Source: Trueperaceae bacterium (GTDB taxonomy: Bacteria; Deinococcota; Deinococci; Deinococcales; Trueperaceae). From it: a stretch of 64,000 nucleotides of DNA. The notes beneath the pieces were generated by a model that was not told the origin of the DNA, did not search any database, and worked only from the letters and a program-made list of their open reading frames with translations. Numbering within the stretch: the stretch's first letter is position 1; the number at the start of each line of letters is the position of its first letter. The stretch spans positions 1 to 64,000 of the forward strand of contig JAMLIB010000009.1 of the NCBI GenBank assembly GCA_023954415.1. The letters are read 5' to 3'. A program made the translations under genes and the position numbers. Below are positions 1 through 64,000 of the stretch, piece after piece.

Positions 1-134
1 GGGGCGGCTTCATGATGCCCGCCGTGGGTCCCGACTGGAGCGACGAGCAGGTCACGGACGTGATCGCCTACATCAAGGAGTGGTGGACGCCGCAGCAGCG
101 CGCCGCGCAGGCGCGCTTGGGCGGAACGCCCTAG
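1..134 (+). CDS. c-type cytochrome, C-terminal end (partial)
   Basis: Only the last 43 codons lie in the window; the reading frame starts at base 3 and stops with TAG at 132-134. The peptide contains MMPAVGPDWSDEQVTDVIAY followed by IKEWWTP, which is the Met axial-ligand loop and the last helix of class I cytochrome c domains. Such proteins are periplasmic or membrane-bound electron carriers. The heme CxxCH motif lies before the window and is not seen. The neighbouring small copper-binding protein hints at a copper or respiratory locus, but this is inference. Confidence 0.75.
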   Translation, partial: GGFMMPAVGPDWSDEQVTDVIAYIKEWWTPQQRAAQARLGGTP

Positions 135-190
135 CGGGAGCGCGCCGGCTGTTGGCCCTGGGACATCTGGAACGGAATAGGAGGAACGCG

Positions 191-313
191 GTGAACACCA
201 CGGCATCGGAGTACGCCGCCGCCACGCGACGCTTGCATGACGAGAGCGAGTACCTACCAGTCGACAGCAGGAAGCCTTGGGCCGCGCCGCTTTACGCTGA
301 CTTTTCACGCTAA
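191..313 (+). CDS. small ORF, unknown (40 aa)
   Basis: A GTG codon at 191 is preceded by a perfect AGGAGG at 179-184 with six bases between, so translation initiation looks real. The 40-residue product starts VNTTASEYAAATRRLHDESE and ends at TAA. It has no membrane segment, no cysteines and no motif I recognise. It could be a small gene behind the cytochrome gene, or the surviving start of a longer gene that was cut at the 3' side. The following hundred bases show no continuation in another frame that I can identify. Confidence 0.35.
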   Translation: MNTTASEYAAATRRLHDESEYLPVDSRKPWAAPLYADFSR

Positions 314-372
314 ATACCGAGGCACAAAGCTGCAGTAATGCACCTCATTATTGGTGCCGGAAGGAGTTCTCG

Positions 373-432
373 ATGAATAGCCATTGCCAGTCCAGCAAGC
401 AGCTACGGGCGAACGCAGGAGGCGCCCCGTGA
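373..432 (+). CDS. 19-codon leader ORF upstream of SHOCT gene
   Basis: ATG at 373 has a good AAGGAG ribosome site eleven bases upstream (361-366). The 19-residue peptide (MNSHCQSSKQLRANAGGAP) ends with TGA at 430-432, whose A is the first base of the next gene's ATG (TGATG). This is the classic layout for translational coupling. The peptide has no recognisable function. It may be a leader that controls the SHOCT gene or just a remnant. Confidence 0.35.
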   Translation: MNSHCQSSKQLRANAGGAP

Positions 433-674
433 TGGGGTACGGCGGTTGTGGCCTAGGTGCGGGAGGCTTCGGAATGATCATCTTCTGGATCCTCGGCATT
501 CTCGCAATCGTCTGGGTCGTTCGTGAGTTCGGTGCCGGCAGGATCCGTCCCCGAAGCAGCATCGAGCCGCCCACCGCTCCGCCACAGGATTCGGCGCTCG
601 CGATCCTCCGCGACCGTTACGCTCGAGGTGAGATCGACGAGGAGGAGTTCGAACGGCGCAAGCGGAGCCTTTAA
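432..674 (+). CDS. small membrane protein with SHOCT domain
   Basis: The 80-residue product starts MGYGGCGLGAGGFG, has one hydrophobic helix (about residues 14-32) and ends in a SHOCT domain (LAILRDRYARGEIDEEEFER, residues 56-75). SHOCT domains are short C-terminal helical modules thought to aid oligomerisation; proteins of this shape are common beside copper and cytochrome genes. I chose the ATG at 432 because AGGAGG (417-422) sits nine bases upstream; an earlier TTG at 384 has no such site. The stop of a short leader ORF overlaps this start. Confidence 0.7.
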   Translation: MGYGGCGLGAGGFGMIIFWILGILAIVWVVREFGAGRIRPRSSIEPPTAPPQDSALAILRDRYARGEIDEEEFERRKRSL

Positions 675-730
675 GAGACATGCCCGCACCGCGCGGGGAC
701 AGCGCATCCTCGACGCTTTCGGGGCGCAGG

Positions 731-1048
731 TCAGCGTGCGGATCGAACGCCTCGCGCCGGCCGAACAATTGTCGGGCGCGTCACCCTTGGAGGTAATACG
801 CGAGTCCAGTCGGCCTCCGTCACGCGCGGGAGCATCTCGCCCGTCGCCTGGCACGCCGCGCGGCAGTCCTCGTTGAGGCGGATGCAGCGCACCAGGTCAG
901 CCACGTTCGCCTCCCCGAGGCAGGCGTCGGCGCAGGTGGTGCTGGCTTGCGCGCAGGCGTAGCATTCGTCGACGCACTTCGCCAGCACGGAGAACTCGAT
1001 CTGGGACTGGCGCGGGTGGGCCCGGAACATGTCGGCTGCTTGCGTCAT
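731..1048 (-). CDS. four-helix-bundle copper-binding protein, probably shortened at C-terminus
   Basis: The N-terminal two thirds match the Csp/DUF326 four-helix copper-storage family: regularly spaced cysteines in CVDECYACAQASTTCADACL and CIRLNEDCRAACQATGEML line helices that bind Cu(I). Family members usually carry a second cysteine-rich helix pair near the C-terminus. Here that half is missing: after about residue 72 (near base 830) the sequence becomes an Arg/Pro-rich tail without cysteines. This suggests that a deletion or rearrangement replaced the 3' part of the gene. A GAGAGG site precedes the ATG. The remaining cysteines could still bind copper, but function is doubtful. Confidence 0.65.
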   Translation of the reverse strand: MTQAADMFRAHPRQSQIEFSVLAKCVDECYACAQASTTCADACLGEANVADLVRCIRLNEDCRAACQATGEMLPRVTEADWTRVLPPRVTRPTIVRPARGVRSAR

Positions 1049-1366
1049 GAGTTGCCTCTCGTCAAAACCTTAGCGGCGCCATCTAGGAGGCCAGGTACGG
1101 CTGCACGAGACTGAAGAGGCGTTTGGAGGGCCACGGGCCCGCACCCAAACCTAGGCGTGCCGGCCCAGCCGGCCCTTGGCCGTGAGTCCCGTCCAGGGCG
1201 CGGCATGCCCGTGGACCGGTCGCTTTCGATCGTTTCGGTCAGGCAAGTAGTACCGAGGTGTTGGCTCGACGCGGGGGCGCGTCAACCGCAGGTGAAGCAC
1301 GGGTGGTTCGGTGTTTCTTCTTGGTTTGCGCTCAGCGCGAATACCTAATATTCAGGCATTCTTGGT
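1049..1366. other. intergenic region: divergent start of copper gene and left end of Tn7-like element
   Basis: 318 bases with no credible gene lie between the divergent copper-protein and tnsA starts. The left end of the Tn7-like element should lie here. I see short repeats that could belong to transposase-binding sites: TCAGGCAAG at 1239-1247 (its inverse, CTTGCCTGA, is at 8271-8279), TTCAGGCA at 1351-1358, TTCTTGGT at 1318-1325 and 1359-1366, and GGTGTTTCT at 1310-1318, which recurs at 8154-8162. None is long enough to fix the exact end. Confidence 0.4.
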
Positions 1367-2113
1367 GTGTTTGGTTTGGAGGCGCAGTTGAAGATCGCCA
1401 TCTCCTTCCTTGATGCCCAGCTCCGGCTTCACGAGGCGGTCGCCATCGACAACGTTGCGGGCCGCGACTCCATCGGGTACCACTCCATCCGCAAGATTCC
1501 CGCCTACAAGGGGCAGGGCCACCTTCCCGGCTTCTATTGGTTCAGCGGCATCAACCAGCTCGTGCCTTACGAGAGCCGGCTCGAGATGTTCACCCTGATG
1601 GGGTTCGATTTCGATGGCGGCGTGATAGGCGTTCTTGCTCAGCCGCTGATGCTTCATTTCGAGCGCGGCGGGCAGGCGTTCAGGCACGTGCCCGACTTCC
1701 TGGTGTGGCGTGTGGGTGGTGGTGTCACGGTGGTGGACGTGAAGCGCGCGGAGCAGGCTGGCGCGAGCCGGAACCGGCGAGCTTTCGAGAGCACGGAGGT
1801 CGCCTGCCAGCACCTGGGGTGGGGCTTCGAGGTGCGCACTGAACCCGATGACAGTTACCTAGCCAACTTGAAGTGGCTGGCCGGGTACCGGCGCCGTCCA
1901 CCGCGCTTCGAAGCGATGGCGAGAGAATTGATCGCCTGCTGTGCCGATGGGGCGGTTTCGGTCCGCCAACTGCTCGCCCGGATGGAGCAACCACTGTTGG
2001 CGCGCCCAGCGTTATTCCACCTCCTTTGGAAACGGGTCCTGAGGTTCGACATGACAGCGGTCCTCAACGAGCGCTCGCTGGTCTACCTGTCTACTAGCGA
2101 TGTGGCGGCATGA
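1367..2113 (+). CDS. tnsA: TnsA-like transposon endonuclease
   Basis: This 248-residue protein matches TnsA, the restriction-enzyme-like nuclease that nicks the 5' ends of Tn7-type elements and works as a heteromer with TnsB. The PD-(D/E)xK active site is visible: YESRLE with E69 and E73, VPDF with D110, and VVDVKR with D124 and K126. The segment after residue 140 corresponds to the C-terminal winged-helix part that contacts TnsC. Translation is read from GTG at 1367; no strong ribosome site precedes it. Its stop overlaps the tnsB start (ATGA at 2110-2113), so the two are co-translated. Confidence 0.9.
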   Translation: MFGLEAQLKIAISFLDAQLRLHEAVAIDNVAGRDSIGYHSIRKIPAYKGQGHLPGFYWFSGINQLVPYESRLEMFTLMGFDFDGGVIGVLAQPLMLHFERGGQAFRHVPDFLVWRVGGGVTVVDVKRAEQAGASRNRRAFESTEVACQHLGWGFEVRTEPDDSYLANLKWLAGYRRRPPRFEAMARELIACCADGAVSVRQLLARMEQPLLARPALFHLLWKRVLRFDMTAVLNERSLVYLSTSDVAA

Positions 2114-4320
2114 GGCAGCGAGCGAGGCTTGAGGCCGGTGTGAAGATCTGGTGGGATGGCCAACCGTGGACCGTCACCGGATTATTCGCGGGCGAGATCG
2201 AGGTGCAGGATCTTCGCGGTAAGCGGGCGCGGATCTTGATGAGCGTGGTCACCGAGGCGCCCGACTTCAAAGTCCTGACGGGCGCAGAGCCTGGGGAGGA
2301 GGGCGCGAGCCCCGTCTACTTGGATGCGGTGCCGCCGGAGCTTCTACGGGCAGCCGAGGAGCTGGAACGGCAGCTCATGGAGGCGTTGACGGGGTACCAG
2401 CACGGTTCCCGGGCTCTGGCGCTCGAGCATGAGCCGCGTCCGCAGTATGACCCGGAGTTCACCACCGTGCGGCAGCGGACTACCGCCAAGGCGCGCGAGT
2501 TGGGGATCGGTTTCAGCACGCTCTGGCGCTACAAGCAGAAGTACGAGGAGCGCGGCCTAGTGGGCCTCGTGGACGAGCGCAAACTGAGTCCGCTGAAGGA
2601 CTTCGCGCGGGTGGACGACCGCGTCAAGTTGGCTCTCGGGGCGGTGCTGGACGAGTTGACTGAGGAGTCGAACATCCCCAAGACGCAGTTGCGGCGGCGC
2701 ACGAGGCGGAAGCTCAAGGACTTCTTCCCGGACGAGGCCGTCGAGTTGCCGTCCGAGAAGACGTTCAACAAGCTTGTCGACCGGATGGCGGCCGGGCGCG
2801 GCACCTTCGGGGCGGCCAAGGCGCGCCGCAGCATCGCCAACCGCCCTAGCAACCTCTACCGCTACTTCCAGGTGGTGCGTCCGGGCGAAGTCGTGCTGAT
2901 CGACTCGACCTCCTTGGACGCGTTCGCTCTTGATCCGTTGACCTTCAAGTGGGTGCAGGTGCAGTTGACCATCGCCATGGACTTGTACACCAACTCGCTT
3001 GTGGCGTGGCGGTTCACGCCCGTCTCCACCAAGGGCGTGGACGCCGCGCTGTTGCTCTACGACGTGGTGAGGCCCAAGTTCATGCGTAACGGGTGGCCAG
3101 AGAACGCCCGCTGGTCATACGTGGGCCTGCCGGAAGCCATCGTGGTCGAGCTATTGGGCGATGCGGATCAGAACCTCGACGGGCAAGCGCTAGGCGGTCT
3201 GGCTGGGGTTCCGTTCCTCAACCCGGAAGCCGTGTGGGTGGACCGGGGGCGCGTGTTCATCTCGCGGGCGTTCCGGGACGCGTGCGTGCGGCTCGGGATA
3301 GACCTGCAGCTCGCCCGCCCCTACACCCCGACGGACAAGGCGCAGGTGGAGCGACTGTTCCGCACCATCCGTGACAACTTCGTGGTGAACCTCAAGGGTT
3401 ACAAGGGTCCGGACGTGTACTCCCGCGGCAAGGACGTCGAAAGCGAAGCGTTCTTCTTCATCGACGAGATCGAAGCCGAGTTCGCCGGCTGGGTCGCCAC
3501 CTACTGGCAGAACCGCACCCACGACGGTCTCGAGATCCCCGACCTTCCCAAGATGGACCTGAGCCCCAATCGGATGTACGAGGAAGGGCTAATGCGGGCG
3601 GGCTTCACGTACGTGCTGCCAGATCCCAACCTGTACTTCGAACTGCTGCCGACGGAGTGGCGCAAGATCCAGCATTACGGCATCGACCTGCGCGGCCTGC
3701 GTTACAACAGCGAGGTCCTTGACGAGTGGCGCGACGCGCCCTCGCCCTACCCAAACATCCGCGACGGCGCTTGGCCGATCCGCTACGACCCCCGCGACCT
3801 GTCCGAGGTGTTCTTCCACGATCCTACGCTGGGCGAGTGGCATGCCATCCCCCGGCATGGCGCTTCCCCCGTCAATCGCCCCTTCAACGACGCCACCCTC
3901 AGCTACGCGAAGTCCTTGGTCATCGCGCGCGGTGGCGCCACGGCGGCGGACCGCCGCAGGGAGCTGAACCAGGCGCTCGACGACCTGCTGGATAGGATCG
4001 CGGCGCTGGAGGTCGAGGGTCGCAAGGAGCGCCGCCTTGCCGCCGTGCACGCCATGCGCACCATCGAGGCGCATGAGGAGCGGCGGCGCGCCGCGCCCCA
4101 GCGGCAGGTTGACAGCGTGATGGAGCCCGACGCGGAAGCCGACCTCGATGACCTCTTCGGCCCCGACGAGCCCCTGCAGAATGCGGGCTCACTCGGGCCC
4201 GAAGGCGCGACCGTTCAGGGCTTCCCGGCCGCAGGCGAGCTCGACCCTGAGCCTGAGGAGCCCGGGAGCGAGCCCCGTAAGCGCCTCGCCGTGCTGGACC
4301 CCGATGACTTCAGCGTCTAG
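2110..4320 (+). CDS. tnsB: TnsB-like DDE transposase
   Basis: The 736-residue protein is the TnsB/MuA-type transposase that binds element ends and carries out 3'-end cleavage and strand transfer. N-terminal helix-turn-helix regions (about residues 100-230, including FSTLWRYKQKYEERGLVGL) precede the integrase core. The catalytic triad is readable: D265 in VLIDST, D378 in VWVDRG and E414 in KAQVERLFRTIRDNF. A small beta-barrel region follows (about 500-590), then a charged C-terminal tail (about 620-736) of the kind that contacts TnsC. All catalytic residues are intact, so the gene could be active. It overlaps tnsA by four bases and is followed by tnsC after 36 bases. Confidence 0.93.
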   Translation: MRQRARLEAGVKIWWDGQPWTVTGLFAGEIEVQDLRGKRARILMSVVTEAPDFKVLTGAEPGEEGASPVYLDAVPPELLRAAEELERQLMEALTGYQHGSRALALEHEPRPQYDPEFTTVRQRTTAKARELGIGFSTLWRYKQKYEERGLVGLVDERKLSPLKDFARVDDRVKLALGAVLDELTEESNIPKTQLRRRTRRKLKDFFPDEAVELPSEKTFNKLVDRMAAGRGTFGAAKARRSIANRPSNLYRYFQVVRPGEVVLIDSTSLDAFALDPLTFKWVQVQLTIAMDLYTNSLVAWRFTPVSTKGVDAALLLYDVVRPKFMRNGWPENARWSYVGLPEAIVVELLGDADQNLDGQALGGLAGVPFLNPEAVWVDRGRVFISRAFRDACVRLGIDLQLARPYTPTDKAQVERLFRTIRDNFVVNLKGYKGPDVYSRGKDVESEAFFFIDEIEAEFAGWVATYWQNRTHDGLEIPDLPKMDLSPNRMYEEGLMRAGFTYVLPDPNLYFELLPTEWRKIQHYGIDLRGLRYNSEVLDEWRDAPSPYPNIRDGAWPIRYDPRDLSEVFFHDPTLGEWHAIPRHGASPVNRPFNDATLSYAKSLVIARGGATAADRRRELNQALDDLLDRIAALEVEGRKERRLAAVHAMRTIEAHEERRRAAPQRQVDSVMEPDAEADLDDLFGPDEPLQNAGSLGPEGATVQGFPAAGELDPEPEEPGSEPRKRLAVLDPDDFSV

Positions 4321-4356
4321 CGGGGGGCGCCGCCTGAGAGCGGCACTGGGAGGTTG

Positions 4357-5526
4357 ATGACCATAGCCGACGTGGTGGACAACATGCTTGCCAACTTCTC
4401 CGACCTGTTGGCCGAGGACGTTCCGTTCGCGCGGGAGAACCCCGAGAACTACGTGGCGTGGCGCGAGTTCGTTGCCAGGCCCGATCCGAAGAAGCCGCTC
4501 TTGCCTTCCATGGCGCAGTACCAGGCGATGAGCGACGCGGAGAAGGCCTCGTTCGACCTGGCGCGGAAGATGTACCACAACACCTTCGGGCCGCTCACCT
4601 CCCGCACCATGAAGAAGGTTCACGACCAGGTGATCCGCCTCGCGTGGGACAACCTCCGCACCGCTCCCGGGGCCCGTCAGGGCGCGATCGTGGACGGGCA
4701 AGCCACGCTCGGCAAGACCACCATCGTGCTGCACATGGGCCGCATCTACGAGGGGCTGGCGCAGCGCGCCTACGAGGGCAAGGGCCTGCACGGAACCCAC
4801 GTCGAGTTCATCCCGGTGGTCTACAGCAGCGTTCCCTCGAGCACCACGCCCAAGAAGCTGCTGCAGGCATTGAACAAGTTCTACGGCAATCCCTTCGCGG
4901 AGCGCGACTCCGAAGCGAAGCTGAAGAGCCGGCTACACGACATCGCCGTGCAGTGCGGCACCAGCCTGTTCATCCTCGATGACATCCACAACCTGCACCG
5001 CGGCAACAAGAGCGCCGACAGCGTCAACGACCTCATCAAGGAACTCGCGAACCTGATCCCCGCGACGTTCGTTTACGCCGGCATCAACTGCGAGGACTCG
5101 GTGCTGCTGATGGACAGCCGCACCGGGGGGAAGGGCCGCTTCACCCAGACCCAGTACCGCTTCGCTCTGCACAAGGTCGACCCGTTCCCGTACGACGTCC
5201 ATCTGGCGGGCAAGTCGGCGTGGCTGGAGTTCCTCGCGAGCGTCGAAGAGCACCTGTGCCTGATCGAGTACAGGCCCGGCTGGCTGGTGCAGCAGGAGCG
5301 CTACCTCTACCTCCGTACCGAAGGCGGCATCGGCAGCCTGATCCGGCTGGTGCGCGCCGCCGCCAACGCGGCGATCCGGGACGGCAGTGAGACCCTGTCC
5401 CGGGCTGGCCTTGAAAACATCCGGCTCGCGGAGGGCGCCGAACGCTACTACGCCGAGAAGAAGGCGGCCCTCGCGGCCATCAAGGACTCCCCGGAAGCGG
5501 TCGCGCGCCTCCTCAATGCCTCATGA
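4357..5526 (+). CDS. tnsC: TnsC-like AAA+ ATPase
   Basis: This 389-residue AAA+ ATPase is the regulator that forms filaments on target DNA and links TniQ to the TnsAB transposase. It has a Walker A motif DGQATLGKTT with K120 and a Walker B motif SLFILDDIHNL with D208 and D209. The P-loop is non-standard (GQATLGKT rather than GxxGxGKT), as is often so in TnsC. I start at ATG 4357, nine bases after the start of GGGAGG; a TTG directly upstream is less likely. The stop overlaps the tniQ start (ATGA at 5523-5526). Confidence 0.9.
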   Translation: MTIADVVDNMLANFSDLLAEDVPFARENPENYVAWREFVARPDPKKPLLPSMAQYQAMSDAEKASFDLARKMYHNTFGPLTSRTMKKVHDQVIRLAWDNLRTAPGARQGAIVDGQATLGKTTIVLHMGRIYEGLAQRAYEGKGLHGTHVEFIPVVYSSVPSSTTPKKLLQALNKFYGNPFAERDSEAKLKSRLHDIAVQCGTSLFILDDIHNLHRGNKSADSVNDLIKELANLIPATFVYAGINCEDSVLLMDSRTGGKGRFTQTQYRFALHKVDPFPYDVHLAGKSAWLEFLASVEEHLCLIEYRPGWLVQQERYLYLRTEGGIGSLIRLVRAAANAAIRDGSETLSRAGLENIRLAEGAERYYAEKKAALAAIKDSPEAVARLLNAS

Positions 5527-8066
5527 ACCCACTGCCACCCGCGCCTTCGCGGCACCCCATGCCGTTACCGCGTTCCCTTAGGCCAGTGGCGGGGGAATGG
5601 TTCGCCAGTTATATCGACCGCTTGGCTCACCACCTCGACGTTCCACTCATCACCCTCCTCCAGCGCGTCGGCATCACGAGCACCGAGCGGATGAGCGACG
5701 TGCCATCCGGCTACGGGGCGTACCTCGCTCCCGAAGCCCTGGCGGCCTTCGCGCGCGCCACGCATCTCACCACCGCCCAAGCGAGGGCGCTGCTGTTGGA
5801 GCGGTACCACGATGTCTGCCTCGACTTCAGCGCGCTCTACCGGGGCGAGGTGACGCAACTCGGGGCCCTCGGGCTTAGCGAGTGGGTGTACGCCTCCGGC
5901 TCGCACCTCTGTCCTGCTTGCATGGAGGAGGACGGCGGCGCGTGGCGGGTGGCGTGGAAGCTGCCGTGGTCGTTCATGTGCGTGAAGCACTCGAACCTCC
6001 TGGCGGCAGAGTGCCCGCAATGCGAGCTGCGCTTCGCCGCCTGGCGGCGCGACGGTCAACTGCGGCCCATGTTCGGAAGCCAAGTTCCCAAGCCTGGATT
6101 GTGCACGAACACGGGCCCCTCGAGCGGCAAGCGCGGCGTAAGAGCGGGCCAGTGTAGGCACGACCTCAGGACGGTCGACGTCGTACCAGTACAACCCGGG
6201 TCGGAGCTATCCCGGGTACAGGCTCGGATCGACGAGGTCTTGGAGGCGGGCTCGGCGACGCTGGCGGGTACCACGGTGGCGGCGCCAGAGTTCTTCCGCG
6301 TGCTGCGCGGAACGGTGGCGTTGATCATGTACGCGGCATCGGCCAAGGATGTGTCGAGCCTGGTCGGAGAGACAGCGCCACGCGAGGTGAAAGAGAGCCT
6401 GGAGCGCTGGTTCGACACGCGGGATGCGACTCTCGCTAGGCTGCAGCGAAGCAAGGAGGTCGCCGCCCAGGCCGGCGAGAAGCGACGCATCGCGCCGCAG
6501 AAGATGACTGCCTTCGCACCAGCCGACCCCGCCTTGATGGGCGGGCTGCTGAGCGCAGCCACCGCGTACCTCGATGCTGGATCGGTCATGGAGGCCGCTC
6601 ACAGAATGGCGCCCTTGCTCGAGATGGGTAGCGCACGTGGCGGCGGGACCTCGAGCTTCATCACCCGGCTGGGATTGCCGCCGTTCTTCATGCAACTGTA
6701 TTCGCTCACGTTCGACACGAAGCGCGAGTACCTGTTCGACCCACGTCGCCCCGCCCAGACGGGCTCCAAAGGCAGCTACGCGTTTGAACCGCGGCACATC
6801 CCCCAGCTCTTCTGCCGCGACGAATACGACTCCCGGTTCCGGAAGTTCTTCGAAGGCCTGGCTCTCAGGGAGGAGACCGTACGGCTAACCCTGTCAGTCC
6901 TTCTTGCGGAGCTGGTGGTCGACGGTTCGCGCGCGGAAGGGCTCAAAGCGCTCGGAGTAGAAAGAAGCGCCGTTCGCGGCGGTGTCGATAAGGCCATCTT
7001 CCTGTTACGAGAACGGGGCGCGGCCCTTGAGGCGTTCGCTGAACTGCACGCCGTGGCTGAAGCGCTGTCGACGAGCGAGCGGCTAGTGGACTATGCCCAG
7101 CGCCGGACGCGCTTCGCCACCTTCACGTGCGTCCCGCCGGTGGACTGGGCCTTCATCGCCAAGCGGGCGACCATGAACCCCGGTCTAGCGGGCGGTCGAG
7201 ACGAGTTCGCCGCAACGATGGCGTGGGAGCAGTTGACGGGCAGCGATTGGCGCGGCGCTCCTGCGTTGCGCTTCCGTACAGGGAACGAAGGGGCCTCGCG
7301 CGAGACCTACCTCCGCTTCGCGAACTCCGCCACGGCGGAGTTCGCGGCCATGATGGCGCTTTACGTGCAGTACCTCGCCGACGGCGGTGAACTGGACGGG
7401 TTCGTGTACTGGGCCAGCCCGGAGATCCTGGAGCGCCACGGCATGGAAGGAGGGTACGGGTTCGGGCCCGCGCACGTGCCGCAGCTCTTCTGGCGGGACC
7501 AGTACGACGTTCACTTCGAACGGTTCTTCCAGGCGCTTGGCGTCTCTGCGCCCACCGGGCGCGCTGCGGTCTCCGTGGCGCTACTCGAGCTCGTTTTGAG
7601 CATGCCGAGGGCTCAGATCGGCGCGCTGATCGGCATCGACGAACGGAACATCAGAGGCGGCGTTTCGGCGGCATTACAACGGGTGCGGGCCGGTGAGCAT
7701 GCGGCCGCCTTCGAGGAGCGCCTCACAGCCTCTGCGGCGGCATTGGGCCGCAACGAAGCGAGGGTGGACTTTAGGGAGCGCGGTGCTCGCCTTGCCGGCT
7801 TCACAAATGTCCCCGAAGCCGAGTGGCGGGACATCTGCAAGCGCGCCGGCGTACATGTCGGCCGACAAAACGTACGTAGCGCACACGCTGCCGCCTGGAT
7901 CTGGGGAGAGCTAATGCAGCGAGACGTACGTGACTCACCAGCGTTCAAGGCGCTGGTGCGAAACACTCACCAGGACTACGGCATCCATCAGAAGTTCGTT
8001 CGCGAGCAGGTCCCGATCATGAAAGGCGCGCTCCTGGAGTACGGCGAGTCCCTTCTCCACCCTTAG
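5523..8066 (+). CDS. tniQ: TniQ/TnsD-like target selector, 847 aa, with duplicated C-terminal module
   Basis: The N-terminus (residues 14-180) is a TniQ domain: a conserved start (PLPRSLRPVAGEWFASYIDR) and a zinc-binding set C130-x2-C133, H156, C164-x2-C167. TniQ/TnsD binds the attachment site and recruits TnsC. The protein is far longer than the usual 350-500 residues. The extra length is an internal duplication: residues about 405-595 and 632-820 align, with RHIPQLFCRDEYDSRF at 424 matching AHVPQLFWRDQYDVHF at 650, RSAVRGGV matching RNIRGGV, and FTCVPPVDWAFIAKRA matching FTNVPEAEWRDICKRA. The copies are offset by 226 residues. The duplicated part probably reads a long target sequence. Start ATG overlaps tnsC by four bases. 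Confidence 0.88.
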   Translation: MNPLPPAPSRHPMPLPRSLRPVAGEWFASYIDRLAHHLDVPLITLLQRVGITSTERMSDVPSGYGAYLAPEALAAFARATHLTTAQARALLLERYHDVCLDFSALYRGEVTQLGALGLSEWVYASGSHLCPACMEEDGGAWRVAWKLPWSFMCVKHSNLLAAECPQCELRFAAWRRDGQLRPMFGSQVPKPGLCTNTGPSSGKRGVRAGQCRHDLRTVDVVPVQPGSELSRVQARIDEVLEAGSATLAGTTVAAPEFFRVLRGTVALIMYAASAKDVSSLVGETAPREVKESLERWFDTRDATLARLQRSKEVAAQAGEKRRIAPQKMTAFAPADPALMGGLLSAATAYLDAGSVMEAAHRMAPLLEMGSARGGGTSSFITRLGLPPFFMQLYSLTFDTKREYLFDPRRPAQTGSKGSYAFEPRHIPQLFCRDEYDSRFRKFFEGLALREETVRLTLSVLLAELVVDGSRAEGLKALGVERSAVRGGVDKAIFLLRERGAALEAFAELHAVAEALSTSERLVDYAQRRTRFATFTCVPPVDWAFIAKRATMNPGLAGGRDEFAATMAWEQLTGSDWRGAPALRFRTGNEGASRETYLRFANSATAEFAAMMALYVQYLADGGELDGFVYWASPEILERHGMEGGYGFGPAHVPQLFWRDQYDVHFERFFQALGVSAPTGRAAVSVALLELVLSMPRAQIGALIGIDERNIRGGVSAALQRVRAGEHAAAFEERLTASAAALGRNEARVDFRERGARLAGFTNVPEAEWRDICKRAGVHVGRQNVRSAHAAAWIWGELMQRDVRDSPAFKALVRNTHQDYGIHQKFVREQVPIMKGALLEYGESLLHP

Positions 8067-8114
8067 GTCGTGGATGATGTCTGGATGACGACGGTCGCGA
8101 GGCCACGCCGATCG

Positions 8115-8163
8115 CTGCTTCGCTGTGTTTCACGGCGAAGCAGAGAAACACCTGGTGTTTCTC
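8115..8163. repeat. two adjacent perfect hairpins 3' of tniQ sharing the motif GTGTTTC
   Basis: Arms CTGCTTCGC (8115-8123) and GCGAAGCAG (8135-8143) enclose an 11-base loop; directly after, GAGAAACACC (8143-8152) and GGTGTTTCTC (8154-8163) form a 10-bp perfect inverted repeat around one base. GTGTTTC occurs in the first loop (8125-8131), inverted at 8145-8151 and direct at 8155-8161; GGTGTTTCT also occurs in the left flank at 1310-1318. The structure could terminate the tns operon or be part of the right-end transposase-binding array. There is no U-run. Confidence 0.55.
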
Positions 8164-8477
8164 TCGCCCTGGAACCGCTTGCCTTCGCGGGCGTTGATTG
8201 GTCGGGTGCCTTCGAGAGTAGGAAATCCTCACTTCAAGTTCCGGGTTGTGCTCTCAGATCATCTTCGGGGCTTGCCTGAAACTTCGTGATTCATCGCTTG
8301 TCTGTTCTAAGTTCTAGCGTCATGTCTACACGAGGGTAGAGGACGCCGGTGTAAGAATGGCCCAGGCCGATCTGGCACATGTGGAACCTGCTCGGCGGGG
8401 TGGTGAAGGGTTGGCGGCCGCGGGTCTAGTCGGTCTCCGGTTCTAGCCGTCCGGAGCGCTTGGTCGGCACCTGCCGA
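8164..8477. other. right flank of Tn7-like element, no gene seen
   Basis: About 310 bases between the tniQ hairpins and the GNAT remnant hold no convincing gene. The stretch 8220-8340 is noticeably more AT-rich than its surroundings, as expected for a transposon end. CTTGCCTGA (8271-8279) is the inverse of TCAGGCAAG in the left flank. A TGT-type terminus could begin at the TACACG near 8327-8332 (TGTAGACATGACG on the minus strand), but no matching left terminus was found. Confidence 0.4.
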
Positions 8478-8564
8478 TCAGGGGTCGGTAGCGAGCCGGG
8501 CGATGAAGGTCACCCACTCAGGCTCCACCTGGTAGCCGAGCTTCTGGTTGAGCCGCCTTGCGCG
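8478..8564 (-). pseudogene. C-terminal remnant of a GNAT acetyltransferase
   Basis: On the minus strand, in a frame different from the methyltransferase, the sequence reads RLNQKLGYQVEPEWVTFIAR followed by LATDP and TGA (8478-8480). This matches the end of GNAT acyltransferases, where an Asn-x-x-(L/M)GY/F turn is followed by a final beta-strand. Upstream, the frame closes at a stop near 8565, exactly where the methyltransferase C-terminus should end. So only the last ~28 codons of a GNAT gene remain, fused behind the methyltransferase. Its 3' end points at the Tn7-like element, the orientation a TnsD attachment gene would have. Confidence 0.5.
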
Positions 8565-9279
8565 CCACTAGGAACAGGAACAGCGGGATGCGCAAGCGCC
8601 GCTCGTACTCCTGCTCGCTCTGGAAGTTCTCTCTTGCCGGATGGGATTCGCGAAGCCTCTCGAGCCGTAGGCCACTGTTCTCGATGAGGTCCAGCCAGTC
8701 GTTCAGCGTGTGGTGGTACTTGACCACTTCTCGACCCAGCCACTGGTGTGGCCGCGCGCCGGTGCGGAAGTAGTCGTCGACCAGCCAGGAAGTGCGGCGT
8801 CCGTCGGCAAGGCTGGCGAAGCTCGACGTGATGACGGGGTGCTCTACCGACACCACCAGCCGCCCGCTCGGGCGCAGCGCCTTTCGTACCTGCCGGAACA
8901 CACCATCGAGATCCTCGACGTAGTTGAGTGCGAGCCGGGACGTCACCAGGTCGGCGCCGGCGGCCTCGGCGCTCCACTCCTCGATGGCCTGATGATCGAC
9001 CCGACCGGCAAGACCCTCCAGGTTGTGCCGAGCGAGGTCGGCCATGCGCTCGGACACCTCGATGCCCAGGTACGAGCGTGCGCCTGCTTCGAGCGCTTCG
9101 CGACCGAAGGCGGTGGCGCCAAAGCCGAGGTCGATGATGTCGAGTCCGCTCAGGCCGCCGACAAGCCCGAGGAAGGTCGGGCGTTCGATGGCGTCGTTGG
9201 GGTTGTCGGGACGCTGCCGGTGCTCGAGATAGGTGCTGGCTACGCCGTCGTGGTCGTAGAACCCTCCATCGTCTGACAT
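8518..9279 (-). CDS. class I SAM-dependent methyltransferase
   Basis: The product (about 253 residues from ATG 9279) has the Rossmann-type methyltransferase motif I in LDIIDLGFGATAFGREALEAG, an acidic strand end in YLGIEVSERM, and motif IV-like VTSRLALNYVEDL followed by LRPSGRLVVSVEHPVITS, typical of the Methyltransf_11/25 group that acts on small molecules or cofactors. The substrate cannot be told. The last residues (AQPEARLPGGA) are an out-of-frame reading of the GNAT remnant, so the native C-terminus was probably lost or extended by a rearrangement. An upstream GTG at 9318 would add 13 residues; I prefer ATG 9279 because family homology starts there. Confidence 0.8.
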   Translation of the reverse strand: MSDDGGFYDHDGVASTYLEHRQRPDNPNDAIERPTFLGLVGGLSGLDIIDLGFGATAFGREALEAGARSYLGIEVSERMADLARHNLEGLAGRVDHQAIEEWSAEAAGADLVTSRLALNYVEDLDGVFRQVRKALRPSGRLVVSVEHPVITSSFASLADGRRTSWLVDDYFRTGARPHQWLGREVVKYHHTLNDWLDLIENSGLRLERLRESHPARENFQSEQEYERRLRIPLFLFLVARKAAQPEARLPGGA

Positions 9280-9396
9280 CGAGTGGAGGATAAGGCATGG
9301 ATCGCGATGCTCGGGCACCGCTGGTGGCGGGTCGTCTCCAAGGGTCCATCGCTACCCGCTCGATCGAGTCGCTGCCGAGCTGGCCTTTCCTAGCCC

Positions 9397-10047
9397 TCAC
9401 CCCACGAGATCGATCCGCATGACGACCCGCCCAGGCGTCGGCCTACTCACCTCCGTGAGCCCGGCGGAAGCGAAGATGCTCGGCGTTCCCACGAACAGTG
9501 GGCCGGCGGGCTGCTTGGCGCCGGGGGTCGTGTGCCGCGCGTAGCCTTCGACGGCGCTGGCGCCGTGGGCTCGCGCGTACTCCACCGCGGCGCGCGCCAA
9601 GGCCCGGCTCACGCCCTGGTTGCGGAAGCCGTGGCGAGTGACGAAGCAGGTGATGGCCCAGACGCTGGCGTCGGACTTGACCTCGTCGCGGCCGGCCCAA
9701 GGTACGCGCGCCGTCTGCAGGCGGGGGTAGGCCGTGCGCGGCTCGACGGCGCACCAACCGACGGGCTCTTCACCCAGGTAGGCGACCAGGCCGGTGGTGT
9801 GCGTGGCCTCCGGGTGGCCGCAAGCCGTCTGGCGCCTCAGGTCGGCGGCTCGTTCGGCACGGGGCGTTGACCGCCACTCCGTGCGCGACAGCTTGAACCA
9901 TTGACACTGGCAGCCGGATGCGTCCCCGCCCTCGGTGAAGACCGTCTGCAGGTCCTCCCACGACGCCTCGTTGGCCGGCCGGACGGTCACGGACGCGTCG
10001 TCGGTGGTCGCCTGATCCGTAGGTGGCTTACGCTTCGTCGTGGACAT
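9397..10047 (-). CDS. GNAT family N-acetyltransferase
   Basis: The 216-residue protein has a GNAT fold: VTVRPANEASWEDLQ at the start, a central PVGWCAVEPRTAYPRL strand, the acetyl-CoA-binding motif A in WAITCFVTRHGFRNQGVSRA (R/Q-x-x-G-x-S/A) and a C-terminal region with NGxPSIFxxAGF-like GTPSIFASAGLTEV. The CQCQWFKLSRTEW segment resembles GNATs often annotated as acting on small amines or proteins, but the substrate is unknown. I start at ATG 10047: TAGGTT (10053-10058) lies five bases upstream and there is no Shine-Dalgarno, so the transcript may be leaderless. A longer reading to 10128 is possible. Confidence 0.82.
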   Translation of the reverse strand: MSTTKRKPPTDQATTDDASVTVRPANEASWEDLQTVFTEGGDASGCQCQWFKLSRTEWRSTPRAERAADLRRQTACGHPEATHTTGLVAYLGEEPVGWCAVEPRTAYPRLQTARVPWAGRDEVKSDASVWAITCFVTRHGFRNQGVSRALARAAVEYARAHGASAVEGYARHTTPGAKQPAGPLFVGTPSIFASAGLTEVSRPTPGRVVMRIDLVG

Positions 10048-10132
10048 GGCACAACCTAGCACCGCCGAGGGCGCCGTGCGCGACCGAAGGCACTGCCCGC
10101 TGGAACGGGTGAGCCGGTCACGCCTCACAGCT

Positions 10133-11392
10133 TCAATCGGCTAGTGGCGCCTTCCGATCACGCATCGCCGCCCACTGCGGCAGCAGCCCCGGCAGCGTCG
10201 TGGTCACGAAGTAGGCAGCGCCGGCGGTCAGCAGCGAGTTGACCAGCCCGAAGGCCGTCACCAACGACCCGCCCACCAGGCCGCCGAACGGGATGCCCGC
10301 CCAGGACATCGACGTCCCTAGCCCACGCACGGTGCCGAGCATGTTCCGTGGGATGCGCTCGAACTGCAGCGCGCCGATGATCGGGTTCAGGAAGCCGCTG
10401 CCCAGGCCGGCTATCAGGTAGGTGGAGAGGATGGCGGGGACGCCGGCTCCGAGGGCCAGCACGAAGAAGCGTGGCGCGCCGGCGAGGATGAAGCCCACCA
10501 AGTACACGAGCCGGCGGGGGAGCCGGTGGCCCCACGCGGCCGCGACGAGGCTCGAAGCTATCGAGGCGCCGCTGAGCACCGCGGCGAGCAGGCCGAGGAA
10601 CTCGGGGCCGAGGCCGCGGTCCATGACCCATAGCGGCATCAGGATCGAGAACATGGCCCCGTCGAGCAGATTGGTGATCGCGACCATCCCGTAGATCGCC
10701 AGGAGCAGCGAGTCGCGGCGGATGAAGTCGAACCCTTGCTTGAGCCGCGCGAAGTACCCGAGCGCTGGAGCGGCGCCGCCTTCGCTCCTGGAGTCGGGCA
10801 GGCCGGCGGCCGTGATGCAGGCGCTCACGGCGGCGAGGACGGCCGTGACGGCGAGGGTCCCGGAGCCGCCCCAGATGCCGATGAGGACCCCACCGATGGC
10901 GGGCCCCAACGTCGACGCGGTCCGCTCGACGGTGGCTATCAGCCCCGTCGTCCGCTCGAGCGGAACCCCGGCGCGGCTGGTCACGTCGGGAACGAACACG
11001 CTCTTCGCGGAGTTGGCCGGTCCCTCCGCGGCCCCCGCTAGGGCGAGCAGCAGCATCAGGAGGGGCAGGCTCAGCAGGTCCGACGCGTGCAGCAGCGGTA
11101 TCGCCCCCATCGCGAGCGCGACGAGCGCGTCGCCGAGGACGCTGATCCGCTTGGGCCCGACGCGGTCGATCAGCGGTCCGGAGAGGGCCTGCGCCAGCAC
11201 GTACGGCGCCATCTGCGCGAAGACCACCATGCCGGTCTGCAGGGCACTGCCGGTCGTGCTGAGCACGAACCAGGGGACCGCCAGTGACGCCAGCCGGGTG
11301 CCCGTCCACGCCAGACCGTTCGCGGCCAGAAGCGTGGTCAGGCCGCGCCAGCGGTGAGGCAAAGGATCACTCGCCTGCTGCGGGGTAGGCAC
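10133..11392 (-). CDS. MFS transporter
   Basis: The 419-residue protein is built of about 12 hydrophobic helices with the MFS signature between helices 2 and 3 (SGPLIDRVGPKRISVLGD, around residues 77-95) and a charged central loop (LPDSRSEGGAAPALGYFARL, around 200). It resembles the MFS group related to macrolide and small-molecule exporters with a DUF894/MFS_3-like fold. The substrate cannot be deduced. The GTG start at 11392 is taken because the first helix follows directly. It lies 85 bases upstream of the GNAT gene, so transport and acetylation genes may be co-transcribed, a layout seen in drug tolerance loci. Confidence 0.85.
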   Translation of the reverse strand: MPTPQQASDPLPHRWRGLTTLLAANGLAWTGTRLASLAVPWFVLSTTGSALQTGMVVFAQMAPYVLAQALSGPLIDRVGPKRISVLGDALVALAMGAIPLLHASDLLSLPLLMLLLALAGAAEGPANSAKSVFVPDVTSRAGVPLERTTGLIATVERTASTLGPAIGGVLIGIWGGSGTLAVTAVLAAVSACITAAGLPDSRSEGGAAPALGYFARLKQGFDFIRRDSLLLAIYGMVAITNLLDGAMFSILMPLWVMDRGLGPEFLGLLAAVLSGASIASSLVAAAWGHRLPRRLVYLVGFILAGAPRFFVLALGAGVPAILSTYLIAGLGSGFLNPIIGALQFERIPRNMLGTVRGLGTSMSWAGIPFGGLVGGSLVTAFGLVNSLLTAGAAYFVTTTLPGLLPQWAAMRDRKAPLAD

Positions 11393-11542
11393 GTGGCGTT
11401 CAGCCTACCCGACTGGCCGGCACCGCGAGCCTGCTACCAGGTCCAGTGGACCCGCTACCGTCTGCCACGCGACTGCGGGTCCGGGCCGGGTCTCGGCATG
11501 CCGAGAGCAGCGGGTGAGGGTCGGCGCCAGTAGCTCTGCGCC

Positions 11543-12346
11543 TCAGGGCAGCAGGTACCGCCACTCGTCGGCCAGGAACTTCTCCTTGGCGAGCGCCTCG
11601 GCCTGCGCCAGTTCGGCAGGCGTGATCTCGTCCTCCCTGAGCCCGCGAAGACCGGCGAAGGTCTCCACGAGCCGATCGATCACGACCTGGCGCGGCAGCT
11701 GCGTCTGCTGCCTGAGAGGGGCCACGCGCTTGTTGGCGCTCACGCTGCCCTTGTCCGACAGCTTCTCCCGGCCGATGCGCAAGACCTCGAGCATCTTCGC
11801 CGGGTTCATGTCGTACGCCATGGTCACGTGGTGCAGCACCGCCCCGCCGCGCCGCGTCTGGGCGGCCCCGCCGATCTTGCCGGCGGCGGAGGAGATGTCG
11901 TTGATGGGCACGTACTCCGCCTCCACACCGAGCGAGCGCAGGCCCTGGATGACCCACTCGTCCATGAACGCGTAGGAGTCGATGAACGACATGCCCTTCA
12001 CGAGCGAGTCGGGCGCGTAGAGCGAGTAGGTGATGGTGTTCTGCGGCTCGATGAACATGGCCCCGCCGCCCGTGATGCGGCGCATGACGGCGATGTCGTG
12101 CCTGGCCGCGCCTTCAGGGTCCACCTCGTTGCGCACGGACTGGAAGCGCCCGAGGATGACGGCGTTGCCTGCCCACTCCCAGATCCTCAGCGTGGGCCGC
12201 CTATGCCCGGCGCCGACCTCGTAGGTGAGCACCTCGTCGAGCGCCATGTGGAGCTCGGGCGCTTGCGGGCCCGTGCGGATCAGCTGCCAGTCGAACTCGT
12301 TCCAGCGGTGGCGGAAGCGGGTGAAGCGGTCGGCCTCGACGCTCAT
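11543..12346 (-). CDS. lplA: lipoate-protein ligase A, catalytic subunit
   Basis: This 267-residue protein has the biotin/lipoate A/B ligase domain: EWAGNAVILGRFQSVRNEV, the RRITGGGAMF loop that binds lipoyl-AMP, and NDISSAAGKIGGAAQTRRGG with the catalytic lysine. It activates lipoate with ATP and attaches it to lipoyl domains of 2-oxoacid dehydrogenases or the GcvH protein. It lacks the accessory C-terminal domain that E. coli LplA carries on the same chain; that domain is encoded by the gene immediately upstream, overlapping by four bases. This is the two-subunit arrangement described for Thermoplasma. Confidence 0.88.
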   Translation of the reverse strand: MSVEADRFTRFRHRWNEFDWQLIRTGPQAPELHMALDEVLTYEVGAGHRRPTLRIWEWAGNAVILGRFQSVRNEVDPEGAARHDIAVMRRITGGGAMFIEPQNTITYSLYAPDSLVKGMSFIDSYAFMDEWVIQGLRSLGVEAEYVPINDISSAAGKIGGAAQTRRGGAVLHHVTMAYDMNPAKMLEVLRIGREKLSDKGSVSANKRVAPLRQQTQLPRQVVIDRLVETFAGLRGLREDEITPAELAQAEALAKEKFLADEWRYLLP

Positions 12347-12648
12347 AGGCGCTCCCGCGGGCTGCCGTCCGTCACGGCGCGCCGGACCGCCACCGCGACC
12401 CCGCGCGCGTCGAACCCCATCAGCATGACGTCGGGTCCCAGCTTGCCGTCTATGCGGGCGGCCAGGTCGTCCTCGCCCGCCTCGGCGGGGGCGCCGGTCA
12501 GCGCGGCCACGATGTCGTCGAGCGCCTCGGGGGGCTCGAGGAAGAAGTCACCGCTGACGTGGACATCAGTCAGGCGCCCGTCGCTCAGTTCCAGATCTAC
12601 CACCACCAGCTTGCCGCCGGGTTGTTTGAACTCGCCATGCAGGGGCAT
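12343..12648 (-). CDS. lipoate ligase accessory (C-terminal) domain protein
   Basis: A 101-residue protein matching the C-terminal domain of lipoate-protein ligases: GGKLVVVDLELSDGRLTDVH, VSGDFFLEPPEALDDI, and MLMGFDARGVAVAVRRAV. In bipartite ligases this small subunit (called LplB or the CTD) is needed for lipoate adenylation by LplA. The ATG at 12648 is chosen because homology starts there; TATCAT (12656-12661) lies seven bases upstream and no ribosome site is seen, so a leaderless message is likely. Its stop overlaps the lplA start, giving fixed co-expression of the two subunits. Confidence 0.8.
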   Translation of the reverse strand: MPLHGEFKQPGGKLVVVDLELSDGRLTDVHVSGDFFLEPPEALDDIVAALTGAPAEAGEDDLAARIDGKLGPDVMLMGFDARGVAVAVRRAVTDGSPRERL

Positions 12649-12684
12649 GAGGACGATGATATCGCCGCCAAGCCGCCGCCCAGG

Positions 12685-12726
12685 TTGACCAGGGTCAAAG
12701 CGTAGTAGTCGGCTCGGGATTAATCT
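12685..12726 (+). promoter_or_regulatory. leaderless-type -10 element and inverted repeat between lipoate operon and membrane gene
   Basis: TAATCT at 12721-12726 stands nine bases before the ATG at 12736, with no Shine-Dalgarno, so transcription likely starts at or next to the start codon. An inverted repeat TTGACC-AG-GGTCAA (12685-12698) lies in the 87-base divergent region and could be an operator. I see no matching -35 box at a 17-base spacing. Confidence 0.4.
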
Positions 12727-12735
12727 GCGCTTGAC

Positions 12736-13683
12736 ATGGCAGACCTGCCCGTACCGACCGTCCCCGCTGTCGCGAGTAACGTGGCGGCGCGCCTCGCGAA
12801 CGCGAGCGTCGAGGTCAGGACCGAGACGCCGCTCCTCCCCAAAGCCGCCTTCTTCCTCATCTCGGTGGCCTCGCTCGTGGGCGTCTACTTCACGGGTAGG
12901 CTCCACGGTCTCGAGGGCGTGGGGCTCGTGTGGCGGTGGCTCCACTTCTGGGGTCTCGCCCTGGCGTCCGGCATGCTGGCGTGGCGCCTCTTCTACCTGC
13001 GGCGCTCGGAGAGCGGCCTGAGCGACGAGCACGTCGGCGCGCTCTTCCGTGACCTCCTGGGGCAGGTCGGCGTGCTGCGCCGTTTCCTCGTCCCGCTGCT
13101 CCTGGTTGGAGCTCCGGCACCCTGGTTCGTCGCCTACCTGAGCCCGTGGCAGGCAGCGGCGCTAACGACCATCAGCCTGGCGACGGCCCTGGCCGTCCTC
13201 GGAACGCACGAGCGCCGGTCCGCGGCGTTCGCCGCGTTCTCCCTCGGCCTGGCGGGCCTCGCGCTCTGGGGCTGGTCGGACAGCGCGGGCCTCGCCCCCT
13301 TGGCCGCGATCAGGACCGTGCACCTCTGGGCGTTCGCCGCCTGGCTCGGGGGCGCGCTCTTCAACCTCGGCGCCGCCGTGCCGTCCGGGCGGCGCAACGC
13401 CAACCTCGATGCCGTCGTCGCCGGCGCGCGCCAGCTCGAGCGCTTCAGGTGGGTCGTGCGGACCGCCCTGCCGACGGTCATCCTCACGGGCGTGTGGATG
13501 GCTCTGCGCTACGGGGGCGTCACGAGCCCGTTCTGGCAGGCCGGTCTCGGCCTCCTCGTGCCCCTCAAGCTCGTGCTCATCCTCGCGCTGGTCGTCATCT
13601 TCATCACGTGCCCGCTCTACCGGGCGTGCTCGCCCGTTCGCGGCGTCTGCAACCTCGAGGACCTCGAGCCGGTCGGCCGATGA
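12736..13683 (+). CDS. CopD-like multi-pass membrane protein upstream of TusA-like gene
   Basis: The 315-residue protein has about eight predicted membrane helices. Conserved-looking segments are RWLHFWGLALASGMLAWRLF, a central AIRTVHLWAFAAWLGGALF and a last helix ending in CPLYRACSPVRGVCNLEDL. The paired WxH/HLWAF-type histidines resemble CopD-like and DUF2269-like membrane proteins, but the three cysteines at the cytosolic C-terminal end are distinctive. The next gene, a TusA-like sulfur carrier, overlaps it by four bases, so the pair may handle sulfur or thiol-bound metal. This function is inference only. Confidence 0.6.
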   Translation: MADLPVPTVPAVASNVAARLANASVEVRTETPLLPKAAFFLISVASLVGVYFTGRLHGLEGVGLVWRWLHFWGLALASGMLAWRLFYLRRSESGLSDEHVGALFRDLLGQVGVLRRFLVPLLLVGAPAPWFVAYLSPWQAAALTTISLATALAVLGTHERRSAAFAAFSLGLAGLALWGWSDSAGLAPLAAIRTVHLWAFAAWLGGALFNLGAAVPSGRRNANLDAVVAGARQLERFRWVVRTALPTVILTGVWMALRYGGVTSPFWQAGLGLLVPLKLVLILALVVIFITCPLYRACSPVRGVCNLEDLEPVGR

Positions 13684-14030
13684 GGGCGGGCGGGGCAGTG
13701 GAGCGGCGGTCTGGCGGCCGGGAGGCACCGGAGCGGCCGGTGGCGGGTCCGGCCGGGGAAGGTGCCGTCCACAAACTGGACAACCGGGGCTCGCCCTGCT
13801 CGCTCGGCCTCCTGCGCGTGAAGCAGAGGCTCGCGGAGATGCCGTTGGGCGACGTCCTCGAGGTCGCCACGCGCGACCGCTTCGCGCCCTACGAGGTGCC
13901 GGCGTGGGTGGAGCGTCAGGGGTTGGAGCTCGTAGCGCTCTGGCGTTCGGGCTTCTGGCTCTTCTCGACGACCACCTTCACGATCCGTAAGACCGTCGCC
14001 GTGCTGCCGCCAAGGCAGAAGGTCGTCTAG
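13680..14030 (+). CDS. TusA-like sulfur carrier family protein
   Basis: The 116-residue protein has a TusA/SirA fold after a 36-residue Arg/Gly-rich N-terminus: LDNRGSPCSLGLLRVKQRL, a central GDVLEVATRDRFAPYEVPAW, and FTIRKTVAVL. TusA proteins pass persulfide sulfur on the cysteine of a CPxP motif. Here the cysteine is kept but the motif reads PCSLGL, so both prolines after the cysteine are lost. It starts at ATGA, overlapping the upstream membrane gene, and its last 53 bases overlap the convergent helicase gene. Confidence 0.65.
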   Translation: MRAGGAVERRSGGREAPERPVAGPAGEGAVHKLDNRGSPCSLGLLRVKQRLAEMPLGDVLEVATRDRFAPYEVPAWVERQGLELVALWRSGFWLFSTTTFTIRKTVAVLPPRQKVV

Positions 14031-15747
14031 CCGAACGTCCACCGGACCGCGCCATCGCGCCGGCCAGCTTCAGCACGCCGTTCCACCGCCGCTCCAGCTC
14101 GCTGGTCGGCGGGGTCCTGGCTTGGCGCCTCAACCGCTCCGCCACCGCTCCCCGGCGCGCCTCCAGGAAGACGTACTCGCGCTTGGCGCGGGTGAGCGCC
14201 ACGAACAGGACGTTGGCCTCGGCTTCCTCGTCGGCTGCGTCCTTCCCGGCGATGCCGAGGCTCTCGGGGCGCAGGAGGAGCACCCGCTCCGCTTCGCGCC
14301 CCTTCGCCTTATGGATGGTGGAGAGGAGCACGCCGTCGCGGACGCCCTCGCGTGCGAGGAGGTCGTGCGCCAACGCCTCGAGCTCCGCGAACGTCAAGGA
14401 CGGTGGCCGCAGCAGCGACGTCAACCGGCGCTCGGCACGCCGCTCCTGCCCAGCCCGCAGCAGTAGCGCGAGGGCGTGGTGCGCGTCCGCGCTGTCGGTC
14501 AGGCGCGCCGGCAACGCCGAGCTCGTGAGGAGCTGCCGCTCGAGGTGCGCGGCTTCCTCGCTAGCGTGTCGCTCGACCAGGCTCACGGCGGCGGCCGGCA
14601 GGCGCTCGGCGCCGCCGAACACGGTCCGCGCCAACTCCAGGACCGCGTCGACGATCTCCTCGCCCAGGACGCGCGCCGGCACCCCGGCCTCGGCGAGCGC
14701 CAGGGCGGCGCGTAGCAGCGGCGCGTTGACGCGGCTCAGCACCAGATCGCCGGGCCTCGCACCGCGGGCCAGGTCGCCCTCGATGCCGAAGCGCACGGTC
14801 CCCGGCCCCGCACCCGGAGCGGGCTCCATCTCGGGCGCGAAGCGGCGGGCGAGCATGACGTGCCTGACCGGGCAGCGGTACGAGACGGAGAGCGGCAGCA
14901 CGGTGGCGCCCGTACGCTCCCCGACCCGCTCGAGTGAACGGCGGTCCGCGCCCGCGAAGGCGTAGATGGCCTGGCGCGGGTCGCCGACGAAGAGCGCCCG
15001 CGCGCCCTCGTCGACGAGGCGCAGGACGAGCTCCAGGCTCATCCTGCTCAGGTCCTGCGCCTCGTCGACGCAGGCGAAGTCGTAGCGCTCGAGCGGGTGA
15101 CGGTCCGTGGCGGGCAGGTAGACCATGTCCGTGAAGTCGACCTCGCCGCTCGCCGCCGCGTGCCTCCCCTCCGCCAGGAGCGGAGCCAGCAGCCCTACCA
15201 GGTCCGGCAGCGTGGCCTGCGGCACCGGGCTCTCCAAGCCGTAGCGCGTCGCGAGGGCCATGAGGGCGGCCGCGTCCGTCGGCTCGACCAGCTCGATCCG
15301 GGCGAAGTCGGCCAGCGTGGCCAGGAAGTCGGCCACCGTCCCGGACGCGAGCTCGGGCGCGCGCGCCTCGAGCAGCACGAGGGCGAGCCTCCGGTACTTG
15401 GTGACGGCAGGCGGCCGGTTGGCCACCGCCGGATGGCTCCGCACCAACGCGGCGCGCCCGAGGGCGTGGATAGTGGTGGCCTCGACGCCGGGCGGGAGGC
15501 GCGCCCGCAGCTCGGCGGCCGTCGAGCGGTTGAAGGCGAGGAAGCAGGCCCTCGTACCCGGCGGCAGGCGGCGTGCGACGCCGACGAGCGTGGTCGTCTT
15601 GCCGCTCCCGGCGGTGGCCATGACCAGCCCGTTGCGCCGCGTCTTCTCCACGTGCTCGAAGACGGCACGCTGGTAAGGGCTCGGGGAATCCGGCGCCGGA
15701 TTCCGCCCCGCGGGTCGCTTGGCTTCGGGCTCGACGGCTGTGTGCAT
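13978..15747 (-). CDS. UvrD/Rep-type superfamily 1 DNA helicase
   Basis: The 589-residue protein has SF1A helicase motifs: Walker A ATAGSGKTTTL (about residues 44-54), motif Ia FLAFNRSTAAELRAR, motif II VDEAQDL, motif III FVGDPRQAIYAFAGA, motif V-like LSTIHKAKGREAERVLLL and motif VI NVLFVALTRAKREYVF. It should unwind DNA 3' to 5' in repair or recombination. It is shorter than UvrD (about 720) because the 1B and 2B insertions are reduced. The 3' end overlaps the convergent TusA-like gene by 53 bases. Confidence 0.88.
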   Translation of the reverse strand: MHTAVEPEAKRPAGRNPAPDSPSPYQRAVFEHVEKTRRNGLVMATAGSGKTTTLVGVARRLPPGTRACFLAFNRSTAAELRARLPPGVEATTIHALGRAALVRSHPAVANRPPAVTKYRRLALVLLEARAPELASGTVADFLATLADFARIELVEPTDAAALMALATRYGLESPVPQATLPDLVGLLAPLLAEGRHAAASGEVDFTDMVYLPATDRHPLERYDFACVDEAQDLSRMSLELVLRLVDEGARALFVGDPRQAIYAFAGADRRSLERVGERTGATVLPLSVSYRCPVRHVMLARRFAPEMEPAPGAGPGTVRFGIEGDLARGARPGDLVLSRVNAPLLRAALALAEAGVPARVLGEEIVDAVLELARTVFGGAERLPAAAVSLVERHASEEAAHLERQLLTSSALPARLTDSADAHHALALLLRAGQERRAERRLTSLLRPPSLTFAELEALAHDLLAREGVRDGVLLSTIHKAKGREAERVLLLRPESLGIAGKDAADEEAEANVLFVALTRAKREYVFLEARRGAVAERLRRQARTPPTSELERRWNGVLKLAGAMARSGGRSARRPSALAAARRRSYGS

Positions 15748-15847
15748 GAGAAGGTCCCGCCTGCGAGCATCGCTCGGCAGCGGGACCGCGAACTAGCGGA
15801 CCGGGCCTAGGTCTGTTGGGTGCCGGCCCGGTGGTCGCCTTCGCGCC

Positions 15848-17440
15848 TCAGTCCTGGCGGACGGCTTCCTGCCTGCGCGGACCGTTGCGCCGGTGCTGCG
15901 GCGGCCGACCGCTCGCTCCGCCCCGCTCGCCGCCCCGGTCGTCCGCTCGCTGCTGACGTTCGTGCTGCGGGCGCCTCGCCTGCCCGCCTTGCGGCTGGGA
16001 CTGGCCGGAGCGGCCTTCGCCTCGGCCGTTGGAGGCCCGTGAGCGCTCACCGCTTTGCGCGCCGCCGGAAGGCGGGCGCTGGCCGGCGGGTGAGCCGGCG
16101 CTGGCCTGCTGGCCGCGCGGGCCGCGGCTGCTGCCGCTGCCGGAGCGCCGCCTGTTGCCGCCGCGGCGGTCGCCGCCTACGCTGCCACCGCGGGCGCTGC
16201 CGGCGCTGCCACCGCGGGCGCCGGAACCCTCGCGCTTGCTGTCGAGGGCCTCGAGCTCGGCCACCGGGCCGGCGTAGCCGTCCACGGGCCGCCGTTCGAT
16301 GCGCATGTGCAACCTCCGCTCGAGCTGGCGCACGTTGTCGAGGTCGTTGATGGTGACGAACGTGAGCGCCTCGCCGCTGCGCTCGGCCCGACCGGTGCGG
16401 CCGATGCGGTGCGTGTAGGCCTCGGGCGTGTCGGGGAAGTCGTAGTTGATGACGTGCGACACGCGGGCGACGTCGATGCCGCGAGCCGCGATGTCGGTGG
16501 CGACGAGCACGTGGTACGTGCCGTCCTTGAAGCCGTCCAGCGCTTCCTGCCTACGCCGCTGCGAGAGGTTGCCCTGCAGCTCGGCGACGAAGTGGTTCGC
16601 CTTGTCGAGCGTGGCGGCCAGGCGCTTGGCGCGGTGCTTCGTGCGGGTGAAGACGAGGACGGAGCGGAGGTCCTTGCCCTTGAGCATCTTGAGGAGGAGG
16701 TCCGTCTTCGCGGCCTCGTCCACCGGGATGAGCGCGTGGTCGATGGTCTCCGCCGGGGCGACGCGGCTGATCTCGACCTTGAGCGGGTCCGTGAGGAGGT
16801 CGTCGGCGAGGTGCGCGATCTCCTGGGGCATGGTGGCGGAGAAGAGGAGCCGCTGGGCCTCTACGGGAACGGCCTTGAGGATCTGCCTGACGGACGGCAG
16901 GAAGCCCATGTCGAACATGTGGTCGGCCTCGTCGAGGACGAGCGCCTCGACCTGCGTGAGGTCGGCGTTGCCCCGCTGCATGTGGTCGAGGAGCCTGCCG
17001 GGGCAGGCGACGATGATGTCGGCCCTGCCGCGGAGCGCGTCGACCTGCGGCTGGAAGCCTACGCCGCCGTAAACGGTGGCGCTGCGCAGGCCGGTCGCCT
17101 GACCGAGGGTGCGGAACTCATCGTTGATCTGCTCCGCGAGCTCGCGCGTGGGGGCGACGACGAGGGCGCGCACGGTGCGGCGCTTGCCCCCGCCGCCGTG
17201 GCGGGCGCCCAGGGAGCCGACGGGACCGGTGCCGAGGAGCAACCGGTGGAGGATCGGGAGGACGAAGGCGGCGGTCTTGCCGGTGCCCGTCTGGGCGAGG
17301 CCGAGCACGTGGCGGCCGGCCATGGCCTCGGCGATCGTCTGCTGCTGGATGGGCGTGGGCTTCGTGTAGCCCGCGGCGCGCACGCCGAGGCCTACCCGCG
17401 GGTCCAAGTCGAACCCGTCGAACGAATCTTGGTTTTGCAT
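15848..17440 (-). CDS. DEAD-box ATP-dependent RNA helicase
   Basis: 530 residues. Q motif (FDLDPRVGLGVRAAGYTKPT), Walker A AQTGTGKTAAF, PTRELAEQI, DEAD box (VLDEADHMFDMGF), SAT and the C-terminal HRIGRTGRAERSG motif are all present. The last ~130 residues are an Arg/Gly/Ser-rich, disordered tail like those that bind RNA non-specifically in bacterial cold-shock and ribosome-assembly helicases such as RhlE and CsdA. I use ATG 17440 (MQNQDSFDGFDLD), which has GGAAGGA upstream; longer readings lack homology. Confidence 0.92.
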   Translation of the reverse strand: MQNQDSFDGFDLDPRVGLGVRAAGYTKPTPIQQQTIAEAMAGRHVLGLAQTGTGKTAAFVLPILHRLLLGTGPVGSLGARHGGGGKRRTVRALVVAPTRELAEQINDEFRTLGQATGLRSATVYGGVGFQPQVDALRGRADIIVACPGRLLDHMQRGNADLTQVEALVLDEADHMFDMGFLPSVRQILKAVPVEAQRLLFSATMPQEIAHLADDLLTDPLKVEISRVAPAETIDHALIPVDEAAKTDLLLKMLKGKDLRSVLVFTRTKHRAKRLAATLDKANHFVAELQGNLSQRRRQEALDGFKDGTYHVLVATDIAARGIDVARVSHVINYDFPDTPEAYTHRIGRTGRAERSGEALTFVTINDLDNVRQLERRLHMRIERRPVDGYAGPVAELEALDSKREGSGARGGSAGSARGGSVGGDRRGGNRRRSGSGSSRGPRGQQASAGSPAGQRPPSGGAQSGERSRASNGRGEGRSGQSQPQGGQARRPQHERQQRADDRGGERGGASGRPPQHRRNGPRRQEAVRQD

Positions 17441-17663
17441 GCTGTTGTGTGTATCCTTCCTGGCCAACCACGAGCCAGGAAAGTTCAGGGCAAGCGGAAA
17501 GCGCGTAGCCACTCTACGACATCGCCGCCCAGCACATGTCGGATGGCCGACATCGCGCTCGGAGACGCGCTTGCCGCCGGGCCCGCGACGAGGCGTCGAC
17601 CGCGACGTCCTGGATCGCGCCTGTGGGTGCGCTGACCGCCCGACTCGCCCGGCCGGTCCACAC

Positions 17664-18635
17664 CTAGCTCCGAGCCGCGCCGGTCGCCGACCCGTCGACC
17701 TCCCGCAGGATGGCGCCGATGGCCGCCGCGGTGGCCGTCTGGTTGTCAACGTCGTCGCCGTTCGCGAAGGCCTCGTCGTCAAGGTAGCTGTCCGGTCCGT
17801 TGTGGCGCATGGGTCCCAGCGCCACGTTCACGAGGCGCCCGTCGCGCCGCAGCCTGTTCCAGTGTGAGCCGCGCGCTATCGGCCACCGTCCGGGGAACAG
17901 GACGCGCCCGTACAGCGGGACGCGGTCGATGGGGCTCTGCAGGTGGTAGAGGCGGTCGAGCGCGTCGAGCCCGGCGTCGCTCGCCATGACGCCCGCGAGC
18001 GAGACGACCGTGAGCGGGGCGTCGAGCGCGCGCTTCAGGAAGCGCGCGGCGACTATGCCGATCTGGACGCCCCCGCTGTAGCCGAGGATCGTTATGGGCA
18101 CGCCGCTGCCAGGCACGTACCCCGCCCGCAGTAGCGAGGTCAGGATGACCTGGGCCTCGCCGCGCCCGTAGACGGAGCCGTAGCGCTGATCGGCGGCCAC
18201 CAGGACCTGGAAGAGGTTGCGGATGTTGATGCTGAACGCCAAGAGCGAATGCTTGCCGGCGAGCTTGTACTCGAACATGCGCCGCCAGAAGCGCGCTAAC
18301 GGGCGTTCGTCGAGCAGCCCGACGTTGCGCACGGAGTAGGGCATGAGGTCGCCGAGGATGACCGCGTGCGGCAACGCGTCGTCCAATCGGTCGAGGAGCC
18401 CCTGGACGTCGTCGTAGTTCTCGGCGCCCACCTTGGCGATGCCGTCCAGGTACACGACGAACTGCCGCGGCTCCTTGTCACCGCCGATCCGGCGGTACGC
18501 GGCGTGACTGGCCTCGTGCGGGTGCTCGAGACCTTCGCCGTACCAGCCCGCCCACCAGCCCAGCGTCTCGATGGGCGAGAGGAGCAGCGACAAGGTCAGC
18601 GCCCCGATCGCGACGGCGATGATGAGCGCGATCAC
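17664..18635 (-). CDS. membrane-anchored alpha/beta-hydrolase-like protein
   Basis: The 323-residue protein starts with one N-terminal membrane helix (VIALIIAVAIGALTLSLLLS) and continues with a domain that has an alpha/beta-hydrolase nucleophile-elbow-like GYSGGVQ (about residue 195), preceded by PITIL and followed by a helix. In GxSxG terms this reads G-Y-S-G-G, so a serine nucleophile is possible; an acid and a histidine (MRHNGPDSYLDD near the end) fit loosely. Activity is not established. I start at GTG 18635, which overlaps the upstream stop as GTGA, rather than at a start 96 bases earlier that would overlap the upstream gene. Confidence 0.6.
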   Translation of the reverse strand: MIALIIAVAIGALTLSLLLSPIETLGWWAGWYGEGLEHPHEASHAAYRRIGGDKEPRQFVVYLDGIAKVGAENYDDVQGLLDRLDDALPHAVILGDLMPYSVRNVGLLDERPLARFWRRMFEYKLAGKHSLLAFSINIRNLFQVLVAADQRYGSVYGRGEAQVILTSLLRAGYVPGSGVPITILGYSGGVQIGIVAARFLKRALDAPLTVVSLAGVMASDAGLDALDRLYHLQSPIDRVPLYGRVLFPGRWPIARGSHWNRLRRDGRLVNVALGPMRHNGPDSYLDDEAFANGDDVDNQTATAAAIGAILREVDGSATGAARS

Positions 18636-19336
18636 GCGGCCCCGCCCGCCTTGCCGCCGGGCCGCCGCCTGGTTCTTGCGCGCGGCTCGGCGAGGCCCGG
18701 TTCGGGCGCCGAGTCGATGAGCTCGAGCCACTGGTGCCTGTTGGTCACGAGCGGCACTCCGGCGGCCTGCTTGCGCGCCAGCCTGGCTAGGGCGATGAGG
18801 GGCCGACCGACGGTGCGCTGGGCGCTGACGAGGATGAGCGCGCCGAGCGCTACGGTCAGCAGCGCCTCGAGGGGCGCCAAGCTCAGGCCTTCGGCCACGC
18901 CGACGATCGTGGCCACCACGCTCCAGATCCAGAGCAGCACGGAGATGGGCAGCCCCAGGTACGGGATGAACGAGAGGTAGCCGAAGAGGCGCGGCGCCTG
19001 GCCGAGCGCGACCATGCCAGCCACGAACGAGAAGGGTACTTCGATGCGAAGGGCGTACCGCGCCAGCAGGTAGACGGAGAGGGCGAAGAAGAGGTAACCG
19101 AACGCGAAGATCAAGGCCGAGATCAGGAGCGAGATGGCGAAGCGCCGCGGCGAGACCCGGTTGACGAAGAGCACTACGCTCTCGCCCACGGCCTCCGAGA
19201 GGCCGGCCGCGAGGAGGACGTAGAAGGCCAGCCGTAAAGCGCCGCCTCCCAGGCGGAGGAGCTCGGTGGTGCCCGGCCGCAGGAGGAGGGTGTCGCGGAT
19301 GAGCGCGATCGCGGTCCCCAAGTCGAGCATCATCAA
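18632..19336 (-). CDS. multi-pass membrane protein, Yip1-like
   Basis: 234 residues with about five hydrophobic helices, the pattern GYLFFALSVYLLARYALRIE and LGQAPRLFGYLSFIPYLGLP resembling the Yip1/DUF1282 family of integral membrane proteins, for which the biochemical role is unknown. A basic, Arg-rich C-terminus follows. The next gene, a membrane-anchored hydrolase-like protein, starts within its stop codon, so the two form a unit. Confidence 0.6.
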   Translation of the reverse strand: MMMLDLGTAIALIRDTLLLRPGTTELLRLGGGALRLAFYVLLAAGLSEAVGESVVLFVNRVSPRRFAISLLISALIFAFGYLFFALSVYLLARYALRIEVPFSFVAGMVALGQAPRLFGYLSFIPYLGLPISVLLWIWSVVATIVGVAEGLSLAPLEALLTVALGALILVSAQRTVGRPLIALARLARKQAAGVPLVTNRHQWLELIDSAPEPGLAEPRARTRRRPGGKAGGAA

Positions 19337-19369
19337 GACCCTATCAGTAAGCGAGACAGCGCGCGCTTC

Positions 19370-19398
19370 TTGAGTGGACCGTGCCGATGTGCTAGCAT
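19370..19398 (+). promoter_or_regulatory. rpsT promoter (-35 TTGAGT, -10 TAGCAT)
   Basis: TTGAGT (19370-19375) and TAGCAT (19393-19398) are separated by 17 bases. The rpsT start codon is about 155 bases downstream, leaving a long 5' untranslated region, which could serve feedback control by S20 as known in other bacteria. Confidence 0.55.
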
Positions 19399-19557
19399 CG
19401 CCAGGCTATCGGCACCTCGAGCCGAGGGTTCGTCGCGGACGGAGTCCGCTGCGGGCCAAGGCGATGAGGGCGCGGGGCCCGGCCGGGACCCAAAGGATTC
19501 CAAAGCGCCAAGCAGGGGCGGAACAGCCCATGCGTAAAAGGAAGAACGAGGAGCAAC

Positions 19558-19836
19558 GTGTCACAGAACGCATCCGCGATGAAGCGCCACCGCCAGTCCG
19601 AAGAACGGCGCCTCGCCAACCGGGCCAAGAAGAGCACCATCCGCACCTTCACCAAGAAGGCTGTCGCCGCCGCGGAATCCGGTGACTTCACCGCCGCCGC
19701 CAAGTACCAGAAGGTCGTTCAGGGCTTGGTCGACCGCGCCATCAAGTCGTCCACGCTGCACGCCAACACGGCCGCGCGCCGCAAGTCGCGCCTCGCCAAG
19801 CGCATCATCTCGTTGCAGCAGGGCAAGGCCCAGTAA
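19558..19836 (+). CDS. rpsT: 30S ribosomal protein S20
   Basis: The 92-residue product is ribosomal protein bS20: very basic, with SAMKRHRQSEERRLANRAKK at the N-terminus, KKAVAAAESGD in the middle and LHANTAARRKSRLAKRI near the end. S20 binds 16S rRNA early in small-subunit assembly. The start is GTG 19558, with GAGGAG (19548-19553) four bases upstream; non-ATG starts are common for rpsT. A strong hairpin follows the gene. Confidence 0.95.
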   Translation: MSQNASAMKRHRQSEERRLANRAKKSTIRTFTKKAVAAAESGDFTAAAKYQKVVQGLVDRAIKSSTLHANTAARRKSRLAKRIISLQQGKAQ

Positions 19837-19877
19837 AGCGGTACTGACGAACGGGCGGCCCGTGAAGGGTCGCTTTC

Positions 19878-19913
19878 GCGAGAACCGGCGGGTTTCGACC
19901 TGCCGGTTCTCGC
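19878..19913 (+). terminator. hairpin terminator after rpsT
   Basis: Two 16-base arms, GCGAGAACCGGCGGGT and ACCTGCCGGTTCTCGC, pair with one G-U and enclose a TTCG tetraloop. It lies 41 bases after the rpsT stop. There is no clear U-run, which is usual for strong hairpin terminators in GC-rich genomes. Confidence 0.75.
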
Positions 19914-20013
19914 TATATGCATGCCCAGCAGACGTCCTGGCGCGGGCGTGAGGCCGATGACGCGGCGTCGCTTCGGGGAGTCGTCGTTCCGCACGCCTGG
20001 TTATGCTGACCGG

Positions 20014-20814
20014 ATGAACGCAGTACCTTCCGAGGGCGCCGACAACCGTGCCGGGCCTAGGGTCGTGCTCGTGCGCACGAAGGAGTCCGCGAACATCGGC
20101 GCGGCCGCGAGGGCCATGTTCAACTTCGGGCTGCACGACCTGTGGCTCGTGGCGCCGCGGTGCCGCGTCGATCACCGGTCGTACGACCTCGCCACCCACG
20201 CGGAGCCCGTGCTGAAGGGCGTCACCCAGGTCGGCACGCTCGACGAGGCCCTCGCGGACGTCACCCTCGCCTTCGGGACGAGCGCGCGACCACGCAAGGC
20301 CGAGAACTACCAGGTCATCACGCCGCGGGCCGCCGCCGCGAAGCTCGGTGGCGACACCGCCGTCGTCTTCGGCCCGGAGGACCATGGGCTGGCCAACGAG
20401 GAGCTCACACGTTGTCAGGCGCAGATCGTGATCCCGACCGTGGACTTCGCCTCGCTCAACCTCGCCCAGGCCGTTCTGGTAGTCGCGTACGAGTACGCGC
20501 AGGCCGGCGGGCGCCCCGAGGCGCCCGCGCTTGCCGGGGACGGCGAGTCCGGCGACCCCAGGCACACGCCCGCCAGCCGCGACCAGCTCGAGCGCTTCTA
20601 CGCTCAACTGGAGGAGACCATGCTGCGGATCGGCTACACGGACGATCGCCGTGCGCCTGGCATGCTGCGCGTGTACCGCGGGCTCGTCGACCGCGCCGAG
20701 CCGACGGCGCATGAGGTCGCGGCTTTCCGCGGTCTGCTCAGCCAGGTGGTCTGGGCCACGGGGCAGGCAGAGGCGAGGTCCGAGGCACCGCGTTCGGGTC
20801 CGGGCGAGCCCTGA
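20014..20814 (+). CDS. SpoU/TrmH-family RNA 2'-O-methyltransferase, TrmJ-like
   Basis: The 266-residue protein has the three SPOUT motifs: ESANIGAAARAMFNFGL (motif 1), VFGPEDHGLANEEL (motif 2) and IPTVDFASLNLAQAVLVVAY (motif 3), which form the knotted SAM site. The order and the spacing match TrmJ, which 2'-O-methylates tRNA position 32, rather than rRNA-modifying TrmH. A C-terminal helical region follows. I start at ATG 20014; TATGCT (20002-20007) lies six bases upstream with no Shine-Dalgarno, so a leaderless message is likely. Confidence 0.85.
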   Translation: MNAVPSEGADNRAGPRVVLVRTKESANIGAAARAMFNFGLHDLWLVAPRCRVDHRSYDLATHAEPVLKGVTQVGTLDEALADVTLAFGTSARPRKAENYQVITPRAAAAKLGGDTAVVFGPEDHGLANEELTRCQAQIVIPTVDFASLNLAQAVLVVAYEYAQAGGRPEAPALAGDGESGDPRHTPASRDQLERFYAQLEETMLRIGYTDDRRAPGMLRVYRGLVDRAEPTAHEVAAFRGLLSQVVWATGQAEARSEAPRSGPGEP

Positions 20815-20822
20815 ACCTGCGC

Positions 20823-21500
20823 TCAAAGTCCGGCTAGCGCTTTGGCCTGGCCGAGCACGTCGTCGAACATCGCCGGCGTGAGCCTGCCTGTGTTGGTGTT
20901 CTGGAAGCTGACGTGATAGCTGTCGATGAGGGTGAGGGCGCCGCTCGCCTGCCCGCCTGGCAACCCTCCCAGCTCATGCACCGCCCCATGGGCGAACGGA
21001 TGGGCCGCCAAAGTGGTGCGCAAGCCGCGGGAGCGCCATACCGAGAGCGCGGCGTCGTGCCCGATCTTGCCGATGGCCAGCGCCACGCGGGCCGAGCTCA
21101 GGCCATCGAGGTCATGGGCCAGCCAGCGCCGGCAGTCGACCAGCTCGTCGCGCTCCGGCTTGTTGCCGGGCGGGACGCAGCGCATGGCCGCGGTGATCCA
21201 CACGCCCGTGAGCGTGAGCCCGTCGTCTCGCGCGGTGGCCGCCGGCTGCGACGCCAGCCCGGCGCGGTGCAGGGCTGGGTAGAGGAAGCCGCCCGAAGCG
21301 TCGCCGGTGAACATGCGCCCTGTGCGGTTGCTCCCGTGGGCGCCGGGCGCCAGGCCGACGAGGACGAGCTTGGCGTCCGGGTCGCCGAAGCCGGGCACGG
21401 GCGCACCCCAGTACTGCGCGTCGCGGTAGGCGCGGCGCTTCTCCCGCGCGACGCGCTCGCGGTACTCGACCAGCCGGGGGCAGAGCCGGCACGAGGCCAG
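20823..21500 (-). CDS. uracil-DNA glycosylase, family 4/5 (Fe-S type), start unclear
   Basis: Visible motifs are GLAPGAHGSNRTGRMFTG (motif with the uracil pocket), the DELVDCRRWL segment with an Fe-S cysteine, ALAIGKIGHDAAL, and YHVSFQNTNTGRLT with the second active-site His. Fe-S cysteines C-x2-C (SCRLCPRLVEYR) lie upstream, at residues encoded near 21480-21491. The enzyme removes uracil from DNA. The frame is open to 21575 but contains no ATG, GTG or TTG before GTG 21398, which lies inside the domain and would cut off these cysteines. I list a CTG at 21500 as a stand-in; a frameshift near 21500-21540 (a TTG at 21541 lies in another frame) or a non-canonical start are both possible. Confidence 0.7.
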   Translation of the reverse strand: MASCRLCPRLVEYRERVAREKRRAYRDAQYWGAPVPGFGDPDAKLVLVGLAPGAHGSNRTGRMFTGDASGGFLYPALHRAGLASQPAATARDDGLTLTGVWITAAMRCVPPGNKPERDELVDCRRWLAHDLDGLSSARVALAIGKIGHDAALSVWRSRGLRTTLAAHPFAHGAVHELGGLPGGQASGALTLIDSYHVSFQNTNTGRLTPAMFDDVLGQAKALAGL

Positions 21501-21616
21501 GGCGGGCGGGTATGGGCTAGTGGCGGGGCGGGAAGTCCCAACTAGTTCAGCCTTTACATTTCTGCCCGGTTTCCGTTAATCCTTTGACAGTCGACACGTG
21601 GACGTCGAATCAACCT

Positions 21617-22060
21617 CTACGGCATCTCGCTCATCGGCTCTACTCGCGCCTCGTAGGGATCGCCCACGGCCAGACCAGGTACCGCGCCCCTCAGCTGAGC
21701 GAGCGCGTCCGCGAACCAGGCGGCGAACCGCTCGAACGCGAACGACGGCGCTGCGCTGCCGAGCCACCAGTCGGTCGGGCCGGTGCCGTCGCCCGAGTCG
21801 AGCGACCTAGCCGCCTCCTGGCAGTCGGCCAGCGCGAACCGGCACGCCTCGACTACCTCCGTGATCTCGTCGCCCGTCAGGCGATCGAAGCGGCCGGCGT
21901 GCGAGAGGTACAGCTGCTGCGTGCAGACCGCCCGCATCCACGCCTGGTAGAGGGTGTCGTGCTGGTCGCCGGTGACGCCGGCGGTCGTGAGTAGCGCGTC
22001 CATCAGGATCGTGTGCGCAAGGTCGTTCTCGAAGCGGGTGTGGGTTGCTGGTCGGGTCAT
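21617..22060 (-). CDS. unknown small protein downstream of dnaE2
   Basis: 147 residues, probably all-helical, with no signal peptide or membrane segment and no family I recognise. It contains two cysteines (RAVCTQQLYL, VVEACRFALADCQEA) in amphipathic helices and a Trp-rich turn DWWLGSA. AGGAGG precedes the ATG. It starts 13 bases after the dnaE2-type polymerase gene and must be co-transcribed with it, so it may be a polymerase partner or a mutagenesis accessory protein. That is inference from position. Confidence 0.65.
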   Translation of the reverse strand: MTRPATHTRFENDLAHTILMDALLTTAGVTGDQHDTLYQAWMRAVCTQQLYLSHAGRFDRLTGDEITEVVEACRFALADCQEAARSLDSGDGTGPTDWWLGSAAPSFAFERFAAWFADALAQLRGAVPGLAVGDPYEARVEPMSEMP

Positions 22061-22073
22061 GTGCTCCTCCTGG

Positions 22074-25000
22074 TTAGCCGAACTCGTAGCCGTGCACGGT
22101 GACTGGTGAGTCCAGTTGCGCTAGCGTCTGGGCTTTGAGCGTGAGTTGGTGGCCGGTGTCCTCCACGGTGGCGTCGGCGACGATCAGCGCCGCGTCACGT
22201 AGGAGCGTGCGGTGCGTCTCCCACAGTTCGGGGGAGATGATGAGCTGCGCGCGCGTCGGACCGTCCTCGAGCACGTAGAACGCGAAGCCGTTGGCGGTCT
22301 GTGGTCGCTGCCGGCTCACGACCAGCCCGGCGGTCCTGACGACTGACCGTAACGGCTTGCGGCGCAGGCTGGCCAGCGGCAGGCAGGCGAGCTCGCGGAG
22401 CTGGTCACGCAGCAAGTCGAGCGCGTGAATCTCCAGCGTCGAGTAGCGCATGGTGGCGTGATCCCACGTAAGCCGCTCACCAAGCTCAAGCTTGGGAAGC
22501 TCGGGCGTTTCTGGCAGTGGGTCCAGGATGCGCGGCGTGTCCGACCATGGCAGTTCGCCGAGGCTGCCGGCGCGGTAGAGCTGCTCGCGGCGTTCACCCA
22601 GGGCGTCGAACGCCCCGGCGCGCACGAGTAGTTCGAGCTGCTCGCGTGGCAACTGCCGGCGGCGGGCGAGATCGTCGATGCTGGCGTACGGTCCGTGCAC
22701 GAGGCGCTCGTGCAGGATGCTGCTGGCGGTGTCGGTGCTGATGCCGGTGATGCTGGTGAGGGGTGGTCGTACGCCCTTGGTGCGCTGGCCGTCGACGACG
22801 CAGCGCTCGCACCTGTAATGCCCACCCGAGGCGTTCACGTCCAGGGGCAGAAACGGTACGCCCCAGTTGCGTGCCTCCTGGCGCTTCGTGGCCTGCGACC
22901 ACATACCGGGCTCCTCGTTGAGGATGGCGGCCATGTACTCGGCCGGGTAGTTGACGCGCAGCCAACCGCTAGCGTAGGCGTGCACGGCGAACGCCCAGGC
23001 GTGCGACTCCGCGAACCCGAACCCCTGGAAGCCCTTCACGGCATCGAACACCCGCTCCGCCTCCGCAGCGGTGGCACCGACGTACCGTTGCGCGCTCGCG
23101 ATGAACGCCTGCCGGTCCGGCTCGATGTCCGCCAGGTCGGTCCAGGACGACACCTTCTTGCGGAACTTGTCCGCTTCGATCCAGGTCATGCCGGCGAAGT
23201 GCACGGCGATGCGCAGCACGTCCTCCTGGAAGAGCAGCACCCCGTACGTCTTCGCCAGGATCGGCTCGAGGCTGGGGTGCCAGTACGTGACCTTCTCGCG
23301 ACCCTGACGCCGCTTCAAGTACGGGTGCACCGTGCCCGACTGGATAGGCCCGGGCCGGATGAGCGCCACCTGATGCGCGAGATCACGCAGGTTACGGCTG
23401 CGCATGGCACGGCTCGTGTGCTGCTGGCTCGGACTCTCGACTTGGAACAGGCCGAGGGTGGCGCCCTCACAGATGAGGTCCCACACGCGCACGTCGTCCG
23501 GCAGCCGCGCCAAGTCGAGCCACACGCCCTCCATGCGCACGACCTCCTCGCGGGCCCGCTCGAGCGCCGCCAGCATGCGCAAGCCGAGCAGATCGAGCTT
23601 GATCAGGCCCATCGCCTCGGCGTCGTCCTTGTCGAGCTGCAGCAGCTTGATACCGCCACTCGAGCGTTCGAGCGGCGAGTAGTGGGTGAGCGGGTCGCGG
23701 GCCAGCACCACGCCGCCGGCGTGCGGCGCCAAGTGCCGGACGTGCTTGCGCTCCATGCTCGTCAGGAGCCCGAGGAGCACGTCCACGACGGGCGCGGCGG
23801 CGAGCACCTCACGAAACGCCACGTCCGCCCGCGCAGCGGCGGACGGTCGGAGGCCGCGGAAGTCGCGACCCAACGCCTTGGTGAGCAGGTCGCGGACCTC
23901 AGGCGGGATGCCCAGCGCGCGGCCGAGGTCCTGGATGGCCAACGGCAGGCGGTACGTGATCTTGTTGCACACCATCGCCTCCGTCTCCGCCCCGAAACGC
24001 TCCTCCACCCACGCCAACACCTCATCACGCCGCGCAGACGAGATGTCGATATCCACATCCGGCATGCTCGTCTTGCCCGTGTGCAAGAAGCGCTCGAACA
24101 GCAGGCCGTGCTCGATCGGATCGATCATCGTGATGCCAAGCAAGTAGCACACGACGCTTGCAGCGGCCGACCCGCGACCGGCCGCAAGGATCCCGTGACG
24201 CCGACAGTAGTCGGTCACCTCGGCCGCCACCAGGAAGAAATCCGCCAGGCCGAGGCTGCGGATGGTGACTAGTTCCTCCTCGAACCGCGCGCGAGCGTCG
24301 ACTAGACGGTCGCCGGGGTAGAGGCGGGTGAGGGCGGCGTAGCAGCGCTCCTCGAGGTGACGTTCGGGCGCCTCACCGCCCGGCACACGCGCCTTCGGTG
24401 GCGTGAGCCGCTCCGGCAGCAACTGAAAGGTCGCGCTCTCGGCGATCCAGTCGGCGTTAAGGACCGCGTCCGGGAACGGCAGGCGCTCCACGACCTCCTC
24501 GGGACTAGCTAGCGCCTGACAGGAGTTCTGCGGGCGCCTAGCGTGCGGCTGCTCCACCGTGATGCCCAGGCGAGCGCACGTGAGCGCGTCGTACAAGCGG
24601 TAGTCGTCCTCTGTGGCGTAGCGGACCTCGGGCGCGGTGACGACAGGCAGGCCGAGGCTCTGCGCGAGCCGCCGGATGACGCGAGCACGCCGCGAATCCC
24701 ACCGGTACTGGTCGTGAAAGAGCTGCACGTAGAACCGCTCAGGGAACGCACCCTGCAACTGCCGGAGCAACTCCTCGAGCTGCGTCACGCGGCGCTTGGC
24801 CAACAGTTCGGCCACGACGCCGTCGCGTGGGCCGGAGAGCAGGATCACGTCCTTGGTGTTGGCCAGCAGCACGGGTAGGGGCACGTCGCGCTCTTCGCGG
24901 ACATGGGCGACGCTCAGGAGGGTGCAGAGCGTGCCGTAGCCGGCGCGTGAGGCGGCCATTAGCACCATGGGGTAAGGCGTGCCGTCGATGCTCACCGGCA

Positions 25001-25208
25001 CGGTCGCACCGATCAACGCCCGGACGCCGTGCTCGCGAGCAGCCTCGAACAGCTCGACGCCGCCCGTGACGTTCAGGTCGTCCGTAAGCGCCAGGTACCG
25101 GTAGCCGAGTTCGGCAGCGCGCCTGACCAACGTCGTGGGGCTGGCCGTGCCAGCGCCGAGGCTGTAGTACGAGTGCACATTGAGCAGAGCGGACAGACGC
25201 ACGAGCAC
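22074..25208 (-). CDS. dnaE2: error-prone-type DNA polymerase III alpha subunit (DnaE2-like)
   Basis: The 1044-residue C-family polymerase has PHP (1-210), palm (catalytic PDVDID at 383-388, GRGSAAASVVCYLLG before it), fingers and helix-hairpin-helix regions. Its length fits DnaE2/DnaE-like translesion polymerases rather than the replicative enzyme of Deinococcota (over 1200). The PHP start reads LLNVHSYYSL instead of LxVHSxYSL with His, so one of the PHP metal ligands is lost and the domain is probably structural. No imuA/imuB genes are next to it. GTG 25208 is used as the start. Confidence 0.85.
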   Translation of the reverse strand: MLVRLSALLNVHSYYSLGAGTASPTTLVRRAAELGYRYLALTDDLNVTGGVELFEAAREHGVRALIGATVPVSIDGTPYPMVLMAASRAGYGTLCTLLSVAHVREERDVPLPVLLANTKDVILLSGPRDGVVAELLAKRRVTQLEELLRQLQGAFPERFYVQLFHDQYRWDSRRARVIRRLAQSLGLPVVTAPEVRYATEDDYRLYDALTCARLGITVEQPHARRPQNSCQALASPEEVVERLPFPDAVLNADWIAESATFQLLPERLTPPKARVPGGEAPERHLEERCYAALTRLYPGDRLVDARARFEEELVTIRSLGLADFFLVAAEVTDYCRRHGILAAGRGSAAASVVCYLLGITMIDPIEHGLLFERFLHTGKTSMPDVDIDISSARRDEVLAWVEERFGAETEAMVCNKITYRLPLAIQDLGRALGIPPEVRDLLTKALGRDFRGLRPSAAARADVAFREVLAAAPVVDVLLGLLTSMERKHVRHLAPHAGGVVLARDPLTHYSPLERSSGGIKLLQLDKDDAEAMGLIKLDLLGLRMLAALERAREEVVRMEGVWLDLARLPDDVRVWDLICEGATLGLFQVESPSQQHTSRAMRSRNLRDLAHQVALIRPGPIQSGTVHPYLKRRQGREKVTYWHPSLEPILAKTYGVLLFQEDVLRIAVHFAGMTWIEADKFRKKVSSWTDLADIEPDRQAFIASAQRYVGATAAEAERVFDAVKGFQGFGFAESHAWAFAVHAYASGWLRVNYPAEYMAAILNEEPGMWSQATKRQEARNWGVPFLPLDVNASGGHYRCERCVVDGQRTKGVRPPLTSITGISTDTASSILHERLVHGPYASIDDLARRRQLPREQLELLVRAGAFDALGERREQLYRAGSLGELPWSDTPRILDPLPETPELPKLELGERLTWDHATMRYSTLEIHALDLLRDQLRELACLPLASLRRKPLRSVVRTAGLVVSRQRPQTANGFAFYVLEDGPTRAQLIISPELWETHRTLLRDAALIVADATVEDTGHQLTLKAQTLAQLDSPVTVHGYEFG

Positions 25209-25252
25209 CTCGATCCGGGGGCGGCGCGCTGGCCAGCTCCCTGGTGCCCGAA

Positions 25253-25281
25253 AGATTACCCGCGGTAAACCAGGGTGTCAA
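25253..25281 (-). promoter_or_regulatory. dnaE2 promoter with overlapping palindromic operator
   Basis: On the minus strand TTGACA (25281-25276) and TAATCT (25258-25253) are 17 bases apart, a near-consensus promoter about 45 bases before the dnaE2 start. The palindrome TTACC-CGC-GGTAA (25256-25268) covers the inner edge of the -10 box, ideally placed for a repressor. The same sequence would fit SOS or other stress control of the polymerase, but I cannot name the regulator. Confidence 0.65.
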
Positions 25282-25344
25282 TGATCGAGAAGGGTCATTC
25301 CCGGTGCATTCTGCTACCGACCTGCTACCGGAGCACCTAAAGGC

Positions 25345-25372
25345 GAACGGCGCCTCCTCAGAAGCGCCGTTC
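25345..25372. terminator. hairpin between dnaE2 promoter and tRNA-Arg
   Basis: GAACGGCGC (25345-25353) and GCGCCGTTC (25364-25372) pair perfectly around a 10-base loop. It lies 15 bases beyond the 3' end of the minus-strand tRNA-Arg and probably terminates that transcript. Confidence 0.6.
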
Positions 25373-25387
25373 CCATCGTGCTTTTCG

Positions 25388-25464
<77 letters not shown>

Positions 25465-25497
25465 GTGTCACCCGGCCTCGCGGCCTGGGCACGAAAG

Positions 25498-25526
25498 GAT
25501 ATCACGGGCGGGCGGCGCTTGTGCAA
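25498..25526 (-). promoter_or_regulatory. tRNA-Arg promoter
   Basis: TTGCAC (25526-25521) and GATATC (25503-25498) on the minus strand are 17 bases apart and end 34 bases before the tRNA 5' end, a good distance for a tRNA promoter. Confidence 0.5.
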
Positions 25527-25613
25527 CTAGGTCGGTCGTGAACGCGTACGAGGGCAGCAGCCGATCGGCCCCTTGGCGTACGCTGACGAGGCCGTGAGCC
25601 GGCACCGGATCGC

Positions 25614-26813
25614 ATGACGACGCCTCTCGATAACGCCAGGGCCCCCGTGCTCCACCGCGCCAGGGTCGCGGTCTCGGCGCTCTTCTTCTGCAACGGCGCC
25701 ATGTACGCCAGCATCCTGCCGCGTTACCCAGAGATCAAGGCGGCCCTCCGCCTGAGCGACGCGGCCTACGGCCTCGCCATCGCCGCCCTGCCGGTCGGCG
25801 CGCTGCTGTCCGGCTTGGCCGCGGCGACGCTCGTCCGGCGCTTCGGCTCGGCCCGGTTGGCGGCTTACGGGTCGGTGGCGTTGGCGCTGGCGATCCTGGC
25901 CGTCGGACTCTCGACGACACCGCTGTTTTTCGCCCTGGCCCTCTTCGTGGTCGGCCTGCTCGACTCCGTTACCGACGTGGCGCAGAACGCGCACGGTCTA
26001 CGGGTGCAGCGCGGTTACAGGCGCTCGATCATCAACGGCTTCCACGCCATCTGGTCGCTCGGCGCGGTGGCGGGCGGCCTGCTCTCGGCCGGCGCCGTCG
26101 CGCTGCGCCTGCCGCTGGTGGCTCACGTGTCGCTGACTGGCGCGCTGTTCTCGGCGGTCGCGCTCATGGCGCTGCGGTCATGCCTACCTGGTCCTGACGA
26201 GGCGGGCGGGCGTCCGGGGAAGACGGACGGGGCTTCGATTACCGGCAGCTTGGCCGCCCTGCGGCGTGTCGCTCCGACCGTGGTGGCGCTCGCGCTCATA
26301 GCCATCGCCGGCGTCACCGTCGAGGACGTCGGTGGCAGCTGGTCGAGCCTGTACCTTCGCGAGTCGTTGGGCGCGCCGGGCGCCCTGGCGGCGTTGGGCT
26401 ACATCAGCCTGGTCGGCTTCCACTTCCTGGGGCGGTTGCTTGGCGACGGCACGGTCGATCGCCTCGGCCAGCGCGCCGTCGCCCGGTTGGGCGGTCTGCT
26501 CGCCGCGGTCGGCATGGGCGCCGCCCTGGCTTTCCCCACGGTGCCGAGCACGCTCCTCGGCTTCGCGGCCGCCGGCTTCGGCGTCGCGACGCTGGTGCCC
26601 GCCGCGTTGCAGGCCGCCGATGCGCTGCCCGGGCTGCGGCCCGGCACCGGGCTGGCGCTGCTCACGTGGCTGATGCGCCTCGGCTTCCTGCTCTCCCCGC
26701 CGGTCATCGGCCTGATCTCCGACGCGAGCGACCTGCGCACGGCGCTGCTCGTCGTGCCCGTCGCCGGGGTGCTGGTGTTGGCGTTGTCGGGCGTGTTGCG
26801 GCCGCGATCGTGA
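25614..26813 (+). CDS. MFS transporter
   Basis: The 399-residue protein has about 12 hydrophobic helices and an MFS-like loop between helices 2 and 3 (ATLVRRFGSARLAAYGSVAL). Segments such as FFCNGAMYASILPRYPEIKAAL resemble the MFS group related to FsrB/YbjJ-like inner membrane exporters. Substrate is unknown. The stop overlaps the start of the next gene (GTGA). Confidence 0.82.
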   Translation: MTTPLDNARAPVLHRARVAVSALFFCNGAMYASILPRYPEIKAALRLSDAAYGLAIAALPVGALLSGLAAATLVRRFGSARLAAYGSVALALAILAVGLSTTPLFFALALFVVGLLDSVTDVAQNAHGLRVQRGYRRSIINGFHAIWSLGAVAGGLLSAGAVALRLPLVAHVSLTGALFSAVALMALRSCLPGPDEAGGRPGKTDGASITGSLAALRRVAPTVVALALIAIAGVTVEDVGGSWSSLYLRESLGAPGALAALGYISLVGFHFLGRLLGDGTVDRLGQRAVARLGGLLAAVGMGAALAFPTVPSTLLGFAAAGFGVATLVPAALQAADALPGLRPGTGLALLTWLMRLGFLLSPPVIGLISDASDLRTALLVVPVAGVLVLALSGVLRPRS

Positions 26814-27658
26814 GGGTCCTCGACGGTTCGGCTCCGGTCGCCCGCCTCGGCGGCTACGCTCTGGAACTACTCCACTTCGGCCTGAAGAACGCCCGGGCCT
26901 GCGTCTTCCCGGTGTTCGTGTTCGCCATGTTGGCCCTGTCGCAGCTGGTGCCGCTGCCCATCGCCCGCTACGACTTCATGCTGTGCACCTGCCTGGTCAT
27001 GCAGGCGGTCATGCTCGCCACCGGGCTCGAGACGCGCGACGAGCTGAAGGTCATCACCCTCTTCCACCTGCTCGGGCTGGGCCTAGAGCTGTTCAAGACG
27101 CACGCGGGCTCATGGTCGTACCCCGAGGCGGCGCTGACGAAGGTGTGGGGCGTGCCCCTCTACAGCGGCTTCATGTACGCCAGCGTGGCGAGCTACATGA
27201 TCCAGGCCTGGCGGTTGCTTCGGCTGCGGTTCCTCTGCTGGCCGCGGGCTCGTCTCGTCGCGCCCCTCGGCGCGCTCATCTACCTGAACTTCTTCACCAA
27301 CCACTTCCTGCCCGACCTCAGGTTCTGGCTCGTGGCGGCGGTGCTGGTGGTCTTCGGTCGCACGTGGGTGGCCTTCACGCCGCTGACCAAGGAGCGGCGC
27401 ATCCCCCTGCCCTTGGCCTTCCTGTTGATCGGGGTGTTCGTGTGGTTCGCCGAGAACATCGCCACCTACTTCGGCGCCTGGCAGTACCCGCACCAGGAGG
27501 ACGGTTGGCACCTGGTGAGCCTCCACAAGCTCTCCTCGTGGGCGCTTCTCGTGATCGTGAGCATGATCGCGGTGGTGCAGCTCAAGCGCGTCAAGGGCGG
27601 CAGGGCCGACGAGCGTCAGGACGTGATGCCCTGGGCTTCGGTAACTGACCCAACATGA
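26810..27658 (+). CDS. DUF817 family membrane protein
   Basis: 282 residues with about eight hydrophobic helices. Conserved-looking segments LLHFGLKNARACVFPVFVFA, HLLGLGLELFKTHAGSWSYP and FAENIATYFGAWQYPHQEDG are typical of DUF817, an uncharacterised integral membrane family with conserved E, H, W and Y residues. I start at GTG 26810, which overlaps the MFS gene stop by four bases, so both are one unit. A hairpin terminator follows at once. Confidence 0.8.
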   Translation: MRVLDGSAPVARLGGYALELLHFGLKNARACVFPVFVFAMLALSQLVPLPIARYDFMLCTCLVMQAVMLATGLETRDELKVITLFHLLGLGLELFKTHAGSWSYPEAALTKVWGVPLYSGFMYASVASYMIQAWRLLRLRFLCWPRARLVAPLGALIYLNFFTNHFLPDLRFWLVAAVLVVFGRTWVAFTPLTKERRIPLPLAFLLIGVFVWFAENIATYFGAWQYPHQEDGWHLVSLHKLSSWALLVIVSMIAVVQLKRVKGGRADERQDVMPWASVTDPT

Positions 27659-27659
27659 G

Positions 27660-27682
27660 AGCCGGTCTGCACGAGACCGGCT
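27660..27682 (+). terminator. hairpin terminator after DUF817 gene
   Basis: AGCCGGTCT (27660-27668) and AGACCGGCT (27674-27682) pair perfectly around GCACG. It starts two bases after the stop codon and separates the MFS-DUF817 operon from the convergent tRNA-Ser genes. Confidence 0.7.
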
Positions 27683-27709
27683 TCCGGTGCCCCTGAAGGC
27701 GACTTAGTT

Positions 27710-27803
27710 TGGCGGAGAGGGAGGGATTTGAACCCTCGATGGAGGTTTTGGCCCCCATACTCCCTTAGCAGGGGAGCGCCTTCAGCCGCTCGGCCACCTC
27801 TCC
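27710..27803 (-). tRNA. tRNA-Ser (anticodon GCT), CCA encoded
   Basis: A class II tRNA on the minus strand: acceptor GGAGAGG/CCTCTCC, D-arm TGGCCGAGCGGCTGAAGGC, anticodon stem CTCCC/GGGAG with loop CTGCTAA (anticodon GCT), a long variable arm (TATGGGGGCCAAAACCTCCA) and T-loop GTTCAAATC. CCA is encoded at 27710-27712. Confidence 0.95.
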
Positions 27804-27826
27804 ACGTTGCCCTGCTGATCGTACCT

Positions 27827-27916
27827 TGGCGGAGGGTGAGGGATTCGAACCCCCGGACGGGTCACCCCGTCTACGGTTTTCAAGACCGCCGCCTTCAACC
27901 GCTCGGCCAACCCTCC
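27827..27916 (-). tRNA. tRNA-Ser (anticodon TGA), CCA encoded
   Basis: The second class II tRNA lies 23 bases upstream on the same strand: acceptor GGAGGGT/ACCCTCC, D-arm TGGCCGAGCGGTTGAAGGC, anticodon loop CTTGAAA with anticodon TGA, a long variable arm (GACGGGGTGACCCGTC) and T-loop GTTCGAATC. CCA is encoded at 27827-27829. The two serine tRNAs are probably one transcript. Confidence 0.95.
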
Positions 27917-28205
27917 GGTCAACCGCTGAAGCACAACATAACCCTGCGGCAGCTCCCTGCGCCCGTCCGAGACCCGGCGCGCTCCTAGGGAGAACAGCGT
28001 CCGGGACCGTCCGTCCGGTCAGCGTAGGCAAGTATATGTGCGCCTTCCAGGGGTGTCAACGACGAGCTGTGGGTCTCCTCACGCCACGTTCGCGCCCGCT
28101 CCCCGCATACTCCGGTGGAAGTTCCACCGCATGGACCGGCCGCGGGGCGGTGCCGGGTCGCGCCCGCGGTGCGGGCGGCCCTTACGACGGGCTCTGGAGG
28201 AGAGT

Positions 28206-29300
28206 ATGCGCAGGACCACCCGAACTTCTTTCAAGGCGACGACGTTGGCGCTGCTCGTCGCCTTCACCCTGGTGAGCTGCAGCACTCCGGCGCCAACGCC
28301 GACCCCGAAGAGCGACCTTGATCTGGAAGGGTTGTGGCTGGTCACGCCCGGCCCAGGCACGAGCTACGGCAGCGGCGGCACCACGACGTTGAGGTTCGGT
28401 GCCGGCTCCGGTGGCGCCGCCACCTTCTTGAGTCGCCTCGATGCCAGCGACGTCACGGTGTGCAACCAGCACATCTACTCCGTTCTGCCTGGAGACGTGG
28501 TACTGCTGGCCGGCACGTACTACACGGCGGAGCCCACCACGAACGAGGTCGTGTTGAAGAACTCGATCGATACGATCACCCTTACGCGCGTGACGGGCAC
28601 CCCGCCGGTCGCGGCCTGTGGCGAGGCGGAGGCCGAAGCCCTCTTCGCGACGGACGCGGGCGTCGGGTCTTGGAGCACGCTCAGCGCCGTCGGTCGCGTC
28701 CTCTACTTCAATCAGCTGGATGGCGCCATCGTGGGGTACGACACCGCGTCGGGCGCGCTGGGCGCCCCGCGCTCGTACTCGTGGAGCGGCCATAACTGGG
28801 CGGTGGCCGCCCGCTCCGACGACCTGTTCTACGGTCACTGCGCCTGCGGCGGCTCGACCTCCCTGGAGTACTTCGACCTCGCGACGGACGCCGGCATCGT
28901 AGACATCGACTATTACGGCACCATCGGCGAGTTCGGCATCAGGTACGGGTACTTCGACGGTACGAACCCGGTCCTCGGCGGCTCGCTCTGGTCCGGCCCG
29001 TCACGTTCCAACGCGCTCGTCACGGTGGATGCCGACACGCTCGTACCGATCGCCGACCGCACGATCCTGGACGGCTTGAGCCCGGCCGCGCTCACCCTGC
29101 ATGACGGCGAGCTGCTTGCGCTACTCTCCGACAGGATCGTCGTCGTCGGCGATGACGGCCGGGCCGAGCGGACCTACAAGGTCGCGGGCATCGGCCCGCG
29201 GTCCATGCGCGGTATCGCCTCCGCGGGGGGCACGCTGTACGTCCTAGCCAGGGATGACAGCACCGGCTGGGCTCACATCTACGAGGTCGAACTGGAGTAA
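28206..29300 (+). CDS. secreted lipoprotein, unknown, propeller-like
   Basis: 364 residues. The N-terminus is a lipoprotein signal: two Arg, hydrophobic core LALLVAFTLV, and lipobox LVSC-S, followed by a Pro/Thr linker (STPAPTPTPKS). The rest is rich in beta-strand patterns with repeated short segments ending in D-G/D-A turns (GRVLYFNQLDGAIVGYDTAS, SNALVTVDADTLVPI), suggesting a beta-propeller. Cys pairs CACGG and CNQH occur. I start at ATG 28206 after GGAGGAG. The 3' end overlaps the convergent esterase gene by 22 bases. Function unknown; a surface role is likely. Confidence 0.65.
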   Translation: MRRTTRTSFKATTLALLVAFTLVSCSTPAPTPTPKSDLDLEGLWLVTPGPGTSYGSGGTTTLRFGAGSGGAATFLSRLDASDVTVCNQHIYSVLPGDVVLLAGTYYTAEPTTNEVVLKNSIDTITLTRVTGTPPVAACGEAEAEALFATDAGVGSWSTLSAVGRVLYFNQLDGAIVGYDTASGALGAPRSYSWSGHNWAVAARSDDLFYGHCACGGSTSLEYFDLATDAGIVDIDYYGTIGEFGIRYGYFDGTNPVLGGSLWSGPSRSNALVTVDADTLVPIADRTILDGLSPAALTLHDGELLALLSDRIVVVGDDGRAERTYKVAGIGPRSMRGIASAGGTLYVLARDDSTGWAHIYEVELE

Positions 29301-30688
29301 CCCATCAGCCTGGCCAAACCCTCGGCCAACGAGGCGACCCACCAGAGCCTGTCGTGACCGCCGTTGAACTCCAGGTAGCCGAGGTCGTAACCCTTGGCTA
29401 GCAGCACGTCGCGCAGGTGGCGGGTGTGCTGCAACATCCCGCGCTCGTGCAGGCCGACCTCGAGCCGGAACTTCACGGGCAGGCGCTCGGCCCAGGCGAA
29501 GCAGCGGTTGAGCCAAGCGGGCTCTTCGCCGAGCGCCCGCGTCGTCGGCCACCAGAGCGAACCCGACTGGCTGTAGGCGTTGCCGAACCGGTGTGGCGCG
29601 CGCAGCGCGGCGTAGGCGGCCGTGAGCCCGCCCAGGCTGGCCCCGGCGATGATCGTGCGCTCCGGCGCGAAGGCCAGACCCTCAGCGGCCAGCCGTGGGA
29701 GCAGCTCTTCGTCCAGGGCGTCAACGAACGCCGGCGAGCAGGCGAGTTCCCTTAGGCGCGTCGGCACGTCGACGGAGTCGATCAGGACGGCGGTCATGGG
29801 CGGCAAGAGGCCGGCGGCGATCGGCGCGTCGAGCACGGCGTCGATCAGGGCGCGGCGCGCCCAGTCCTCGCCGTCCGTCATGACCAGCAACCAGTCGCCT
29901 TGTCCGGCCGCCGACGTGTAGGTCCACACGGAGCGTTCGTTGCCGAGGAGCGCGCTCTTGAAGCGCGTCTCCTCGAGCCTGCCCGAGGCGACGCGTCCAG
30001 AGCCGCCTTCGACGACGGAGGCGCCGTTCGGGACGCGCTTGGAGGCGGTCTTGGGGGCCGCGTCCGAGGCGGCGCCGGTGGCGCTCACCGTGGTCGCCGG
30101 CACGCCGGGCAGCTCGACCCACGACCCGTCGGTCACGAGCGCCTGCCACGCGCCCGCGCGTCTATGCAGCGGGTCCGGTCGGGCGCACGCCTGGGCGCCG
30201 GACCAGCGCTCGAGGTCGGCGCGGGGCGTGCCGCTGCCTGCTGCCAGCGAGCGCTCCACGAAGGCGAGCGCGCCGGCGGGCGGTTCGTCCGGCGGCGTGC
30301 CGAGGGCGTAGCTCGCGCGCCAGTCGGAGCGCATGCGCAGCGTCAGGTGGCGCAGGTCGGTGCCTGGCATGCGGCGGAGCACGCTGTCGGAGTAGGCGTC
30401 GGGCTCCGTGACGCGGTTGGCCAGGAGCACCACGTCCTTCGCCGGGTCGCCCTCGCGCGCCACGAACGTCACGAGAAGCTCGTCCGTGGAGTCCGGCGCC
30501 GGCTCGACGAGCGGGGTGCCGACCGCCTCGACGTGGCGCCAGAAGTCGGCGAGGGCGCCGTCGCCGCCGGTGGCGAGCGCGCGCCCGAGCGCAGCGATGG
30601 TGGGGCTGCTGGCGAGCTTGGGGCCCGGTCTCTGATGTTTGGGTGGGACGGTGATGCCAGACGCCGGGCGCGGCAGTGGGTCTTCCAT
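29279..30688 (-). CDS. enterochelin esterase-like hydrolase (Fes/IroD type)
   Basis: 469 residues: an N-terminal starch-binding-like domain as in Fes (WRHVEAVGTPLVEPAPDSTDE, DLRHLTLRMRSDWRASY, about 50-130) and a C-terminal esterase domain with nucleophile motif TIIAGASLGGLTAAY and His in FNGGHDRLWW. Such cytosolic esterases cleave trilactone siderophores to release iron. The middle (about 195-235) is an Ala/Ser/Thr-rich insertion. It is divergent from the siderophore ABC genes, which supports an iron role. No signal peptide is visible. Confidence 0.82.
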   Translation of the reverse strand: MEDPLPRPASGITVPPKHQRPGPKLASSPTIAALGRALATGGDGALADFWRHVEAVGTPLVEPAPDSTDELLVTFVAREGDPAKDVVLLANRVTEPDAYSDSVLRRMPGTDLRHLTLRMRSDWRASYALGTPPDEPPAGALAFVERSLAAGSGTPRADLERWSGAQACARPDPLHRRAGAWQALVTDGSWVELPGVPATTVSATGAASDAAPKTASKRVPNGASVVEGGSGRVASGRLEETRFKSALLGNERSVWTYTSAAGQGDWLLVMTDGEDWARRALIDAVLDAPIAAGLLPPMTAVLIDSVDVPTRLRELACSPAFVDALDEELLPRLAAEGLAFAPERTIIAGASLGGLTAAYAALRAPHRFGNAYSQSGSLWWPTTRALGEEPAWLNRCFAWAERLPVKFRLEVGLHERGMLQHTRHLRDVLLAKGYDLGYLEFNGGHDRLWWVASLAEGLARLMGYSSSTS

Positions 30689-30697
30689 CGCCTAATC

Positions 30698-30727
30698 TTG
30701 ACCGATTTACTCAGGATACGGTAGCGT
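30698..30727 (+). promoter_or_regulatory. possible promoter of siderophore ABC operon
   Basis: TTGACC (30698-30703) and TAGCGT (30722-30727) are 18 bases apart in the 117-base divergent region; the -10 box is weak. An AT-rich patch around it (TAATCTTGACCGATTTA) may hold an iron regulator site, but I see no clean palindrome. Confidence 0.3.
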
Positions 30728-30805
30728 CGCACCGTCGAACGTCCGGCGCGGCCGGACCCCGGCGCGCGCCGCGGCCCGTCACGGACAGGAAAGGACCATC
30801 ACGAC

Positions 30806-31753
30806 ATGACGACTTCAACAGGTCGTTTCACCCTTCGCAGCCTCCTCTTCGTCTCGGCGCTGGCGCTCGTGGCTCTCGGCTCCGCCCAGGGCGCGAGCTG
30901 GCCCCGCGCCTTCACGAACGCCGACGGCACGACCACCGTCATCCCGAGCCAGCCGCAGCGCATCCTCTCCACGTCCGTCAGCGTCACGGGCAGCCTGCTC
31001 GCCATCGACGCGCCCGTCGTCGCCAGCGGCTCCGCCGGTAACGGGACCTACTTCGCGCAGTGGGCCAAGGTGGCCGAGGAGCGTGGGGTGGTGAACGTCT
31101 GGCCGGCCGGCGCCGTCGACCTCGAGGCAGCGTACGCCGCGGAGCCCGACCTCATCGTGGTCTCCACGAGCGGCGCCGACTCCACCCTCGACCAGCTCGC
31201 CGAGCTGCAGGAGATCGCCCCGACGATCGTCGTCGACTACGGCGGTCAGACCTGGCAGGAGCTCGCCACGCAGCTCGCCGCGGCCGTCGGCAGCGAGGCG
31301 CATGCCGCCGAGGTCATCGCGGACTTCGACGCCTACGTGGCCGCCGCCAAGGTCCGGATCCACGTGCCCGCCGGCACCGCCAACATCATCAGCTTCAACG
31401 GCGCCGGCACCACCAACCCGATCGCTCGTGCCGTCGGCGCGCATGCGCAGCTGCTGAGCAGCCTCGGCTTCCTCATCGAGGACCCCGACCCGGCATGGCA
31501 CACCCAGGCCACCCTCCGTAACGACTTCGTGTGGGCCGAGTTCGAGCGCCTGACGGACCTCACCTCGGAGACGACCTTCCTCTTGCGCTTCGGCCCCGAC
31601 GGTGTCGCGTCGTTCGTGTCCGAGCCCGTCCTCGCCAACATGCCGTCGGTGAAGGCCGGTCAGGTCTACGGTCTCGGCGTGAACTCGTTCCGTATCGATT
31701 ACTACAGCGCTACCGAGATCGTCGACGGCATCGTCGCCGAGTTCGGCAACTGA
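30806..31753 (+). CDS. iron-siderophore ABC transporter, substrate-binding protein
   Basis: 315 residues with a signal peptide (FTLRSLLFVSALALVALGSA) and no lipobox cysteine. The mature part is a FhuD/FepB-like periplasmic-binding domain: RILSTSVSVTGSLLAIDAPV, EPDLIVVSTSGADSTLDQLA, IAPTIVVDYG and a long central helix (EVIADFDAYVAAAKVRI). It captures ferric siderophores outside the membrane. GGAAAGGA precedes ATG 30806. Two permease genes and an ATPase follow with near-zero spacing. Confidence 0.88.
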   Translation: MTTSTGRFTLRSLLFVSALALVALGSAQGASWPRAFTNADGTTTVIPSQPQRILSTSVSVTGSLLAIDAPVVASGSAGNGTYFAQWAKVAEERGVVNVWPAGAVDLEAAYAAEPDLIVVSTSGADSTLDQLAELQEIAPTIVVDYGGQTWQELATQLAAAVGSEAHAAEVIADFDAYVAAAKVRIHVPAGTANIISFNGAGTTNPIARAVGAHAQLLSSLGFLIEDPDPAWHTQATLRNDFVWAEFERLTDLTSETTFLLRFGPDGVASFVSEPVLANMPSVKAGQVYGLGVNSFRIDYYSATEIVDGIVAEFGN

Positions 31754-31761
31754 ACAACCTC

Positions 31762-32757
31762 GTGGCGCGCCGCCCGCTCGTGGTGGTCGCCGGCGTGGCA
31801 CTCCTGGTGGTGCTCGCCCTGCTCAGCTTCGGGGTGGGAACCAAGCCGCTCGCGCCGAGCACCACCTGGGACGCCGTCTTCGCCTTCGACCCCGCCAACT
31901 CCGACCACCTGCTCGTCAGGTACCTGCGCCTGCCGCGGACGGCCCTGGCCGTGGTGGTCGGCTGCTGCCTCGGGGTGGCGGGGGCGGTCATGCAGGCGCT
32001 CACGCGCAACGCCCTTGCCGACCCCGGCATCCTCGGCGTCAACGCCGGCGCGGCCGCGGCGATAGCCGCGGCCATCGCGTTCTTCGGGGTCACGAACGTG
32101 ACGGGCTACATGTGGTTCGGGCTCCTCGGCGCCGCGCTGGCCGGGGCGGCCGTCTACTTCCTCGGCGGCATGCGGCGCGGGTCGAGCCCCGTGAGGTTGG
32201 TGCTGGCGGGCGCGGCGCTCTCCATCGTCCTCCTCGCCCTCACCCAGGTCGTCATCGTCAACAGCGAGGAGACGGTGTTCGACCAGTTCAGGCACTGGAC
32301 GGTCGGCTCGCTCCAAGGGCGCGGGACCGGCGTCGTACTCCCAGTGAGCCTCCTGGCGCTCGTGGGCGTTGGAACGGCGTTCGGCCTGGCCAAGGCGCTC
32401 AACGCCGTGGTCCTCGGCGAGGAGATAGGGAGGTCGCTCGGCGCCGACCCCGTCAGGGTCTGGAGCCTGGCCGCCCTCGTCGTGATCCTGACGAGCGGGG
32501 CGGCCACCGCCGCCGCCGGGCCGGTCGGTTTCGTCGGCCTCACCGCTCCGCACCTCGCGCGCTTCGTCGCGGGCCCCGATCATAGATGGGTGCTACCCGT
32601 CTCCATGCTCTTCTCCGCGATCCTCGTGCTCGGCGCCGACGTGCTGGGTCGCGTCGTGGCGCCGCCCGGCGAGGTCGGTATCGGGATCATGGTCGCCCTC
32701 ATCGGTGGCCCGTTCTTCGTGTACCTGGTCCGCAGCCGCAAGCTGGTGCAACTGTGA
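31762..32757 (+). CDS. FecCD-family siderophore permease
   Basis: 331 residues with about nine to ten helices and the FecCD landmarks: RLPRTALAVVVGCCLGVAGA, MQALTRNALADPGILGVNAG, DQFRHWTVGSLQGR, LGEEIGRSLGADPVRV (the coupling helix region), GPVGFVGLTAPHLAR and the C-terminal GGPFFVYLVRSRK. It forms half of the BtuC-like channel. GTG 31762, eight bases after the binding-protein stop, is used; a CTG overlapping the stop is unlikely. Its stop overlaps the next start (GTGA). Confidence 0.9.
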   Translation: MARRPLVVVAGVALLVVLALLSFGVGTKPLAPSTTWDAVFAFDPANSDHLLVRYLRLPRTALAVVVGCCLGVAGAVMQALTRNALADPGILGVNAGAAAAIAAAIAFFGVTNVTGYMWFGLLGAALAGAAVYFLGGMRRGSSPVRLVLAGAALSIVLLALTQVVIVNSEETVFDQFRHWTVGSLQGRGTGVVLPVSLLALVGVGTAFGLAKALNAVVLGEEIGRSLGADPVRVWSLAALVVILTSGAATAAAGPVGFVGLTAPHLARFVAGPDHRWVLPVSMLFSAILVLGADVLGRVVAPPGEVGIGIMVALIGGPFFVYLVRSRKLVQL

Positions 32758-33839
32758 GCGCGCCGGCCGCGCACCCGAACGCCACGCCGACCGCAGCCAA
32801 GCATGCCGCTCGCGGTTGGGTCGTGTGGCGCTGGCGCGACCTCTCGCTCGCCTGGCGGCCCAGGCAGGCCGCGGTCGTGATCGCGCTGCTGGCCACGACC
32901 GCGCTCGTCGCCGCCGTCGCCATGACCGTAGGGACCTTCCACGTGGCGTTGGCCGACGTCTTCGCGATCCTCGCCGGCAGGGGAGAGGGCGGCGTCGGGG
33001 AGCGGATCGTCATGAACATCCGGCTGCCGCGCGTCCTCGCCGGCATCTTCGCCGGAGCCGCGCTCGGGGCGTCCGGAGCCGTGTTCCAGTCCGTGTCGCG
33101 CAACGCCCTCGGGTCGCCAGACGTCATAGGCTTCACGACCGGCGCCGCCACGGGCGCCATCTCCCAGATCGTCCTCTTCGGCGGCGGCCCCAACCAGGTG
33201 GCCGCCGCGGCCGTGATCGGCGGGGTGCTCACGGCGGCGGTCGTCTACCTCCTGGCGCTCAAGGGCGGCATGGTGGGCGGCTACCGCCTCCTGCTGACCG
33301 GCATCGGCGTCGGCGCCGTCCTCGGCGCCCTCAACGGGCTGCTGCTCGTCAGGGGCGCGCTCGACGACGCCGTCAACGCCAACCTCTGGCTCGCCGGCTC
33401 GCTCAACGCGCGCAAGTGGACCCACGTGTACCCCGTCATGCTCGGCACGCTCGCGCTCGTGCCGCTGCTCGCCCTCGGGGCCAAGCGCCTCTCGCTCATG
33501 GAGATGGGCGACGACCTCGCCAGGCAGCTGGGCGTCGCGGTCGAGCGCACGAGGCTGCTCAGCGTGTTCGGCGCGGTCCTGCTGGCCGCCTTGGCTACGG
33601 CCGCCACCGGCCCCATCGCCTTCGTCGCGCTGGCCGCGCCGCAACTGGTCGTACGCCTCGGCGGCCGCTCCGACCTGCCGGTGATCGGCGCCGCGGCCAT
33701 GGGCGCCTGCCTGCTGGTGGCGGCCGACCTCCTCACCCAACTCGCCCCCTTGGGCGCCAACCTCCCGATCGGGCGCATGACGGGCGTCATCGGGGGCGTG
33801 TACCTGATCTGGCTGCTCACCCGCGGTCGGAACCTATGA
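32754..33839 (+). CDS. FecCD-family siderophore permease
   Basis: 361 residues, second permease subunit. It carries the same landmarks (RLPRVLAGIFAGAALGASGA, NALGSPDVIGFTTGAATGAI, LWLAGSLNARKWTHVYPV, GDDLARQLGVAVERTRLL, GPIAFVALAAPQLVVRLGG, GGVYLIWLLTR). The N-terminal 45 residues are a basic cytosolic stretch. GTG 32754 overlaps the first permease stop and ATGA links it to the ATPase gene. Confidence 0.9.
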   Translation: MSAPAAHPNATPTAAKHAARGWVVWRWRDLSLAWRPRQAAVVIALLATTALVAAVAMTVGTFHVALADVFAILAGRGEGGVGERIVMNIRLPRVLAGIFAGAALGASGAVFQSVSRNALGSPDVIGFTTGAATGAISQIVLFGGGPNQVAAAAVIGGVLTAAVVYLLALKGGMVGGYRLLLTGIGVGAVLGALNGLLLVRGALDDAVNANLWLAGSLNARKWTHVYPVMLGTLALVPLLALGAKRLSLMEMGDDLARQLGVAVERTRLLSVFGAVLLAALATAATGPIAFVALAAPQLVVRLGGRSDLPVIGAAAMGACLLVAADLLTQLAPLGANLPIGRMTGVIGGVYLIWLLTRGRNL

Positions 33840-34633
33840 GCGAGCTGCTGGCCGCCCGAGAGGTGACGCTCGCCTACGACGGCGCGACGGTCGCCCGCGA
33901 CGTGAGCGTCGCCGTTCCGGCCGGGCGCGTCACCGTCATCATCGGTCCGAACGCGTGCGGCAAGACCACGTTGCTGAGGGCGCTGGCGCGCCTGCTCGCA
34001 CCGAAGAGCGGCAACGTCGTGCTGGACGGGAAGGACATCCGCAGGTACGGCACGAAGGAGGTCGCCAGGCGCCTCGGGCTGCTGCCGCAGGCGATGACGG
34101 CGCCCTTCGGCATCACTGTGGCCGACCTCGTCGCCAGGGGGCGCTTCCCGCACCAGGAGCTGTTCAGGCAGTGGTCGCCCGCGGACGAGGAGGCCGTGCA
34201 GGCGGCCATGCGCCTCACGCGCGTCACGGCGCTGGCGGAGCGCGAGGTCGACGAGCTCTCCGGCGGCCAGCGCCAGCGCGTGTGGCTGGCCATGGTGCTG
34301 GCGCAGGCGACGCCCCTCATGCTCCTCGACGAGCCGACCACCTACCTGGACATCGCGCATCAGCTCGACGTGCTCGAGCTCTGCCGCAAGCTCAACCGCG
34401 AGGAGGGGCGCACGCTCGTGATGGTGCTCCACGACCTCAACCAGGCCGCGCGCTACGCGGACCACCTCGTCGTCATGAAGGACGGCGCCGTCGTGGCCGA
34501 AGGCGCCCCGGCCGACGTGCTGACGGTCGAGCTGCTCGCGCGCACTTTCGCCCTCGAGGCGCGCATCGCGACCGACCCGGTGTCCTCCACGCCCATGGTG
34601 ATCCCGGTCGCCAGCCTCGAGCGACACGACTGA
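33836..34633 (+). CDS. siderophore ABC transporter ATP-binding protein
   Basis: 265 residues with a complete ABC ATPase: Walker A GPNACGKTTLLRAL (Cys in place of the usual Gly/Ser before GK), Q-loop LLPQAMTAPFG, signature ELSGGQRQRVWLAM, Walker B LMLLDEPTTYLDIAHQ and H-loop VLHDLNQAARYAD. It powers the two FecCD permeases, and the whole operon is FepBDGC-like. The 3' end is eight bases from the convergent nanE gene. Confidence 0.93.
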   Translation: MSELLAAREVTLAYDGATVARDVSVAVPAGRVTVIIGPNACGKTTLLRALARLLAPKSGNVVLDGKDIRRYGTKEVARRLGLLPQAMTAPFGITVADLVARGRFPHQELFRQWSPADEEAVQAAMRLTRVTALAEREVDELSGGQRQRVWLAMVLAQATPLMLLDEPTTYLDIAHQLDVLELCRKLNREEGRTLVMVLHDLNQAARYADHLVVMKDGAVVAEGAPADVLTVELLARTFALEARIATDPVSSTPMVIPVASLERHD

Positions 34634-34640
34634 GCTTGCG

Positions 34641-35366
34641 TTACCCGATGCCGGCGACGAACCGCTTGGCGAGCGCCAGCGTGTCGGTGATGGCCGTGCC
34701 GACCACCACCGCATGCGCCCCGGCCGCGAAGGCCGCCTTGACCTGCTCCGGTGTGCCGTACCGCCCCTCGGCGACGACCGGCCGGTCCTGCGCCGCGGCC
34801 AGGGCGGCGACAAGCGCCAGGTCCGGTCCGTTCGGCGGCGGCTCGCCGTTCGTGTAACCCGAGAGGGTGGTCGCGACGAGGTCGGCCCCCGCCTCCGCGG
34901 CGGCCACGCCTTCCGCGACGCAGGAGACATCGGCCATGATCGGCAGGTCGAGGAAGGTGGCGCGGATCTGTCGGATGAGCTCGGCGGCGCTCGGCGCCCC
35001 CGTCCCCGTGCGTGGCCGCAGCGTCGCGTCCACCGCGACCAGGTCGGCGCCGGCGGCCACCAGCGCCTCGACGGAGGCGAGGCCGGGCGTGATGTAGGCG
35101 ACGGGGTCTATGTCCGGGCGCTTGTCGATGCCGATGATCGGGACCGAGACGTTCGCCCTGATCGCGGCCACGAACGCCGGGCCGTCCGCCCGGATGCCGA
35201 CGGCGCCGGCCAGCTCCGCCGCCCTCGCCATGGCCGCCATGTGGCTCGGGTGGCGCAGCGGCGAACCCTCCGGCGCCTGGCACGAGATGACGAGGCCGCC
35301 GCGCAGCGCCGCGATCACGGCGCGCGTACGCGGACGGGCGGTCGGCGAGACCGGCAGGGCGCTCAC
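34641..35366 (-). CDS. nanE: N-acetylmannosamine-6-phosphate 2-epimerase
   Basis: 241-residue NanE TIM barrel: LRGGLVISCQAPEGSPLRHP at the start, VPIIGIDKRPDIDP, AGADLVAVDATLRPR with the catalytic-lysine/aspartate strand pair, PIMADVSCVAEGVAAAEAGA and VVAEGRYGTPEQVKAAFAAG. The enzyme converts ManNAc-6-P into GlcNAc-6-P in sialic acid or ManNAc catabolism. GTG 35366 overlaps the stop of the DUF4127 gene (GTGA). No NanA lyase is in the window, so free ManNAc or another precursor may be the substrate of the pathway. Confidence 0.92.
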   Translation of the reverse strand: MSALPVSPTARPRTRAVIAALRGGLVISCQAPEGSPLRHPSHMAAMARAAELAGAVGIRADGPAFVAAIRANVSVPIIGIDKRPDIDPVAYITPGLASVEALVAAGADLVAVDATLRPRTGTGAPSAAELIRQIRATFLDLPIMADVSCVAEGVAAAEAGADLVATTLSGYTNGEPPPNGPDLALVAALAAAQDRPVVAEGRYGTPEQVKAAFAAGAHAVVVGTAITDTLALAKRFVAGIG

Positions 35367-37048
35367 GCCGCCCCTCCAGCGCGCTGGCCGCCCGGTGCCG
35401 CGCCCCGTTCGGTACCGCGTTCGTCGGTGCGCTCGATGGCGTAGTCGATCTCGAAGACGCGCTGCCATGGGAACGCCAGGTGCGTGACCCGGTAAGGCAG
35501 CCCGAACCTCAGCGACTCGGCGTCGAGACCCGCGCGCGCCTGGTCGGCCACGGCGCCTTGCCGTGCCGCCGGCACGAACCCGCCCAGCCCGAGGGGCTTG
35601 AGCTCCGGCTGCAAGAGGAGGCGGGTGCGCACGCGCGCCTGGTAGAGCCAGTCGTCGACGAGGCGGGCCGCGACGGCCAGCTCCAGCGCCGCGCGGTCCG
35701 CGCCGAGGGCCGCCAGGCAGCCGAGCGTCACGGCCGAGCCGAGGGCGTTGCCCGCCGTGTTCCAACCCCCGTAGCCGGCGAGCAGCGGCAGCGCGCCGTC
35801 GGTGGCCAGCCCCGTCATGAGCAGGTCGTCCGCGCCGTTGACATGGGCCACGTCGGCGAGCGCGACGAGCGCGGGGCCGTCCAGGAGCGCCCGGAGGGTG
35901 TCGCGGAAGGCCGGCAACGACCGGTCGAGGCCGTCGACGGGCGCCTCCGCGGCGGCGAGCCAGGCCTGCTCGTCCTCGGTCAGCGCGCCGGGGTGCTCGG
36001 CGGCGTAGCCAATCGCGTGCGACGCGCCGCCCTGCCCCTGCGACCGCGAGGGGCTGTTGACGCCGAGCCAGAGGTCGACCGGCGCGCCGGGGGGCAACTG
36101 CACGGCGCCGGCGGCGCGAAGGTGGACGGTGACGAGGTCGCCGAGGGGCCGGTCCTCGTACGCCGTCTGGACGTCGGCGCCGCGCCGCGACGCGTAGAAC
36201 GCGCTCACGCGCGGTCTGCGCCCGATCACCCGCGAGGCGAGGCGGGCGATCAGCGCCTGCGCGACCTCGTCGGCGCCCGGGTAGACGAGCACACGGTCGT
36301 CCAGGCCGCGGCGCCGGACCTCCGCCTCGAGGCGGCGCCGGTTCATCACGTTCAGGCCCCACTCCGCCGTGTCGTCCTGGTTGAGGACGAGCGTGTCGAT
36401 CACGCCGTCCGCTACGAGGTCGAGCGCGGCCAGGTTGACCGCGAGCGTGCGCTGCCTGATGTCGAGCTGGTCCTGCCAGACCTCGGCGGGCAGCTCGGCG
36501 CGCAGGCCGGCGAGCTCGCGCGCTTCCTCGGCGCTGAGCGCGTCGGCGACGGCGCGATGCTCCAGCACGGAGCGCCGGAAGATGGCGCGGCCGTACGAGC
36601 GGTAGTAGCTCGGCTCCTCCGCGTCGTCGTCCTCGCGGCTGACGCGCTGGATGCTGCTGAACGCGAGGATGGGCAGCCCGGGTGCGGCCTCCCGCATGCG
36701 CCTCAGGACCTCCAGGCGCCCCAGGGCGCCGCCGAGGTCGTTGCCCGACTGGCGCGACGGGATGAGCCCGCCCCAGGCGAGCGTGTCGAGCGCGATGACG
36801 GCGCCTAGGGGTCGTCCGGACGGGCTACCGGAGGCGCCACCGGAGGCGCCTGCCCCGCTCGCGGCGGCCAGGAGCCAGTCGGCCAACCCGGCCACGTCAG
36901 CTGGCGTCTTGCGGCCACCCAGGAGGGGGGTGGGGCTGGCCAGGCCCCAGCCGAGCGCGTCGGTGAGGAGGCGCGGGTAGGCGGCGTTGATGGGGCGCTC
37001 GTCTAGGGGGATGAGCAGCAGAGAGTCGATGGTCGTTGATCCCTTCAT
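35363..37048 (-). CDS. DUF4127 family protein
   Basis: 561 residues. It matches DUF4127: an opening LLIPLDERPINAAYPRLLTD, ALDTLAWGGLIPSRQSG, SSIQRVSREDDDAEEPSYY, TLVLNQDDTAEWGLN, ADEVAQALIARL and DVAHVNGADDLLMTGL. The protein is cytosolic, without signal peptide. Its biochemical role is unknown; DUF4127 genes commonly lie in sugar ABC/NanE loci. It overlaps nanE by four bases, so it probably acts in the same amino-sugar pathway, perhaps in a glycan or sugar-phosphate processing step. Confidence 0.85.
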   Translation of the reverse strand: MKGSTTIDSLLLIPLDERPINAAYPRLLTDALGWGLASPTPLLGGRKTPADVAGLADWLLAAASGAGASGGASGSPSGRPLGAVIALDTLAWGGLIPSRQSGNDLGGALGRLEVLRRMREAAPGLPILAFSSIQRVSREDDDAEEPSYYRSYGRAIFRRSVLEHRAVADALSAEEARELAGLRAELPAEVWQDQLDIRQRTLAVNLAALDLVADGVIDTLVLNQDDTAEWGLNVMNRRRLEAEVRRRGLDDRVLVYPGADEVAQALIARLASRVIGRRPRVSAFYASRRGADVQTAYEDRPLGDLVTVHLRAAGAVQLPPGAPVDLWLGVNSPSRSQGQGGASHAIGYAAEHPGALTEDEQAWLAAAEAPVDGLDRSLPAFRDTLRALLDGPALVALADVAHVNGADDLLMTGLATDGALPLLAGYGGWNTAGNALGSAVTLGCLAALGADRAALELAVAARLVDDWLYQARVRTRLLLQPELKPLGLGGFVPAARQGAVADQARAGLDAESLRFGLPYRVTHLAFPWQRVFEIDYAIERTDERGTERGAAPGGQRAGGAA

Positions 37049-37064
37049 GGTCGGTGCGCGGCGC

Positions 37065-37895
37065 TCAGCCCTTCACCGCGGAGGTCGACACGCCCGCGAT
37101 GAACGTCTTCTGGGCGAAGAAGAACAGGAGGATGATGGGCACGCTCATGAGGAGCGAGCCGGCCATCAGGAGCGGCCAGGCCGCCGCGCGCGTGCTGGCG
37201 AGCTGCTGCAGGCCGATGGCGAGCGTGTAGAGGCGGTCGTCGGTCAGATAGATGAGCGGGTTGAGGAAGTCCGTCCAGGTCCAGATGAATATGAACAGCG
37301 ATGCCGTGGCGAGCGCCGGCTTGGCGAGCGGCAGGACGATGCGCGCGAAGATCTGCCACTCGCTGGCGCCGTCGATCCGCGCCGAGTCGGAGATGTCGTT
37401 CGGGATCGCTGAGTAGAACTGGCGCAGCAGGAAGACGGCGAAGGCGCTGCCCGTGAGCGCCGGTACGATCAGGGGCAGGAACGTGCCGACCCAGCCGAGC
37501 TTCTGGAACATCACGAACTGCGGGATGAGCGTCACCTGGGGCGGCAGGACCATCGTTGCGAGGAGGCAGTAGAAGAGGAGCTCGCGGCCCGGCCACTTGA
37601 TGCGGGAGAAGCCGTAGGCCACGACGGCCGAGGAGGCCACGTAGAACGCCACGCTCGTCACGGTCACGAACACGGTGTTGGCCAGGTAGCGCAGGAACGG
37701 GATCTCCGTCATGAGGCGCCAGTAGTTGGACCACATCACGGGCGCGGGCACCCACTCGGGCGGGATGGCGAACACCTGTGCGTCGGTCTTGAGCGACGTG
37801 GAGATCATCCAGACGAACGGCGTCAGGAAGAAGACGGCGCCCGCGACGAGCACGACGTAGACGACGAGGTTCCAGAGGCTGTTGCGGCGGCGCAT
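37065..37895 (-). CDS. sugar ABC transporter permease (MalG type)
   Basis: 276 residues, about six helices, with the EAA loop DSARIDGASEWQIFARIVLP that docks the ATPase. N-terminal features (FFLTPFVWMISTSLKTDAQV) are typical of MalG-like subunits in CUT1 importers. The ATG at 37895 overlaps the stop of the partner permease (TGATG). No ABC ATPase gene is linked, so a shared MsmK-like ATPase encoded elsewhere must serve this importer. Confidence 0.92.
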   Translation of the reverse strand: MRRRNSLWNLVVYVVLVAGAVFFLTPFVWMISTSLKTDAQVFAIPPEWVPAPVMWSNYWRLMTEIPFLRYLANTVFVTVTSVAFYVASSAVVAYGFSRIKWPGRELLFYCLLATMVLPPQVTLIPQFVMFQKLGWVGTFLPLIVPALTGSAFAVFLLRQFYSAIPNDISDSARIDGASEWQIFARIVLPLAKPALATASLFIFIWTWTDFLNPLIYLTDDRLYTLAIGLQQLASTRAAAWPLLMAGSLLMSVPIILLFFFAQKTFIAGVSTSAVKG

Positions 37896-38788
37896 CAGCT
37901 GCGCGCCTCGTAGTAGACCCAGCCGGACGTGCGGAAGACGCCGACGAGCGCGACGGCCGTGATCGCGAGCAGGACCCACGCCATGGCCGAGGCGTAGCCC
38001 ATCCGGAAGAACTGGAAGGCGTTCTGGTACAGGTAGAGGGCGTAGACGAGCGTGGAGTTGGACGGGCCGCCGCCCGTCATGATGTAGATGTTCGTGAAGG
38101 CCTGGAACGACGTGATGATGCCCATGATCAGGTTGAAGAGGATGACGGGGGAGAGCATCGGGAGCGTCACGAAGCGGAAGCGTTGCCACCTGCTCGCCCC
38201 GTCGAGGTCGGCCGCCTCGTAGAGCGCCACCGGCACGTTCTGCAGCCCGGCCAGGTAGATGACCATCGAGCCGCCTACGCCCCACAGGCTCGCGATGATG
38301 AGCGCCGGCTTGGACCAGGTAGGGTCGGCGAGCCAGCCGGGGCCGTTGATGCCGAGCTGCCAGAGGAACTCGTTGACGGGGCCGTAGTCCGGGTTGAGGA
38401 ACCAGCGCCACAGGAGCGCGGCCGCCACGGCGGGCACGACGCTCGGCAGGAAGTACACCGTGCGGAAGAGCCCCTGCAGGCGCACCTTGTTGTTGAGGAG
38501 CATCGCGATGACCAGGCTCAGGCCCAGCGAGAACGGGATGCCGATCGCGGCCAGGTAGAGCGTGTTGTAGAGCGTCTTGCCGAAGAGCGGGTCTGCGATC
38601 AGGTCTGTGTAGTTGCGCGCGCCGATCCACCTGGGGGCGGACACGACGTTGTAGTCGGTGAACGAGAAGTAGAGCGAGGCGAGCACTGGGTAGACGGTGA
38701 AGACGACGAACCCGATGAGCCAGGGGGATACGAAGGCCAACCCCAGCCAGAGGTCGCGGCGCTGCCGGCGGGTCATGGACCTAAACAC
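37895..38788 (-). CDS. sugar ABC transporter permease (MalF type)
   Basis: 297 residues with about six helices: WLGLAFVSPWLIGFVVFTVY at the start, VYFLPSVVPAVAAALLWRW, and the EAA loop YEAADLDGASRWQRFRFVTL. It pairs with the downstream MalG-like subunit to form the CUT1 channel. The binding-protein gene ends 84 bases upstream. Confidence 0.92.
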   Translation of the reverse strand: MFRSMTRRQRRDLWLGLAFVSPWLIGFVVFTVYPVLASLYFSFTDYNVVSAPRWIGARNYTDLIADPLFGKTLYNTLYLAAIGIPFSLGLSLVIAMLLNNKVRLQGLFRTVYFLPSVVPAVAAALLWRWFLNPDYGPVNEFLWQLGINGPGWLADPTWSKPALIIASLWGVGGSMVIYLAGLQNVPVALYEAADLDGASRWQRFRFVTLPMLSPVILFNLIMGIITSFQAFTNIYIMTGGGPSNSTLVYALYLYQNAFQFFRMGYASAMAWVLLAITAVALVGVFRTSGWVYYEARS

Positions 38789-38872
38789 GTTCAGCCGCCC
38801 GGTGCGGCGCCGGCGTGGGCGCGCGTCCGACCGGCCGGACGGCGCCGGCGCCTCTGGCGAGGGAGGGGTTCA

Positions 38873-40168
38873 TCAGCGGTACTTCTCCAGTTCGCGTTGC
38901 ACGTTGCGCTGGGCCGTCTCGAGCGCCTCGCGGGCCGACACCGTGCCGTCCTGGACGGCGGCGAGAGCCTGGTTGAGTTGGTCGCTCAGGTACAGGCCGA
39001 CGGGGAGGCCGGGCGGCGTGTAGACGTAGCCGGTCAGCAGCATGTCGATGTACGTCTGCATGTGCGGCGTGATGGTGTCGGCGAAGACGGGCATGGCCAG
39101 CGCGTCGCGCCGCGGCGGGATGTTGGCGAGCGCGGCCGCGAAGCGCGCGGACTGCTCGGGCGCGCTCAGCCAGAGGAGGAAGCGCGTGGCCTCGGCCTTG
39201 TGCGTCGCCTGGGCCGGTATCACCCAGAAGGAGCTCTGCACGGGCGTGACGTCGTCCCGGCCCCCTTCGGGCGCCGGGAAGTTCGTTACCCCCCAGTTCA
39301 GGTCGAGGGCGTACTCGCGCGTGAACGCGACCTCCCACTGGCCGCCCTCCTGCATGGCGATCTGCCCGCGGTAGAAGGGGTTGAACGGGCTGGCCATGTC
39401 GCCCCACCCCGCCTGGAAGCGGCGGATCTTCGCGATGTCGTACTTCTCGTAGAACGCCGCGAGCCATTCGAAGGCGGCAACGTTCCCAGGGTGGTCGAGG
39501 GTGACCTCGAGCGTCTCCGGGTCGTAGAGCTGCCCGCCGAAGGCGTAGCAGTAGATGGCCGTGACGTTCGGGTAGAACCCCAGGCGGCGCATGTTGCCGC
39601 GTGCGTCGACGGTCGTGAGCTGCTCGGTGAGGGCGTCGAGCTCCGCGATGGTGCGTGGGGGCGCCTCAGGGTCGAGGCCGGCCGCGGCGAAGACGTCCTT
39701 GTTCCACATGAAGGCGTAGACGTTGATGGTGGTCGGAATGCCGTACTTGGCGCCCTGGTAGGCGCCGTACTCCCAGATGCCGGGCAGGTAGTCCTCCGGG
39801 CCGACGCCCGCGGCGCTCAGGTCGGCCGTGAGGTCCGCCAACGCGCCGCCGTAGCCGAGGGGGACGACCATCCAGTCCCAGACGGTCACGAGGTCGGCGG
39901 GCGCGCCGCCGGCCAAGGAGGCGAGGATGCGCTCGCCGTCGCCGATGGGCACGAACGAAGAACGCACCCTCACCTCGGACTGGCTGGCGTTGAACTCGTC
40001 GACGAGCGCCTGCAAGGCCTGCCCCTCGGAGCCGCCCCAGGCCTGCCAGAACGTGATCTCGGTCTGGGCGGACGCTGCGGAGAGGAAGAGGGCGCCGAGC
40101 AGCGCGAGCCAGGCGCTGGCGAAGCGGTCTCGGAGTGGCCGGCGGGTGGGGCAGCTGGCGGGCAGCAT
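38873..40168 (-). CDS. sugar ABC transporter substrate-binding protein
   Basis: 431 residues. A signal peptide (SAWLALLGALFLSAASAQ) is followed by a family 1 extracellular solute-binding domain: ITFWQAWGGSEGQALQALVD, FNASQSEVRVRSSFVPIGDG, ADLVTVWDWMVVPLGYGGAL, INVYAFMWNKDVFAAAGLDP and MQEGGQWEVAF. It should bind an oligosaccharide or amino sugar in the periplasm. ATG 40168 is chosen for its GAGGAG site seven bases upstream. It lies 11 bases after the DUF4434-like gene. Confidence 0.9.
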   Translation of the reverse strand: MLPASCPTRRPLRDRFASAWLALLGALFLSAASAQTEITFWQAWGGSEGQALQALVDEFNASQSEVRVRSSFVPIGDGERILASLAGGAPADLVTVWDWMVVPLGYGGALADLTADLSAAGVGPEDYLPGIWEYGAYQGAKYGIPTTINVYAFMWNKDVFAAAGLDPEAPPRTIAELDALTEQLTTVDARGNMRRLGFYPNVTAIYCYAFGGQLYDPETLEVTLDHPGNVAAFEWLAAFYEKYDIAKIRRFQAGWGDMASPFNPFYRGQIAMQEGGQWEVAFTREYALDLNWGVTNFPAPEGGRDDVTPVQSSFWVIPAQATHKAEATRFLLWLSAPEQSARFAAALANIPPRRDALAMPVFADTITPHMQTYIDMLLTGYVYTPPGLPVGLYLSDQLNQALAAVQDGTVSAREALETAQRNVQRELEKYR

Positions 40169-40179
40169 GGTCACGCTCC

Positions 40180-41676
40180 TCACGGGTCGAGCTCCTTCAG
40201 GTACGCCAGGTAGTCCTGGTAGAGCTGGGCAGCCGCTCCCCCGGCGCGCGGGCTCATGTGGTCGGGGAAGGCGAACGCCACGAACTTCGCGACGAAGGGC
40301 GCCTCCAGCTCGAGTTGGCTCCTCACCGTCGCCATCTTCGCGCTCGTGGCCTGCCAGGCGAGGTCGTCGACCGGCCAGCCGTGGGTCTGCTCGAAGACCT
40401 CCAGGTCGGACCAGAGCTCCACGCCGTGCGCGTCCGTGACGGCCTTGAGGGCGCGGTAGACGGGCACGCCCTCCGCCACGGTCGTCCGCCGCGTGCCGAC
40501 GCCGTCTTGCATGGCGATGACGTCGAGATCTGCCTGCGCGAGGGTGGTGTCCCACCAGGCCGCGTACGCCGCACCGTCCGGCCGCATGCCGAAGTATGGC
40601 GCCACCATCACCGGGCGGCCGACCTGGGTGTGGGCGGCATCGGCCATGGCGGCGAGGTAGGTCGTCATGGCCTCGTGGGCCGCGGGCGTCACGAAGCTCC
40701 TGTCGTCGATCTCCTCGGGCAGGTAGTAGCCGACCAGTGCCGGCGAGGCGCCGTAGAGCCTCTCCAGCTCCAGCATGAGCGCCGTGTTGCTGGCGGAGGA
40801 GGCGGTCGGGTCGAACTTGCCTTCCCAGTAGGCCGGGTCGAGGGCGAGGCCGAGCCACACCCGGAAGCCCGCGCCCTCTGCGGCGGCGAGCAGCTCGCCG
40901 ATGGGGTCCCACGTCCCCATGTCGGTCCCCGCGGTCGTGCCGGCGTTCCAGCCGGCGGGCTGGCCGAGGTTCAGGTAGCGCGAGCCGTCGCCGGAGACGG
41001 CGACGGCGACGGCGGCGGGCAGCTCGACGGCCGAGACGTCGGAGCGCATGAACTGTACCTCCACCCGGTCGAAGGCCGTCGGCTCGCCCAGGTCGAAGTC
41101 GACGACGATCTCGCCGCCAGGCGACTGCCAGCCGACCATGTCGGACCAGGCGAAGTTGGCGCTCCCGTCCGTGAGCTTCCCGCCCGTCGCGGCGTCCGGG
41201 TCGAGGTAGGTGCCGGACGGACCGGGCGTGAGCACGTAGCCGCGGCCGGCCACCACGTCGCGGCCCTGGTCCAGCACGCGGACCTCGGGGATCATCGTCC
41301 ACTCCTTGCTGTTGGGCGTGACGAGGATGCGCAGGTGCGTCGCCTTGGCCGGCGCGTCTGCCTGCCAGGCGAGAGTGGCGATGGACTCGTTGGGCGGCAG
41401 GGCCGCCGCCGGCGGGGGCGCGCCCGGGATGGCGGCGATCGTCGGGAAGTAGCTCACCTCGCCGTAGCGGGCGTACTGCACGATCAGCGTGTCGAAGCCG
41501 ACCGAACGCATGTGCTCCAGCTCCGCGCGCCACCCGTCCTCGCCGAGCGTGGCGAGCTGGTAGTTGAGCTGCACGAACGTACCGGTGAGAACGGGCCTCG
41601 TCTGGGCGAACGCCGTGCTCGCCAGGGCGATGGCCCCGGCGAGCACGGCGTCACGCAGCTGTCTGCGCTTGGTCAT
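40180..41676 (-). CDS. secreted DUF4434-type TIM-barrel protein with inserted discoidin-like module
   Basis: 498 residues with a signal peptide (LAGAIALASTAFAQ). The barrel parts resemble DUF4434 (glycoside-hydrolase-like): LTGTFVQLNYQLATLGEDGW and MRSVGFDTLIVQYARYGEVS near the start, WLGLALDPAYWEGKFDP, VGYYLPEEIDD and DLDVIAMQDGVG later, with conserved E/D that could act as acid/base. Residues about 145-243 are an inserted discoidin-like module (GGKLTDGSANFAWSDMVGWQ, FMRSDVSAVELP) that is nearly the same as the modules of the next upstream gene. Together with the sugar importer and NanE it probably releases or binds glycans outside the cell. Confidence 0.72.
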   Translation of the reverse strand: MTKRRQLRDAVLAGAIALASTAFAQTRPVLTGTFVQLNYQLATLGEDGWRAELEHMRSVGFDTLIVQYARYGEVSYFPTIAAIPGAPPPAAALPPNESIATLAWQADAPAKATHLRILVTPNSKEWTMIPEVRVLDQGRDVVAGRGYVLTPGPSGTYLDPDAATGGKLTDGSANFAWSDMVGWQSPGGEIVVDFDLGEPTAFDRVEVQFMRSDVSAVELPAAVAVAVSGDGSRYLNLGQPAGWNAGTTAGTDMGTWDPIGELLAAAEGAGFRVWLGLALDPAYWEGKFDPTASSASNTALMLELERLYGASPALVGYYLPEEIDDRSFVTPAAHEAMTTYLAAMADAAHTQVGRPVMVAPYFGMRPDGAAYAAWWDTTLAQADLDVIAMQDGVGTRRTTVAEGVPVYRALKAVTDAHGVELWSDLEVFEQTHGWPVDDLAWQATSAKMATVRSQLELEAPFVAKFVAFAFPDHMSPRAGGAAAQLYQDYLAYLKELDP

Positions 41677-42750
41677 CTACTCAGCCGCTTCCTGTACCTC
41701 CGGCACTGCGGCCCCGGTCTGCACGACGACCTCGGCGAGCATGATCCATCCGGTACGGTGGCGGATCTGGAGCTTGACGTAGCGGCCGCCGACGGGCTCT
41801 TGCAGGTCCTGCCAGTAGACGGAGTTGATGAGCTCGTTCATCGCGGGGGAGGGGGCGGTCTTGGCGGCGAGGCCCACGACCTCGAAGTTCTCGCCGTCGT
41901 CCGACACGGACACGAGGATGCTGTACGGCAGGTTGACCGCGGAGGCGAACGAGCGCATGAACAGCCCGGCGACGCGGGTGATGCCGTCGACGTGCTCACC
42001 GAGGTCGACCACGACGACCGGGCTGAACGTGGCGTCGGCGATGCCGACCATGTCGCCCCACGCGTACGCGTATGAACCGTCGGTCAGCTTGCCCCCGTCC
42101 GGGTCGGGGTAGGCCTCCGAGGCCGCGGGCTGGAGGGAGTAGGTCTTGCCAAGGGCCACGTTCACGGCCTCCGCCGTGGCGGGCGCGTTCGCAGAGCCGG
42201 CGGGGAGACGGTCGAGCGGGATCGAGCCGTTGCCGACCTCGAGCTCGGCCACCATCGCCCAGCCGGCCGTGGGGAGCAGCTCGACGCGCACGAACTGACC
42301 GTAGCCCGCCCACGCCTCGTCGGCCCAGACGAGCGTGCCTACCGTGTCGTTGGCGATCTCGCCTTCCAACGCGACGTTGGCCAGGCCGAGGTCCTCCCAC
42401 AGGAGGCCGTCCTCGGAGACTGACACGATGGCGGTCGGGAGGCCGACGGCGGAGCCGTCCGAGCGCATGACCTTGAGGGCCACGTAGCTGATCGAGTCGT
42501 AGACGGCGCCGAGGTCGACGGTCAAGGCGACGGGCTCGACGCCCTCGAAACCGACCATGTCGGCCCACGAGAAGGCGTAGGCGCCGTCCGTGAGCTTGAG
42601 GCCGTCCCCGTCCGGGTACGCCTCGGCGGCCGGGCGGCTGGACGTGACGAGCTTGCCTGCGGCGACGTCGAAGTCCGCCGACTGCGCGAAGGCGAGCGCC
42701 GCGGAGAGCGCGAGCGCCGCGGTTAGGAGCCTGATCGACTGGAGTTGCAT
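41677..42750 (-). CDS. secreted protein with two discoidin-like (F5/8 type C) modules
   Basis: 357 residues: signal peptide (LTAALALSAALAFAQ) and two tandem modules, residues about 29-173 and 198-347. Each has the pattern A-Y-P-D-x-D-G-x-KLTDG-x-YA-x-x-W-x-DMVG, then V-DLG, then MRS-x-x-SAV-x-LP and a final YGQFVRVELL or GRYVKLQI strand. This is a carbohydrate-binding-type jelly roll. AGGAGG precedes ATG 42750. It is the first gene of the amino-sugar operon and ends one base before the DUF4434-type gene. It may be a cell-surface glycan-binding protein. Confidence 0.72.
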   Translation of the reverse strand: MQLQSIRLLTAALALSAALAFAQSADFDVAAGKLVTSSRPAAEAYPDGDGLKLTDGAYAFSWADMVGFEGVEPVALTVDLGAVYDSISYVALKVMRSDGSAVGLPTAIVSVSEDGLLWEDLGLANVALEGEIANDTVGTLVWADEAWAGYGQFVRVELLPTAGWAMVAELEVGNGSIPLDRLPAGSANAPATAEAVNVALGKTYSLQPAASEAYPDPDGGKLTDGSYAYAWGDMVGIADATFSPVVVVDLGEHVDGITRVAGLFMRSFASAVNLPYSILVSVSDDGENFEVVGLAAKTAPSPAMNELINSVYWQDLQEPVGGRYVKLQIRHRTGWIMLAEVVVQTGAAVPEVQEAAE

Positions 42751-42809
42751 GCGGTCCTCCTGGTGGGTGTCGACCGACCGCCTACCGTAGCCGGCCGCCG
42801 CATCCCGGA

Positions 42810-42862
42810 TTGAGCAGGGCTCAAAATTCGTGAACTTGATATTGAGCCACACTCGTTATGGC
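42810..42862. promoter_or_regulatory. divergent promoter region with candidate RpiR operator
   Basis: The 183-base space between the divergent discoidin gene and the RpiR gene is AT-rich in its middle. It holds the inverted repeat TTGAGC-AGG-GCTCAA (42810-42824) and a third copy of the half-site TTGAGC at 42842-42847. A weak plus-strand promoter, TTGATA (42836-42841) and TATGGC (42857-42862), overlaps that third copy. Repeated half-sites beside the regulator's own gene fit binding by the RpiR protein. Confidence 0.5.
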
Positions 42863-42933
42863 ATGCTAGGTGTGGAGGGTAGCTCTGTCAAGGGTCGGAC
42901 CTCCCGCCCAGGGCTGCACGCATCGACTGCTTC

Positions 42934-43758
42934 ATGTCGCGCCTGTTGACCAAGCTCCGCGCCTCGCTCCCCGACCTCAGCCCAGTGCTGCGGCGCGTGG
43001 CCGAGTACGTGCTCGAGCACCCCGACGCGGTCATCTACCACAGCGTCACCGAACTCGCCGAGGCGGCGCGCAGCAGCGAGGGCAGCATCATCCGCTTCTG
43101 TCAGGACCTCGGCTTCTCCGGGTTCCAGGAGTTCAAGCTGACCCTGGCCGTCGAGTCGGGCACGCCGAGCCGCACCTTCGAGCCCAACGGCGAGACGAAC
43201 CTCATGGCCAAGCTCGCGCACCACGCCGCCGGCACGCTCGCCGAGACCGCGACGCTCTTCGAGCAAGACGTCTTCGAGACCGTGGCCGAGCGCCTGGCCG
43301 CCGCGACGCGTATCGACGTCTACGGGGTCGGCGCCTCCGGGGTCGTGGCGCAGTACTTCGCTTACAAGCTCCTGCGCTTCGGGCTGACGGCCCAGGCGTA
43401 CACGGACATGCACCTGGGCTCCATGAGCGCCTCCAACCTCTCGCCGACGTCCGTCGCCATCGGCATCTCCAGCTCGGGCTCCACCATCGACACGCTCCAG
43501 GCCGTCAAGGTCGCCAAGGCGGCGGGCGCCTTCACCGTCGCCGTCACGAACAGGCTCAAGAGCCCTCTCGCCAAGGTGGCCGACCGCAGCCTGTTCGCCT
43601 CGCCCCCCGAGTCGCCGCTCACGGGCGGCGACGTCTTCGCCAAGATCGGCCAGCTCCTAGTGCTTGAGGGGCTCGTGCGGCTCATGGCGGAAGCGGACGA
43701 CGAGTTCAAGGAGGGCGTGCGGCGCACGGCCCAGGTCGTCGCGGACAGGAGCATGTGA
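42934..43758 (+). CDS. MurR/RpiR family transcriptional regulator
   Basis: 274 residues: an N-terminal HTH_6 domain (about 1-77, with VTELAEAARSSEGSIIRFCQ) and a SIS domain (about 115-255, with DVYGVGASGVVAQYFAYKLL and IGISSSGSTIDTLQAV) that binds a phosphosugar. RpiR regulators of this type respond to phosphorylated amino sugars such as ManNAc-6-P or MurNAc-6-P. The gene is divergent from the importer/NanE operon and four bases from the ROK kinase gene, so it very likely controls both. Confidence 0.9.
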   Translation: MSRLLTKLRASLPDLSPVLRRVAEYVLEHPDAVIYHSVTELAEAARSSEGSIIRFCQDLGFSGFQEFKLTLAVESGTPSRTFEPNGETNLMAKLAHHAAGTLAETATLFEQDVFETVAERLAAATRIDVYGVGASGVVAQYFAYKLLRFGLTAQAYTDMHLGSMSASNLSPTSVAIGISSSGSTIDTLQAVKVAKAAGAFTVAVTNRLKSPLAKVADRSLFASPPESPLTGGDVFAKIGQLLVLEGLVRLMAEADDEFKEGVRRTAQVVADRSM

Positions 43759-43761
43759 AGC

Positions 43762-44634
43762 GTGGCGCAAGCCCCCGTACTCGCCATGGACGTCGGCGGC
43801 ACCAAGCTGGCAGTCGCGCTCGTGCGTGGGGCGGAGGTCGTCGACCAGGAGCTGGCGAGCACCCCTGCCAACGACGGTCCGGAGGCGGTCGTCGCGGCGC
43901 TCGGAGTCGCCGCGACCAGCCTCCTCGCGCGCGCCGCCGAGGCCCCGGTGGCCCTGGGCGTGGCTTGCGCGGGCTTGGTCCGCGCCGGCAAGGTGCGGGC
44001 CGTCAGCCGCGACCTGCTGCCCGGTTGGGACGACTTCCCGCTCGTGGAGCGGTTGGAACGCGCCCTCGACCTGCCCGCCCTTGGCCTGCCCGTCGTGGCC
44101 CTGAACGACGCGCAGGCCGCGGCCTACGGTGAGGCCCTGCACGGCGCCGGGCGCGGGCGCGGCTCGTCCTTCTTCGTCACGGTGTCCACCGGGGTCGGGG
44201 GCGGCTTCGTCGTCGGCGACCGGCTCTGGCAGGGGGCGACCGGCCTCGCCGGCCACCTGGGCCACATGGGTGGCGGCGTGCTCGAGCGGATGACGTCTGG
44301 CACCGCGCTGGAGCGCAGGGCGGCGGAGTTCGGCCACGCCGCCACCGCCCGTGAGATCGTGGCCGCCGCCGATGAACGGCAGCCGTGGGCGCGCGGCCTC
44401 CTGGAAGGCGCGGCGGCGGCCCTCGCGGCGGCGCTGGTGGACGTGAAGTACGTCGTGGACCCCGAGGTGATCGTCCTGGGCGGCGGCGTCGGACTGAACC
44501 CCGCGTTTCGGGCGGCGCTCGAGGTCGCCTTCCTCGGCGTAGACGAGGCACTGCGGACCCCGGTGCTGGCGGCAGAGCTCGGCGCGGCGGCCGGGCTCGT
44601 TGGTGCGGCGGCGTGGGCCGGGAAGCGCGGCTAG
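43762..44634 (+). CDS. ROK family sugar kinase, probable N-acetylmannosamine kinase
   Basis: 290 residues. The ROK ATP-binding start AMDVGGTKLAVALV and the sugar-binding segment VALNDAQAAAYGEALHGAGR are clear, as are TVSTGVGGGFVVG and GLAGHLGHM. The usual zinc motif CxCGxxGCxE that follows in ROK kinases is missing: the sequence runs GGGVLERMTSGTALERRA with no cysteines. Its place beside NanE, a sugar importer and RpiR suggests ManNAc kinase activity (nanK-like). The start is GTG 43762, three bases after the RpiR stop. Confidence 0.82.
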   Translation: MAQAPVLAMDVGGTKLAVALVRGAEVVDQELASTPANDGPEAVVAALGVAATSLLARAAEAPVALGVACAGLVRAGKVRAVSRDLLPGWDDFPLVERLERALDLPALGLPVVALNDAQAAAYGEALHGAGRGRGSSFFVTVSTGVGGGFVVGDRLWQGATGLAGHLGHMGGGVLERMTSGTALERRAAEFGHAATAREIVAAADERQPWARGLLEGAAAALAAALVDVKYVVDPEVIVLGGGVGLNPAFRAALEVAFLGVDEALRTPVLAAELGAAAGLVGAAAWAGKRG

Positions 44635-44748
44635 GACCGCGAGCAGGTCGGCGCGCGTGGCGAACCCCATGTACCTCAGGTCCCATGCGAGCCAACCGCT
44701 CTCGTCGCCCGTGAGCTCGTGGAGCCAGAGCACGGGACCTGTTCGCAC
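44635..44748 (-). pseudogene. possible truncated gene behind the propeller gene
   Basis: On the minus strand, two bases after the stop of the propeller-like gene, GTG 44748 opens VRTGPVLWLHELTGDESGWL then AWDLRYMGFATRADLLAVL. This reads like real protein (mixed residues, not the Arg/Pro/Gly-rich text of antisense frames), but past 44634 it runs into the antisense of the kinase gene and loses that character. It may be a gene cut short by a rearrangement. I do not recognise the family. Confidence 0.25.
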
Positions 44749-44750
44749 GC

Positions 44751-46148
44751 TCAGTCGCCCGGAACCCGCGCCAGCCTGCCCAAGGTCATGTCCACCCCGG
44801 CGGCGCAGCCCCTGACCGTCGGGTCGGCGGCCGACGGCGTCCAGCCCGCGCTGATGTCCTCGGCGCGGTAAGCGATGAGCGCCTCGCCTACGGGGGTGAC
44901 GGCCACGGCCGGCTGCCTGAAGAACCAGTAGCCCACGTTGCAGCCGCGGTAGAGGAAGATGTCGTCCGCCGGGAGGTCCTCGCCCGTCTCCACGGTGACC
45001 GCGCCCCAGTCGTCCGACCCGGAGCGGCCGACGCAGTCGTTGTCGCACGTGCCGAGGTAGATGTTGGAGCCGTGCGTGTACACGAGCCTGGGGTGCTCGG
45101 CGGCCGTGAGGACGAGCTGGAGACCGTCTCCCAGCCGCAGCGCCGGCTCACCCGAGACGAGGGCGATGGCCGTCCAAGCCTCGCCTTCGGCGGCCGTGCA
45201 GTCCGCGTCGCACTCGAAGTACGCGAGGAAGCGCTCGCCGTCGTTCTGGCCAAGGAACGCGAGGCGCGCCCCGCCCGCGGCCGTGACCGCCAGGCTGACG
45301 GACGGCTGGATCTCCTCGACGTAGCGGTCGAAGAACGCGTGGCCGAGGCCGATGCCCGGCCAGTTGTCGACCTCCTCGGAGCCGCAGTCGGCCTCGCACC
45401 TCAGGTAGGCGACGAGGTCGGCGCCCTCGACGGTGATGACCGCCGCGACGTGCGCCACACCGCTCGGGTCGTACACGAACGTGGGCTCGAGCCAGCTCTG
45501 CTCGCTGATCAGCCCGCGTCGCCAGCTGGCGGGGTCGAGGCAGCTCGCGTCGCAGGCGAAGAACAGCGTGCCGGGGTCGGGGGCGAAGAGCCCGAGGTAG
45601 GTCTGCTCCGCGTGCATGAGGAAGCGCGGGTGGCCGTCGGGGTCGAGCGCGAACGCCTCGCCCGTCAGCTCCCAGCCGCCGTCATGCGTGTAGACGTTGG
45701 CGAGCGACCACGCGCGGTCGTCGCGGCAGTCGCCGCTGCATTCGGCGTAGAAGACGGAGTCGTGCGTGGCGAGCAGGAGCCTCGGCCTGCCGGCGCCGTC
45801 GAGCGCGACGAGGGCGTTGCCGACGGCGCCGGCCTCGCCCGTCTCGAACACGACGGTCCACATCTCCTCGGCGCTGCCGCAGCCGGGCGGGCAGTAGGCG
45901 TACACGGCGCCGGCGGCGGCGACGAGGGGGTAGACGAGGTGGAGGCCGCCGTGGGCGTCTGCCCGCACGCGCGGGTCGCCGGTGTTGTAGACCTCGTCGC
46001 CGGTCGGCAGGAAGAACGGTTGCGCGAGGGCGCAGGCGGCGAAGCCCAGCACCAGCCAGACGAGCGCCAGGCGTGAGGCGCGGAGGGTGGGGCGGGAGCG
46101 TCTCGGGGCGCTACGTGGCGCGGTAAGGGAGGCTCTATTGGCTCGCAT
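44751..46148 (-). CDS. secreted six-repeat protein with C-x3-C in each repeat, propeller-like
   Basis: 465 residues with a basic N-terminus and signal peptide (LALVWLVLGFAACALAQ). Six repeats of 51-62 residues each carry an aromatic, a C-x3-C pair and, five to eight residues later, Trp; the pairs are C86/C90, C137/C141, C199/C203, C251/C255, C313/C317 and C368/C372. Each is followed by a beta-rich stretch ending in (R/H)P-R-L/F or similar (DGAGRPRLLLATHD, DPDGHPRFLMHAE, AAEHPRLVYTHG). The layout points to a six-bladed propeller with one tight disulfide per blade, or per-blade metal ligands. I know no named family; it is probably exported. Confidence 0.7.
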   Translation of the reverse strand: MRANRASLTAPRSAPRRSRPTLRASRLALVWLVLGFAACALAQPFFLPTGDEVYNTGDPRVRADAHGGLHLVYPLVAAAGAVYAYCPPGCGSAEEMWTVVFETGEAGAVGNALVALDGAGRPRLLLATHDSVFYAECSGDCRDDRAWSLANVYTHDGGWELTGEAFALDPDGHPRFLMHAEQTYLGLFAPDPGTLFFACDASCLDPASWRRGLISEQSWLEPTFVYDPSGVAHVAAVITVEGADLVAYLRCEADCGSEEVDNWPGIGLGHAFFDRYVEEIQPSVSLAVTAAGGARLAFLGQNDGERFLAYFECDADCTAAEGEAWTAIALVSGEPALRLGDGLQLVLTAAEHPRLVYTHGSNIYLGTCDNDCVGRSGSDDWGAVTVETGEDLPADDIFLYRGCNVGYWFFRQPAVAVTPVGEALIAYRAEDISAGWTPSAADPTVRGCAAGVDMTLGRLARVPGD

Positions 46149-46280
46149 AGCTGGACCATTATGCCGTGACGGGGGCGGCCACGGAACTTGCCTGCGGGTG
46201 GCCGGGGAACGTGCGTGCCCGGGCAGTCCGGCGCGAACGGTTCGGTAGTCGCGGGGAACGCGCGTTCCGGGGCCAGACAC

Positions 46281-46853
46281 TCAGCCGAGGAACCGCCGCG
46301 CCTCGTCGGGGGTGGGCAGCCGACAGGAGTCCTTGCGGCCGAACCACCGGTAGCGGCGCTTCGCGACGAAGTCGTATACGGCGTCGCGCAGCCCCACCGG
46401 CAGGACGACGTACACGCTCAGCACGGGCCAGAGCCCGTTCAGGTGCTTGAGGAGTCGCAGCACGGCGGTGGAGCGGTCGTAGATGCGGCCGCCCTCGATC
46501 AGGAAGACGGTCGGCGGGTCGTCGTTCGCGCGCTCCGGCAGCGAGCCGTGCGGGAGCTGCGCCGCGTAGCGGGCGAGCAGCGCCACGCCCACGTCCGACT
46601 GCAGCGCGGCGAAGCGCACCTTGCCCTGCGGGTCGCGGTCGATCACGAAGCTAACGGCCGCGTTGCAGAGGTTGCAGACGCCGTCGAAGAGGAGGACGGG
46701 GCCGGCCTCGGAAGGGGCCGTTACCTGTGCGTCGATCCCAGGGGCCGCCTCGGCATCGACCACGGAGCGCGCGGCCTGCGCGTCGACCCCGGTGGCCGCC
46801 GCCTCACGACCGGTTGTCGCTTGGCTCGAAAGCTCGTCCGAAGGTGCCGTCAC
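46281..46853 (-). CDS. thiol-disulfide oxidoreductase of the DCC family
   Basis: 190 residues. The DCC signature LLFDGVCNLCNAAVSFVID (about 53-71) has the D-x-x-C-x-x-C redox pair, followed by DPQGKVRFAALQS, a TVFLIEGGRIYDRSTAVLRL segment and a C-terminal YRWFGRKDSCRLPTP. DCC (DUF393) proteins are predicted thiol oxidoreductases; a substrate is unknown. The first ~45 residues are low-complexity, so the true start may be further in. Its neighbour in the opposite direction is a disulfide-rich secreted protein. Confidence 0.82.
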   Translation of the reverse strand: MTAPSDELSSQATTGREAAATGVDAQAARSVVDAEAAPGIDAQVTAPSEAGPVLLFDGVCNLCNAAVSFVIDRDPQGKVRFAALQSDVGVALLARYAAQLPHGSLPERANDDPPTVFLIEGGRIYDRSTAVLRLLKHLNGLWPVLSVYVVLPVGLRDAVYDFVAKRRYRWFGRKDSCRLPTPDEARRFLG

Positions 46854-46925
46854 GCTTCAAGTCTGCCACGTCCCTGTCGTGCGGTGCGTTCCGGTGCAGC
46901 GCGGCGGCGAGTACACTCCCGGCGT

Positions 46926-47393
46926 ATGAGCCTCATGCAGCGGTTGATCGGGGCGGCCTTGCGGCCCCGCGTGAAGAGTAAGGCCAAGGGCAAGACGTTC
47001 GAACGGCTGGCCGAACAGCTCGTCGCCTCGCGTGACTACCTGATGCCGCGGGTTCTGGCGGCCAAGGACACGCCCGGCAACAGGGAGGTCATCAACCACT
47101 GGCTCGGCATCGAGCGTTGGAGCCTGAGCAACGCGCAGAGCTGGGAGGACCCTCCCACCCCACGGTCGTACCGCCCCTTCAGGCTGCCGGAAGGCGCGAC
47201 GCTCGCCGAGCTGCAGAACGGCTTCGCCGGCGCGCGCGAGGCGAGCATAGCCAGCGCGCGGGAGTTCGCGCGCAGCGGCGTGAACCCCGAAGCCGTCGTG
47301 ACCCACAAGGACCTCGGCCCGCTCACCCTGCTCGAATGGTTCCAGTACATCGACGACCACTCGCGGCGCGAGGTCATCCGGCTGCGGCGGTAG
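46926..47393 (+). CDS. DinB family protein
   Basis: 155 residues of a DinB/YfiT-like four-helix bundle: LAEQLVASRDYLMPRVLAA at the start, REVINHWLGIERWSLSNAQS and LEWFQYIDDHSRREVIRLRR at the end. The last motif, with H near DDHSRRE, is the conserved metal-site helix (HxxxH) of DinB proteins, which bind divalent metal and often act in thiol or detoxification reactions. TACACT (46912-46917) lies eight bases before ATG 46926 with no Shine-Dalgarno, so the transcript may be leaderless. Confidence 0.78.
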   Translation: MSLMQRLIGAALRPRVKSKAKGKTFERLAEQLVASRDYLMPRVLAAKDTPGNREVINHWLGIERWSLSNAQSWEDPPTPRSYRPFRLPEGATLAELQNGFAGAREASIASAREFARSGVNPEAVVTHKDLGPLTLLEWFQYIDDHSRREVIRLRR

Positions 47394-47557
47394 CCCCACC
47401 GCCGGCGCCGCTGCCCGGGTTCGCGAAGCGAGCGATGGTCGCGGGGTCCGCCGGTCCGGATGACGCCACCCACAGCGCCCCGTCGTCGCCGATCGCTACG
47501 AGCATCGTGTTCGGCAGCCCGAAGGCGATGACCGCCCGCCCGCAGGCCGCGCCCCCG

Positions 47558-48451
47558 TCAGCGCCCCGTCAGCTTCAGTTCGCCGAGGCCCTTGAACACC
47601 TCGCCGCGCTCGAACCCTTCCTGGTACGGCGGGAAACGCATGCCGTAGTCGCGGAGCTGCTTCCACGTCTGGGCGATGCCCAAGGTTCCCGTCTCGCGGG
47701 CGCGGGCCACGTCGTCGAGGTCGATGCGGTGCACGAAGAACGTCTCGCGCTCGCCGGCCTGGTGCAAGACGAGCCCCTCCGGGCCGACGAGCAGCGAGCG
47801 TCCGCCGCCCCAGGCGCCGACCGCGTTGACGTCGAGGAAGTACACCTGGTTCGTGATGGCGTGGGCGCGGCTCAGCACCGTCTCGAGCTCGCGGTCCTGC
47901 GTGGTCGTAAGGGTGGGGTGGAGGATGACCTCTGCGCCCATCCAGGCGAGCGTCCGTACCGTTTCCGGGAACCACATGTCGTAGCAGATGGAGAGGCCGA
48001 AGCGCCCGACGCCGGGCACGTCGAAGACGCCGTACTCGCTGCCGGCCTTCGCCTCGGCCTCGAACGGGTACCAGGGGAACAGCTTGCGGTAACGCGCGAC
48101 GATCTCGCCGGCCGGCGAGATGGCGACGGCCGTGTTGTAACAGGCGTCGCCCTCCGTCTCGTAGAGCGACCCCGGCACGAGCCAGCGGCCCAGGCGCTTG
48201 GCGAGCACGCACAGCTCGTCGGTGAGCGGTCCGGGGATGGGCGCGCGGCAGAGCGCGTACTCCTCGCGGCTGGGTAGGCGCCCGAACTGCGCGACCCCGG
48301 AGGCGGCCAACTCGGGGAAGACGAGCATGTCCACCCACGGGAAGGAGTGGACGATGCGCTGCGCCACGACGGCCATCTTGGCGATGGTGGCCGACGGGTC
48401 CCACGGCTCGACGGCCATCTGCACTGCGGCCAAACCGAACGGCCGGCTCAC
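47558..48451 (-). CDS. nitrilase-superfamily carbon-nitrogen hydrolase
   Basis: 297 residues with the Glu-Lys-Cys triad: E47 in VFPELAASG, K123 in RYRKLFPWYP and C156 in LSICYDMWFPE. The enzyme hydrolyses a C-N bond (amide or nitrile). Close relatives act as amidases on aliphatic or carbamoyl substrates; the true substrate is not known. Downstream dipeptide-type ABC permeases follow the same direction upstream of it (48477 on), 25 bases away, so import and hydrolysis of an amide or peptide may be linked. Confidence 0.88.
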   Translation of the reverse strand: MSRPFGLAAVQMAVEPWDPSATIAKMAVVAQRIVHSFPWVDMLVFPELAASGVAQFGRLPSREEYALCRAPIPGPLTDELCVLAKRLGRWLVPGSLYETEGDACYNTAVAISPAGEIVARYRKLFPWYPFEAEAKAGSEYGVFDVPGVGRFGLSICYDMWFPETVRTLAWMGAEVILHPTLTTTQDRELETVLSRAHAITNQVYFLDVNAVGAWGGGRSLLVGPEGLVLHQAGERETFFVHRIDLDDVARARETGTLGIAQTWKQLRDYGMRFPPYQEGFERGEVFKGLGELKLTGR

Positions 48452-48476
48452 GAGGCGGCCCCGGTCGAATGAGGTC

Positions 48477-49448
48477 TCATCTGTACTCCTTGGGGTCGAA
48501 GAGGTCGCGCAGCGCGTCTCCGACGAGGTTGAAGCTCAGCACGGACAGGAAGATGGCGAGGCCGGGGAAGGTGCTCGTCCACCAGGCCGTGCGCAATAAG
48601 GCGCGACCGTCCTCGATCATCAGGCCCCAGTCCGCCGCCGGCGGTTGGCTGCCGAGCCCGATGAAGGCGAGGCCGGTTGTGGCGAGGATCACCGTGCCGA
48701 CGTCGAGGGAGGCCTGCACGAGGATCGGGGTGACGGAGTTGGGGAGGATATGCCGCAACATGATCTTCGGCGTGCTCGCGCCGAGCGCCCTGGCCGCCTC
48801 GACGAACGCCTGGTGGCGCAGCGAGAGCGCCACCCCGCGCACGAGACGCGTGTACCACGGCCACCAGGAGACGGCCAGCGCGATGACGGCGTTGGTGAGG
48901 CTCGGGCCTTGGAGCGCGACGATGGCCATGGCCAGGAGGAGGGAGGGGAAGGCGAGGAAGAGGTCGCAGACGCGCATGATCGCCTCGTCGACCCAGCCTC
49001 CCGCCAGGCCGGCGATGGCGCCGAGCGGCGCCCCGATGGCCACGGCCAGGAGCACGACGATGAGCGGAGCGATCAGGGCGGGCCGCACGCCGTAGATGAT
49101 GCGGCTCAGCACGTCACGCCCGAGCCGGTCCGTGCCGAGCACGAACTCCTTGGACGGTGCCGAGATGCGGGTCGAGACGGACGAGCGCCCCTCGCCCATG
49201 GCCGGGTAGGGCGCCAGCTTGGGCGCGAACGCCGCCACCACGATGAGCAGGGCGACGCAGCAGATGCCGAAGACGGCGAGCGGGTCACGCTTGAGAACCG
49301 AGAGCGCACGCTGCCACGTGCTGCGCGGCGGCGCGAGGTCGTCGTGCGCGGCCTCGCCAGGCTCGCGACCGCCCGTCTGGCCGACGGCCAGCCCGCCGGC
49401 GAACATGCGCCAGCCGGCGCCGGTGATGCCGGAGCCGCCGCGCTTCAC
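48477..49448 (-). CDS. peptide/nickel-type ABC permease (DppC/OppC)
   Basis: 323 residues. After a 45-residue cytosolic N-terminus come about six helices with DppC-like landmarks: FVLGTDRLGRDVLSRIIYGV, EAARALGASTPKIMLRHILP (the EAA loop), NLVGDALRDLFDPKEYR at the C-terminus. It forms half of the channel with the next gene, overlapping it by four bases (49445-49448). No ATPase genes are in the window. Confidence 0.92.
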   Translation of the reverse strand: MKRGGSGITGAGWRMFAGGLAVGQTGGREPGEAAHDDLAPPRSTWQRALSVLKRDPLAVFGICCVALLIVVAAFAPKLAPYPAMGEGRSSVSTRISAPSKEFVLGTDRLGRDVLSRIIYGVRPALIAPLIVVLLAVAIGAPLGAIAGLAGGWVDEAIMRVCDLFLAFPSLLLAMAIVALQGPSLTNAVIALAVSWWPWYTRLVRGVALSLRHQAFVEAARALGASTPKIMLRHILPNSVTPILVQASLDVGTVILATTGLAFIGLGSQPPAADWGLMIEDGRALLRTAWWTSTFPGLAIFLSVLSFNLVGDALRDLFDPKEYR

Positions 49449-50467
49449 GCCACCCTCACGCGCGGATCGAGGAACGCCTGACTGGCGTCGACGACGAGGT
49501 TGACCAGGACGTAGCCGGCGGCGCCGAACAGCGTCATGCCGAGGATGGCGGGGTAGTCAACGTTGAGGAACGACCTCACGGTGAACGAGCCGAGGCCGGG
49601 CCAGGCGTAGATGACCTCGACGTAGAACGTCCCGGTGAGCATGAACGCCATGGTGAGCCCGATGACGGTGAGCGTCGGACCGATGGCGTTGCGCAGCGCG
49701 AAGCGCCCGAGCACCCGCCTCTCGGCCACCCCGTAGGCGCGCGCAGTGCGGATGTAGTCCTGCGACAGCACCTCGAGCATGGCGGCGCGCGTCATGCGCG
49801 TCACGAGCCCGATCGGGTAGGCGGCCAACGTCACGGCCGGCAGCACGATGTGAGCCAACGCGTCGCGGAAGGCGGTGAGGTTGCCGGTCAGAAGCGTGTC
49901 GAGGAGGTTGAGCCCCGTGACGTTCGTGATGGGCGCCACGAACCGCAGGCCGGCGTCCACCCGTCCGGCGGACGGGAACCAGCCTAGGACGTGCACGAAA
50001 ACGAGTTGCAGGAGCAGGCCGAGCCAGAAGGCCGGCAAGGAGACCCCGATCACGGAGGTGACGCGCACGACGGCCTCGCCGAGGCTCCCGCGCAACCGGG
50101 TGGAGATGACTCCCAAGGGTACGCCTATGCCGACGGCCAGGACCATGGCGGCGAGCATCAGCTCCAGCGTGGCTGCGATGCGCGAGCCGAGCTCCTGCGT
50201 GACGGGCCGCTTGGTGGCGAGCGAGTTGCCCAGGTCGCCCCTGGCGAGCCCGCGCATGTACTGACCGTACTGCTCGACGATCGGCCGGTCGAAGCCGAAC
50301 CGCTTCTGGATGTCGGCGATCTCGGCGGGACGGGCTCGCGGCCCCAAGTACAAGGCGGCCGGATCGGACGGGATGATCCGTGTCAGGGCGAAGACGATCG
50401 TAGCCACCCCGGCGAGCACGAGGAGGGAGAACACGAGGCGACGGGTGATGAACTTGAGCAGTTCCAC
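49445..50467 (-). CDS. peptide/nickel-type ABC permease (DppB/OppB)
   Basis: 340 residues. N-terminal LLKFITRRLVFSLLVLAGVA, then PSDPAALYLGPRARP, the EAA-type loop DYIRTARAYGVAERRVLGRF and C-terminal ILGMTLFGAAGYVLVNLVVD mark DppB. It is the first intact gene of the operon; the binding-protein gene that should stand upstream survives only as a fragment (50565-50690). Confidence 0.92.
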   Translation of the reverse strand: MELLKFITRRLVFSLLVLAGVATIVFALTRIIPSDPAALYLGPRARPAEIADIQKRFGFDRPIVEQYGQYMRGLARGDLGNSLATKRPVTQELGSRIAATLELMLAAMVLAVGIGVPLGVISTRLRGSLGEAVVRVTSVIGVSLPAFWLGLLLQLVFVHVLGWFPSAGRVDAGLRFVAPITNVTGLNLLDTLLTGNLTAFRDALAHIVLPAVTLAAYPIGLVTRMTRAAMLEVLSQDYIRTARAYGVAERRVLGRFALRNAIGPTLTVIGLTMAFMLTGTFYVEVIYAWPGLGSFTVRSFLNVDYPAILGMTLFGAAGYVLVNLVVDASQAFLDPRVRVA

Positions 50468-50515
50468 GGGGTTCCAGTGAAGCCGGCGGCCGAGGGCGAC
50501 CGGGGCTAGTTCAGC

Positions 50516-50545
50516 GGCCTACCGCCGTGTGAACGGCGGTAGGCC
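50516..50545. terminator. 13-bp perfect hairpin between binding-protein remnant and dppB
   Basis: GGCCTACCGCCGT (50516-50528) and ACGGCGGTAGGCC (50533-50545) pair without mismatch around GTGA. Such hairpins between a binding-protein gene and its permease genes often protect the 3' end or partly stop transcription so the binding protein is made in excess. It is palindromic, so it may act on both strands. Confidence 0.65.
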
Positions 50546-50564
50546 TTGCTCTCGAGGCGGAGAG

Positions 50565-50690
50565 TCAATCCGCTAGGCGGATCGGGTAGAAGAACGTCGC
50601 GAACGGGTAGTTGATGTTGTACTCGAAACCGCTCAGGTACGTCGGGATGGCGTACCACGCGCCGGCGTCGAGGAAGTACAGAGGCGCGGC
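50565..50690 (-). pseudogene. 3' remnant of a DppA-type peptide-binding protein gene
   Basis: The minus strand reads FAAPLYFLDAGAWYAIPTYL then SGFEYNINYPFATFFYPIRL and a stop at 50565, which is the C-terminal end of family 5 extracellular solute-binding proteins (GFEYN-x-NYPF-x-TFFYP-x-RLA). Upstream of about 50690 the frame becomes unrelated text that belongs to the plus-strand regulator gene. Some 500 codons are missing. It stands right before dppB in the same direction, where dppA belongs. Confidence 0.75.
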
Positions 50691-50729
50691 GAAGCGCTGC
50701 ACCGCTGGCTGCTCCGGCTGGGCGAGGAG

Positions 50730-52739
50730 GTGGAAGCCTCCCCCGAGCTGCGTCTGCTGTTGGGACGGGTGCTCAGGCAGCGCGGCAAGCTGCATGAGGC
50801 CAGCGCGGTGCTGAGGCGCGTGGGGGAGACGCGCGCCTCACCGTCCACGGGCGCGGCGCTCACGGAGCTGGCCATCATCGCGCGCTCCCAAGGCGATTAC
50901 CGCCGCGGTGCGGAGTGGGCGCGGCAGGCGGTCGCCGCGGCCGGTGCCGGCACGGCGGCGACGGAGGCGCGCGCGACCGCGCTGATGGAGCTCGCGCGCT
51001 GCCGGTGCCACGCGGAAGGGATGCTCGTAGGGCGCCAAGTGGCCGAGGAGGCCGTCGAGGAGTTGGCGTCCGCCCCCCGGCCAGGCGTCGACAGGCGGCT
51101 CAGGGCGTCGATGCTCGGCTCGCTCGGGCAGATCTGCTGGTGGCAGGGCGATGTCGCCGCCGCCGTGGGGTACCTGGAGGAGGCGTTGGCCGACCTAGAC
51201 GACGTCGGCGGCCTGCGCGCCGCCGACGGTCTGCACGCCGCGGAGGTACGCCTCGCCCTCGCCAGCCCGACCCTCTACACGCACGACCACCGGGTGGCGC
51301 GGCGCCACGCCGAGCAGGCGCTGGCCACCTTCCAGCGGCACGAGGCCAAGGAGCGCATCCCGGCCGCGTACGCGGTGCTCGGCAACGTCTACACGCGCGC
51401 CGGCGAGCTGGACCGCGCCGAGGCGCTCCTGCGCTCGGCTATCGCCCTGGCCGACGAGATCGACGGCGCCAGCTACGACCGCGTCATGGCCGCCGGTTAC
51501 CTCGCGCACGTGCTGGAGCTCCAGGGCCGCCTGGCGGAGTCGGCGCAGGTGGCGAGCGAGGCGCTGTGGGCGTTCGACGGCGGGCCCGTCGGCTACGAGG
51601 TCTACGTCTGCCGCAGCGTGCTGGCCGACACGCACCTGAGCGCGGGCCGGTTGGACGAGGCGAAGCGCATCTACGAGGAGTTGGTCGAGATCGGCGAGGA
51701 GCGGCAGTACCGGATCCCGCTCGCGCTCGTGTACTTCGGCCTCGCCTACATCGCGCTCGAGCGGGGCGAGTCCGCCGGCGTCGCCCAGGCCGAGCGCGCG
51801 TTCGGCATGCTGGCCCCCAGCCACGCCTGGCGTCTCGTGGTCGACCAGGGGCAGCGCGCGGAGCGCGTGCTGGCCGCCGTCGGACCCGACCGGCCGTTCG
51901 ACCCATTCGTCGAGCGGGTGACGGCCGCGCTGGGAAAGCGGCGCGTCGGGGACGGGGCGGCGACGGCGCACGTCGAGGGTGACGATGTCGGCCATGCGGA
52001 CGTGGAGGTCCAGTTCCTCGGCGAGCTGCGTGTGCTCGTCAACGGCGAGGCGCTGCCGGCGCGGGCCTTCACCTCCGGCAAGGCGCGCGACCTACTCGCT
52101 TACCTGGTGGCGCGCAGGGACGAGACCGTCACCCTGGAGGGGGCGCTGGCCGACCTATGGCCGGACGAGCCGACAAGGGCGAAGACCGCCCTGCATACGG
52201 CCCTCTACCGCCTGAGGAAGGCGCTCCAGCGCGGTCCGGAGGACACTACGCGCTTCGTGCTCGTCGAGGCGGGCCGCTACCGGCTGGACACTGCGCGCTT
52301 CGACGTCGACGTGGACCGCTTCGAGAGCCTCGCTTCCCAGGCGCGCGAGGCGCCGGTCGCCAGGCAGATAGACCTGCTCAGCCAGGCCGTCGCCATGGTG
52401 CGGGGCGAGATCCTCGCGGGGCTCGACTACGCGTGGGTCACCCCCCTGCGCATGCGCCTGACCGAAGCGGTCGCCAACGCCCTGCACCGGCTCGGCGAGC
52501 TCCTCCTAGCCACGGGGCGGGCGCAGGAAGCGCGCGGCGTTGCCTCGCGCTACGCGCAGCTCGATCCGCTCGACGAACGCGCCCACCTGCTCTCCATGCG
52601 CGCGCAGAAGGCGCTCGGTGACCTGATCGGCGTCGAGCAGACCTACCGGCGGTTGGTCGAGCTGCTCAGGTCCGAGTTGGGGGTGCAGCCGACCGCCGAG
52701 ACGGAACGGCAGTACCGAGACCTGCTGACGCGCTCATAG
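50730..52739 (+). CDS. SARP/BTAD-type transcriptional regulator, N-terminally truncated
   Basis: 669 residues from GTG 50730. Residues 1-410 are TPR-like helical repeats; residues about 425-515 are an OmpR-type winged DNA-binding domain (VQFLGELRVLVNGEALPARA, TALHTALYRLRKALQRG) and 530-665 the bacterial transcriptional activation domain. Regulators with this order normally also have an N-terminal NB-ARC/AAA ATPase of 300-400 residues with a Walker A motif; it is absent. Coding-like text (EALHRWLLRLGEEVEASPEL) continues upstream of the listed start to about 50690, then breaks at the peptide-binding-protein remnant. So the gene has lost its 5' part; whether it is still expressed is unclear. Confidence 0.78.
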   Translation: MEASPELRLLLGRVLRQRGKLHEASAVLRRVGETRASPSTGAALTELAIIARSQGDYRRGAEWARQAVAAAGAGTAATEARATALMELARCRCHAEGMLVGRQVAEEAVEELASAPRPGVDRRLRASMLGSLGQICWWQGDVAAAVGYLEEALADLDDVGGLRAADGLHAAEVRLALASPTLYTHDHRVARRHAEQALATFQRHEAKERIPAAYAVLGNVYTRAGELDRAEALLRSAIALADEIDGASYDRVMAAGYLAHVLELQGRLAESAQVASEALWAFDGGPVGYEVYVCRSVLADTHLSAGRLDEAKRIYEELVEIGEERQYRIPLALVYFGLAYIALERGESAGVAQAERAFGMLAPSHAWRLVVDQGQRAERVLAAVGPDRPFDPFVERVTAALGKRRVGDGAATAHVEGDDVGHADVEVQFLGELRVLVNGEALPARAFTSGKARDLLAYLVARRDETVTLEGALADLWPDEPTRAKTALHTALYRLRKALQRGPEDTTRFVLVEAGRYRLDTARFDVDVDRFESLASQAREAPVARQIDLLSQAVAMVRGEILAGLDYAWVTPLRMRLTEAVANALHRLGELLLATGRAQEARGVASRYAQLDPLDERAHLLSMRAQKALGDLIGVEQTYRRLVELLRSELGVQPTAETERQYRDLLTRS

Positions 52740-53540
52740 CTCCAGAACGGCGTCGAGCCCCCTATGCAGACCGGTCAGCGCGCCGACCTTGCGGATGGCA
52801 AGGAGCGCGCCGTCCACGTACGGCTCGGCGGAGGCCCCGGCATCGTGGCGGATGGTGAGACGCTGGTCGGGCAGGCCGAACACGACCTCCGCACCCAGCC
52901 GATAGCCGGGCAGGCGCACGGCGTGCACCTGCGCCCCACCCAGGGTCGCGCCGCGCGCGGCGCGCTCCCCGACGGTCTCGGCGATCGGGACCTCGAGCTC
53001 CTGCTCGCCCACGGCGCCCAGCCGGCTGGCGAGCTCCCGCGCCGTACCGCTCGGCGCGTCGCGCTTGCCGGCGCTCGCGTAGTCGATGATCTCCCAGTGC
53101 GGGATGTGCTTGGCTGCGGCTTCGGCGAACTTGAGGAGCAGGACGACCGTGAGGGCGAAGTTGCCGCATGCGAGCACGCCCCTGCCCGCCTGCCTGGCCG
53201 CAACGTCGATGTCGGCGTAGTCGTGATCCGTCAGCCCCGAAGTGCCGACCACCACGTAGGCGCCGTGGCGTAGGGCGGCGAGGACGTTGGCCTTGGCGAC
53301 CTGAGGCTTCGTGTACTCGACGAACACGTCGCACGGCCGCGCGTCCAGCGCCTCCTCGGCCGTGGCGAACACCGGGGCGGTCAGGGTCTGGTCACCGAGC
53401 GCCGCTCCCACCGGTCCGCCTGCCGCGGAGCGCGACACGGCGGAGACGAGCTCCAGGTCCGTGGTCGCGGCCACGCCCCATGAGAGGGCGGAACCGGCCC
53501 AACCCGTCGCCCCCGCGATGCACACCTTCAGTCTGGTCAT
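52734..53540 (-). CDS. dapB: 4-hydroxy-tetrahydrodipicolinate reductase (DapB)
   Basis: 268 residues. The nucleotide-binding start VCIAGATGWAGSALSWGV, the VEYTKPQVAKANV segment, VVVGTSGLTDHDYAD, ACGNFALTVVLLLKFA and GKRDAPSGTA (158-167) follow DapB order. It reduces the dipicolinate precursor in lysine and diaminopimelate synthesis. The catalytic E-x-HH motif normally seen just before GKxDxPSGTA is replaced by IIDYASAGK, so the two catalytic histidines are missing. The substrate may therefore differ from the standard one. It overlaps the convergent regulator gene by six bases. Confidence 0.78.
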   Translation of the reverse strand: MTRLKVCIAGATGWAGSALSWGVAATTDLELVSAVSRSAAGGPVGAALGDQTLTAPVFATAEEALDARPCDVFVEYTKPQVAKANVLAALRHGAYVVVGTSGLTDHDYADIDVAARQAGRGVLACGNFALTVVLLLKFAEAAAKHIPHWEIIDYASAGKRDAPSGTARELASRLGAVGEQELEVPIAETVGERAARGATLGGAQVHAVRLPGYRLGAEVVFGLPDQRLTIRHDAGASAEPYVDGALLAIRKVGALTGLHRGLDAVLEL

Positions 53541-53550
53541 GCCCGCCAGG

Positions 53551-54795
53551 CTACCGCGGGGCCGGGTGCGCTCGGCCGACGGACGACGCCAACTCGCCCG
53601 CCAGGGTGCCGACGGGCTCGACCTCGACGTCGGAGAGCGTCAACCAGTCGGCCATGGTCCGTAGCTCGCTCGCCAGGGCTTCGGCGACGGCTCCGGGGGC
53701 GCGCCGCTTGGCGCCGGGTGCCGGCGCCTCCTCCGCCCAGGCGGCTTTCACGACGAGGGCGCCCGCCTTGCGGTCGGCCTTCAGGTCCACGCGCCCGACC
53801 ATCTGGTCGCCGAGCAGGAACGGGAGCGTGTAGTAGCCGTACTTGCGCTTCGGGGCCGGCGTGTAGATCTCGATGCGGTACTCCATGCCGAACATCCGTT
53901 CGAGCCTGTCGCGGTACCAGCACGCCGGGTCGAAGGGGGAGAGGAGCGCGGCGCCCGTCGCGCGGCCGGGGTCCAGCGCTACGGAGGCCAGGAGGGCGGG
54001 CTCCTTCCACCCCTCCACGCGCACCCAGCGCGCGAGCCCGCGCTCGACCGCCGAGGCGGCCAGCGGTTTGGCGACGGTCGGCTTGATGCGGAAGTGGTCG
54101 CCGAGGTCGCCGACCGTGCCGATCCAGTCGGCGCGGAGCGCGCGGTCGAAGAGCTCCTGCAGGGCCTGCAGTTTCGGCAGGCCCGGCGCGTGGGCGGCGT
54201 CTCCCCACACGTGCGCGGGGGTGGCGTACAGCCTCTGGAAGTTCGGCCGCCCGGCCACGGCGGCCCTGCCGGTCATGAACAGATACTCCAGGGCGTCCTT
54301 CGTGGCGCTCCAGTCCCACCAGCTCCCGCGGTTGCGGCGCGGCTCCTCCTCGAGGTGGGCGAGGTCGGCGCTCGTCAACGGCCCCTTCTCGTGCAGTTCG
54401 CGCTCTACCGCGGCGATGAGCTCCCAGCGGCCGTCCTTCTGCGCCTTCTCTAAGTAGCGGCGCCACCGCTCGTCGAAGTGCTCCATGCGGTGGCGCAGCG
54501 CCGGCAGGAGGTCGCGCGGCATGACGGACGCCTCGTGACCCCAGTGCTCGAACGTCTCGCCGGACGACCAGAGGTACTCGTCGAGCTTGGCCGTGTCGTA
54601 AGCGCCGTGACGCGAGTAGAGGGGTAGGTAGTGAGCGCGCGCCAGGACGTTCACGCTGTCGAGCTGCAGCACGCCCTGGCGGTTCAAGTAGTCGCGCATG
54701 CGCTTCCGGCTGGCGGGGCCTGAGCGCTTGCGCGCCAGGCCTTGGGCGGCGAGGAAGATGCGCCTCGCCTCGGCTGCGGTCAGCTTCTCGGTCAC
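53551..54795 (-). CDS. YcaQ/AlkX-like winged-helix DNA glycosylase
   Basis: 414 residues of the HTH_42/YcaQ family. Visible are LTAAEARRIFLAAQGLARKR, the active-site QLDSVNVLARAHYLPLYSRH (Q-x-D motif), SSGETFEHWGHEASVMP, RGSWWDWSATKDALEYLFM, LARWVRVEGWKEPAL and FDPACWYRDRLERMFGMEYR then PKRKYGYYTLPFLLGD. E. coli YcaQ unhooks interstrand DNA crosslinks and some alkylated bases. The gene is followed 10 bases on by dapB. Confidence 0.9.
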   Translation of the reverse strand: MTEKLTAAEARRIFLAAQGLARKRSGPASRKRMRDYLNRQGVLQLDSVNVLARAHYLPLYSRHGAYDTAKLDEYLWSSGETFEHWGHEASVMPRDLLPALRHRMEHFDERWRRYLEKAQKDGRWELIAAVERELHEKGPLTSADLAHLEEEPRRNRGSWWDWSATKDALEYLFMTGRAAVAGRPNFQRLYATPAHVWGDAAHAPGLPKLQALQELFDRALRADWIGTVGDLGDHFRIKPTVAKPLAASAVERGLARWVRVEGWKEPALLASVALDPGRATGAALLSPFDPACWYRDRLERMFGMEYRIEIYTPAPKRKYGYYTLPFLLGDQMVGRVDLKADRKAGALVVKAAWAEEAPAPGAKRRAPGAVAEALASELRTMADWLTLSDVEVEPVGTLAGELASSVGRAHPAPR

Positions 54796-54868
54796 GGGCC
54801 TAGGCTAACGCGGCGCGCTCCGGCCGCGCGGTTCGGCGGCGGGTCGTTCGCCCGGGTGGCCGCGCTCA

Positions 54869-54910
54869 GGTGGGTGCGCCCGGGTGGGTGCGCCCCGGTG
54901 GGTGCGCCCG
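54869..54910. repeat. three tandem 14-bp GC-rich repeats
   Basis: GGTGGGTGCGCCC recurs at 54869, 54883 and 54897 with an exact 14-base period, in the 188-base space upstream of the MFS gene. The number of units could vary between strains. The repeat lies before the likely promoter and may have no function. Confidence 0.7.
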
Positions 54911-54983
54911 GATGTGCGGTGAAGGAGCGCCCGCCGGCCCGAGCGGGACGGTCCACTCCCGCGGTCCGCTACATTGGGTGAAC

Positions 54984-56333
54984 ATGCTCGGTACCCGTTC
55001 ACTCCCCAGGGCTTTGCGTCCGTTCGAGACGGGCCAGTACCGCTTGCTCGCCGGCGCCCTGGTGGCGTCGCTCTTCGGCTCGGGCGTGTGGGCGGTCGCC
55101 ATGGTCTGGGAGGTCATCGCCCTGGGCGGCGGGCCCACCCAGCTCTCCGCCGTCGCCGCGGCCGGGGCGGTCGGCATCCTCGGCGCCGTGCTCATCGGCG
55201 GCGCCGTCGCGGACCGCGTGCCCCAGAAGCGCATCCTCTTCACGGTCGAGTTCTGCAAGTCGCTCGTCGTCGGCACCGTGGCCGTGCTCGCCCTGACCGG
55301 CAACCTCGAGGTCCGCTACCTCGTCGTGGCGGCGCTCGTCCTCGGTGTGGCCGACGCGTTCTTCTACCCGGCCTACTCCGCCCTGCTGCCCGCCATCCTG
55401 CCGCCGCAGCAGCTGCTGGCCGCCAACGGGCTCGAGGGCATGTTGCGCCCCGCGATCCAGGCGGCCGGCGGGCCGGCGCTCGCCGGGGTGCTCATAGCCG
55501 TCAGCTCACCGGCCCACGCCCTCCTCGGCGTGGCGCTCTTCCAGCTCCTGGCCGCCGTCGGGCTCCTCTCGCTCAAGCGGACGTCCGTCCGGCGTGACGT
55601 CGCCTCAGGCGGCAACCCGCTCGTCGCGGCTCTGACGGACATCCGCGACGGCCTCCTGTACATGGTCAGGACCCCGTGGATCCTGGCGACCCTGCTCTTC
55701 GCGTGCGTCATGCTGCTCGTCATCATGGGACCCATCCAGGTCCTCCTGCCGTTCATCGTGCAGGGCCGCCTCGGCGGCGACGCAGGGGCGTTCGCGGCCA
55801 CGCTGGCCGCGTACGGGGTGGGCGGCGGGGTGGGCTCGCTGCTCATGGCCTCCTGGCGGCTGCCGCGCCGGTACCTCACGGTCATGGTGCTCCTCTGGGG
55901 CCTCGGGAGCCTGCCCCTCCTCGTGGTCGGCTTCGTGACGAGCCTCTGGCCCCTCCTCGCGACGATGTTCGTGATCGGGGCGGTGACGTCCGGCGCCAAC
56001 GTCATCTGGGGCACGTTGCTCCAGCGCAGGGTGCCGCCGGAGCTGCTCGGCCGCGTCTCGAGCCTCGACTTCTTCGTCTCCCTCGCGCTGATGCCCGTCT
56101 CGATGGCGCTCGCCGGCCCCGTCGGCGAACGCCTCGGCATGACCACTACGTTCGCCGTGGCGGCGTTGGTGCCGCCCGTGCTGGCCGTGATCGCCATCTT
56201 CGCGGCCCGCATGCCTCAGGACGAGTTGGCGCATCCGGTGCATGACGCGCACCCGCCTGGCCACGCCTTGGCGCAACTGGCCGACGAGGCCCTCGGCGTC
56301 TCCGGTGAGCTCCAGGAGGACCAGGGCCCCTAG
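54984..56333 (+). CDS. MFS transporter
   Basis: 449 residues from ATG 54984: about 12 helices, the MFS loop IGGAVADRVPQKRILFTVEF and a second-half loop (WRLPRRYLTVMVLLWGLGSL). The pattern PFETGQYRLLAGALVASLFG and AANGLEGMLRPAIQAAGGPA is typical of the MFS_3/DUF894 group of drug or enterobactin-type exporters. Substrate unknown. A hydrophilic C-terminal tail (HPVHDAHPPGHALAQL) follows. TACATT (54970-54975) lies eight bases before the ATG and there is no Shine-Dalgarno, so the message is probably leaderless. GTG 54978 is an alternative start. Confidence 0.85.
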   Translation: MLGTRSLPRALRPFETGQYRLLAGALVASLFGSGVWAVAMVWEVIALGGGPTQLSAVAAAGAVGILGAVLIGGAVADRVPQKRILFTVEFCKSLVVGTVAVLALTGNLEVRYLVVAALVLGVADAFFYPAYSALLPAILPPQQLLAANGLEGMLRPAIQAAGGPALAGVLIAVSSPAHALLGVALFQLLAAVGLLSLKRTSVRRDVASGGNPLVAALTDIRDGLLYMVRTPWILATLLFACVMLLVIMGPIQVLLPFIVQGRLGGDAGAFAATLAAYGVGGGVGSLLMASWRLPRRYLTVMVLLWGLGSLPLLVVGFVTSLWPLLATMFVIGAVTSGANVIWGTLLQRRVPPELLGRVSSLDFFVSLALMPVSMALAGPVGERLGMTTTFAVAALVPPVLAVIAIFAARMPQDELAHPVHDAHPPGHALAQLADEALGVSGELQEDQGP

Positions 56334-56439
56334 GGTCGGCTGGCGGCGCCTTCGCTAGGTACGCGGGATGTCGCCCGGTTCCGCGCGTGCGCCGGAGGCT
56401 GGGGTTCGGTAGTCCACGACACGTGAGCGTTTCCTTCGC

Positions 56440-56463
56440 TGATAATAATTAGGAGTCCTAATT
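56440..56463 (+). promoter_or_regulatory. extended -10 promoter followed by a perfect 17-bp palindrome (candidate MarR operator)
   Basis: TGATAATAAT (56440-56449) is an extended -10 type element in an AT-rich patch. The perfect inverted repeat AATTAGGA-G-TCCTAATT (56447-56463) overlaps its end and finishes just before the GGAGG ribosome site of the next gene. A protein bound there would block transcription. The MarR-type regulator gene lies second in this operon, so autoregulation is likely. Confidence 0.75.
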
Positions 56464-56477
56464 GATTGGAGGACTCC

Positions 56478-57230
56478 ATGCCCACATCCGTCCGTTCGTC
56501 CCTGACCGCCAAGTCGCTACTGCTGGCGTTCCTGCTCGTGGTCGCAGGCCCTGCGGCCGCCCAGGTCGCCCCGGAGCCCCTGGCCATGACGCCCGACCTA
56601 GACCTGCAAACGGCGTCTGTGACGTACCTCGAGGACCTGGACCTGCTCGTGTTCGAGGTCGAGGTGGCCGGCGCCGCGGGGGGAACGACACCGGCGGCCC
56701 GCGGGCAGGTCGACGGCGCGCCCGTCCTCGCCTACGCCTTCCCGACGACGCTGCCTGCGACCGCGGTCGGCTTCGGCGCCGTGGACGGCGTGCTCACGTT
56801 GGCCGTCACCGTCCACCCGGACTTCGACGACACCCCGTTGTGGGACGAGGACGGCGACTACGACTACGCCAACGACGGCTGGGTCTTCCACACCCACTGG
56901 GTCGTGCTGGCGCCGGACGACCGCGTGGCCGGCGGGTTGTCGGCCGTCGAGTTCGAGCCCGGTTCCGGCGCTACGCTCCCGCCGACCAACGCAGGTATGC
57001 CCATGTACCTCGACTCGCCGGGGTTCTCGGTAGTCGTCGACGGCCCGCACCTGCGCGTCCTCGTGCCGGCGCAGAGGGTGAGGGGGCGGACCGAGTTCGG
57101 CTTCGACGCCGTGGCCGCCTACCTGCAAGTGAACACGAGCGACGAAGGCCGGCCCATGCTCGGCGTGTACGCCGTGTACGACGTGCTCTCCGGCGACCTC
57201 AGCCTGCCGTACCAGGTCACCGTCCGCTGA
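56478..57230 (+). CDS. secreted protein, unknown, MarR-linked
   Basis: 250 residues with a signal peptide (TAKSLLLAFLLVVAGPAAAQ) and a beta-rich mature part. YLEDLDLLVFEVEVAGAAGG, YAFPTTLPATAVGFGAVDGV and a conserved-looking acid and His patch (HPDFDDTPLWDEDGDYDYAN, DGWVFHTHWVVLAPDD) could bind metal. No family name comes to mind. GGAGG (56468-56472) stands five bases before ATG 56478. The MarR regulator gene follows after 43 bases, so both share the palindromic promoter. Confidence 0.68.
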   Translation: MPTSVRSSLTAKSLLLAFLLVVAGPAAAQVAPEPLAMTPDLDLQTASVTYLEDLDLLVFEVEVAGAAGGTTPAARGQVDGAPVLAYAFPTTLPATAVGFGAVDGVLTLAVTVHPDFDDTPLWDEDGDYDYANDGWVFHTHWVVLAPDDRVAGGLSAVEFEPGSGATLPPTNAGMPMYLDSPGFSVVVDGPHLRVLVPAQRVRGRTEFGFDAVAAYLQVNTSDEGRPMLGVYAVYDVLSGDLSLPYQVTVR

Positions 57231-57273
57231 GCTTGGGCGCGGGTCAGGGGGTAGAGGTACCATCACGACGACG

Positions 57274-57897
57274 GTGCCCGGAACCTTCGACCTGGATGAC
57301 CAGCACTCGGACCTGAACGCCAAGGTCGTCGCGGCCCTCGAGCGCCTCGGCACGGCCCTGCGTGGGCTGCTGCGCGCCGAGGCGAGGAAGCACGGCCTCA
57401 GCCCCATCCAACTGCAACTACTCATCCAGATCGGCCAGCGCGCCGCCGACGAGCAGGTCGGCGCGCTGGCCGAACGCTTCGACGTGACCGCCCCGACGGT
57501 GAGCGACGCCGTCGCGTCGCTGACGGCGAAAGGGCTCGTGGAGCGCCGCGCGGGCCAGGACCGCCGCACCGTGCTGCTCGCGCTGACGGAGCGGGGAGAG
57601 GGCGTGAAGCGCGCCGCGGAAGGGTGGGCCGACGGCGTGACGAGGCACGTGGCCGACCTCGCCCCCGCGGTGCGTTACGCCGTCTTCGACGGGCTCACGG
57701 CGCTGATCGAACGGCTGCATGACGACGGGGTCGTGACAGTGGCGCGAATGTGCCGGACCTGCCGGTTCCTGCGTGGGGGAAGCGCGCTCCAGGAAGCTAC
57801 CTTCGCCGGGTCGGCACCGTACTGGTGTGCGCTCCTCGAGATCCCGCTACGGAACGAGGACCTGCGCGTCGACTGCCCCGAGCACCGACCGAGATAG
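57274..57897 (+). CDS. MarR family regulator with cysteine-rich C-terminal extension
   Basis: 207 residues. Residues 1-145 are a MarR winged helix: KHGLSPIQLQLLIQIGQRAA, FDVTAPTVSDAVASLTAKGL and VERRAGQDRRTVLLALTERG. After that an unusual C-terminal extension carries MCRTCRFLRGG, YWCALLEIPL and LRVDCPEHRPR, a C-x2-C...C...C-P-E-H arrangement suited to bind zinc or an iron-sulfur cluster as a redox or metal sensor. GTG 57274 is used as start. It probably regulates its own operon through the palindrome at 56447-56463. Confidence 0.82.
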   Translation: MPGTFDLDDQHSDLNAKVVAALERLGTALRGLLRAEARKHGLSPIQLQLLIQIGQRAADEQVGALAERFDVTAPTVSDAVASLTAKGLVERRAGQDRRTVLLALTERGEGVKRAAEGWADGVTRHVADLAPAVRYAVFDGLTALIERLHDDGVVTVARMCRTCRFLRGGSALQEATFAGSAPYWCALLEIPLRNEDLRVDCPEHRPR

Positions 57898-58075
57898 AGG
57901 CGGTCCGGTCCGCGACGGTGGCGTCGCGGGCCGCTGTCTTGCGTGGCCGCCGCGACGGGTCGTCGTGTCGACCAGCGTGCCTCGCGGCTTTCCGTCTTGC
58001 TACAGTCGGGTGTTTGAAGCGCCAACGCCGCGGCCCCATGCTTCGGGTGCTCGGCGGGAACGGAAGGGGAACCAC

Positions 58076-58840
58076 ATGTGGCCATTCGGTAAGAACGCGC
58101 AAGGTCGGGTAGAGGACGCCATCAAGGACCAGGAGCTCACCGCCAAGCTCGGCTTGAAGGTGAGTGTCAAGGACAAGGTCGCCTTCATCTCCGGCCAGGT
58201 CCCGAACGAGCGGTACAAGAACCTCCTCAAGGCCATGGCCACCGGCATCAACGGCATCGAGGACGTGGACCTGACCGGCATAACGGTGGCGGAGGAGGCC
58301 CAAGCGGCCGGTGCCCAGGCGCAGGCGGGCGCCGTGGTGTCTACCGGCACCATGGCGTCGCCAGCCCCTGGCGGCTCCGCCGGTGCGGCGCAGCCCGCGG
58401 TTGACCCGAGCGCGTTGGCCAAGGCCGCGTTGGCCGGTATCAAACAGGAGCCCAGCCTGCAGAACAACCCGCTCGACGTCCTCCAGAAGGGCAGCACCGT
58501 CGTGCTGCGCGGCGCGGTTGACGATCAGGGCGAGTTCGACAAGGCGCGCGCCATCGCGCTCGCGGTCCCCGGCGTGACGGGCGTGGACGTCTCCGGCCTC
58601 CAGGTCATCGCGCACGCCTCCGAGCTCAACGTCACGGACAAGGACGGCGACGTCGTCTACACCGTGAAATCCGGCGACACGCTCTCGCACATCGCCCTCA
58701 AGTACTACGGCAGCGCCGGCCGCACGAGCTACATGAAGATCGCCGAGGCCAACGGCATCGCGGACCCCAACAAGATCCGCGTCGGCCAGGTCCTCAAGAT
58801 CCCCGGCACCACGCAAGGCCCCGATCAGGTCCTGGCCTAG
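58076..58840 (+). CDS. BON and LysM domain protein (YgaU/Kbp-like)
   Basis: 254 residues. Two BON-like domains (about 12-67 with VKDKVAFISGQVPNERYKNL, and 120-185 with VVLRGAVDDQGEFDKARAIA) flank an Ala/Gly-rich linker; the C-terminus is a LysM domain (YTVKSGDTLSHIALKYYGSA to IRVGQVLKIPG). E. coli Kbp has the same BON-LysM make-up and binds potassium in the cytosol. No signal peptide is visible here either. GGAAGGGGA precedes ATG 58076. A hairpin terminator stands about 115 bases downstream. Confidence 0.85.
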   Translation: MWPFGKNAQGRVEDAIKDQELTAKLGLKVSVKDKVAFISGQVPNERYKNLLKAMATGINGIEDVDLTGITVAEEAQAAGAQAQAGAVVSTGTMASPAPGGSAGAAQPAVDPSALAKAALAGIKQEPSLQNNPLDVLQKGSTVVLRGAVDDQGEFDKARAIALAVPGVTGVDVSGLQVIAHASELNVTDKDGDVVYTVKSGDTLSHIALKYYGSAGRTSYMKIAEANGIADPNKIRVGQVLKIPGTTQGPDQVLA

Positions 58841-58954
58841 GGGCAGCTCGGGCTGTAGGAACCGGCGGCCAGGACTGGAGACCCGTGCCGGCGACCGGCT
58901 CGCGCCCCGCAAGCGTCGGGAGTCCGGCCGCGCACCCTTCCCGAACGCAAAGGT

Positions 58955-58984
58955 AGAGGCGCCCGTGATACGACGGGCGCCTCT
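58955..58984. terminator. bidirectional hairpin terminator
   Basis: AGAGGCGCCCGT (58955-58966) and ACGGGCGCCTCT (58973-58984) pair perfectly around GATACG, and outer bases extend the stem with a bulge. It lies between the convergent BON-LysM and Yx(FWY)xxD genes and can stop both. Confidence 0.75.
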
Positions 58985-59077
58985 GCTACTTCCGCTGGGC
59001 TGGCTGCTGCCCGGCCGGCCGCCTCGTGGACCTCGGCAGGCGGCGTAGGCTTAGGGCGGAAAGCCCGCCGAACCCTG

Positions 59078-59599
59078 TTACTGCATAGGGGCCTCGGCGC
59101 CGCCCGGCTGGTCGGCGGCGCGACCAAGACCCGTGCCCTGCGGGGTGACCAGGAACCACACGTCGTTGGCGCCCTGCCCGGTCGTGTCGCCAGGCAGCTG
59201 GTCGCCGCGGAAGTAGTAGAGCGGCCAGCCGTTGTACGTGAGCTGAAGGGTGCCGTCGGCACGCTCCGCGGTGCCGAGCAACGCAGCGTCGAACTCGTCG
59301 GAGACGGTCGGCAGGGCCTGCGCGTCGGCCACCAGGACGGGTGGCCAGTTCGCGGCGCAGGCGTCGCTACAGTTGCTCACGTTGCTCGTGTCGTTCAGGA
59401 AGAGGTAGAGCGAGCGGCCTTCGGCGTCCACCACGTAGGTGGCGCCGTCTTCGGCGGTGGCCACCGCCAGGCTGGCCGTCGGCGCGACCGCTTGGGCTAA
59501 GGCGAGCGTCGCGAGGGTCAGCGCTCCGAGCAGCAGAGCGCCGGTCGTCAGTCGGGTGAGGCGGTCGACAGGGCGGGGGCTGGCTAGTCGTTCCTTCAT
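59078..59599 (-). CDS. secreted protein with Yx(FWY)xxD motifs (Lipoprotein_15 type)
   Basis: 173 residues with signal peptide (LTTGALLLGALTLATLALAQ). Two motif copies are seen: GRSLYLFLNDTSNVSNCSDA with C-x3-C and ANWPPVLV, and GWPLYYFRGDQLPGDTTGQG ending NDVWFLVTP. These are the hallmarks of the COG4315/PF03640 family of secreted repeat proteins, of unknown function. There is no lipobox cysteine at the expected place. It reads from ATG 59599 and ends before a shared terminator. Confidence 0.85.
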   Translation of the reverse strand: MKERLASPRPVDRLTRLTTGALLLGALTLATLALAQAVAPTASLAVATAEDGATYVVDAEGRSLYLFLNDTSNVSNCSDACAANWPPVLVADAQALPTVSDEFDAALLGTAERADGTLQLTYNGWPLYYFRGDQLPGDTTGQGANDVWFLVTPQGTGLGRAADQPGGAEAPMQ

Positions 59600-59780
59600 C
59601 CTGGTTCTCCCTTCCTCTGGCGGGGCTCCGGCCTCGGCCGTCAGCGTCCGGGCGGGTCAGTGCGCCGCTGCCTAAGGATGGGGGCTCGGGGTGAGTGGGA
59701 ACGGAGATGGGCATGAGTTACACGGCACCGCGCGGGGCGGAGCCTTAACGTTCGAGCGCCGAGTGGCGCGAGACTCGGGC

Positions 59781-61184
59781 CTACGCGTCGGCGCCAACGG
59801 TCGTGGCGCTCCTGACCGCCGCGACCACCTGATCGGCCAGGCGCTCGACCTGGTCGCGGTCCGAGCCCTCGACCATCACGCGCACGAGGGGCTCCGTGCC
59901 GCTCGGCCTGAGCAGGATGCGCCCACCGGCGCCGAGCTCCGTCTCGGCCGCGGTCACGGCAGCGGCCACGACGGGCGCCGCCGCCACGCGGTCCCGGGTG
60001 CCGGGCGTCACCGCGACGTTCTTCAGTACCTGCGGGTACACGGGGATCTCGTCCATCCACGCCTCGAGCGGCTTGCCGGACTTGCGCACCGCGGCGAGGG
60101 TCATGAGGGCGGTCAGCATGCCGTCGCCCGTCGGCGCCTTGTCCAGGAAGAGCAGGTGACCGGACTGCTCGCCGCCCAGCTTGAGGCCGTGCTTCTTGAG
60201 CTCCTCGAAGACGTAGCGGTCGCCCACCTTGGCCCGGTGCATCACGACGCCGCGCTCCTTCAAGAACGTCTCCGTCCCGAGGTTGCTCATCTGGGTGGCC
60301 ACGAGCCCGGGTTCCCCGCGCGACAGCGCGGTGATGGCCAACATATGATCGCCCGTCACGACTCGCCCTTTCGAGTCGACGAGCAGGGCGCGATCGGCGT
60401 CGCCGTCGAACGTCACGCCGACCTCGAACCCCCCCGCGACCACGTGCCGCGCCAGGGCGTCCGGGTGCGTCGAGCCGCAGCCGACGTTGATGTTCGACCC
60501 GTCCGGCTCGGCGTTGATGACCTCGAGCCGTGCGCCGAGCTTCGCGAACAGTTGCGGGGCGATCAGGTGGCTGGCGCCATGGGCGCAGTCGACGACGAGG
60601 CGCATGCCGTCCAGGTACGGCGCGTTGTCGAGCAGGTGCTTGACGTAGAGGTCGAGCGGCCCCGCCTTGCTGCCGGGCGAGGCGCCGTTCCCGTCCCACG
60701 GCTTCGCCACGCTCACGCTGCCGACGCCGTCGCCGACGACCCGGGCGAGGGCCGCCCCGTCGTCTGCTGCGAGGCCCTCGACCAGCTCCTCGAGGCGGGC
60801 CTCGACCTCGTCGGAGAGCTTCTCGCCGTCGCGGTTGAAGAGCTTGAGGCCGTTGTCGTCGAAGGGGTTGTGGCTCGCCGACACCATGAGGCCGGCGTCG
60901 GCGCCGAGGGCGCGGGTCAGGAAGGACACGCCCGGGGTGGGCAGCACGCCGAGCCATGTGACGTCGGCGCCGCGGGCCGTCATGCCGGCTGCGGCCGCGT
61001 GGGCCAGCATGAGGCCGGAGCGGCGCGTGTCCATGCCGATGAGGAGGCGGGGCCTGTCGCCCGTACGCGCGCGCACCGTCTCCGCCAGGGCCATGCCGAG
61101 GCGCAGCGCGAAGGTCGCGGTCATTGGGTGGATGCCGGCGACCCCACGAACGCCGTCGGTGCCGAAGTAACGCCGGTCAGACAT
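59781..61184 (-). CDS. glmM: phosphoglucosamine mutase
   Basis: 467 residues with all four phosphohexomutase signatures: the catalytic-serine loop MVSASHNP (S104), the metal loop VTFDGDADRALLV, the sugar loop LGGEQSGHLLF and the phosphate loop LRPSGTEPLVRVM. FGTDGVRG at residues 7-14 identifies GlmM, which turns glucosamine-6-P into glucosamine-1-P for peptidoglycan and outer polysaccharide. The polA gene ends 155 bases upstream. Confidence 0.95.
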   Translation of the reverse strand: MSDRRYFGTDGVRGVAGIHPMTATFALRLGMALAETVRARTGDRPRLLIGMDTRRSGLMLAHAAAAGMTARGADVTWLGVLPTPGVSFLTRALGADAGLMVSASHNPFDDNGLKLFNRDGEKLSDEVEARLEELVEGLAADDGAALARVVGDGVGSVSVAKPWDGNGASPGSKAGPLDLYVKHLLDNAPYLDGMRLVVDCAHGASHLIAPQLFAKLGARLEVINAEPDGSNINVGCGSTHPDALARHVVAGGFEVGVTFDGDADRALLVDSKGRVVTGDHMLAITALSRGEPGLVATQMSNLGTETFLKERGVVMHRAKVGDRYVFEELKKHGLKLGGEQSGHLLFLDKAPTGDGMLTALMTLAAVRKSGKPLEAWMDEIPVYPQVLKNVAVTPGTRDRVAAAPVVAAAVTAAETELGAGGRILLRPSGTEPLVRVMVEGSDRDQVERLADQVVAAVRSATTVGADA

Positions 61185-61339
61185 GGGGGCAATGATACCC
61201 AGTCGCTCTCACGGCGCTCTTTCTCGATCCTTCATCGGGTGGCGTGTCCCCCGCGCGGTCGTTTGCACTAGAGGGCGAACCGCGCCGACGCTGGGCTGCG
61301 ACGTCCGTTGCGCGCCCGCCGAACCGCGCCGCGGCTGGG

Positions 61340-63970
61340 CTACTTGGCGTCCAGCCAGTTCGCGCCAAGGCCGACGTCCGCGACGAGCGGCACCTTCAGG
61401 TCGATGACGCCGGCCATGATGTCGCGCACGACCGCCGCCGCCTCGCGGGCGCGTTCCGACGGCACCTCGGCGACCACCTCGTCGTGGACCTGGAGCAGCA
61501 AACGCCCGCCGAAACCGGCCAGCGCGGGCGCGAGCTCGAGCATGGCCAGCTTCATGACGTCGGCGGCGCTGCCTTGGATGGGCATGTTGTAGGCCACGCG
61601 CTCCGCCCCTTCCCGCACGCTGCGGTTGGGGCTCAACAGGTCCGGCACGGCGCGCCTGCGTCCCATGATCGTCTCGACGTAGCCGGTGGCCCTGGCGGAG
61701 GCGAGCGTGCCGTCGATGTAGGCGCGCACGCGCGGGTAGCGCTGGAAGTAGGTCGCGATGAAGGCTTCGGCCCGATCGTAGGCGATCTCGAGCTCCCGGC
61801 TGAGCCGTTGCGCCGACATGCCGTAGAGGACGCCGAAGTTGATGACCTTCGCCACCCTGCGCATGTCCGACGTGACGGCGTCGGGCTCGACGGCGTAGAC
61901 GTTCGCCGCAGTGCTCCTGTGGATGTCCTCGCCGGTCATGAAGGCTTCGATGAGCGCGGGCTCCTCCGCTATGTGTGCGAGCATCCGTAGCTCGATCTGC
62001 GAGTAGTCCGCCACGAGGAGCGTCCGCCCCTCGCCCGCGATGAACGCGCGGCGTACCTCCCGCCCGCGCGCCGTGCGCACGGGCACGTTCTGGAGGTTGG
62101 GGTTGACGCTGGAGAGGCGCCCGGTGGCGACGACGGCCTGCTCGAAGGTCGTATGCACGCGCCCCTCACCGTCCGCGAGCGCCGGCAGGGGGTCAAGGTA
62201 AGTGCCCTTGAGCTTGGCCACCTCGCGGTGCTCGAGTATCAGGTCCACCGCCTCGTGCTGACCCCTGAGGGGCTCGATGGCTCCCACGGCCGTGCTCTGC
62301 TTGCCCGTCGCCGTCCGGTGCCCGGCGCGAAGGCCGAGCTTCTCGAAGAGGAGCCAGGCCACCTGGTCGCGCGAGGCCACGTTGAAGCCGCCCGTTCCGG
62401 CGATGGCGCCGAGCCGCGCCTCCAGGACCGCCAGCTCGGCGGCGGCCTCGGCCGACATGTCCGCCAGGAGCGGCAGGTCCAGGAGGATGCCCGCCACCTC
62501 CATGTCGGCCAGCACGTCCTGGAGCGGGCGTTCTATCCTCTCGTACACCTCGCGTTGCCTGCCCTGCAGGCGCGATCCGAGGGCCTTGACGAGCTCCGCG
62601 CTCACGGCGGCGTGGTCGCGGGCGCCAACGCCCCACTCGCCGACCCCGAGGCGCCGCGCCAGCGTCTCGGCACTGGCGCCGGCCGAGTCGAGGAGGTAGG
62701 CCATGAGCAGCGGGTCGTCGCCCGCGACCGCCTCCGCGCCGGCCAACCGGGACGCCACGACCAGCGCCTTGGCGTCGGCCGCGTTGACCACCCCGAGGCC
62801 CGCCACGCGCTCGGCGACGCCGGCACCGGCCTGCGCCTCCGCCACCCGACCGGCGGCGGCGAGCGCCAGGTCCGTGACCCGGGCGGCCGTCGGACGGACG
62901 TCGCTGAGGAGGTAGCCGTACGCCCAGTGAGCTTCGACGCCGGCGTCGACATCGAGGTCGGCGGCGACCTCGTCCCAGGGGGCCCGCTCGTACGCCGTCC
63001 GTTCGCTGAGGCCCAGCTCGAAGAGCAGGCTGCCGAACTCCAACTGCTGTAGGGCGGCCGTCAGCTCCTGGCGCTGCATGCGCCGCTCGCCGGCGGGCAC
63101 CACCTGAAGCGCGACCTCGGCGTCCGTGACGATGCGCGACAGCTCGCGCGAGAGCTCCAGGGCCTCTAGGCCCTCGCTGATGGCGGTCGCCTGGGCCTTG
63201 CTCGGCAGGGAGCCCAGGTTCGCGAGCAGCGCGTCCAGGTCGCCGTAGAGCTCGAGGAGCTTGCGGGCGGCGATGGGGCCGATACCCTTCACGCCCGGGA
63301 TGTTGTCGGAGGAGTCGCCGGTGAGGGCCCGGTAGTCCACCCACTGAGCGGGGGTCACGCCGTACTTGTCCACGACGGCAGCTGGGTCCATGCGCTGCTT
63401 CCCGTCCGGGCTCACGACGGTGACGTCGTCGCTCACGAGCTGCATGGCGTCGCGGTCGCTCGTGACTATCTCCACGAGCCACCCGGCGCGCGCGGCGCGC
63501 ACGGCGAGGGAGCCGATCAGGTCGTCGGCCTCGAGGCCGGGGGTCTCGACCCGCTGCACGCCGATGAGGTCCAGGAGCGACCTGATGGCGTTGAGCTGGA
63601 GCGGGAAGTCGTCCGGCGCCTTGGGCCGGTGGGCCTTGTACTCCGCGTAGCGCGCCTTGCGGAACGTCGGGGCGGGCGCGTCGAACGCCACGATGAGCCC
63701 GTCGGCGGGTTCTTGGGCCCTGAGCAGGTCGAGGATGGCCCGCATGAAACCGTAGACTGCGTTCGTCGGCATGCCGGCGGACGTGGAGAGCTGGCGGATC
63801 GCGAAGTAGGCGCGGTAGGCGAGGCCGTGACCGTCGACCAGGACCAGGCGGGGGCGGCCTGGCGCGCGGCCGCCGCCCGTTCCAGCGCCCTCGGCGGCGG
63901 GCGCGTCCGGCCCGACGTCCGCTCCGAAGAGCGACGGCTGCAGTGGGTCGGCCCGCTTCTTGGCGCTCAT
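61340..63970 (-). CDS. polA: DNA polymerase I
   Basis: 876 residues. The 5' nuclease domain (about 40-330) has LVLVDGHGLAYRAYFAI, PGLEADDLIGSLAVRA and TGDSSDNIPGVKGIGPIAAR. The middle 3'-5' exonuclease-like domain lacks the DEDD acids and looks vestigial, as in Taq polymerase. The polymerase domain has motif A VADYSQIELRMLAHI, motif B MRRVAKVINFGVLYGM and motif C LQVHDEVVAEVP, all intact. It acts in Okazaki fragment processing and repair. The unproofread, Taq-like layout fits Deinococcota. The start ATG 63970 lies 30 bases from the window edge. Confidence 0.95.
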   Translation of the reverse strand: MSAKKRADPLQPSLFGADVGPDAPAAEGAGTGGGRAPGRPRLVLVDGHGLAYRAYFAIRQLSTSAGMPTNAVYGFMRAILDLLRAQEPADGLIVAFDAPAPTFRKARYAEYKAHRPKAPDDFPLQLNAIRSLLDLIGVQRVETPGLEADDLIGSLAVRAARAGWLVEIVTSDRDAMQLVSDDVTVVSPDGKQRMDPAAVVDKYGVTPAQWVDYRALTGDSSDNIPGVKGIGPIAARKLLELYGDLDALLANLGSLPSKAQATAISEGLEALELSRELSRIVTDAEVALQVVPAGERRMQRQELTAALQQLEFGSLLFELGLSERTAYERAPWDEVAADLDVDAGVEAHWAYGYLLSDVRPTAARVTDLALAAAGRVAEAQAGAGVAERVAGLGVVNAADAKALVVASRLAGAEAVAGDDPLLMAYLLDSAGASAETLARRLGVGEWGVGARDHAAVSAELVKALGSRLQGRQREVYERIERPLQDVLADMEVAGILLDLPLLADMSAEAAAELAVLEARLGAIAGTGGFNVASRDQVAWLLFEKLGLRAGHRTATGKQSTAVGAIEPLRGQHEAVDLILEHREVAKLKGTYLDPLPALADGEGRVHTTFEQAVVATGRLSSVNPNLQNVPVRTARGREVRRAFIAGEGRTLLVADYSQIELRMLAHIAEEPALIEAFMTGEDIHRSTAANVYAVEPDAVTSDMRRVAKVINFGVLYGMSAQRLSRELEIAYDRAEAFIATYFQRYPRVRAYIDGTLASARATGYVETIMGRRRAVPDLLSPNRSVREGAERVAYNMPIQGSAADVMKLAMLELAPALAGFGGRLLLQVHDEVVAEVPSERAREAAAVVRDIMAGVIDLKVPLVADVGLGANWLDAK

Positions 63971-64000
63971 GTCACACGTTCCAGGCTCCCGCGACCTCGA

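Follow-up and report, generated by a model that had tools for sequence, protein, structure and literature searches.

A palindromic operator ahead of a Cys4-tailed MarR regulator and an unnamed secreted protein, a candidate reactive-nitrogen stress operon in Trueperaceae and other bacteria

In the window, a stretch of 64 kb of DNA from a Trueperaceae bacterium, we detected two adjacent genes on the forward strand. The first (56478..57230) encodes a secreted protein of 250 aa from an unnamed family, with an N-terminus that by eye resembles a signal peptide and with the motifs HPDFDD and HxHWVVL; a ribosome-binding site, GGAGG (56468..56472, forward strand), lies 5 bases before its ATG. The second (57274..57897) starts with GTG 43 bp past the first ORF and encodes a MarR-family regulator of 207 aa that scores above the cut-offs of PF12802 (47.6 bits, cut-off 27) and PF01047 (29 bits, cut-off 24.6). 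The earlier note on this DNA had placed the MarR gene second in the operon, and this arrangement holds. Upstream and outside the operon is an MFS exporter gene (54870-56333), which matches a Tet(V)-type model with 437 bits, below the cut-off of 640. Also near the unit, a gene on the reverse strand (59078-59599) encodes a secreted-repeat protein that matches the Lipoprotein_15 family with 101.7 bits; it lacks the operator described below.

The 144-bp gap between the end of the MFS gene (56333) and the ATG at 56478 contains a perfect 17-bp palindrome, AATTAGGA-G-TCCTAATT (56447..56463, 8+1+8 bp, not assigned to a strand). It is exact, as described earlier, and intergenic; it is also the sole match in the 64-kb window at up to three mismatches (0 expected), and its core, TTAGGANTCCTAA, has no second match in the 3.2-Mb genome at up to one mismatch. 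The window contains 16 perfect palindromes with 8-bp arms, so that such arms are unremarkable per se, and dinucleotide shuffling of the 144-bp gap yielded an equally long one in 45 of 5000 trials. With 29% GC, the palindrome at 56447-56463 is the most AT-rich of the 16, in agreement with the AT-rich spot noted before. The 3' half of the operator is able to pair with the ribosome-binding region (56452-56477; GGAGTCCT/AGGACTCC, 10-nt loop). A leader hairpin covering the ribosome-binding site was dropped as a candidate, the folding energy against shuffles giving a z of -0.07.

Directly abutting the operator core is a -10-like element, TG-A-TAATAA (56440..56448, forward strand). Here, TGATAATAA stops where TTAGGA starts, at the position that matches TATTAT or TATTAA of relatives, which makes the claimed overlap of the palindrome with the -10 region plausible; no consensus -35 was found in the window promoter. 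Among relatives, TTGACA or TTGACG is frequently found 16-18 bp upstream of the -10 at the operator, and the typical Thermaceae promoter consists of TTGACA-N17-TATTAT followed immediately by TTAGGAGTCCTAA and a ribosome-binding site. Matches to TTGACA-N16-18-TATAAT were scored at 36 loci that have a site with at most two mismatches (L135 among them is probably spurious). A score of at least 9 of 12, with the -10 terminating at the operator or close to it, was reached at 23 of the 36; random positions taken from these loci reach it in 0.28% of cases. The operator lies where a repressor site would sit, and a protein occupying it would prevent initiation. Because the site is ahead of an operon that contains marR, the predicted loop is one of negative autoregulation.

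A scan for the motif, proposed in the earlier note for this genome, was run on 151 genomes; 23 of them contain the exact core, each a single time. It precedes an operon with a Cys-tailed MarR in 20 of the 23, but not in G008, G131 (where it is inside a gene) or G149. A reversed control pattern has matches in 15 of these 151 genomes; a hit taken singly therefore carries little weight, and the evidence lies in its position. Deinococcota genomes with a tail matching the family profile number 28, and 24 of them have the site, exact in 20 and with one mismatch in 4; the other four are G041, G076 and G081, in which the MarR is matched only in part, and G108, with no P460 gene at that place. We also read 54 loci, 53 of them with a MarR gene; several are near-duplicates (e.g. 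L059/L060, L056/L057, L092/L093), and the window genome (G000) shares its genus with G005, for which contig C11 and CALMXZ010000011.1 were counted once. Of the best sites in the 53 MarR loci, 31 have one mismatch or none; at a sensible position, 4 have two mismatches and 1 (Tistrella) has three. A second palindrome type is present in 3 loci, and 14, mostly distant homologs with other neighbours, have neither operator. The 31 loci include Bacteroidota (L038), Alphaproteobacteria (L040, L044 and L087) and Thermaceae, as well as two more beyond the Deinococcota, L132 (with P460) and L134 (with protoglobin), confirming across several phyla that the palindrome is conserved upstream of homologous operons.

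The palindrome might instead be due to chance or belong to another regulator, for instance that of the upstream MFS gene, with the MarR protein acting elsewhere. This would fit the number of 8-bp-arm palindromes in the window (16) and the 15 genomes matched by the reversed control, but the position ahead of the MarR operon is kept across phyla while the neighbours change, and the MFS gene is already complete upstream of the site. This explanation is strongly disfavoured, and we regard it as very improbable. On a Novosphingobium plasmid (L040), near-exact operators are found at 3403, ahead of the MarR gene, and at 4044, ahead of thioredoxin-TlpA genes, which suggests a two-promoter regulon. Three Thermaceae loci or genomes (L146, L147 and G081) have partial Cys4 MarR matches and no operator, as if the unit were decaying there.

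In Phaeobacter, Vibrio campbellii and one further genome (G192), the secreted-protein gene runs divergently from the gene of a Cys4 MarR regulator that belongs to a second clade. The shared gap contains a palindrome of another type, TATCGA-N-TCGATA (TATCGANTCGATA), with a layout as in the first type and with two copies in Phaeobacter and in G192. The regions that we take, from the MarR fold, to be the recognition helices also differ (TAPTVSDAV in the window, TRGTMSQTL in Phaeobacter and TKGTVSQSL in Vibrio). The site thus changes with the regulator while the output gene stays, which supports the pairing of MarR and operator, and the operator exchange that has occurred naturally between the clades lends itself directly to testing recognition. 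Together with the position of the operator relative to promoters, it lends support to the sensor-operator-output unit envisaged at the outset. On a Leisingera plasmid (L088), which lacks a MarR gene within 5 kb, two partly matching sites of the second type (4675-4720) are located ahead of the secreted-protein gene, suggesting regulation in trans.

The C-terminal Cys4 tail of the regulator (57751..57885, forward strand) comprises C160-x2-C163, C185 and C201-x2-H204, and corresponds to the C-x2-C...C...CPEH extension reported before. The four cysteines are invariant in 22 aligned homologs and, as a check of tail conservation, were found in 53 of the 53 loci, although this count is partly circular because the tail profile was built from 22 such sequences. 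A terminal C-x2-[HFYW] is present as well in 51 of the 53. We detected the tail in 42 of 390 genomes, and profile searches with it against Pfam and PDB gave nothing above chance level. The arrangement CxxC-x(n)-C-x(about 15)-C-x2-H could be a ligand set for Zn or an Fe-S cluster. A structure prediction of the MarR protein from a two-row alignment was too poor for use (mean pLDDT 40.0). By domain the regulator belongs to the MarR family, and by model scores it is not Rrf2/NsrR (PF02082, 14 bits against a cut-off of 30), AdcR (zinc MarR model NF038251, 17.4 bits against 175) or OhrR (NF052638, 20 bits against 200). The OhrR-type MarR oxidative regulators are winged-helix autorepressors with a palindromic operator, and their sensing cysteine is N-terminal; to our knowledge they have no Cys4 tail, unlike the window regulator.

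The secreted protein is rare (6 of 390 genomes). Its gene adjoins a Cys4 MarR gene in 14 of the 15 loci read, the exception being Leisingera L088 (a short copy in G102 was not counted). Matches were also found in 87 plasmid records, mostly from Phaeobacter, nine of which were examined in context; no homolog was found in viral contigs. Searches of the protein and its family against Pfam, NCBIfam and PDB gave no significant match, the PDB profile search remaining at chance level, and its structure prediction from a two-row alignment was too poor for use (mean pLDDT 41.1). Across 15 homologs, 40 residues are invariant, including H113-P-D115, D118, H138-x-H140-W-V-V-L, D179 and D210. The Asp/His patch pointed out in the earlier note (H113, D115, D118, H138 and H140) is thus conserved, and the protein perhaps binds metal.

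This His/Asp set, together with the four cysteines and the histidine of the tail, would also suit a metal-homeostasis switch in which Zn, Fe or Cu is sensed directly by the tail and is also the metal bound by the secreted protein. We consider such a switch improbable: no metal transporter recurs among the annotated neighbours, the P460 and protoglobin outputs described below are unsuited to it, and the score on the zinc MarR model is only 17.4 against a cut-off of 175.

The genes that accompany the same operator and regulator favour another signal, reactive nitrogen. In Thermaceae, the outputs are cytochrome P460 (PF16694) and protoglobin (PF11563), each of which is also the output in one genome outside Deinococcota (L132 and L134, respectively). 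In T. thermophilus HB27, a P460-family protein whose whole chain matches PDB 7ead and 8brk is encoded directly upstream of the MarR gene. In genus g20, the operon adjoins genes for a radical-SAM protein (NirJ-like) and cytochrome d1 (NirS); NirJ/NirS-type genes are adjacent in Thermus-like genomes. The Defluviimonas cluster faces genes for NnrS, nitronate monooxygenase, DUF488, hemerythrin and a group III truncated hemoglobin (trHb III). Hymenobacter has catalase, HTHP (PF11534) and protoglobin in this context, thioredoxin or TlpA genes are the output in Sphingomonadaceae, and MOSC and redoxin genes are recurring neighbours. In both Bacteroidota operons, an unnamed protein of about 90 aa is encoded directly upstream of MarR (L037, 3197-3484; L038, 3219-3485); the copy from Hymenobacter matches nothing in Pfam.

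Members of the P460, protoglobin, NnrS and hemerythrin families deal with NO or hydroxylamine, a role that is covered in part in PMC11928373. Taken together, the neighbours favour NO or hydroxylamine as the signal rather than peroxide, metal or sulfur stress, although they are also compatible with peroxide, sulfur or general thiol stress. The same operator-repressor unit might sense oxidants (peroxide, HOCl or thiol stress), with the Cys4 as a structural or redox Zn site. The catalase and HTHP genes of Hymenobacter and the thioredoxin, TlpA or redoxin neighbours in Sphingomonadaceae, Tistrella, Shinella and Defluviimonas speak for this alternative, which we nevertheless find rather unlikely, given that the P460, protoglobin, NnrS, hemerythrin and trHb neighbours indicate NO or hydroxylamine.

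The distribution of nitrite reductases agrees in part with a reactive-nitrogen signal. The window genome encodes NirK above the cut-off. Within genus g20, 17 genomes have the Cys4 MarR, and 15 of them also NirS (>100 bits); of the 10 that lack this MarR, 1 has NirS (p=1e-4). These counts are not independent, since NirS and MarR genes are physically linked in this genus. Among 111 Deinococcota genomes, NirS or NirK is present in 18 of the 28 with the Cys4 MarR and in 30 of the 83 without it (p=0.015, kinship ignored), a weak link. The Cys4 MarR is absent from a family of NirS-rich relatives (f3).

Of the systems described before, the closest working analogue is ArnR of Corynebacterium, likened to the window regulator by description and differing in cysteine pattern. 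According to PMC12343034, ArnR is a [4Fe-4S] NO sensor that represses narKGHJI and hmp, that is, genes of nitrogen-oxide metabolism and defence. It joins an N-terminal winged helix of the MarR/ArsR kind to a cysteine-bearing sensory region at the C-terminus, whose [4Fe-4S] cluster reacts with NO. The same paper gives three conserved cysteines (179, 193 and 223), among which there is no CxxC, and the window regulator, with C160-x2-C163, C185 and C201, does not share this spacing. ArnR is described there as almost confined to Actinobacteria, with a C-terminal region without significant homology.

NsrR, including NsrR-Th of Thermus thermophilus, is likewise a small Cys-cluster regulator of nitrite and NO genes (PMC5748679), and the genus Thermus also carries the Cys4 MarR beside nir genes. 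NsrR differs in belonging to the BadM/Rrf2 family, on whose model the window MarR reaches the 14 bits given above against 30, and in its motif, CTTGACCNNGGTCATGG, which is unlike TTAGGANTCCTAA (PMC5748679). A Thermus gene named as 'norR MarR-family' (PMC9270275) was not equated with the Cys4 MarR; PMC5748679 gives the Thermus NO regulator as BadM/Rrf2. CioR of Chromobacterium violaceum, a GbsR-type MarR, resembles the proposed regulator as an autorepressor of an operon for resistance to NO, cyanide and sulfide (PMC11837568). Its output is cytochrome bd, and the passages of PMC11837568 on it describe no Cys4 tail. Searches of the open-licence PMC literature, in which subscription work may be missed, gave no recognisable description of the TTAGGANTCCTAA motif or of a Cys4-tailed MarR, and none of the control of T. 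thermophilus c'-beta.

The conservation and position of the operator, the conservation of the Cys4 set and the linkage of the genes are properties of the sequences themselves; the repression, the cofactor, the signal and the function of the secreted protein we infer. We think that the unit is probably a negatively autoregulated reactive-nitrogen stress operon with the Cys4 tail (Zn or Fe-S) as sensor. A MarR dimer on TTAGGA-N-TCCTAA would cover the transcription start just past the -10 box and bar RNA polymerase from the operon of the secreted protein and marR. The Cys4 site would carry Zn or, slightly favoured, an iron-sulfur cluster, and would react with reactive nitrogen species such as NO, perhaps hydroxylamine or HNO. 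This reaction would loosen DNA binding, so that an exported protein acting against that species and the repressor would both be made. Since P460/c'-beta, protoglobin and thioredoxin-type genes replace or accompany the secreted protein, the outputs probably serve one defence.

The finding stands and is wider than first described, with good comparative support for the unit; the link to reactive nitrogen was not part of the earlier note. A more specific proposal, which we put forward as tentative, is that MarR regulators across phyla use a C-terminal Cys4 [Fe-S] site to sense NO or hydroxylamine and induce a family of secreted metalloproteins that does the job of P460/c'-beta and protoglobin. The unnamed secreted family is hereby marked as a candidate reactive-nitrogen defence protein, and the P460-family cytochrome (c'-beta) of T. 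thermophilus, with structures 7ead and 8brk, gains a predicted regulator, operator and regulon. If true, a MarR protein that carries its Fe-S or Zn sensor at the C-terminus would add one more way of sensing NO.
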